DNA from: Endomychus coccineus
Taxonomy: Eukaryota > Arthropoda > Insecta > Coleoptera > Endomychidae
Reading direction: 5' to 3'
Length of the DNA stretch: 64,000 nt
Assembly (NCBI GenBank): GCA_958510875.1
Contig: OY294068.1
Location: 154,726,388 to 154,790,387, forward strand
This document shows positions 1 through 64,000 of this stretch, in pieces. Under the pieces are notes generated by a model. The model was not told the origin of the DNA. It saw nothing but the letters and a program-made list of their open reading frames with translations, and searched no databases. Within the stretch, counting starts at the first letter, position 1; every line of letters starts with the position of its first letter. The translations under genes and the position numbers were made by a program.

Positions 1-1330
1 GCCAATTTTTGCAAACAATGGTCCACTGAGCTCCCTTTGTCCAACTTGCAACAATACTCTTACCGCCTTTTTTTTTAACAAAAATAATTGTTCAGCGTGA
101 CAAGAACCTTCCCATAATAAAATAGAGTATGTCACTACATTGTGAAAGATCGCAAAGTAGGCCATTTTTCTGAATTCAAGTGAAACAGAACACGCCAATC
201 TTCTGAGAACATAAATAGAAGTTGAAAGCCTTTTTGATGTGTAGTTAATATGATCTTGCCAATTTAAAGAACTATCTAAGTATACACCCAGAAGCTTTAC
301 GGATGCTTCACTTTTATATTTTGAGGATATTAAAGAAAAATTTATAGTTTCCGTTTTACTCAAGTTCAAAGTAAGATGGTTGCAATAGAACCATTTGCAA
401 AGGTTTTGTTCAGATGCTTTTATTGTGGATTTTGTGATATCTTTACTTTCATTGCTTGTGAAGACTGAGGAATCATCCGTGTAAGCCGTTGGGTGTACAT
501 TATCTGGTAAAACAGAGAACACATGTCATTCAAATAAACCAAAAACAGAATAGAGCCTAAAATGGAGCCTTGCGGTACACCAAATTTTATCAAATGCTTA
601 GTGGAGATATTGCCCTCATATTTAACGCTCTGCATTCTATTATTTAAGTAGCTTTTGAAAAGTTTAAGGCTTTTACCTCTAACTCCGTAATAATTCAATT
701 TTTGCAATAATAGATCATGACGCACCGTTTCGAAGGCACTGGATAAATCATAAAAACGAGCAGTGCATTCTTCTTTCTTCTCAAAGGATTCTAAAATTTT
801 TTCACATATATTAGTTAAAGCACTTGTCGATTTTCCTGTTCTATAGCCATATTGTGATTCATCTAAGATATTAAAAGCTTCTAAGGAATTTATTAGTCTA
901 TTTTTTAAAGCAGTTTCAAAGATTTTTGCCACAACTGGTATAATCGAAATAGGTCGATATGAATCACAATCAGCCTGAGAACCTTTTTTAAAAACTGGAG
1001 AGATTAAAGATATTTTTAAGCATTCCGGATAAGTTGCATGAAGGAAACAATTATTTATTAATTCAGCTATCGGTTTGATTAAAATATCGGCTACACATTT
1101 TATAGTTTCAGCTTCAAGACCATAAAAATCTCTTGACTTTGAGTTTTTTTAATTTTTTATGATTTGTGATATTTCATTGTGTTCCACGGGCCTAAGAAAG
1201 AATGAATTGCGAGGTATTTTTTTCTTTTGCAGAAAGGCAGACAAATCAGTATTATTTTTGATATTAAAATTTTTCATTAAATCATTAATCTTGTTAATAA
1301 AGTGATTAGCAAATTCATCAGCACTTAATT
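1..1330 (-). pseudogene. LINE-A ORF2, reverse transcriptase domain (broken)
   Basis: From about 1330 downward the minus strand encodes RT motifs in order: SLISPVFKKG and YRPISIIP (fingers), the FYDLSSAFETVRHDLL block with the first catalytic Asp, then GVPQGSILG. The longest clean frame is 932-420. It is knocked out of frame near 510, and the other frame then gives AYTDDSSVF, the YxDD active-site motif. The thumb-like region continues to the window edge. Similarity by eye is to jockey/CR1-type RTs rather than R2 or RTE types. Confidence 0.88.
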
Positions 1331-1338
1331 GTGAATTA

Positions 1339-2400
1339 TTATAACAAGATTTTTTTATTAAGTTTATTATTATTTATAATTGCCCATGCTGCTTTTTGCT
1401 TGTTTTTTGAATTATTAATGTAATTGTCATTGAAAGTGATTTTTGACTTATTTATTGCCCATTTATATTGTTTTTTATATTCTTTATATATATTTTTATT
1501 AATTTCAGTATTAGAAGCTTGAGCGATAATTTGCAATGTAGATAGATTACATTTCATATCTCTTAATTTATTATTATACCATTTACATTTTAATGGCAAC
1601 AAGTTAACTTTCTTTTCTATGAAACATTTTTTATGTATATTTGAGAGGGTATTTATAAGGACATTTGCTTGCAAATTGGGGCAGCTTTCGCTGTAAAATT
1701 GGCTCCAATCTATGTTACAAACTTCCGAATGGAACTCGATTTTTCTCGATTCAGTTAGCGGTCTGCATATGGGTGTAGTGTGAGTGGAATGTTCAATTTT
1801 TATGTTAAGTAAAATAGCTTTGTGATCAGAAAATTGGGGATCATGTACTTTCACACAAAACATGTCATCAGGCATGTTTGTGAAAGCGTTATCAATTCTA
1901 GTATTACTTCTATTTGTAACCTTCGTATCGACGTGCACTATATCCCTTAAATCATAACTTAGGAAAGTATCCCGACAATTAATTACATTCCTATCCTGAT
2001 ATTTGAAGTTAATATTGAAATCGCCACAAACCAAAATACGTTTATCCAAAGGAAGCTGTTCAAGTAAGCTATTTAATTTTTCAAAATAAACCGCCAGATT
2101 TCCATTTGATGACCTATATGAAATTACAATTATGATATAAAATTCCAGTAATTCAATTGCAGCAAATTCTGCATCGACTTCTGTCGACATGCTACAAGCA
2201 TTATAATTTTTTGTTTCAAAAGATTTCTTTACATGCATACACCTCCATGTTTAATTTTTTCGCTACAGAAATAGGCCGCCAAGTACATAATAGGAAAATT
2301 TGTATTAAGTAATTCATTTTCCATTAACCACCATACTTCTGCCAAACAAATTATGTCAATATTATTTTCAGAAATGTAATTTTCTAGTTCATTGATTTTT
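1339..2400 (-). pseudogene. LINE-A ORF2, apurinic-type endonuclease domain
   Basis: The frame open from 2238 to 1339 carries the endonuclease signatures CGDFNINF, TRIDNAFTN and FSDHKAILL, the latter holding the catalytic Asp-His pair. In-frame sequence upstream (about 2260-2400) encodes ICLAEVW, with the expected catalytic Glu, and HGGVCMHV, so the domain starts upstream of the ATG at 2238. The C-terminal 100 residues are the Lys/Asn-rich linker that precedes the reverse transcriptase. The frame ends at 1339. The extreme N-terminus of ORF2 is missing or out of frame, so this copy is probably dead. Confidence 0.85.
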
Positions 2401-2480
2401 TTAAATAATAATTTATGTAGAAAATATTTATTTGTTTAATAATATTGGGAGGCGTTTGCTTATATTTAAGTAAATTACTT

Positions 2481-3311
2481 TTAGAATGACTGAACCCTAT
2501 TGATTATTTTGGATCGAAAAAATGTGTACCTTTTGATTAAGGTATCATTTGGCCAGAAGGAGGGAACATACAATTTATCAGCTAGTTTGAGAACAGCACC
2601 AACCCTAAAAGCAGCATTTTCATCTTTAGTATCTAGCTTGGTCACTTCGAATATGTATCCCGGTGCACGTTGTTCCAGGTAGGATTGTACATCTTCTGAA
2701 GTCACCGTTGATCGACATCGTCCTACGTATATCCACAATCTACGTTCCGCAGCTGTAAATTCGGCATCTGCTTCCAGACTGTCTGTATTCTTCCCAATTA
2801 TTACTTTCACTTTTTCATTAGATTTTTTATTTGTTGGAAGATTATTTATCGATTGATTATTTACCGATTGATTATTTGCACATTGGTTCTTCATGTGTTT
2901 AGATTTCACCACTTCCTTTGTAGATTCTTTCTTTCTTGACCTTTTCTTTATTGGTATTTTATTATCCAGATTAATAACTGTATTATCTGAAGAGTCCGAT
3001 GGTAATGAATCATTTAAATTACATTTTACATCCACGTTATTATAACCGAGACTATAATTATTTTCATTTTCATTTTCAGAGCGTTCTAAATGCTGATTAC
3101 TATTTATTTTTGTAAGCAGATTAATCAAGTCAATATTACTTCTCTTTATATTAAGAATTTCTTGACGGAGTTTGACTATTTCGTTCATTAAAGGTGTTGT
3201 ATATTCTTCAATTACACTGTTTAGTAATATTTTCAAATCATCAGCTAACATACCTTGAGATCTAGGAACATCCTGATGTTCACTAGCTTCCCCTCGAGTT
3301 GTGTATACCAT
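2481..3311 (-). CDS. LINE-A ORF1 protein (276 aa, nucleic-acid-binding accessory protein)
   Basis: An intact 276-codon frame from an ATG at 3311-3309. Residues about 15-70 form a leucine/isoleucine-rich heptad stretch likely to be a coiled coil. The middle is Asn/Ser/Lys-rich and contains a short repeated QS(V/I)NN run. The C-terminal third (from about residue 185) is a folded-looking domain containing the phrase RRLWIYVGRCRS. That domain resembles the C-terminal domain of ORF1-like proteins found upstream of insect LINE ORF2s. I see no CCHC knuckles. It sits directly upstream of the EN domain on the same strand. The intact frame beside a broken ORF2 suggests a fairly young copy. Confidence 0.75.
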   Translation of the reverse strand: MVYTTRGEASEHQDVPRSQGMLADDLKILLNSVIEEYTTPLMNEIVKLRQEILNIKRSNIDLINLLTKINSNQHLERSENENENNYSLGYNNVDVKCNLNDSLPSDSSDNTVINLDNKIPIKKRSRKKESTKEVVKSKHMKNQCANNQSVNNQSINNLPTNKKSNEKVKVIIGKNTDSLEADAEFTAAERRLWIYVGRCRSTVTSEDVQSYLEQRAPGYIFEVTKLDTKDENAAFRVGAVLKLADKLYVPSFWPNDTLIKRYTFFRSKIINRVQSF

Positions 3312-3451
3312 TTTTTTAAAGATTTAAACACTTAAAAACTTTATAAAATACTGGGGCTCACGAAATCACGTCCGTTAGCTGTGATAGCTATCTCAATATT
3401 ATGATTAATATTCGAGTGACGTCACAGTTTCCTTTGTGTGTTTACTCTGTC

Positions 3452-3483
3452 ATTGAACTATACTTTATACGGTATAGTTCAAT
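3452..3483. repeat. Perfect 12-bp inverted repeat between two LINEs
   Basis: ATTGAACTATAC at 3452-3463 is the exact reverse complement of GTATAGTTCAAT at 3472-3483, with an 8-base spacer. It lies in the roughly 200-bp junction between head-to-head LINE-A and LINE-B. It could be a small hairpin or part of a LINE 5' region. Confidence 0.8.
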
Positions 3484-3504
3484 CCTCTGTGGTATCATGG
3501 AAGT

Positions 3505-5050
3505 AAGGTTATATAGTTGATCTTGAAAAGGCGTTCGATACAGTTAGTCACAATAGGTTATTAGATAAGTTGGAGTACTGCGGTATTAGGGGAATGGCTC
3601 GGGATTTACTGGACAGCAACTTAATGAATAGACAGCAGTGTACGAAGATCGGTGAGGTCATGAATGGACCAACGATTATTGAGTTTGGTGTGCCACAGGG
3701 TGGTTTTGGGCCCACTGCTGTTCACAATTTATATAAATAATCTTCTGTTCGAGGGCTTAGACGGGAATATTATGAGTTTTACTGACGACAGCGCTGTATT
3801 CTATGAGAGTAATACATGGGAGAATCTTAAAGACAAATCGGAGGCCGACTTCGCTAAAATCAAACAGTGGTTTGATATAAATTTGTTGACCCTGAATAAA
3901 CGGGAAACATTTCTTCCATTCACTTCGTATGTGCATAAATTACCAAGTTTGGGGAGGCTAAGCATACAGACTGATGAGATACTCGAAATACATAGTTCGG
4001 TATCAGTTGTTTATCTTGTATAATGATAGATAGAAATTTTAGATGGGATTTACATATTGAAACGGTTGTCAAGAAAGTAAGATCACTTATATTTAAGTTC
4101 AAATATTTGAGACAATTCCTTGTGTGGAGGACTTGAAAATACTTTATTTATCTCTTGTATAGAGTCGACTATCATATGGTATTATTGGTTGGGGATCTTT
4201 TAGAAATAACTGCTTGAAAAGTCTAGAAATCACACAAAAGTGGATTCTTATTATTAAGTTATTTTTCAAAAGAGAAGAACTCGTCCTACTGAACTTATTT
4301 ACAAGGAATCCGGTGTGATGGACTTAAGACAGCTCTATGCTTATTTCACTTTGGAATGGCTCTTCTCAAATAGACATTGAATATATCAGGCTTATGAATA
4401 TCATGTTAGAAACAAATCCTGTATAAAGAATAGAATTAAGAAATCAATTGGAAAAAGGTGTTTCACCTATATTGGTCTCAAACTGTATAATCTCCTACCA
4501 TCTGAACTGAAGGGATTAGAATAAAGTCACTGTAAAAAAACATCTTAGGTCTTGGATACAGAATATGCCAAGGGGTAGGATAGGTCTGATAGTTGACGGT
4601 GACAGGTATTTGTTAAGTGGTGGATTATTTAATTATTTGTTGTACTGCAGTGATGATTTTGTTTATTTGTATAAGATGTACGAAAATGGTTATACGTTAT
4701 TATATAACTATGCAAATTGGCAGGTATTTAGATTAGATTAAGATTTTGAATGTCTGGTTGGGAGCATTTATCCGTTCATTTTTCGTTCTTTTTTTCATGG
4801 AATGGTGGTTTTATCACATAAAACGTATTCATTCGTTTGCTGGATTCTTGATTAGATTGTTTTGTAGAAGGGTAGGTTAGAATTTAGTTTTAAGCTTAAG
4901 TGAGTATATTAAAAATAGAAAGTACACCCTCTTCTCACACACAACTGTTTTATTTTAGTTCTTTGTGAGTCTGTTTGTTTATTATCGTATTTAAAAATGA
5001 ATATTTTTATAATTGTAAGAAATGAACTGAATAAACATATATTATTATAG
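3505..5050 (+). mobile_element. Second LINE fragment (LINE-B), reverse transcriptase and 3' tail
   Basis: The plus strand encodes DLEKAFDTVSHNRLL, then EFGVPQG, then (after a frameshift near 3700) LGPLLFTIYINNL and MSFTDDSAVF. The last contains the FTDD catalytic motif. A 119-codon stretch at 3664-4023 is the longest open part. Downstream, multiple stops interrupt RT thumb/C-terminal sequence to about 4740. The AT-rich tail at about 4980-5050 includes GAATAAACATA and looks like a LINE 3' UTR. The copy is 5'-truncated, since no endonuclease is seen upstream, and it is inactive. Confidence 0.85.
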
Positions 5051-5639
5051 TGTCAATAATTTTGATAGTTCATGTGAGGACTGATATATAGCCTCCGATT
5101 ACATACCACTCATCAAAACCCTTAACGTCTAAAGAATTGGGATGTTTCATCGATTACTACACTTGGGGCAGCATAGACCGCCTCAGTAGATTAGATACTA
5201 CAGTGGACACCAATAATAATAATACTTACGACTTTTTCTTATTTAAATTCTGTCTATTCTGAATCTTGGTATCAAACCTATTTTTTAATAGTTATTCGTA
5301 GATAACTAAGTAATTGATCCTAAGCTGAGTACCTACTTCTAGAGCTAACAAGCTGATTACCAAATGATTTGCGTCTAGTGAGTAATCTTGAATGCATACC
5401 GATACATCCTTGAAAGCGTCGTCGATGGCCGAGGTCGGTATGAACTAACTATCATCTCGATATACGATGCAAAATGCAGTTTATTGTAAGAACTTACCAT
5501 ACTAGAGAGAACAGCCGAATTTAAAAATATGGGTGACGTAAGCTTTACAATAGATCCCCAAAGCGACTGCAGTAAGGTTCATAGAGCCTAACTTCAGGAA
5601 GTCTAATCCAAGAATCCATTGAACCTGATAGGTGCTTCA
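5051..5639. other. Unannotated AT-rich spacer
   Basis: No coding frame or repeat structure that I could support. Short open frames here have no recognisable motifs. Confidence 0.4.
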
Positions 5640-6790
5640 AGGTTTTTTGGTGGATGCTCGGAAATTGAATGAAAATGTTTACTCGGGGGTTTCGAGGTCG
5701 CTGAACACGATTCTGATATTGAAAAATGTCCACAATATACCTGGAGGCCAGGGTGTCGTGGTTGTCTGGGTCATCTCTAGGACAGGTGAATGAGTTTTCA
5801 TAAATAAAATTGGTTGTACGATAAAGTTGATGAATTTATATATACGCGATATAATAGAATATAATAAAAATCGATGGACAGGTAATTGAGTTTTCATTAA
5901 AACGCATTGAATTTTATCATTTAGGAGTGTGTAAGTTCATGAATACAGTGATGAAAATAGTTTAATTTTTTTGGAAATTCAAATTAAACGTCAAGTCAGA
6001 TATTTTATATTTGAAATATTGTGATATTTGAAAAGATTTTATTTTTAAGCGAGTAATCAAAAATGTATAATTGAAAAAAAATGTTATAGCTTGATATTCT
6101 GTAAAATAATTTGTAAGATATAAATATAGACACATATATATGACAATAAGATAAACAAATGACTGCAGAAAATTCATTAAATTCAATGACCAAAATAATT
6201 GTTATGTAAAAAAATATATTCATTTAAAAAAATCTTAATCTATTAAATGGAAAAAATGTATTTTACACGTTTTTCCTTACAAAAATCCATTCCCTCAAAA
6301 TATTATTATTATTCTATTTAATCATAGAAATTTTAGTATATTGAGTGAATTCAAATTCGACAATTTTATGATAAAATCAATTTTATTTATGAGAACTTAC
6401 TTGTTCATCAATTCTTGTCATAATTTATCATATCGATAATATATAAATTCATTAACTTCGTCGTACAACCAATTTCATTTATTTTTTTTTTAACTTTTGA
6501 ATTCATAATTTCATTTAAAACTAACCCACCGCTCCAACAGATGACCTAGACAACCAGGACACCCGAGTAAACATTTTGGTTCAATTTTCAAGCAAATTTC
6601 GAGAAATCCTCGTGGATGACCTTCAAAACCAAGACTTCCTGGTCCCCAGGTACATTACATGGTTTTTCTGACATTATATTAATGTTCAGCGACCCCAAAA
6701 ACCCCGGAGTAACAAATTTGGGTCGATTTCCACAATGCATTATCGAATAATGAATTTTTTCAATTTACATTTTTTTCTATGCAGAAATGC
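5640..6790. repeat. Imperfect foldback repeat with two diverged arms
   Basis: The left arm (about 5663-5900) is a degenerate reverse complement of the right arm (about 6370-6760). For example, TTGGTTGTACGA at 5811 matches the inverted segment at about 6464-6475. Each arm carries the decamer GGTCGCTGAA / TTCAGCGACC (5696-5705 and 6685-6694). That decamer also recurs in the foldbacks at 8541 and 50742. Ends could not be defined. Open frames inside are repeat shadows. Confidence 0.6.
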
Positions 6791-7254
6791 AGTTCCTCAT
6801 TTGTATAAGATTTGAAAAGGAGGAAATGAAGTAAATGTATCCAGGAATCGGATGCAAAAAACCCCACAAATTTGGACCTGAAATGTTATATTTCCTCGAC
6901 TAATAGTTGTTTATAAACATCAGATAAATCCTTCTATAATAACTTACTATCCAGCTTCAGCATCATCGATTTTTGTTTATATTCAAGATTCAAGATTATC
7001 GAAATATACAGAACATAAAGCATTAAATTTGCTACATACCATGACAACTTACATTTTATCTATCGTTTTCGCGAATTACATTACACGGCAGTATCGCCTA
7101 TCCAGTTAACAATAAGACTTTTTGTGAATATACTTGCGATCACCACTAAAAACCGGCATATGATACCCATTTTATTTTCAGTGAAACCCATGATATACCT
7201 AGTTATCTTTTGATTAATTTAGATTATACTGGTTCGGCGCGTCTGCCATCAATC
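6791..7254. other. Presumed upstream/promoter region of the giant gene
   Basis: AT-rich sequence without a recognisable coding frame. No clear TATA-Inr pair was found. It immediately precedes the upstream open frame at 7255 and exon 1 at 7343. Confidence 0.3.
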
Positions 7255-7329
7255 ATGAGGTTAGTAGGCGATACTGAAAGTCAAAGTCGGGAAAGATTGT
7301 CAAAATTTGTCACAGAGATCCATTCTTAG
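7255..7329 (+). other. Short upstream open frame (24 codons) before exon 1
   Basis: ATG at 7255-7257 opens a 24-codon frame ending with TAG at 7327-7329, 13 bases before the ATG at 7343 and in a different frame. It reads MRLVGDTESQSRERLSKFVT and four more residues. It may be a translational uORF. Alternatively it may be the true N-terminus, separated by a frameshift or assembly error, since its composition looks protein-like. Confidence 0.4.
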
Positions 7330-7342
7330 ATTGTCAATAATA

Positions 7343-8317
7343 ATGAGCAAATTTAAAAATTATATGTTTAAAAACGCAAATTCATCAACAATGCCAAAGG
7401 AGGTATCGAAACAAACTGAAAACATAGTTATATCTCGTATGGACAAATCTTTACCAGTGATAAGTCTGTTCAAGCAAATAGAACAAGAAGCATTACTAGG
7501 CACTACAGATACAAGCGAACAAAATTTCGAAGCTAATAGAGTTACTCTTCATGACGAAACCAAAACACAATACACTAAAAAATTTACGAATTCAGATGAA
7601 TTTGAACTTCGGGGACGGCGAACAAAACGTAACTTGAAAGACCCCTTAAAAGAGCCCAAAATATCACAAGTGGAAATAATAAAAAAGTTGAAGAAATACA
7701 TATATTCAACTGGAGAAGAATATGAAAGAAGGAAGTTCCGAACTCGGTTAAAAAAAGCTAGTCAAGGTTTACATTCCCATGGAGTTATCCTGGAACGTGC
7801 AGCTGACCACGTGAGACGACTTTTAATAAAACAGGAAATTATTTTGAACGATATGCAACAACTTTTCAAAATATACAATAGGAACAGGTTTTACGCAATA
7901 GGCAGCAAAGAATTTCATAAACTAATAGCACCAATCATGTTAATACACAAGTTCGATAAGAAAATGTGTGGTCATGATCATACTATTTCCCAATGTGGTA
8001 ATCTCGAATTCCTTCTTACTAGAGCTCTTAACGAATGCGAACGTAGAATAACGGATATTGGTGGTGCGTTAAATGATGTTAGTGAAGATTTATCTTTCGA
8101 AAGCATACCCACTCGCTCTGTTGAGGTTTTCTCATCGACAACATGCTTGCTGTCGAATAACGTTGATGCAATACCTAGCTCTGGAGATATGAAGAAATCT
8201 CTAGTTACCAAAGATTCAAACTTAGGATTGCAAGGTGATGGTATGCAAGCGAAACGCAATTATGGAAAATATTTTACAGGCAAGAGGAATTTGTGTACAG
8301 ATGTATCCAACACGCAA
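7343..8317 (+). CDS. Exon 1 of the inferred giant gene (uncharacterised basic protein, N-terminal part)
   Basis: A frame is open from an in-frame TAG at 7265 to a TGA at 8324. The first ATG is at 7343 (context ATAATAATGA). I propose the exon ends after codon CAA at 8317, because GTACGT follows directly as a donor in phase 0 and readthrough adds only two codons. The 325 residues are basic and helical-looking. An Arg-rich segment (GRRTKRNLK) is followed by a strongly helical block of about 120 residues with many charged heptads (VEIIKKLKKYIY, ERAADHVRRLLIKQE), then a Ser/Thr-rich tail. I recognise no family. The junction residues NTQ would join to TPDIDD at 16185. Confidence 0.7.
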
Positions 8318-8540
8318 GTACGTTGAGAATGAGCTTAGAGCTGTAAAAAAATTACGTAAAGGTTGTATAAATATACCAAATTTATGTTATTCCTTAAAGT
8401 TCTTACCTTCCGTCACATAGTGTGGGTAGACAGGGGAAATGATGGCCACGGAGGTAATGGCGGCCATCGATTTCTCTTATATAGGCATATACGTTGACTC
8501 AACAGATCTAGTGCGCCAACTCGTTCTAATATACTAAATA

Positions 8541-9587
8541 GTCCAGGCTATGAACCGGAAAATAAAAAAAAAGACGTGTAGGTTCGAATCAAAAATTTTT
8601 TTTTGCATTAGCTTCAGGAGGTTCTCACGATCATTCATACACCTTAAAACCTCTTGGGAACCCCAACCTCACCCATTGGGGGCGAAAATGGCCCGAAATC
8701 TCCAAGTCTTAAATTGTATTTTCTACAAAAAAGGTATTTTGGCATTTCGAGTGCACCTAGGAGGTTTTTTGGGTCGCTGAACACGAATCCGTAGCCAGAT
8801 TTACTTGCAAACCATCGTAGGGGTGGTAAAATCGACGAAATTGGCCAATTTTGCACCCCTATATGTTATTTTGCAATATACGTGTTTTAGGCATTTCGAA
8901 TGCACCAAGGAGGTTTTTTGGGTCGCTGAATACGATTCCGAAGCCAGATTTACTCCAATATCATCGTAGGGGTGAGAAATTTACAAAAATTGCTGATTTG
9001 ACACGCTTCTAAATTTTTATTAATTTTGCATTTTAAAATTACTTCGGAGTAAATCTGGCTTCGGAATCGTATTCAGCGACCCAAGAACCCCCTTGGTGCA
9101 TTCGAAATGCCAAAAACACGTTAATTGCAAAATAACATATAGGGGTGCAAAATTGGCCAATTTTGTCGATTTTACCACCCCTACGATGAATTGCAAGTAA
9201 ATGTGGCTACGTATTCGTGATCAGCGACCCAAAAAACCTCCTTGGTGCATTTAAAATGCCTAAAACACGTAAATTGCAGAATAACATATTAGGGGTGCGT
9301 AATTGGCCAATTTTGTCGATTTGATCACCACTACGATGGATTGCAAGTAAATCTGGCTACGGATTCGTGTTCAGCGACCCAAACAACCTCCTTGGTGTAC
9401 TTGAAATACCAAAATACCTTTTTTTATAGAAAATACAATTCAAGACTTGGAGTGGGGTTGGGGTTCCCAAGAGGTTTTAAGATGTATGAATGATCCTGAG
9501 AACCTCCTGAAGCTAATGCAAAAAAAATTTTTTGATTTGAATATGTTTTTTTTTATTATAGCTAAAATCCCGGTTCACAGCCTGAAC
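8541..9587. repeat. Foldback element FB-2 (GTCCAG family), 1.05 kb, TA target duplication
   Basis: GTCCAGGCTATGAACCGG at the left end faces CCGGTTCACAGCCTGAAC at the right end, flanked by TA (8539-8540 and 9588-9589). The arms are near-perfect reverse complements along most of their length and meet near 9045. Each arm contains copies of a roughly 150-bp unit with GGTCGCTGAA (8772, 8921) or TTCAGCGACC (9072, about 9220, 9370). It is inserted inside the pogo element. Open frames in it are repeat shadows, not genes. Confidence 0.88.
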
Positions 9588-9928
9588 TAAAAGCAATGCC
9601 GGTAAGGTTTGCAGCATATGTATGTGTATTTAGATTTTTATAGAGGAATGTTGATATATTAGTATATGCTTATAGTGAAAGTGTTTTTTTGAAAGGTATG
9701 TAAATCAAGTTTTATATTAAATAGAATATTTTCTCAGATGTTCATAGAATCACCGTTTCATGCACTTAAACATCAATATGAGTATTTTACATAACCTAAA
9801 TGTTTTTTTGCATTATAATAAAAAAAACGTATTGCATTTGGGGTAATAGCGGCCAAATAACTAGAGGTAATTGCGGCATGGCCGTTACCCCAACATAAAA
9901 AATCTTGATTCATAGTTTTGTTTTACAG

Positions 9929-11285
9929 ATGCCTCGGAAATATATTCGTAAATAAACCAAAGCCACATGGACTTCCGAAACTTTAAAAGCTGTCTTAAAT
10001 GCTATAGAAGGGGGCCGAACTATCAGAGAGGTCTCCTCAACATTTAGAATCCGTAGAAGCACTTTGCAAGATCGTCTTAGAAATGGCTCAACTTCTGGAC
10101 CATTATTGGGACGAAAGTCAGTTTTTACGCAAGCATAGGAAGAAGAACTTATTGTGCAAGTAGTCAAAAGTTCCATAATATTTTATGGCATAAAACCTAC
10201 AGAAATCAAACCGTGTGAATATACATATGCTAGAAAAAATAAGTTAGAAACTCCTTTTACGAAACAACTGCTACTGGAAGAGACCGGCTGGAGGGTTCCA
10301 TTAAAAGAAATCCTTTTATAAGATTGAGGAAACCAGAACCTACTATCGTTAATAGAATTAAAGCGTTCAAAAAAGAAGAGGTGTCTCTATTTACCTCAAA
10401 CTTAAGTAAGCTTGTGGATAAACATGAGTTCACACTGACGGGGATATTTAATGCCGATGAGAATAAAATCACAACTGTCCAACGTCTTGGGAAAGTTTAC
10501 GCACAGAGAGGCCAAAAGAGGAATGGGTTTGCGACAAGCGCAGAAAGGGACAAACAACAACGGTAATGTGTGCATTCAGTGGATCTGGAATTTACGTCCC
10601 TCCCATGTTCATCTTTAAAAGAAAAAGAATAGCTCTTCATTTAAAAAAAAAGGTTTCCGGGTTCCATCTACTTTTGTTCAGATAATGGATGGATCTACGA
10701 AAGTTTGTTTCTGGAGGGAGATATTAGTGTAATTCGCAGACAATCTCCCGAACTTATTCCAGTAAACTCCTGAATCTATCGATGAAATAACACCAGAAGC
10801 CAATAATAGAGTCTCATTTTCTGATATTATACCTATTCCTGGAAGTTCAACTACAATGAGATGTGATAACAGTAAAATACAACATTCCGAAATATTCACG
10901 TCTACCCCAATGAAGGTCATTTCAGAAGAGAAAGAAAAGAAAAAATAAATTAATAAAAATAAACTAGAAGACAAAGAAGATCGAAGAGCAGAAAACATAA
11001 AAAAAGTCAAAAGAAAAGTGTTAGTTGAAACGGATTGACAATAAAATACCGCTTGATAACAAAACAAAACTACCAAAACCACGGGAAAAATCTAAGAGGC
11101 AGAAGAATGATGTGAAATACAAGAAACGCATTCATCGAAAATTCCGATATAGAACCAGAAATTAATCAGGACATATGTGTAATATGTGGAGAATTCGGAA
11201 AAAACAATGAAGTGTGGCTCAGATGTGTGATCTGCGGCGGATGGCCCCCCAAAGCATCTAATGGCGAAAAAGATGACTTTGTGTG
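9929..11285 (+). pseudogene. pogo-family transposase remnant (CENP-B-type HTH, lost DDE, C-terminal Cys cluster)
   Basis: The ATG at 9929 opens MPRKYIRK, followed by an in-frame TAA. Beyond it the same frame gives LKAVLNAIEGG and STFRIRRSTLQDRL, the helix-turn-helix typical of pogo transposases. A later frame holds the nuclease-region phrase TGIFNADENKITTVQ (around 10435-10480, with the first acidic residue). More stops and frameshifts follow. At 11160-11285 the frame ICVICGEFGKNNEVWLRC, then VICGG, is the Cys-rich C-terminal finger. Two residues expected to be His/Cys read Pro and Ser there. The gene is clearly inactive. Confidence 0.8.
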
Positions 11286-11529
11286 ATTTTTGTTTGTAAT
11301 TTATTAGCCGCCATTACCGCCACGTGTGAGGGAAATACCGGCCTCGCAGTGTGTCTCCATTTTATTTCTTTAATATTTATTTTTGTTTTCAACTGTGTAA
11401 CACAATTATGTTTGTTTAAAGTATATATTGACCTTTATTTTTAGATAATTACCACTTTAAACATGCTTTTAGTTTTATGACAATTTAAGATTTCCCTTAG
11501 AGGGCCGCCATTCCCCCAGTCTACCCTAC

Positions 11530-12150
11530 GTCGGTCTTTCTTATGCTAACCCCAATTTTTCTAGAACAATAAAATTCTAGATAACATTTTCTATTTCCAA
11601 TGGAGCACTTAATTTACACTCACAGACAATTTTTTGTCTCTCCTAGATAGTCAATATTATGGTGATAGTATGTTGTATAATATTATTGGTGGATGTACCA
11701 GATTAGACGGCACAAGATTTTAATTGATAATTCAGTTATTCGTGATAATGTTTTGAATCGTTCATGTTTGTTCATCTATAGGTACATACGTTACCATATT
11801 CAAATTTTGTGTATCAGCTATAACATAAGGTTTATCGAGAATTAAAATTAAATTAATTGGGGAAAACGAAGAAACTGGGAACATTTTTTTATTTTCCGAA
11901 ATAATATCGTAAACGTATTTTCTGACAAGTATGGCTCTTAGACTTTTTCGAACAAGAGTTTGTACTATTAACTTAGATACTGCTAAAGTTTAGGCAAAAT
12001 CAGTTTCATCTAAATTATCATGTTGCGGTTATTTTAAGAACTTCTAAATAAAACTTAATTGAAAATGTATGGTGTCGATTTATAGATCACTAAAATGAAT
12101 GTTTATCTTAGCTTGGTTATGGAATCATACCGTCAATAACAACTCTAAAA
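11530..12150. other. Intronic sequence without recognisable features
   Basis: AT-rich; no coding or repeat structure that I can support. Confidence 0.35.
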
Positions 12151-12265
12151 TGTCTAGATACGTACATCTCTCTAATCCCAATCTTTGCTAAAATCTTCGA
12201 AACTATTATAAAAAATTGCTTCTTTATGGGGTTTTCGATACTGAACCCTAACATTCCAATGAATT
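12150..12265 (+). pseudogene. Tiny LINE reverse transcriptase scrap
   Basis: The plus strand reads SLIPIFAKIFETIIKNCF, which matches the RPISIIPVxAKIFE finger motif of jockey/CR1-type RTs (compare LINE-A near 900-960). Only about 35 codons are recognisable before the frame is lost. Confidence 0.55.
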
Positions 12266-12541
12266 GTTTTTCAGTTAATAGATTTTTATGAGATTTGGTG
12301 TATGGGTTGCTGAAGTGTCCAGGATAGTAGGTGTTGCAAATCAGAACACCCTACTCAAAATAATGCAACTTTTCATCCTTTTTTTTCGGAAAAATGTACC
12401 TCTTCCGAGTTATAGCCCTTATAGTATAGGAATCTTCCATCCCTATACGAGATTACCTAAAATCCCTCAATTACAGAATACAACCTTATTTCTATTATTA
12501 AATGTATTTAATTCATATGTTTATAATTCATAGGCGATACA

Positions 12542-12585
12542 TAAACAATATGTTTAGTGTTACGATAATATAAACATATTGTTTA
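12542..12585. repeat. Perfect 15-bp inverted repeat
   Basis: TAAACAATATGTTTA (12542-12556) and its exact reverse complement TAAACATATTGTTTA (12571-12585) flank a 14-base spacer. It may mark a small hairpin or the edge of an inserted repeat. Confidence 0.75.
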
Positions 12586-12599
12586 GTATAAGCTACCTT

Positions 12600-13249
12600 A
12601 ACATGGACACCGTGGGAACCTCGAACCCAAGGTAGTTATTGATAGACCGACATATATATTGTTATGATTTCATTTCCTAAACAACAAAAATGATAAAATT
12701 AGAACTTACCGAACATTGAAAATCAGAAAAGATTAATAAAAAGATATTATATGGAATTAAAATACAATGTTAAAAGTTAAATAATAGTTAGTATAATATA
12801 ATGAACAATGTAAAACATGATAAACAACAATGTAATTAGAATAAAAGTGTAAAACAAGAACTTCAGTGAAAGTGAATAAACGTACAGTGTTACGAAGGCA
12901 GAAATCATAATTAAAATGATTACAAAAACTATCATGAGATAGCACAAACTATTGAAAAATGTTGTAGATATAAGTTAGGATTAGTAAATTTGAATTATAT
13001 AATGTTAAAGAAATGTTATTGATATGTTATATTATGTATTAGTTTTTAATAATGACAATTGTCAGATTTATAATAATTATAGGAATAATCATATTAATAA
13101 TAACCTAATCATAGGTTATCTTATACCAAAGTGTGTGGAAAAATGTAGGCAATATGAATTTTATAGACGTCAGATTAGTAACAATGTAATAGTTCTGTCA
13201 GTTTTTAACAATCAACAAAGCATTCTTGATAGGTAAACTAAGCACCTCA
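12600..13249. other. AT-rich intronic stretch, possible U3 region of the following LTR
   Basis: No coding frame with recognisable content. It directly precedes an LTR-type promoter at 13291, so part of it may be the LTR's upstream region. The LTR start could not be fixed. Confidence 0.3.
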
Positions 13250-14291
13250 TTGGTTAATTTTGAAAATACTTGCCGTCCTTTTTGAAGGCCTATAAAAGGC
13301 ATCTGAAGACAAGCCAAATCAGTTAGCCATCAACATCTGAAGAGTCAAGATACTCAAGCTACTCAAAAGATTTCCATAATCTTAGATTATTGGATAAACA
13401 TCGGTGAACCCAAGTGTTCCAGTAGCTTCGTAAGGTTGAAAGTAACCCAAGCAAATAAGTAATTTATACAAGTCAAGTAGCGTTCCCAGTCTTCGAACAA
13501 AGTTTTTAAAAGTTATTATAACCATAATTCACAAGTAGCATCGTATAATAGTTAGTTTTCGACAACGTTCCAATACATCATTTAAGGTTTTATATCTTTT
13601 GAAAAAGAATAAGACAAGTTAACAATTATCAACAGTTCCTGATTTCTAAAGAAGTAACCACATTGTTTACCTGTGATTTGTTTATAGCAGAGAAATTGTG
13701 TACCTACGGGTAAAGTGAATTATCAAATTAATAAGAAAATCAAGCCAAGTGAACATTGCCTACATTTTAAACATATTCTTGGATATAAACTAAACGTAAG
13801 TTTATTTATTATTTCTCCATTGTATTATTATCTGTCTGTAAATCTGAAAGAAAGATTGTAGATTATAACTTTGTAAACAAAGATAAATCGAAATAATCAT
13901 TTTGAGGTTAGATCATAGATCTATTTCAACACAACATTGTAGAAGTTAATACCCGAGATAAATTAGAGTCATAGAAATTTAAATATTAAAAGTTAGCATT
14001 CAATGAACCTTGCGTTTAATTCCATAGATATAAAATAAAAAGGTAAAAGTTCATTATTCAAATCATTAGATTATTCAAATGAAAACAAACATAAGATTTA
14101 AAATACAAATAAAAGCTAGCCGGTAGATTTCAAAACATTGAAATATTCAAATTAATTCAAATAATAATTAAAGAATAAAAACTCTATAAAGAGTTTTTAT
14201 TCAAATCAATATTCAAATTAATTTAAATCTAATTAAAGAATAAAAATCAGTAAAGAGTTTATAATATAACAATTGGCGCCCAACGTGGGGC
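13250..14291 (+). mobile_element. LTR retrotransposon remnant: LTR promoter plus tRNA primer-binding site
   Basis: A TATA box (TATAAAAGG at 13291) lies 30 bases upstream of an arthropod initiator-like TCAGTT (A at 13321), a strong LTR-type core promoter. About 950 bases downstream, ACAATTGGCGCCCAACGTGG (from about 14269) matches the TGGCGCCC-type, tRNA-Lys-like primer-binding site of gypsy-class LTR elements, with the LTR ending around AATT. No gag or pol frame follows. This is therefore an LTR with a short leader. The LTR's 5' boundary is unknown. Confidence 0.55.
13291..13324 (+). promoter_or_regulatory. TATA box and initiator of the LTR remnant
   Basis: TATAAAAGG at 13291-13299 and TCAGTT at 13319-13324 are at the canonical 30-base spacing for a pol II start. 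It is sense-oriented with the giant gene and lies in its intron, so it could produce a chimeric transcript if still active. Confidence 0.55.
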
Positions 14292-15049
14292 AATATAAAC
14301 CAAAAGACCTTTTTTTATATCAATATATAGTATACTAAGATTAGATTAACTAGAGCACATTGATATATTCAGACATTCATATATTCGGATATCATTCAGA
14401 TATTCATGATTCATGAATCATTATTGACGGTATTACTATTGATTTGTATATGTACCATTGTTATTATGTAGAGCGAGACATTTAGTCATAATGACGTCAA
14501 GCTCTACGTCCAGTAGTGTAACCCTTTTATAAGTGAGTGTTTCAATTCCTATGCCCCTACAAGGACCACTGATGATCAGCTTAGGGCAAACCGTCCCCAG
14601 ACATTTAAGAGCTGATCCCCACACCCTTTTAGAGCGAAAAGAGTGATGGGTCAAAAAACCAAATAAAAAGGCAAATATGCAAAAATCATATTTAAAAATT
14701 ATCAGAAGTCATTTGTTGTTGAAAAATACATAATTTTGATGCTATAACTTTTGTAACTTTTCTCTAAAAATAAATATATTTCGACTTATCCTCAAAAATC
14801 CTATCAAGTTATGTTTGAGAGGGAATGAAAGGAAGAATGAATTCTGTACCTTTGAAAATGCCTGAATACTAGCTTAATTTCAAATAAACATGTTTCGTTA
14901 GAAAATTTTAAAAACGCATATTGCTGGATTATTGAGACTTGTCTGCTGCCTGTAGTATGGTAAATCGGGATGATCAACACATAGAATTTCTTTGCATGTT
15001 AATAGGTAAAACCTTACTTCTATAACGTTTTGAAATCAAAAGCTTCCTT
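14292..15049. other. Intronic sequence after the LTR leader
   Basis: Includes a less AT-rich patch (about 14440-14660) of unknown origin. No motif that I can assign. Confidence 0.3.
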
Positions 15050-15990
15050 ATGGTATCGGGGGAGGCACAAACAGGCTCAATACTATCAAGTACTGGTACT
15101 ATATGTGCAAATCTACATCGTGTGATCCAGCGGTGGAATGTTGGTAGAGGAGATAATCATTCGAATTTTTCTTGAATATAGATATAGGGACAAACGTCAC
15201 TAGGGATAGTTCCACCACTTTGCCGTTCAATAGAAAAATTAAGTCTGGTAGGAAGTAGTTCGGCAGGTCTCGAGCTTAACAATGAAGGAGTCACTTGCTT
15301 GAGCTTGACAATGAAGGGGTGACTAGCTTGTTCTCATCGGGTCCGCCTATCCTGAATCTCTCGAGGTGGAACAACAGACGAAATTACTGATGAATACCGA
15401 CTATGGAAATAGCTATAGAAAAGGGAGAGATCGCCCACCTTTCTACAATGTTCTAGAGAGGACAATGAATTCATAAGTGTGACTTCATCAATCAAACGAA
15501 CAGCTTTCTTTTGAACATAATCTAAGACCTTCAGCGTACGTTTGGGAGCCGAACTCCAAACATGTGAACACTACTCCAGGATAGGTCGAATCTGTGCTTT
15601 GTAGATTATAAGGAGCTGCTGGGATGTAAAGTAGCTCTTGGCACGGAATAGAAAACCAAGTTTTCATGAAGCGGTTTTCCCAATGGACATCACATGATCC
15701 CCCCATGAGAGCATGATCATCCCATGAGGGTGATCATCTTAATAGGGATTGTGGGATCCGTCTTCCTGGATAAGATGCAAGGGTTAGTTTTGGTTGCATT
15801 AATCTCTACTAGATTATCAGATCCCCATTTCAAAATCATTGCCAGATCTCCATTAATTGCGTCAACCTGTCTCTGTCTCGCTCCTCTGGCTTCATTGGAT
15901 GATGTATGTACCATCATCTGCAAGGCTGAAGACAAGACAGGTGGTCACTTCCAACAGATCATCGATGATTGTAAACATGTAATTATTTAT
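15050..15990 (-). mobile_element. LINE-C copy 1 (CR1/Daphne-like RT), antisense in the intron
   Basis: The minus strand encodes SLADDGT (an xADD catalytic motif, near 15930), then EARGARQRQVDAINGDLA and LKWGSDNLVEINATK, with thumb and 3' sequence to about 15085. The same protein phrases occur at 36220-36340 on the plus strand (copy 2), so these are two copies of one family. Several frameshifts and stops make it inactive. It is 5'-truncated just upstream of the xADD box. Confidence 0.75.
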
Positions 15991-16184
15991 CTTGTATTAT
16001 GCGTAATTTACAGTACAGTAAACCCCAGATAACTAGATTTAAACACAATTTAAGTAAAATTACAAAAATCTGTTCGCCTACAAAGTTTACTTTACGTAAA
16101 CCGTAACCCCCACCAACCCCCGCCCCTCGGCCATTTTCTGGATCTGCCTTAGCCATGTTCTAATTTTAAATTTTATTATTCTAG

Positions 16185-19100
16185 ACTCCAGACATTGACG
16201 ACAATCACGAACAAAAAGCGAAGGAACCATCTCCCCAGCTGAACCATAATTTCAATATGTCCAGAAGGAATAGTAGTCCAGCTATATTATGTGTTGCCGA
16301 TTATATATCGAATGATGGTTCATGCAATTCAAATTCCAGAGTCATCATAATGAGCGATGATCACTTCAAGAGATTCGAAAAGTCTCTGGCACGTTTCGCC
16401 GCTAGAAAACAAATTGGCGTACTGAAAAAAATGTACGAACAGGAAATTGATCACTTAGAAAACAAGAAATGCTACAACGAATTTGAAAAGGCCTTCATGA
16501 ACAGGGTTCTAAATAAAGATGAGAGTGATAAGAAAAGGAATATTATCATAATCAATTTCAAAATATTCGAAAACTTGGACAAGAAAGTGCAAAAGCAATT
16601 TAATGACTTTTCATCTAGTGAAAGAAATGATCAGCAGGATATTAATTTCTTATATCTCTATGAACAAAATGAGCAATGTTCATCGAGTATCTTCAAGAAG
16701 TACTATGATTATTTGAAAATGAAAGTATTGAATGATAAGGCTAAGCAAAATGAACTGAAGAAAACTGGTCACTTGATTATCGTCAATGAACATATTTTCA
16801 GAAGACCCAGTCAGGACAATGACACGAAGGAACCCCTCGAAGAAGATTGCATCTTGTTCTTGAATAATGAAATTTATAAATGTCTCGCAAAAGAACGCAT
16901 CCATGAACTATTGAGTCTAGAGCCAAAAACGTATCCAGTTCCTAAAGCAGCTTATTCAAATTTATCGATGGAAAATTTAATACTTACCGTTACAAAACGT
17001 GATACAAAAGAACGCGAAAAGATACTTAAGGTGAACGAAAAAGCCTTCGAAGATTTTGAAAAAACCTTGAAGATTCCCAGTATATTATATTCTAACAACA
17101 TGTCCCGCATCAGTGATGTAGACATCACCAAAGAGACAACGTTAAGAAAGCCTGACATGAAATCTGGGAAGATTCGCCAGGTCAAAATTTCCAAAATAAA
17201 CGAACAAATAGAGCGATGCCAACAATGCCTAATACAGAACGGAGCGAAAGAGAAATTCACATCTTCCAAACAATCCAAAACGAAACCCGAAAAGAATAAC
17301 AATAATGCAAAACTAGCCACTGGACTTATCGGGAATATTATAGTGAATTTAGCTAAAGATAATGGTGATATAAAACAATATTGCAACTCACATGTGGCAG
17401 GTTCATCAAATATTGTGGAAACGAATGAGGAAGAATTATTACTACATAACGTCACTGACAAAACTATATTAGAGCCTTGTGTACAAAAATATCACAAAAA
17501 TAATGTAGTCACCGTAGAAGAAAGAGAAAATCCGAAAGATGAATCATCTGTCTCTTCAAATTCTAAGAAATTGGACAAAATTTTCTTAATACCTGAAGAC
17601 GACAGTATACATGGAGGTCCAATCGATGAAGAAAAATTGAGTCTTGGTCATATTGACTTACAAGAGCCCGAAAGTAATTCTCCTAAAATAACAAAAATCC
17701 CAGGCGGGGATGAAGAGACCCTAAAAATTGTGGATAATTCGTCAAATACGGAAAATAGTTCCATAAAAAAGGAAAAATTCCTTGGTGATAACTCTAAATC
17801 GATACAATACAATCTGAAATCCTACATTGATAAATCTCCGAAAATCACAAACAAGGAGGTATCAGCTGTGGCTAATTTACATTCGGTGGATACGAGTGAA
17901 AAAAACGATTCTATTTATGAAACAATAACACTGAATAGCGACGATGTTGACATTATAAAACCCGCGATAAGATTGTCAAATGAATCTGTATGTAGCAAAC
18001 CAGGCATTACAGACAGCTTTCTGAAACAGATACGGAATAAATTATTGCGAGATATAAGGAAAAATTCAGCAAAACCTTCTTTAATACCAAAGAAGGTGAA
18101 TAGAAAATCTAAGGCTGGCATCGTGGTGAAGAAATATAAAGATGCGGCTGGGTTGATCTTAAAGTCCGACAATTTGAAAAAAACTGTGATGGAAGATGGA
18201 CCACCTACTATGAAAAAGCTGTGTAACATAATCGAAAGAACATCAGATCAAGAGCGGTTAGCAAGAAATGTGACTGAGAATGCAGATATTGCTACCAGAC
18301 ATATGTATGTAGAAAATTATACGAATACATGTATTTCTATCAAAGGTGAAACTTCATACTCGTTACGTAAATCAACAACGACAACTTTAATAAGCAAGAA
18401 CATACAGCACGAACAGATAAATATATCTAGCGGAGAGCAAAGACTACCAATTCCATTTGAAATAGATCTTCAAATGACCCAAAATGGGGAAAAACTTTGT
18501 ACAGTCTCTGCACCCGCGGCAGGTCAAGAAACATTGTCAAAAGATCAAGGGCATAGAACTGACAATATGAGTCGGAAGATGTATGAAGAAAACAAATCAA
18601 GTTCATGTACTTTCATAAAAAATGAAAGCCCATGCTCATCACACCATACGACTAAGATAACTGCCTTGAATTCTATAAGTAATAATGAGAATCCTGGACC
18701 GAAAACTGAATCTAACAGAGACGAACCAAGCTCGATTTCCCCGTTAAAAGGTCCTGTTAAGAAGGATGAACTGTCGAATGTACCCACCACGGACCAGAAG
18801 AGATCAATAACACCGGTGGAGAAGTCAGTTATGGATATTGAAGACGTTTTTAGAGGAAATTGTGAAAGTTCTTGTAATTCTACTAGAGATCTGAGTTCGT
18901 GCTCCTTTTCCGAAACACCAACTACAAATAATTTGAATTCTACGACTGGGAGCCAGCAATTAAAACAAAATAGCAAACTTAATAGAGACCGGATAATTCC
19001 GATTCCCTTAAGGAAGAAATATTTAGAGAGACAACAACTTAATTATAACAAACATGAAAAGAAACAAATTGACACAAATGACTCGAAATTTAATGGCCAA

Positions 19101-22100
19101 GTAGTTGGCGTTGCAGTAACCTTATGTCCAAGGACTCAATCAGCTAAATCGAACAATCCTAACAATCATTTCAAACAATTGCTGAAAAGTGAAATAGCTG
19201 GACAGGTTTCTAAATTGGAAGCGTCTAAAGTAAAAATTGAAAGAGAAATTTATAGAGAAAACATAAACACGTCACATGCAGGGCTAAATGAGAACGATAC
19301 GTCCAAACAAGTGTATGTAGCAATGAAAAAGAATAATATTGAAGAACGTTCGCAGGATCCGGAGAATGAATCGGATGTTCACGGAAGGAGTGGCAAGGCT
19401 AAACAATTACAGTTAAAAGCAAAAGAAGTGAAACGAAACAATCAAAAGAAACACAATGGTAAAGTACAAAAAAAAAGTGACTATCCATCCAAATTAGGGA
19501 TCCAGGAAGTGGAGATTCACAAGGAGGAGACACTTGTGAAATCATTGAACGTATCAAATCAAAAAGTGGGTAAAGATCCATCACCAGACGTTAAAGCTAA
19601 GCAAACAATTGACAAAGTCGAGAGTTATGTTCAATCGGAAAATACCAGATCCAATGCAAAAACATTGATTAAGCAGTCACCGAATGCCCAACAAACTGAT
19701 AAGGTATTTTTGGAGGAGGTTTGTAAACCCACGGCAGATTCTGGAATATTGAAATATCACGATAAGCTCCCGAAATTGAGAGACAAATTACATGTGATTG
19801 AAGACTCAACAGAACCCGCAAAACCCACTACGGTTGTTTCAAAAAATTGTAAAATCCAAGAGAAAGTTGATACTTCAGCATGCAGAGCAGGTTATCAAAA
19901 TATTCTGAAAATTTCTGACTCACCAAATGATTTGCTAGGTAATGTAGCTGATAACTCAAATATTGGAATCATAAACGTGAATTTACCAGAGGATTCTGAT
20001 CACACTTTTGTTTGTAATGAGAAAGTCGAGTTAGTACGGAGTCTTGAGGAAGCTATAGGTCCACCAAATTCAAATGGGAAGATCATTTCATATGATAATG
20101 TACCGCAAGAAGAAATCACAACTGCTAACGAGAATCCAAAATGTACCATATCGCCAGAAGAAATGGAAAAAACCTTAAAAACCATTATTTACAGTCCCGT
20201 TGTTGATTACAAACCAGTAGAAAAATTGGTCTGTAAATTAGACGATGCTGAAGGAATGGAATTCAAGGAAGGTGCCAACAACGACGTAACATCTCTTCAG
20301 AAACCTGTACGCTCATCGAAAGAATATTTGTCTGAAGTCAATCAAATTAAATTGCTCGAAGAAGAAATAACCCTCAAAGCTGCAGAAAATGCGCCACTTT
20401 CTAACTCCAAGAAGAAAATGTTGGAAGGACTCAATAAAAACGTTGACAATATAACTACTCCTGAGACGGTTGTAGAAAATTTCGGAATATTCCTTCCGTC
20501 TTCCTGTGATGTTATATCTGACAAAATCTCGATGACTAAACGAGCTGATAATAGGATTCACATGAAAAGTTATGGAGCTATGAATGAAACTTTATTTGAT
20601 TTGAACAATAAACTCGCGAAGTTGAAATTTTGTGTTTGTGAAGCGTCTAACTTGAAATTAAACTCATCCAGAAAGTTGGAGTTGGCTATGCTCGATTTGG
20701 AGAATTTGAAAAGATCTGCTGGTAATACAGAACAATATGTTGGATTGAAAACTTTGAAAGAGGTCGTGTCCGGTGATATTACCGCTATGACGGATAATCT
20801 AACCGAAAATATTGGGAATTTGGAAAATGGCTCGTCAATCTTGAGTAATAATGAAGTGAAACACACTCCGAAAATGATTATTGCTCAGAAATTCCCCGGC
20901 AAAACAAACGAATCGATCAAACAAGACACATTGGCTTCCAGCGAAGCAGCATCAATTCTAACTTCTCCCCAAGAAGAAACCGTTAGAATAACTAATGAAA
21001 ATATCGTGGACCAGCAATTTGGCGGAATGAGTAAACTGAAATTCGAGACTGAAGATGAAGCATCTAAAGCTGTTGACTCTATCAAAGAAAGTAGAAAATT
21101 GATCAGAAAAGCTAATGAAATAATAAATTCTCTCAAACATAATGTTCAAGGCTTCAAACAAGGTTTTGCCAAACTGAGAAAAATCAATGAATATACTAAA
21201 CCGACTAAGATACCTACCTCGTACCTAAGAAAGAAATCTGATAATGAACAAATTGATGGACATGTTATTGCAAACTGTTGTCGGAAAGAGACAAAATGTA
21301 AGCAACGACAAATAAAAGTCGATCGTGAGATCAAACATTCCCACCCAGCAAAATGTGCTATTCAAGAATTGAATGTGAAAGAAAAGAAATTTCCACCCAA
21401 AATATGTTCAGCTGACTCTTCTAAATCGTCATCCGCGAAAAATAAATGTAGAAAATCAATTTTCACAACCTTGGTAGCTAACAAGAAAACAGAATATAAA
21501 AAATTGAAATTGCCACCGTTCCCGCCTGAAAAATCACAAACTAAAACAGCAATTTGTAAGTTAGATGCGGAGAATCATTCCAAAAATGCAACGTTCGTGA
21601 ATATCTGCAATTTGCCTACAAATTCTGATTTCCGTGAACCAATACTTCAGTTTAGAACTAAAGAAAACGGCCAAACAAGAGAAAAAATTAATGCTTTCAC
21701 ATTACCAGGAAAATTTTGCCAGAGACTTATCGAAACACAAATGGAAAATGATTCCCAACAACTAGCGCCAGTTGTGAAAAGAACAGCATATAAGAGAAAG
21801 CCGCCGGCTTCTAAGAAAATCAGTTTTAAGTTATACACTCATAAAATTCTACGACAATTCGATATTATCAACAATCAAACCCATCCTTCAGAAGTGAACA
21901 CTCGGAAAGTCTTAATGTTCCGTGACTCGAACAAAAATACGTGTCAAGAAGATTCTGAGTATACAGATATTGATTCCGCAAAAAGTAACGCAACAATTTC
22001 TAAGATTTCCATGAGCGATAACCTAGGTAAATGTAGAGAATTTTTTGTAGCAACAGACAATTCTTTGCAACAATGTACCAAGAGATCGATTGCCAAGCAG

Positions 22101-25100
22101 TTGCATAGATTGAAAGAGTTTGGAAAGGAACTGAAAAATAGTGTAATTAGCCAATCAGCGTCGCCAATTCCGAACCAAATGATGGTGGACTATACTAAAG
22201 AAAAAGAACAGACCTGCAACTCTCCCCTGAAGAAAACAACATCTCCGAAGTATCGTTCTAGAACACCTCATACTGTACCTAAATCAAACTCTCGTAGTGG
22301 AAATAAAAACAGCGATTTCTTAAATAACAAACAGTCGAATAACAACGAGTTCAAAAGACCTCTATGTTCAACTCCAATTGGTACTAGTCAGGACTTGAAC
22401 AACTACGGAGTACTTCACAGAAACCTGCGAAATAAAAAGTTAATTGGAAATACAGCACCTTGCGTAACACCCAAAAGCCCAAATGTTCCTGAGAAGATTA
22501 AGAACATGCTGAAAGTTAGGCACAATAATAGTTCTATCTGTATGACTAATATAGATATGGAAGACCTTAATTGTAGGAAGTTGGAAAATCCTGAAAATGT
22601 TATTCCGCGATGTGTAATTGACCAAAATTTTCGAGAAAATACTGGACTCGGCCAAGATCGCAGCTTATCTTCTGGTGTATCTGATAAGAGAGAGAATAAA
22701 AAACTTACTATCAAGTTATGGAACGGTCTTATTCCAGAAATAGCAATTCCCTCCCCACGTTCTTCTAGGCTGAACTCTACAGTACTCCAAGAACCGAAAG
22801 AATTAAATAAATCAATAGACGTGAGGAGAAAACGAGGGCCAATAGTAATCAATGAGCCAATGGACAGTACGTTATCAAGTTGCCCCATAGTTATCAATAA
22901 ACCGCATTTTATAGACTCTTTCTCAAGCATATCCAACCAAGTGATGACGGATATAAGTAGTCCATATACAACAAGTAAATCTGACTGCAGAATAGCTTCT
23001 ACATTCAGTTGGATCGAAAATCCAATAATGAATAATAATAAATCATCGATGACAATTAAGAAGGCTAACTGGAATAGTCGTAACAGATTTAACAAATCTC
23101 AATCGGAAGAAAAAATAAAGAAGAATATAATGAAAACACATACCTTCCAAACAAAAAAAATCATCGGCAATGAAAATTCTTTTGTAAAACAGGTAAGAAC
23201 CAATCTCAAAAGACGATTGAATTATAAACCCAACATACCAATATCAAAGATGAGGAACAAAATGCGTTCACGAAATGTGAAACTTGTCCCATGGAATTAT
23301 GCTCCATCTACTCTGAATCATACACAAACTGTCATTCCTGACATAATCTCGAAATCATATAAACTCAGCTCGTCAATTAATTTGGATAATTTTACTACGA
23401 AAAATCGCGGGCACAAAGGAAAAAGAGATACGCATCAAGCGAATATCACACCAAAACCGAATTCTCAGATTAAATCTACTTCTGAACTACTGAGAGAAAA
23501 GTTGAAGTTCATTTCAGAACTAGGTAAAATAAAAAGTGCTACCAAAATTGAAATATCCTCAAACAAAAATTCGAAAACGAATACTATTATGATGAAACAA
23601 AACATCATAAAATATCCTAATGTTACCAGTAATACCAGTCAAAAAATAATTGATTCTACCCTTCCAACAGCCAACATGAATATGCGTCGACCAGTATCGG
23701 TCCCCCCTCCAATACGAACTAAAATCGCTTCGCCAAATATCTCTAGGTCAATTTCAGGCACTAATCTACTACAACCAATATTTAAATCAAATCAAAACTC
23801 AAATATTACAATAGTGAGAAGATCGAACGTGACGAATTCCATCGATAACAGAACTAAATGTCCAATAACTGAAGCCGATAAGAGTTGTTTCAAAGATTCC
23901 TTGGAAAAAAATAAGAAGAAACAAAAATCGGTCGTCAATAGAGACTTAATTTCGAAATCAGGTGAGCAAGTATCGAAACAGGGTGTGAAAACTGAAAAAA
24001 GTCAAAGCTTAGTTAGAAAAAAGTCAGACTTGCCTAAAGCACGAACCAAGGACACCAAGGCAAAAGTTTCCGGAAACAAGAGCTCAACTTCAAAATTGGC
24101 TCAACACGATTCAAAACTTAATTATGCAAATACCGTTGAAATCGTGAGAGTTTCAAGTGGATCAAGAGGAAAAGGATCCTGTCAACAATATCATACTCAC
24201 AAATTCAGTAAAGCCTTAGGAAAAACTGAGCTTAATCATTCAATGCCCAGTACGTCACCAAAAGCGCAAAACACACCACATAATAAACCTTTTTTGAAAC
24301 CATTAAATGAAGGAACAGGACTATATAATATTGTAGAAGAACCGGAAATTGGAAAATCAAAGGAAAAAATCGGAACAGAACAAGTATGCAGAAAGTTCAA
24401 CTATTCCACTCGTTCAAAAAGCGCTGAACCACAAACAAGACCATATACTCCATTTAAACATAACATTGGAACTATTGGTAAGCTTGTCAAAACAGAATTC
24501 CCTCTGACTTCTCAGAAGGTCATTGAGCCGCAAACATTTTCTTCCGATATCATAAAACAGAATATTGAAACGGCGTTCACCAGGGCTATTGAAAGAAACA
24601 TCAAAAAAGGCTCTGCGAGGAAAAGAAGTTCTTCCAAGTCGCCGGTTTATTCAAAAAACGACTCGATACCACCTTCGTTAGATAAAATCCAACAAAATAT
24701 CAAGAATGCTTATATGAAGGATATTGATACGTGGGTACCATGCGCACCCAGATCGGCTTTCCGTTCCAAAAGTGTTGAACCTCATATCAAATTAGTTTCT
24801 TCCAGCACAATTAAGCAAGATATAACAGATTTGGTCATGAAGGATATCGAAAGTAGGACCAAAAAAGAATATGCATCCCTTACCAAATCTGAAAACCGCA
24901 AGAGAAGCGTCGAACCGCGAACAAATTCACCTACCGTCAATGAACATATTGAAAGTCATATTACAACCTTGGATAGAAGTAGGAATCCGAAAAGACAACT
25001 TACGAACGGTCCTACCGGCGATATTAGAAGATCGAAATTTGAAGAACCAAAAGCAGTAAAAGAACAGTTAGGAAGGGATCAGAGGAAAATCCATCTAAAG

Positions 25101-25112
25101 GTATACAACTAG
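16185..25112 (+). CDS. Giant exon of an uncharacterised ~3,300-aa, largely disordered basic protein
   Basis: An uninterrupted frame of 2,975 codons runs from the inferred acceptor (TTCTAG|ACT at 16185) to TAG at 25110-25112. The first ATG is at 16257; numbering below starts there. I recognise no family. Residues 28-271 hold about six copies of a degenerate motif of four hydrophobic residues, two to five polar ones, then FxxF or similar (VIIMSDDHFKRFEKSL, NIIIINFKIFENL, GHLIIVNEHIFRR, CILFLNNEIYKCL, KILKVNEKAFEDFEK). The middle is Lys/Asn/Ser/Thr/Glu-rich and disordered-looking, with likely coiled coils near residues 1440-1530 and 1600-1650. The C-terminal 250 residues are a tandem repeat built of (K/R)SxEP and IxQNIxxAxxKDIE blocks. 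There is no signal peptide or membrane segment. A cytoskeletal, centrosomal or chromosomal scaffold would fit the composition, but that is inference. AAAG|GTATAC just before the stop could be a weak donor, so the C-terminus is uncertain. Confidence 0.85.
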   Translation, partial: TPDIDDNHEQKAKEPSPQLNHNFNMSRRNSSPAILCVADYISNDGSCNSNSRVIIMSDDHFKRFEKSLARFAARKQIGVLKKMYEQEIDHLENKKCYNEFEKAFMNRVLNKDESDKKRNIIIINFKIFENLDKKVQKQFNDFSSSERNDQQDINFLYLYEQNEQCSSSIFKKYYDYLKMKVLNDKAKQNELKKTGHLIIVNEHIFRRPSQDNDTKEPLEEDCILFLNNEIYKCLAKERIHELLSLEPKTYPVPKAAYSNLSMENLILTVTKRDTKEREKILKVNEKAFEDFEKTLKIPSILYSNNMSRISDVDITKETTLRKPDMKSGKIRQVKISKINEQIERCQQCLIQNGAKEKFTSSKQSKTKPEKNNNNAKLATGLIGNIIVNLAKDNGDIKQYCNSHVAGSSNIVETNEEELLLHNVTDKTILEPCVQKYHKNNVVTVEERENPKDESSVSSNSKKLDKIFLIPEDDSIHGGPIDEEKLSLGHIDLQEPESNSPKITKIPGGDEETLKIVDNSSNTENSSIKKEKFLGDNSKSIQYNLKSYIDKSPKITNKEVSAVANLHSVDTSEKNDSIYETITLNSDDVDIIKPAIRLSNESVCSKPGITDSFLKQIRNKLLRDIRKNSAKPSLIPKKVNRKSKAGIVVKKYKDAAGLILKSDNLKKTVMEDGPPTMKKLCNIIERTSDQERLARNVTENADIATRHMYVENYTNTCISIKGETSYSLRKSTTTTLISKNIQHEQINISSGEQRLPIPFEIDLQMTQNGEKLCTVSAPAAGQETLSKDQGHRTDNMSRKMYEENKSSSCTFIKNESPCSSHHTTKITALNSISNNENPGPKTESNRDEPSSISPLKGPVKKDELSNVPTTDQKRSITPVEKSVMDIEDVFRGNCESSCNSTRDLSSCSFSETPTTNNLNSTTGSQQLKQNSKLNRDRIIPIPLRKKYLERQQLNYNKHEKKQIDTNDSKFNGQVVGVAVTLCPRTQSAKSNNPNNHFKQLLKSEIAGQVSKLEASKVKIEREIYRENINTSHAGLNENDTSKQVYVAMKKNNIEERSQDPENESDVHGRSGKAKQLQLKAKEVKRNNQKKHNGKVQKKSDYPSKLGIQEVEIHKEETLVKSLNVSNQKVGKDPSPDVKAKQTIDKVESYVQSENTRSNAKTLIKQSPNAQQTDKVFLEEVCKPTADSGILKYHDKLPKLRDKLHVIEDSTEPAKPTTVVSKNCKIQEKVDTSACRAGYQNILKISDSPNDLLGNVADNSNIGIINVNLPEDSDHTFVCNEKVELVRSLEEAIGPPNSNGKIISYDNVPQEEITTANENPKCTISPEEMEKTLKTIIYSPVVDYKPVEKLVCKLDDAEGMEFKEGANNDVTSLQKPVRSSKEYLSEVNQIKLLEEEITLKAAENAPLSNSKKKMLEGLNKNVDNITTPETVVENFGIFLPSSCDVISDKISMTKRADNRIHMKSYGAMNETLFDLNNKLAKLKFCVCEASNLKLNSSRKLELAMLDLENLKRSAGNTEQYVGLKTLKEVVSGDITAMTDNLTENIGNLENGSSILSNNEVKHTPKMIIAQKFPGKTNESIKQDTLASSEAASILTSPQEETVRITNENIVDQQFGGMSKLKFETEDEASKAVDSIKESRKLIRKANEIINSLKHNVQGFKQGFAKLRKINEYTKPTKIPTSYLRKKSDNEQIDGHVIANCCRKETKCKQRQIKVDREIKHSHPAKCAIQELNVKEKKFPPKICSADSSKSSSAKNKCRKSIFTTLVANKKTEYKKLKLPPFPPEKSQTKTAICKLDAENHSKNATFVNICNLPTNSDFREPILQFRTKENGQTREKINAFTLPGKFCQRLIETQMENDSQQLAPVVKRTAYKRKPPASKKISFKLYTHKILRQFDIINNQTHPSEVNTRKVLMFRDSNKNTCQEDSEYTDIDSAKSNATISKISMSDNLGKCREFFVATDNSLQQCTKRSIAKQLHRLKEFGKELKNSVISQSASPIPNQMMVDYTKEKEQTCNSPLKKTTSPKYRSRTPHTVPKSNSRSGNKNSDFLNNKQSNNNEFKRPLCSTPIGTSQDLNNYGVLHRNLRNKKLIGNTAPCVTPKSPNVPEKIKNMLKVRHNNSSICMTNIDMEDLNCRKLENPENVIPRCVIDQNFRENTGLGQDRSLSSGVSDKRENKKLTIKLWNGLIPEIAIPSPRSSRLNSTVLQEPKELNKSIDVRRKRGPIVINEPMDSTLSSCPIVINKPHFIDSFSSISNQVMTDISSPYTTSKSDCRIASTFSWIENPIMNNNKSSMTIKKANWNSRNRFNKSQSEEKIKKNIMKTHTFQTKKIIGNENSFVKQVRTNLKRRLNYKPNIPISKMRNKMRSRNVKLVPWNYAPSTLNHTQTVIPDIISKSYKLSSSINLDNFTTKNRGHKGKRDTHQANITPKPNSQIKSTSELLREKLKFISELGKIKSATKIEISSNKNSKTNTIMMKQNIIKYPNVTSNTSQKIIDSTLPTANMNMRRPVSVPPPIRTKIASPNISRSISGTNLLQPIFKSNQNSNITIVRRSNVTNSIDNRTKCPITEADKSCFKDSLEKNKKKQKSVVNRDLISKSGEQVSKQGVKTEKSQSLVRKKSDLPKARTKDTKAKVSGNKSSTSKLAQHDSKLNYANTVEIVRVSSGSRGKGSCQQYHTHKFSKALGKTELNHSMPSTSPKAQNTPHNKPFLKPLNEGTGLYNIVEEPEIGKSKEKIGTEQVCRKFNYSTRSKSAEPQTRPYTPFKHNIGTIGKLVKTEFPLTSQKVIEPQTFSSDIIKQNIETAFTRAIERNIKKGSARKRSSSKSPVYSKNDSIPPSLDKIQQNIKNAYMKDIDTWVPCAPRSAFRSKSVEPHIKLVSSSTIKQDITDLVMKDIESRTKKEYASLTKSENRKRSVEPRTNSPTVNEHIESHITTLDRSRNPKRQLTNGPTGDIRRSKFEEPKAVKEQLGRDQRKIHLKVYN
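24400..25065 (+). repeat. C-terminal degenerate protein repeat inside the giant exon
   Basis: Blocks recur in order. KSAEPQTRP (about 24415), KVIEPQTFS (24520), KSVEPHIKL (24765), RSVEPRTNS (24905) and KFEEPKAV (25035) alternate with IKQNIETAFTRAIERN, IQQNIKNAYMKDIDTW, IKQDITDLVMKDIESR and VNEHIESHI. Spacing is roughly 45-85 residues. The conservation is at protein level, not DNA level, which suggests old duplication held by selection. Confidence 0.7.
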
Positions 25113-25470
25113 TTAAAGTGGTGGCTTCAATCTAGCATCGTAAGAACTAGTTTACGGCAGATTTCTATTTATTACATCACAAGAAATAGGTATTTAAATT
25201 ATTATTTTTCATTGTGGGTTGGGCTGCATTTGATTTCATGTTAATTTTATCTCACAAACCTTATTAAGTAGAACTGTTTGTGATCATTGAAAACTAAAGT
25301 CACTATTATATTTGATATTTTTGAAATTTTCTATTCACTCTAATCAACAAGATGGCGACCTCTATTCGCCCCGGTCCATTCACGGAAAGCCATAAAATTG
25401 GTTCAGTTTTTTATTGTAGGGTATATCGTAGGTCTGTTAGGAGCACGGCTTAAAATCATTTTGAAATATA
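25113..25470 (+). other. Presumed 3' untranslated region of the giant gene
   Basis: No coding frame. The nearest AATAAA on the plus strand is at 25556-25561, inside the left arm of the following foldback, so the polyadenylation signal may be supplied by a transposon. This is inference only. Confidence 0.3.
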
Positions 25471-27313
25471 GAGGATGTTTAAAAAAAGTTACACGCCAAT
25501 GTTGTGAAAATTATAACAGATCACCTCTATATTATTCCATGTTTCGATAGCACGGAATAAATAACGGCAGATTAGTGTTAGTTACTTATCTATATTCAAC
25601 CAATTAAAGCGGGGGCGGACAAGTCCGAAGCACTTAGACCGCTTGATTGAGTCCTTTCTGCGCACGTTGATACAAGAATCAGTCCAGCAGGCCTAAGGCA
25701 GTGCCGAAGGCTGAAATTTTGCATGGACTGATATGTCTTATGGCTTCAAGCAGCATATGTTTGCTGCCGAGCAGCATATGTTTGTGAGCCTAAGAGAAGC
25801 CAAGGCTGGACATTCTGCTAAGATGTGAGAGGCAGTTCCATCCGCCTCTCCATATCTGCTACAAGCTGGGTCTTCAACAATGCTCATTGTGTGTAGATGT
25901 TTATTCAGATGACAATGTCCTGTGAGGAGTTCTGTCACCAGTTTTAGGCCTCTCCTGCTCATAGAGAGTAGAGTTTTAGAGAGTTTAGGCGAGAACTTCC
26001 TAATGTGGAGCTTCGCCTGCCTCATGTCGGGGCACTACGCCAGACCGAGAGCCACCAGTAGCTCCTTGAGGGCGTGGAGGTCGGAGACCGATGAAATTTC
26101 GATCGTTGAATCTGGGCTAGGGGCACTCAAGAAACCCCGTTTGGCCAGTTCATCGTCCACTTCGTTTCCGTTCACGCGATATTGGGCAATTACCCACACT
26201 AGCTGAAGTTTGTTCCTTCTGACTATTTCAGCCAGAGTTTCCCTGCACTCCAAGACAAGAAGTGCACCCAGGGCCTCTCGGCTGTCAGTGGAGATGTAGA
26301 TCCGCCTATTTTGGAGTTTAATGTCAGGTTCACCAGGGCACAGGTCCGTATTGGACTGACTTCTATCTAGAAAATGGTTGCGTGGGCACCAAGGGGAACT
26401 GAAATCTCCCTTCTGGGTGCACCCGAGTAGATTCCGGCTCCGCTAGGCTTGCCAATCGTAGTCTTTGTTCTCCCAGTCCATCCTCTGTGTAACGGCTGGC
26501 GTTTGAAACCTGATAGCAGGCGCTATCGCTTCCTGCGTCAGTCGGAGAATCGGGCAGTTCTCAACTGCCCAATCCCAGATTTTGCAATGACACAGACGCA
26601 CCGAACCACTGGCCCGGACAAGCCAGTCGATACGCAGTACCCGCGGCCACTATTTTGATATGGAGCTGTAGAGGGACCATCTCCACCAGAACCTCCAAAG
26701 TCCTGCCGGGGGGCGGTTCTCATAGCCCCGGTTATCACCACGCACGCAAGTCGTTGAACCTTGTCCAGAGCCAGACGAGACAGAACCGTTTTCGTTGCGG
26801 GCCACCACACGACGGCTGCGTAGATTATGATTGGGCAGATCATAGCCGTGTAGATCCAGTTCAGAACCCGAAGCCGTAGATCCTATCTGTTAGTGAAGGC
26901 TCTCCTGCATGCCCACTTATCTATATTAGATTTATTTCCAATATGTTTTCTGAAAAGTATTTAATGCCAAAAAACATTATTATCCTAAATGGAACACCCT
27001 GTTTGCATATTATTCAGAGGTAGGTACATCTTCCAGAAGTAAAACTAAAAGTTTGCTCTACCTTCTTGGTATCAACAGTTCGCTCTACCTTCTGGGTATC
27101 AGACAAAACATTTGTAGTTTTAGTGAAGTTTATTTAGTAAGGATATTTGTAAAAACTGTTAGGTGAATGAAACTACAATATACAGTCCACAAAGAAATTT
27201 CCCTTTAATGTAGTTTTCCTTCACCGCTCTATCGAAATATGAAATAATATTCCATTAAACCATTACAATTTCCACAACTTTGATGTGTAACTTTTTCTTG
27301 ATGAAACATCCTG
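25471..27313. repeat. Foldback/MITE (CAGGATGTT family) interrupted by a LINE
   Basis: The left arm starting GAGGATGTTTAAAAAAAGTT (25471) is the reverse complement of the right arm ending GATGAAACATCCTG (27313). Both continue through a GTTACAC block to a TTTCGATAG block, giving roughly 90-bp arms. A TA precedes the left end. Removing the LINE and one target copy leaves about 0.5 kb. Ends resemble those of the elements at 39472 and 52576. Confidence 0.75.
25597..26914 (-). mobile_element. 5'-truncated R1/I-like LINE with 13-bp target-site duplication
   Basis: The direct repeat ACTTATCTATATT flanks it exactly (25584-25596 and 26915-26927). On the minus strand, sequence from 26914 encodes the RT C-terminal phrases PIIIYAAVVWWPA and LDKVQRLACVVITGAMRTAP. 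An RNase H-like domain follows (IYISTDSREALGAL and LQLVWVIAQYRVNGNEVDDELA). The last block is a Cys-His motif (CSRYGEADGTASHILAEC) near 25850. Several frame breaks are present. It is markedly more GC-rich than its surroundings, as expected of a recent insertion. Confidence 0.9.
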
Positions 27314-27639
27314 TTTGATTGATAATTTATGTACCTAATCCACAACAAAAAGATTGTGATAATTTTATGGCTTATATCTTATGTATATTGGTAAACAAAC
27401 ATTGGGAATAGTTTGACACTCCTTGATATATTTCACATTTTTTTCTTGCCGCTAATTTGTAATCCAAAGCTGACTTGATTTTTAAAAAGGCAACAGTACT
27501 TGAACTAAGGCCACCATTTCAAAAACGATGAAAAGATTTAATGATGCAGGCAGCGGTAAAAAAACGTTCAAAATTAGGAAGTCTAGTTTACACAAATTGA
27601 GAACTGTTACAATATTGAAATTTTCGAATGAATTATTTT

Positions 27640-28150
27640 TTAAATACAAAACCTTTTACTTAAGGTGTTCAAAATGTCCACCATTAAATTCCTGACAGTA
27701 ATGGATACGTCGAACTATACCTTGGATTGCGTTTTCCTAAAGAAGTATATCAGAATTTTATGTCGAATTAGTAATTTGAGATCTGGATCTGGATCGAGAT
27801 TATCTGGCCTATTAGCGTGAACCGACGAAAATAAAAGAGTTGGTGCCAAGTCTGGTGACCTTGCCGGCCATTCGATAGTTCATCGTCGACTGATCCATCG
27901 GTTTGGGAAAGTAGTGTTAAGGAATTGTCAACGGCATAATGTGCTGGTGCATCATCATGCTGAAACCATATTTCCTGATTTTTATCTAATTAACTTGAAA
28001 ACGGCTAAGTTGAGGGATGATATTTTCTTCCAATAGATCTAAATACTTGTCAATGTTTGTGGCAGTATTGTTGCCACTAAATCCCAAACATTAAATTTTT
28101 GGTGATATTGTGTATGAACATGCTCCATCCATTGCGGATTAGTATCAGTC
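27640..28150 (-). pseudogene. DDE transposase fragment (Tc1/IS630-like, HDDAPAHY type)
   Basis: The minus strand reads KFNVWDLVATILP (about 28100), EIWFQHDDAPAHYAVDNSL (about 27985-27925, carrying the second catalytic Asp), then RWISR and EWPARSP-like sequence near 27850. These blocks, in this order, are typical of insect Tc1/IS630-type transposases of the group annotated with DUF4817-type helix-turn-helix. Frames are broken. A relative of the same kind is at 47235. Confidence 0.6.
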
Positions 28151-28726
28151 CTATATATCATAAAGATATAAGATGACAAACGGAAAAATCTATTTTCTCA
28201 AATAGAGTTATATTTTGGCCAAAATCTGAATTCGCAAGGTTGAACAAAAATTCAGTTCAACATGTAATAATTATCATGTGTATAATATCGATAATTATTT
28301 TAATGTTTTCGCCTTTTACAACTCGACTATCAAAACTGAATATTTGAATGATGCATACTGCATTGAACATAACATCTTCTCACCCGGAGCAGATTTCTAG
28401 TGTGAAAATCCATATATAATATGATATTAATTGGAATGAAATGCTTGATTTTCTATTTCCTAAAACGTTTCGGTAAATAGACAATTATCAACAGAGTAAA
28501 GTATAGTTCATAGTATACTATTGACCTTTACTGCAATAAACCAACTAGCTGATTAAACCCATTGTATTGGTCCCAAGATCTTCAAACCACAAGAAATGGG
28601 TGCAGGGTCGGCTTGAAAATATACCTACATATTGATTTATCTTTATTTTGAATTAAAAAGTTATTTTACACTAAAAGAAAGTAATCAATTGATAATAAAA
28701 TTTTATCTTATTACTAAATATATAAT
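28151..28726. other. AT-rich spacer
   Basis: Nothing recognisable in any frame; no structured repeat noticed. Confidence 0.35.
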
Positions 28727-29404
28727 ACTAGCGACCCGCCCCGGCTTCACACGGGTGCAATGCTGATAAATTCAAAGAGCTATAGGGAGAACCGCGACCT
28801 CCGACGCGCTATTTATAGGCACGCTCCCGCCCGGCCGGCCGGTACCGCCGCAAACTCTACGTCCCGCAATTTTTAAATCTGTAATATCTTCGTAAATATT
28901 CATTTAAATCATATTCTGTAAAGGGACAAATAGATCTATATTAAATCAACAATGTATTTAAGGTATTTAATTGGATAAGGATTAATGCTGTATTGGTTAA
29001 AATCGCTTCGAAAATTAGCCATTATTTGTCGTAAAAAGTAAATGACAAAGAAATGGTATTGTGGGATAACCATAAGAGATAGACATATACCATCGCGGAG
29101 TTTTCTGTACACCTTTTCAATGTGTACAATACTTAGTACATTATTTTGATATATCTCGTAGGGTTCAGCCTGCGTTTGCAATGTAAGCGGAAAAAATTTA
29201 ATTATTTTCATCACATTAGAAACCTCAAAAATAACAGTATTTCTCCACTATTTAATGGATGTTATTATACATATAAACCTTCCTCTTCAATCACTCTATC
29301 TATTAAAAAAAAACGCATCAAAATCCGTTGCGTTGTTTTAAAGATTTAAGCATACATAGGGATATAGGGACAGAGAAAGCGACTTTGTTTTATACTATGT
29401 AGTG
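28727..29404. repeat. Interspersed repeat with GC-rich head and conserved tail
   Basis: It starts ACTAGCGACCCGCCCCGGCT and has a GC-rich head to about 28870 containing CGGCCGGCCGG. It ends with GCGACTTTGTTTTATACTA before TGTAGTG near 29404. I recall head and tail phrases of this kind as widespread in arthropod genomes, though I cannot name the class. Open frames inside it are not supported as genes. Confidence 0.55.
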
Positions 29405-29599
29405 AAGTACAATAAAAATTAATGTGGTTACACGGAAAAGTTTTACAATAATTTTAATAACGGTTTTCCACATTAATTACATGTTGTATACAGTTTTTCC
29501 AACAGTACAATTTTACTTACTTTGTTTTTTATTATTTCGACCACAAATAAATTTAATGTGGGGGAAATATTATTCCTTCTAATGTGTGATTTGACTTCG

Positions 29600-30340
29600 T
29601 GCCTTATAGTTCAATTGGATTAAATACACAATAGTAGGGGGAAGACGCAACACTATGTCCATTTTCTGTTTTGAGTTTATTACACACATATTCTTTATTA
29701 ATTTTGAAAACCTTTAATACTTCTTCTAAAAGATCTTGTTTTCTGTAAGCTTCCTCAAAATATATATTATTATCTATCATAAAATTTTGAATGTCTGCTT
29801 TGCTGCTGTTAGAACTAGGCATCATTTTAACTTGCCGATTATGAAAGACTAGTTTTAGGTACATTTTGAAGAAGACAATGTTCAAACCAATTTACAAAAA
29901 GTTTTGCGTCAGTGTTTTGGTGGTTATCTAGAGAGGAATCTGTTATGTTTTTAGCTGAAAGGAACAGACAGTTCGAAACAAATCCATTTTCTGAACCTGC
30001 ATGTATTATTGTTATTCTTTTACCTTTATTTGAAGGATCGTTGGCTTGGAATTTTTTTGAAAAATCATCTCATTCATTTTTCGCATTGTCATGTGTATCA
30101 AACCATGTTTCATCAAGATAGATAATTGGATGATTGTCAACCTTACATTATTCAATAGCCATCAAATATTCATAACGCCATTTCCATAAACGTTGAGATT
30201 CCATTAGGGTTTGTCTTCTATCAATCGTGTGATATTTAAAACCTTTTTTAAGCAAAATTCTCCTTAGACTTGAAATGCTACAGGAAATATTCGTTTCGTC
30301 GTTAGTCAGTTTATGTTTTAGAGAAACCAGTGTAGTATAT
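29600..30340 (-). pseudogene. Tc1/IS630-superfamily transposase (DDE_3 type), decayed
   Basis: On the minus strand from about 30340: ISSLRRILLKKGFKYH (end of the HTH region), LWKWRYEYLMAIE then a stop, then PIIYLDETWFDTH with the first catalytic Asp. ITIIHAGSENGF and LDNHQNTDAKLFVNWF (second Asp region) follow. At 29640-29610 comes PYYCVFNPIEL with the catalytic Glu. Motif order and spacing fit DDE_3-type transposases. At least one stop and one frame change are present. Confidence 0.75.
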
Positions 30341-30779
30341 GTACAGATTGTTCTTCATACATTTTATGAATGGTCCTTGTTATAAAGGAATAATAGGCTT
30401 TAGTACTATATCCTTCACCGAAGATAAAGACGTACTTGTTAAAGCAGACGTTTCAGCCAAAGGATCACTTGAACTAAAATCTCTTTTCAGCAAAGATTTC
30501 GATCATTCCGAAATAGCAATATATTTCATTTCAACGATTTCTACCAGCAACGAACCAGCTTAAGAACTAACAAGATACTTTGTAGACAAGGATACAAATA
30601 TTCATGTAATTTGTAGCCTCCGAATTTCACAAACCTAATAAAAATGGACTTCCAATATCCACATCCACTAAAAACATCGTGCAGTATATGAAGTAAATCC
30701 TCTCATCATAAGTTGGAAATATTCAAGGTACACCCTACACCATGGAATACACAATTGATGGTTTCAATTTATAATCCTT
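30341..30779. other. Unassigned sequence between transposon remnants
   Basis: A 74-codon open frame (30339-30563) has no recognisable motif. Nothing else supported. Confidence 0.3.
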
Positions 30780-31345
30780 TCAAGTAGTAATTTGGATATT
30801 TAGGAACCTGTGCAAACGAAAAGTGCCGCAACCAGCACTAATTAATAGAAGAAATGTTTGCGAAAGCACAACTCCGAACAGGTCTGTCTGAAGCTACCAA
30901 AGTTCATAGTATTTCAGAACATCAACACAGAACCGTTGAACTAGTCTTATTTCTCAAATTATTTATATGCGACGAAAGCAATTACTTAGTCTCCTAATCA
31001 GCAAATTAAGGGCAATTTCGTTTCCTCCACTGATATGATTGAAATAAAAACAATCTTTTTTTTCTTCAGATGTAACTTCGGGCGGATCTTCATCCAAACA
31101 ACTCAAACGAAGAATAATATTCAGGATCATGTATAAAATTAGCTTCACTCCGCCATAATACGTGATTCATCAAATTCCTAGAAAATAATCCTCTGGAAGT
31201 ACAATCGGCAGGATCGCCGTCAGATGCAATGTGAAACCCAAGATTTCGGGATATTACTTCCTCTTGTATATGGCTTATACGATTGCTAATAAATGTTTGA
31301 AACCGATGAGGAGAGAATTTTCAATCCACAAAGAAACTATTTGCC
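30780..31345 (-). pseudogene. BEL/Pao retrotransposon pol fragment
   Basis: The minus strand reads SPHRFQTFISNRISHIQEE (31320-31265), then SDGDPADCTSRGLFSRNLM (about 31225-31170), then a VLWRSE block. In BEL/Pao polyproteins the sequence FVxNRVxxIQ ... NPADCxSRG ... LWWxGP links the RNase H to the integrase, so the order fits. Flanking frames are broken and no LTRs were found for it. Confidence 0.65.
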
Positions 31346-31559
31346 TAGTGAGGTTTTTCCTGATGCCTATAACCTCCAAACCTTCGCGATAAATTCCAAT
31401 GCTCGTCCCCAATAGGTGGTTGGTACGATGTTCTACGAACTTTACAAGTTTTCCTCCCGCGTAGACAAAATATAAGAAAACGAAGAACTGTAATTCTTCC
31501 AGTAAAAGATGTTATTTCATATGGAGAGAATACAACAGCCAATAAATAACAGAAATACC

Positions 31560-32120
31560 GCTGCCGACTAAACTAATCAGGCATTTGAATACATGTGCCA
31601 ACCCTTCAACTTGGTCGCACCTTATTGTACTCATTAATTCTACGGAGACATATACAGCCTTTATTGAGGCATTACTAAATACAATTCAGAATTATACAAA
31701 ACGAATGTTCTGTAAATATCGGGGAGATATTTAAAATATCTAGAGTGAGTAGAGAGTGCCCACAGATATTGAATCACCTTTTAGTGTCATGACTAACTTT
31801 TTTCAATAGATTCAAAAATCAAGCTCGCTCTAGCAATTTCACATCTTTGTATATTCCAAACTCAATTTAATACAAAAAATGAACTGAAGGATGTAATCAT
31901 TAAAAAACAACTCGGTGTTTGGTCCCAATTAATATCGTATTATTACTAATAATATATCAAGTATATCAAACTTGTTAGTTCCGTTCTGAATGACGTTCAT
32001 CCCTTGTTGAATATTATGAATAAAACTATCAATTAACTGATTAGTAAGTAGCTCACTAACTTCCCTCACCCTCCTTTCTTTAGTACAAGGACCCTAGTTA
32101 CATTTGGCGCAGTCTTTTTT
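31560..32120 (+). mobile_element. Possible solo LTR with primer-site-like sequence
   Basis: GAATAAA at about 32020 is followed 70 bases later by a CCTAGTTACA end and TTTGGCGCAGTC (32103-32114). TGGCGCAGTC is the start of the primer-binding site of many Ty3/gypsy elements. No matching second LTR or coding region was found, and the left boundary is unknown. Confidence 0.3.
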
Positions 32121-34630
32121 TTCTTTAAACGAAACAATTGGTGTTGGGAATTCAAGCTGTTTGGACGTGTGATAGATTTCTGATTAGCTATTCATACGGA
32201 TTCCAAAAATTCACAGGTGTTCTATTCAAGAAAAATTATTGATGACGTTATTGCCGTAACGGCCGTGAAGTCGGAATCGAAACGAATATCAGAAAAGATG
32301 CGCAGTTGGAAACAAAAATCGACTTGTTCCAGAGTTTTTTCCAGAAATTGCTAATCACGTAGAAAATGTATTTAGCCGTTACATATGAACCGCAGTGTAT
32401 ATTTATAATCGGAGAAACAGTGTTGTTATAATGATACAAAAAGTACTACAGATTCCATCATTTGAAAAACTGAAGATGTATGCCAAAAGTACCACATGCA
32501 GAGAGCTACCGTGCTCAAAAACAATACAGTTCCCATTTTCATTACAAATTGTTTTAATTTGTTCCGACCAATAGGAACGGTGCGATCGTCTCCACAGTGG
32601 ATTACGCACACATAGACATCATCTCAAAAATAGACGGATATTTCCGCAAATATCTGAGAAAATTTCAGGCTGATTATAAAACTTCTCTCACACTACCTAT
32701 AGTGAGTGAAAGAAAACATTTATTCGATAAACAATGAAAATTTTTCGGAAATACCTAAATATTTCATATGTTTTAGGAATCAACTCATTATCGAGATTGG
32801 TTAGAACGGAAACAAAATTTGTCAACTTACTTTATTGTTCCAGGATGATCTTCACATCATGACTGAACAATCTAAATTTCTGCCCAAGGATTTTGCGGAA
32901 AGAACTATCAAGAAAAGGTTAAGCAATGTTCAATGGATTTAATAGTATATCGCAATTGTAGGTGTCTTCGGATGAACGCCTTTGTATTAGTATGAATATA
33001 AACCTTTCATAGTATTCTCATTTTTAGAGATCGTAAAATAGTTTAAGTTTTTGAGTAAGATATGAGACGTGTTGTGAAGCTTAGCCTGCTGGTAGTTGTA
33101 GGCGTGAAAGCCTGACTGACATCACAGAGATGTATAGCATTATTGACTTCTCAACAAGTTCTCGTGCATTGGGTCTTTAAATTTATAACAATGACGTGTT
33201 GCAGTTGTAAACCACTTGATAGAAACATGAACAACTAATATTGATTGGTAGTATGATGAATTATTATTATCGATGATACTGCTATTATAAATTAACTTTA
33301 TTAACAGAATCAGCACCGTAAAACGAAGTGAAATCAACCGGCTGGGGTGATTTCTATCACTCATCTTGGTTTAATATTCTTTAATTCATTGTCACCTACG
33401 ATTTGAAGCTCTAGTAGAGCATCATATTAGTGAAACGAACCTTGTTTATGACAGGTTTCTCTAATTTGTGCTGTTCATGTGCACGTTATTTTTCGGGTTG
33501 ATTGGAGTAATTATTATTGCGAATATGGATGCAGCTCCGATTTTGACGATTTTTTTTACACACTACTCACATGTGCCTTACTTATAGAGAATTGCAAAAG
33601 GAGTCTCCGCAAAAGTACCGTTTTACCAAAAAAATTTATATATTGTCCCAAATCAGTACATATTTAGTCATGTTTCTCCTCTATATAAATAGTCACAATT
33701 TGCATGCAACGGTTATTTTTAACATCCTATGGAATTGTGTAAGTAGCATTCAGAATTGTATAATTCGTGAATTGAAATAATAAACAGTATCCACCATTTA
33801 ATTGCACTTTAAGAAGAGACGTTAGTTTACGTCGGAATTAGATTCTCTTACATACCTAACATTCTCAAACCATAGAAGCGTATGTTTTATGATAATCCTA
33901 TGGCGGCCAAACAGCTCTGACTCAACACGAAGAGCAGCTTATCTCAATCGGAGAGGGACGAGAGATAAAAGATTCGCAGATAATAAGCCAGGAGACGAAT
34001 GGCTTCATGAATACAAATCACCAAATTACGGAAAGATTGGAGAATATTAAAAAGGTTATTTCTTAAAATATAAAATGATTAAGTGGTCGGCTCGCTCAAG
34101 CAGAATCAAAAGTTGAGTTTTTAGAATAAGTATTGGAACAAAAACAATAAATTAACGAACGATAATAATTTATTTCAAATAGTGGACTTTCGCGGGCAAC
34201 TAACCTTGAACATTCTTGACTTCCGGATGTATTGCATCACAGTTCATGTTCAAAAGAAATGTGCCGATATTCAACAAATATTATGATTTTGGCTTCAATT
34301 ATTCTTACAATTAGTCAACAAAATTCATAATCAACCATATTACAAAGGTGGTAATATTGTTGGCACTGCTTGTAACAATACATCTTTGGAAATTTTAAAG
34401 AAGTGATATATACATTATCCCAACTTTCAGAATAAATCATGAAAGCTTTATAAGTTTGTAGCGAAGTTCTTAAATTTCAACTAAGTATTATAGATTATCA
34501 AGTGAAGAATGTGTTGTCTCTAAAATCCAAGTTAGAAACATAAATTCAAGATAACTATTTTACATTATCAATTCAAAACGGGTTTAATGAAATGCATCAC
34601 AATAATTCCGGATAATTATATAATAGTAAG
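32121..34630. other. Long AT-rich region with only short, unsupported frames
   Basis: No frame here has recognisable domains. A stretch at about 33900-34170 (+) has a protein-like composition with Gln/Glu/Ile heptads between stops and could be a worn coding fragment of an LTR element. I do not assign it. Confidence 0.3.
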
Positions 34631-34639
34631 GGAATATAG

Positions 34640-35290
34640 TTACGGACATTCTTGTACTATCAAGTTCAAATTTGTATTCGTTCTAATTCTTAAATCGGGT
34701 ATGTTTAAATTTGATTTAAAACTGTGAATATATGTCGTCAGCATAGGTTAAAGAAATAGTATGTGTGAGCATATAAAAAAACACGGCACAGAATTTAGGA
34801 ATTACCGGATCAACTTACACGCGGTCTGCTGGAATTGGTGGAGGTGACTCGACCACCAGGTAGAAACGTATAAAGGACCTCCAGCAAGCAGCGAGGTCTA
34901 TGTATAGACCTCTTTCCCAGCAAGCAGTTAAGTTCAGTTCCTCAAGTCACTCTTACGGAGCAAGCGAGCTGAACCACTTGGAAGACAACTGAGAAAGCGT
35001 TTCGAAACTTGTTAAGATTATATTCAAGACCTTAAGTTGCAGAAAATTCCGCAATAACCAAGTTATTATATTTCCGTTTAAAAGAAACAAACAGTGTACT
35101 ATTTTCTCCTAAAGCATCCTGAATAGTACTAATATTTGACTATAACCGCTTAAAACATAAACATAAAGCACATCGATTCATGTTCATGTAAAGGTCAACT
35201 TACATTGCCAAAGACACAAAAACCATTTGTATTCCACACTCCCGATTTTGTGCCAATAATTGTAAACGGAAAACAAAACAACTGGCACAG
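34640..35290 (+). other. Possible LTR-type promoter region
   Basis: GTATAAAGG at about 34869 lies in a locally GC-richer block with repeated AGCAAGCAG phrases and a TCAGTT further down, which resembles an LTR leader. No terminal repeats or primer site could be confirmed. Confidence 0.2.
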
Positions 35291-35460
35291 AGTGATACAC
35301 TAATAGACAAATACCACGCGGTCTCATCCATCCTCGTCTTTCTCACTCCCACTCGCATTGAAAAGCTGTTGTGAGAGTATGTCTACAGATAAGCCTCGGC
35401 ACCTTCAATTTGAAGATTGGCCAAACAAGTGCATCAAAACAATGTTGCCTGGATATTGAT

Positions 35461-35498
35461 TCTCTCTCTCTTTCTCTCTCTTTCTCCTCTCAACGTGA
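35461..35498. repeat. TC-rich microsatellite
   Basis: A run of TCTC and TTTCTC units about 38 bases long in otherwise complex sequence. Confidence 0.8.
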
Positions 35499-35824
35499 AC
35501 GTGCGTTTGCGACGGTAGAAGATGACTAATTTGCCTTGTTATTCAGGTGACTAGTGTCACTATTGGAGCGTTCCTATATAAAAATGGTCGTAAAATGTGA
35601 AAATATATAATAATATAAGCTTTACTACGAAACAAATTTGAAGTTGCAGCAAATTTCACTATGGATCCACAACGGTCCTTACTAATATTCCTGCCATCGG
35701 AAGCCATATGCCTCAAATTGACTTTCGTCAGCGCATAATAAGGCGCATTCTGCTTGATCTCGGTACCAAAATGTCTATGCGGCCAGACGGAAGTGTCGTT
35801 CTCATGGAATGTGCGCCTGAATTA

Positions 35825-36900
35825 ACACCAGTTGGCTTTCCTCAGCAGATCAACAGAAGACCTGCTTGACTACATAAAACATGTACGGCAGAAATCTATT
35901 GAAAAACACGGGGAATGTCTAGCTGTGGCATTGGATATCTTCAATGCATTTGACCGAGCCTGGCACCAAACCCTTCTTGGGAAACTTCCGTCACATGGTT
36001 TGCCGCCTCAACTTTGTCGCTTACTATCTCTTAGATAGATCACTCCATATCGTGGTTGATGGAGTTTCATCCGATACAATATCTATCAACGCTGGTGTTC
36101 CACAGACATACGCCTTGGCACCACTTTTGTCTCTGGCCCATATCAACAATCTGCTGTGATCACCTGTCCAGCTTTTGCAGATAATGGTACACTTCATACC
36201 GCTTTCTCATCTAGAGCCCCTATACCATCCACTGAAGCCAGAGGAGCGAGACAGAGACAGGTTGACACAATTGATGGAGATCTGGTAATGGTATTGAAAT
36301 GGGGATCTGATAATCTAGTAGAGTTTAATGCAACCAAAAGTCAAGCTTGCATCTTCTACAGGAAGGTGGATCCCACAATCTCTAATAAAATGATGAAACC
36401 GTTTCACAAATACTTGGTTTTCTATTGGGTGCAAGGAGCTACTTTACATTCCAGCAGCTCCTCATAATTTACAAAGCACAGATTTGACCTGTCCTGGAGT
36501 ACTGTTCACATGTTTGGAGTTCGGCTCTCAAACATACGCTGAAGCTCTTGGATTCTATCCAAAAGGGAGCTATTCGTTTGATTGATGATGTTACACTTAT
36601 GAGGCCACTCTCTAGAACATCGTAGAAATGTGGGAGATCTCTCCCTTTTTTATAGGTATTTACATGGTCGGTGTTCATCTGGGATTCTAGATAGGCGGAC
36701 TAGATGAGCTCCAACTAGTCACCCCTTCATTGTCAAGCTCGACACCTGCCGAACTTCTTCCTACCAGACTTCATTTTTCTATCGAAGGTAGAAGTTGTGC
36801 AGCTCTTTGCCTAGAAAAATTCGAATGCCTACTTCCTCTCCCAACATTCCATGCCTGGCTCACACGATCTTCTTCGAGCATTATAGGTTTTCCTCTCGTG
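35825..36900 (+). mobile_element. LINE-C copy 2 (CR1/Daphne-like RT)
   Basis: The plus strand encodes LAFLSRSTEDLLDYIKHV, CLAVALDIFNAFDRAWHQ (first catalytic Asp block), SINAGVPQTYALAPL and, after a frameshift, FADNGTL in place of the usual xADDGT. EARGARQRQVDTIDGDL and the 3' region follow to about 36900. The second catalytic Asp of the xADD box reads Asn, so this copy is catalytically dead even apart from its frameshifts. It shares nucleotide and protein sequence with LINE-C copy 1. Confidence 0.8.
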
Positions 36901-37620
36901 TAGTGAAATATAGAAAAAAAAATTATGGTTGAATCTTACCTTAGTCGATGCTTCACGGAGGCACAATTTTCTGCTGGTATATAGCATAGTACATTTTTCT
37001 ACCCATTAAGTCTTTGCCACTTCCGTCAAAGCACTTGCTTTCATCAGCATCGCTGTACACAAAGGAGTTTATGCCCCTATTCAATAAAGAGATATACACA
37101 TTCTTAATAATTTGCTTGGCATCGGACAAGTACTAATTTTTTTTAGATTAGGATTTTCGGATGCACTATGCTCATTGTCTACCCAAGGGTACCACATTTG
37201 GAAAAACAGGAAGATCGATCGAACTCATATAACAACGGCACTGTAACGTAACAGTTAAATAATAACTTTTCAACATTATAAATATAAAGTTCATTTAATT
37301 TTTCTACCTCTTATTAAATTAGACGCGGCCGTGCAATACCACCGGGTTTTATTAAACTTGGTGCCGATAAGGGTTTATGTAGCTATTAGGTTAGCCTAGA
37401 TCTTGGAACGAACTCCACCCACTGCCACTTCTTTCCCTCAAAAAAGGTGCTCCCCCCGGCTTTATACCCAGATTTTATGGTAGCAGATTTTTCTTTTTGG
37501 GTGTATTTGAAGAAAAGGGGTTGACATTAATTCACCATAAACATAGTATCCGAAAGTTAGTTTGTTATATGATGTTGCTGATCGTTCTAGGAAAATATAT
37601 TCAATAATGGAACAATGGAA
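36901..37620. other. Spacer downstream of the carboxylesterase gene
   Basis: No coding frame supported. It is convergent to LINE-C copy 2 on one side and to the esterase 3' end on the other. Confidence 0.35.
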
Positions 37621-37621
37621 A

Positions 37622-37627
37622 TTTATT
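37622..37627 (-). promoter_or_regulatory. Polyadenylation signal of the carboxylesterase gene
   Basis: TTTATT on the plus strand, AATAAA on the minus strand, about 60 bases downstream of the TGA at 37689-37687. Position and orientation fit a short 3' UTR. Confidence 0.55.
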
Positions 37628-37686
37628 AACGTTTCTTAAGTAACATGGTCTGAAGATAATTGTGATATAAGTAAATATGTAACGAC

Positions 37687-59617
<21,931 letters not shown>

Positions 59618-59942
59618 CGTAGCTCTGATCTGGTCACTGCGATATGTAAGTGTATCTCTAATCTGTGTTTTCATATATATATATATGAGTATTACCGCGA
59701 CTACACACAGGTATGCGAAGTGTTTTGATTGTATTAGCGCTATGACCTTGGACCATCATGGCATGCATTATTCACAACTTTATCTAAAAGCTGATAATAA
59801 TATAATTTCGATCGTTATTGGATTTACTGAACACCCTAGAATAATTATTGAGGAAATCCAACATAAAGGATTATTTACTCCAATTTTCTTTCTCTACCCA
59901 GTATGAGTGACGTGTGGGTAGGTATATGATATGATGTATGTA

Positions 59943-62722
59943 TACGAGGGCAAGGTGACAAATCCCTGGAAAATGATTCATTTGATCAAAATTTTTTTTA
60001 TTTCTCAACATAATCTCTTTGTAGCCCGATACACATAGTCCAACTTTTAATCAACCAATCTCTTTCCGCCGAGCCATTTCTTCAGGTTTGGAAATAGATA
60101 AAAATCGCAGGGGCCCAAATCTGGAGAATATGATGGATGACGATCCAATTCGTAGCGAGATTCATGCCATTCCGACTGCGAACCTGTGCGCCGGTGCGTT
60201 GTCCATGTGGAAGTTCACTTTTTTCTTTTAGTCCAAGCAATAGACGACGGCCTAATGTTAAATTTGCAGAAATTAGTACCTGGAAAAAAATATGAACGTA
60301 TAGAAAATTAAACTTAAAGGTGAGCTTCTGTTTCATGCAACTCGATCCGAAATGGCGAACATAACCTAAAAAATTGGCAAAGTTGCAAAAAGCGGTTTTT
60401 CTTAAATAAGTGAAATATTGAAAAAACCGTTAAAAATCGGGGTATCGAGAAAACTATTACGTTTCCATACTTGCTATTCACCGTACGTATAGTCCATGGC
60501 AAGTTTAAAAAGTAATTTTTTTTTAATTCAAAATATTGTTAATTTTTCGAGATATATCGATTTTTTTTTAAAGCGCTCTCGTAAATTGGCTAGATCTTCT
60601 CAGCTGATGATCCTAGAGTAACGATTCTGGGCCTATTCTCTTCTTGGAGAGTTGTACTATAATGCTATCAAAGAAATATAGCGATTTTTCAAATTTAAGG
60701 GTGAAAAAATGACTTTGAAAAATTGCATCTTTTTTGAACATGTTTTATTCAGATAAGTTTCACAATTTTTATGTTAGGGAAATGTCTTTGACGGAAATCG
60801 ATTTCTGACATTTTTTCACGAATTACCAAAAACATTTTTCCTCTACAACCTTCTGGACCAGAGATAATTTTTTATTTCAAAAAAAATCTGTAAGACACAA
60901 TCAACATTTTACAGGAGTGTGGTGCTTCATGGATGCAAATGTTGAATACCTACATTTTCAATAAAAAAATACTAGGATACGTTTTATTGATTCATAGTAT
61001 TAGAAATTGAGTAACAAAGTGAAGCGTACGCAGCTGCCGGAGGGTGCGGCGGAGTGGGGGAAACTGATTTCGTGCGTTGAAAGTGGCTTGTGCTTGCAAA
61101 ATCTTCAATATCTCGGCTTTTGGATCACGTACAAAAATCAAGATAAACAAGAATATCGTATATATTTTCGCCTTAGAAGCAAAATAGAATTTTTTTTTAC
61201 ATTTCCAATTTGTTTTACCTTTACGTCATTTAAATTATTAATCATCATCAAAACAGTATTTTCCTTGTAAAACCTCAAATGTTTTGCTTAGTGAATCATA
61301 CTGACTTTATGCTTGCGGGGATCTCTTTAACAATTATTCAATTATTTTAGTAAATAATTTTTTATGATACAAAATTAAATGAATCCAACATATCAAGATA
61401 AGTTCGAAATTTCATTTATTTACAAAATTATTATAAAATATTTATAAAATCCTTACAATCAAAGTAGCAGTCTTATATTAGTTTTCACAAGTGTCGCACA
61501 ACAAGCATAACGTCAGTATGATTCACTAAGCAAAAAACGATATTCCCCAGATTGTGTACAAGAGGATTTTTGTACGTGATCCAAAAGCCGAGATATTGAA
61601 GATTTTGCAAGCAGCCGCGTACACTTTCTTACTTAATTTCTAATACTATAAATCAATAAAACATATCCTAGTATTTTTTTATTGAAAATTTAGGTATTTA
61701 ACATCAACATCCATAACGTACACTTCTGTAAAATGTTAATAGCGCGTTACAGTTTTTTTGAAATAAGAAAATTATCTCTGGTTCAGATGGCAGTAGATAG
61801 AACATTTTTGTTGGTAATTCGTGGAAAAATGTCAGTAATCGAATATTGTCAAAGACATTTCCCTAAAATGAAAATTGTGAAACTTATCTGAAAAAAACAT
61901 GTTCAAAAAAAGTGCAATTTTTTCAAAGTCATTTTTTTATCCTTAAAATTCAAAAAATCACTATATTTCTTTGATAACATTATATCACAACTATTGAAGA
62001 AGAAAATAAGCTCAGAATCGTTATTCTAGAACGATCCGCTGAGAAGATCTAGTCAATTTATGAGAACGCCTTTTTTTTCGAAAAATCGATATATTTCAAA
62101 AAATTATTAATATCTTAAATTTAAAAAAATGCACTCATTAAGCTTGCCATACAGCAAATAACAGTTATGGAAACGTGATAGTTAACGACTTCCCGACACC
62201 CTGATATTGAACGATTTTTTCAATATAACTCGAAAAGTATGAAAGATATCGATAATTATTATGGAAGCAAATCGATAGACATATTTGATACCTACAACTT
62301 TTTGATTTACGTTTGTTCGATCCGAACTATAGTTTTTTACTTATTTAAGAAAAAGCGCTTTTTGCAACTTTGCCAATTTTTTAGGTTATGTTCGTCATTT
62401 CGGATCGAGTTGCATGAAACAGAAACTCACCTTCAAATTTAATTTCCTATACGCTCATATTTTTTTTTCCGGTATTAATTTCTGCACGCACTTCTGTCTA
62501 TTGCTTGGACTGTTTGCCAAATGCGGCCGGTTTCGTCGGTGTCGACTCGATCTAACAGTTCTGCATAATATACATCGGTAATCGTTTTGCCCTTTCCAAG
62601 GTAATCGATATGGACGATACCATGTGCATCTCCAAAACTGTCGCCATGACTTTGTTGACCTATAAGTCCACTGTTCTTAAGTCGCTGGTGTGTTTTGATA
62701 GATCCATGTTTCTTCCATGGTT
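59943..62722 (-). mobile_element. mariner transposon, copy 2, split by a foldback and truncated
   Basis: TACGAGGGCAAGGTGACAAA (59943) is the same terminal sequence as copy 1. Transposase sequence follows to 60230 with a deletion of about 100 bp relative to copy 1. It resumes at 62511 with GTTTGCCAAATGCGGCCGG and continues to about 62722, where similarity stops. No complete frame remains. Confidence 0.82.
60231..62510. repeat. Foldback element FB-5 (GTCCAA variant of the GTCCAG family), 2.28 kb
   Basis: GTCCAAGCAATAGACG at the left faces GTCTATTGCTTGGAC at the right. TA precedes it and TG (mutated TA) follows. The arms are reverse complements over most of the length, for example ATGCAACTCGATCCGAAAT near 60336 and its inverse near 62398. 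The open frames at 61007-61270, 62239-62442 and 60082-60502 are arm shadows. It interrupts mariner copy 2 at a site that is empty in copy 1 near 48230. Confidence 0.9.
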
Positions 62723-63368
62723 ACATGACAATTTTTCTATTTTTTGCGTTTTGAGACAAAACTATGGGTTATACGGAAAAATGTTTGAGCAAAAGTTGTT
62801 GGAAAAATTAATAGGCGAGTTTTGGCTCCGGTCCCGAGTCGATTCGAGGTTGTGGGCCCAAGATAGGGCCCATTTAGTGTGTTTTTTAGCACATTGAAAA
62901 ACTGAGATTGATAACATGCCTGAAGCTCGTAAAATACGGATTTTTCAAAATGGCCGATTTTGGCGCCAAAAAATGAAGTAGGTCAAAACACCAGAAATCG
63001 AAAGAAGAGAAATGAAATCTTTTCACAGAAACAGAAAGCTTTGAGATATACTCAATTTTTCAATGGACTTAAAACACACTAAATACGGTCTCGAATTGAC
63101 TTGGAACCGAAGCCAAAAATGGCGTATTAATTTTCCAAGAACTTTCGCTTAAACATTTTTTCATCATAGTATTGTCTCAAAACGCAAAAATCGAAAAATT
63201 GCCATTTTTGGGTTCAAAAAGTGGCCATAGTTTTTCGAACGCAGGGTTAATTCAAATTTAAATTACACCATCGTGTTCAGCGTGTCAAATTACATAAGAA
63301 TAGATAAAAATTAGACCTCGCGGAAATTCGGACAAAAATCGTCGATTTTCCTCCTTAAACGCCTGGAC
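62722..63368. repeat. Foldback element FB-6 (GTCCAG family), left end lost
   Basis: The right end reads GCCTGGAC followed by TA (63369-63370). Inner segments are inverted copies of each other, such as TTTTGCGTTTTGAGACAA near 62743 and its inverse near 63175. The left terminus is absent because the element abuts mariner copy 2. A TGTTCAGCG remnant of the family motif is near 63275. Confidence 0.65.
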
Positions 63369-63370
63369 TA

Positions 63371-64000
63371 TTAGAGTATTACTATGATTGGCAATTACTC
63401 GTTCAATGGCAGCATCCCGGTTCTTACATATTTCAATAGAACTGATTAAAAATTGGTTTGGGTATAAACAAGTTTTAAGGTTCCTTTGCCTAATTGGCTA
63501 CAATTTCGTGTAAGTACATTAAGAGATATGAAATTAAATTTTCTAAATTATGAACATAACTTAGATAATTTAACATAGGATTTTAAAGATGAAAAAACGT
63601 AAAACATTGAGCCATAGGCCGGATTCGCACCCACATTTCTGGATGTCTAGTCCAGGTTGTTTTCCAATTACATCAATTTGGTCCCGTCAAAGTCTCATAT
63701 TTTTGTAAACATAAACCTCTGGAAGGATAGTAGATCATAGATGAACACAATGCTATCCGATGCTCTGCTATAGATCAACTATTCAGGCACATTCATCTAA
63801 AGTTCAATCGTTTAAATAAATGTTGAGAACTAACTATTGCTGTTATAGCTTGTTGATCAGTTTCAGTATCACCATTGGCACCGCGTAATACACCATATTA
63901 ATTCTTCTCACTTTACGAATTAAACTAAAACTTCAAATTATTTGCGTTTGTCGAAGATAAGTATGTATATAATTATGGGAAGGTTTCTCATAAAATTATC
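63371..64000. other. Right-hand window edge, nothing firm
   Basis: On the minus strand GGTGCGAATCC near 63632-63622, with a CTGGA/TCCAG stem around a seven-base loop upstream, resembles a worn tRNA-derived SINE head. No acceptor stem closes, so it is not called a tRNA. Confidence 0.25.

Follow-up and report, generated by a model that had tools for sequence, protein, structure and literature searches.

What kind of gene is built around an intact 8.9-kb reading frame, and does its coding region begin within that frame or in an exon farther upstream? In the window, the whole stretch of 64,000 nucleotides that was analysed, one frame on the + strand (16185..25112, hereafter exon 2) runs through 2,975 codons to its stop. 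The positional base composition of 16185-25112 predicts about 143 stops, and none interrupts the 2,975 codons; 30 simulated windows (first-order Markov, same dinucleotide make-up) contained no open run beyond 191 codons. These figures rule out a chance open reading frame. The other five frames across the same stretch contain 215, 314, 151, 79 and 206 stops. Since about 5% of the possible point changes in the frame would create a stop, the intact 8.9 kb suggests that the reading frame has been maintained.

Codon use was examined with a model trained on exon 2 itself, under which all ten tenths of the exon scored between 0.035 and 0.199 bits/codon, compared to a mean of -0.185 (SD 0.065, 95% point -0.078, 99.9% point 0.048) in a noncoding reference of 3,000 overlapping samples. 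Three-base periodicity was raised in most of its 600-base blocks. The first ATG of the frame lies at 16257, 24 codons in, and the codons preceding it scored 0.372; among 4,696 overlapping noncoding stretches of 24 codons that lack a stop, 0.13% score as high. Both the open frame and its codon use support 16185-25112 as a real gene. A sequence-only reading of this DNA had reported an uninterrupted 2,975-codon frame amid broken ones, with coding-like codons ahead of its first ATG; its coordinates and counts were right, each of the other five frames carries 79-314 stops, and the score of the 24 codons bears out the last point. Two open frames antisense to exon 2 on the - strand (22415-23095, 226 codons; 16952-17461, 169 codons) are taken as by-products of its codon composition.

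The exon 2 product has a calculated mass of 336 kDa and a pI of 9.5, and is rich in Lys (12%), Ser (10.5%) and Asn (9%). Joined to an upstream exon in the two-exon model set out below, it gives a protein of about 3,300 residues, in which 74% of FoldIndex windows fall below zero and are classed as unfolded (44% in exon 1, 76.5% in exon 2). The protein is thus mostly disorder-leaning, in agreement with the earlier description of a large, disordered and basic product. Net charge, summed over 200-residue blocks, amounts to about +31 over joined residues 1-2000 and about +127 over residues 2001-3300. The highest 19-residue hydropathy is 0.95, and therefore neither a transmembrane segment nor a signal peptide is suggested; patterns resembling a bipartite nuclear localization signal were not enriched (5 seen, 2.0 expected, shuffle maximum 9). 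Single-sequence AlphaFold predicted exon 1 residues 82-257 to be mostly helical, with low confidence (mean pLDDT 51), and the start of exon 2 to adopt a strand-helix pattern (mean pLDDT 36). Neither model is strong enough to assign a fold, and the exon 1 model, when used for fold searches, retrieved generic long-helix proteins. Exon 1 and exon 2 each matched only themselves in the 906-Mb host genome (seven candidates scored each). The reading that we prefer, with a probability of roughly 0.45, is an arthropod gene present in one copy, whose two coding exons flank an intron that mobile elements have lengthened and whose intracellular product of about 3,300 residues may serve as a scaffold.

Searches for relatives bear on whether this gene has already been described elsewhere. 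No Pfam family was matched at the curated cut-off by the whole protein, by ten pieces of at most 300 residues or by exon 1; matches below threshold to UPF0147, DUF6277, ZU5 and Tcp11 (E 0.035-0.16) were dismissed as noise. NCBIfam yielded no match, and PDB sequences gave nothing for exon 2 up to E 1; the five PDB matches of exon 1 (a short-chain dehydrogenase, sorting nexin-25 twice, RbfA and mitochondrial RbfA; E 0.38-0.94) were likewise regarded as noise. The single PHROGs match, to exon 1, was below threshold (E 0.076). Among 5.8 billion predicted proteins no relative was found for exon 2 at E<=0.001 (3,921 candidates), nor at E<=1 for exon 1 (820 candidates) or for the region across the joined start, residues 86-640 (5,301 candidates). 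Scans of contigs with six exact eight-residue patterns, which are sensitive to close relatives only, gave no confirmed relative in viral contigs (4 + 21 pattern matches); bacterial and archaeal contigs, scanned with exon 1, likewise gave none among 118 pattern matches. No paper on this gene was found by title and the start of the abstract.

Thus, the earlier failure to recognise a named family holds for Pfam, NCBIfam and the PDB sequences. The collections searched were prokaryotic, viral or metagenomic, together with the PDB and profile libraries, and are not expected to hold arthropod genes; since they include no arthropod proteomes, the null result is uninformative on insect relatives. Finding no family is not the same as finding a new one, and the earlier proposal of this gene as a candidate undescribed one is not established by these searches; the results would equally suit a known scaffold whose orthologue has evolved fast here. 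The corresponding explanation, that a giant or disordered insect protein already described has here a fast-evolving orthologue, whose similarity lies below detection or whose relatives are absent from the databases, is compatible with a two-exon gene, and we consider it close to an even chance. Apart from the missing arthropod proteome, it is favoured by the disordered, biased composition of the protein, the type on which similarity searches tend to fail. One published study tests whether lineage-specific genes arise from failure of homology detection and, by its title, many of them, though not all, can be accounted for in this way (PMC7660931). Against a diverged orthologue, Pfam profiles matched neither the whole protein nor any of the ten pieces at the curated cut-off, and neither MELT nor BRC motifs were present.

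The structure of the 5' part of the gene bears on the second alternative, which separates the locus into two independent neighbours, a gene of 327 residues (7343-8326) and one of 2,951 residues starting from ATG 16257. The 325-codon upstream exon put forward by the sequence-only reading is present on the + strand at 7343..8317, counted from its first ATG to the proposed donor, and its phase is compatible with that of exon 2. Its codon score of 0.034 bits/codon is above the noncoding mean of -0.185 and the 95% point of -0.078 and counts as coding, although it is under the 99.9% point of 0.048 and lower than those of all ten tenths of exon 2, and three-base periodicity is not raised (1.5 in both 600-base blocks). 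The putative intron (8318..16184, + strand, 7.9 kb) would begin with GTACGT and end with ATTCTAG, but its exact ends are not unique. With a splice-site matrix, donor 8318 (CAA|GTACGT) scores 2.8 and acceptor 16185 scores 1.1; 2.4% of all GT dinucleotides in the window do as well as this donor, and 10% of all AG do as well as this acceptor. By the same matrix neither this pairing nor the alternative in-frame pairing of donor 8064, 8235 or 8241 with acceptor 16192 (score of this acceptor 3.3) is clearly better. Of the phase-0 junction proposed earlier between 8317 and 16185, the preservation of the frame stands, while its uniqueness does not, acceptor 16192 being equally in frame.

Two separate genes would be in keeping with the natural closure of the exon 1 frame at 8326, two codons and a stop beyond the proposed donor, with the favourable A at position -3 of ATG 16257, with the 8 kb in between and its mobile elements, and with the mediocre splice-site scores and the lack in exon 1 of the periodicity of exon 2. 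However, the 24 codons 5' of ATG 16257 score as coding, and an AG that resembles an acceptor and follows a T-rich run lies precisely where the exon 2 frame opens. We therefore consider two neighbouring genes unlikely, while splicing of exons 1 and 2 to each other is likely, at a junction whose exact position is not unique. At the 3' side, a candidate polyadenylation signal AATAAA (25556..25561, + strand) follows 444 bases past the stop, and no convincing downstream coding exon of at least 20 codons was found on the + strand from the stop to 37.7 kb.

Internal repeats were found in several parts of the protein. The clearest pair is located in the middle (18216..18356 and 18492..18632, both on the + strand; joined residues 1003-1049 and 1095-1141), with 16/47 identical residues, a z of 14.7 and a possible weak third copy. 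In an unbiased scan of 5,565 window pairs this repeat scored 80, 60, 54 and 50, where none of 4,000 shuffled pairs exceeded 48, and three other pairs reached 49-51; BLASTP of the joined protein against itself gave no off-diagonal match despite the clear middle pair. The two copies are identical at 27/47, 28/47 and 21/47 of codon positions 1, 2 and 3, respectively, a difference between positions 1/2 and 3 that is not significant (Fisher p 0.15), and their synonymous distance is not estimable.

Near the start of exon 2 (16341..17048, + strand; joined 378-613) a nine-residue motif occurs in five copies, VIIMSDDHF, IIIINFKIF, LIIVNEHIF, ILFLNNEIY and ILKVNEKAF, where 0.126 would be expected and at most 2 were seen in 500 shuffles, by a pattern defined post hoc from copies already seen. 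Longer N-terminal units of 66-83 residues were not above shuffles in 5/6 pairs (z -0.6 to 1.9), one pair reaching z 3.0. Binding of SUMO chains through a tandem array of SUMO-interaction motifs (SIMs) was considered and not adopted: of the five hydrophobic cores only VIIMSDD fits the acidic-flank pattern, and of the generic SIM patterns, counted over the whole protein, two occurred less often than expected (4 vs 5.1; 2 vs 4.7) and one more often (2 vs 0.45, with up to 4 in shuffles). Toward the carboxy terminus (24537..25058, + strand; joined 3110-3283), repeats of about 45 residues consist of a short amphipathic stretch, IKQNI..A...IE, followed by a basic SKSxEP-like motif. Three of the four copies are alike above shuffles (z 3.6-6.6 for 3/6 pairs) and three SKSxEP-like motifs were seen against 0.2 expected, a significance that rests on boundaries and patterns picked by eye and post hoc; in the unbiased scan no carboxy-terminal pair rose above 45, short of the shuffle maximum of 48.

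This internal organization also bears on a third explanation, a lineage-specific (orphan) gene with counterparts confined to a narrow arthropod group. Disordered composition is common in orphan genes, and both this feature of the protein and the lack of a match in the collections searched would fit such an origin. Nevertheless, 3,300 residues with internal repeats seem more elaborate than would be expected of a gene newly arisen from noncoding DNA, and the absence of relatives rests on collections not expected to contain arthropod genes, so that we regard an orphan gene as rather improbable.

The putative intron carries a fold-back (inverted-repeat) element at 8583..9541, with no strand assigned, whose outer arms of 90 nt are 94% complementary, and by eye also a degenerate pogo-like transposon and a partial long terminal repeat with a primer-binding-like site; the pogo-like piece (10243-10563) matched no Pfam family. 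Elsewhere in the window, the remains of a non-LTR retrotransposon (420-2250, - strand) include a reverse transcriptase (PF00078) and a weak, sub-cut-off endonuclease match. A fragment at 48419-48730 (- strand), assigned by eye to the Mariner/Tc1-like transposases, gave helix-turn-helix matches, with HTH_23 above the cut-off, and pieces resembling it by eye were seen in flanks L002, L005 and L011. Two arrays of tandem repeats of about 144 bp (51090-51389 and 51559-52224) appear by eye to lie in opposite orientation, and a phrase of these repeats, TTCAGCGACC, is by eye shared with the fold-back element of the intron. Domestication of a virus or transposon gene, to which the many mobile elements in the intron and (by eye) in the flanks and the nearly intron-free coding part might point, is very improbable in view of the single copy, the putative intron, the lack of any Pfam transposon or virus domain, the lack of a relative in viral contigs, where close relatives only were detectable, and the E of 0.076 of the sole PHROG match.

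Downstream of the gene, exons of one or more carboxylesterase genes were observed on the - strand at 37687-38073, 43318-43722 and 59429-59755; they correspond to C-terminal, middle and N-terminal parts of Pfam COesterase, the middle piece being under the curated cut-off. In flank L011 (positions 601-1593) a 331-codon open frame, which matched no Pfam family, shows by eye one apparent transmembrane stretch and a long polar tail; located about 40 kb past the downstream end of the window, it may be an exon of a host membrane protein. Among 25 of the 129 contigs of the host assembly, five exceed 30 Mb (306, 203, 183, 144 and 38 Mb), and (TTAGG)n arrays were seen in 4/16 contig-end stretches. Judged by eye, contig C129 (16,047 bp) is a mitochondrial genome, on which ND2, COX1, COX2, ATP6, COX3 and ND3 follow each other in what we take to be the usual insect mitochondrial order. 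The host genome is that of an arthropod and, with high probability, of an insect.

Returning to the two-exon gene, a scaffold function is suggested by the anatomy of the protein, and nothing specific ties it to microtubules or chromatin. The helical region of exon 1 might mediate self-association or docking of a partner, the long near-neutral middle could act as a flexible linker in which short motifs bind partners, and the strongly basic last third, where the amphipathic/SKSxEP repeats lie, may anchor the protein on a negatively charged polymer such as microtubules or chromatin. An undescribed arthropod scaffold family characterized by a helical hairpin in exon 1, a strand-helix region with the nine-residue motif and a polymer-gripping carboxy-terminal amphipathic/SKSxEP array appears doubtful. 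Should orthologues exist across insects, the gene would encode a large protein that is conserved yet not covered by present domain libraries, and a candidate component of the cytoskeleton or of chromatin; should it be merely a diverged copy of a known scaffold, its description would be routine annotation.

Several known giant-exon proteins come closest to this one. The kinetochore scaffold KNL1/Spc105R has a giant exon, is disordered and evolves fast, and the protein described here resembles it in giant exon and disorder; the MELT repeats of KNL1, sought here as M[DE][LIVMF][ST], gave 0 matches where shuffling predicts 0.27, by a pattern that degenerate insect versions would escape, and its C-terminal RWD domain was not matched by Pfam in the whole protein or in pieces, a search that a diverged domain could escape. 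Ki-67, BRCA2 and ALMS1/CEP295 are large disordered proteins encoded to a great extent in one exon, and are similar to our protein in this respect, but differ in that no Pfam domain was matched here: the FHA domain and repeats of Ki-67 gave no Pfam match, which a diverged domain could escape, and the BRC repeats of BRCA2 (FxTASG) gave 0 matches and no Pfam match. MAP1 and its Drosophila counterpart Futsch are very large, disordered microtubule-associated scaffolds with a giant exon. Compared by Pfam profiles, the protein described here gave no match, including to the conserved N- and C-terminal MAP1 regions; it has in common with Futsch a giant exon and a very large disordered product.
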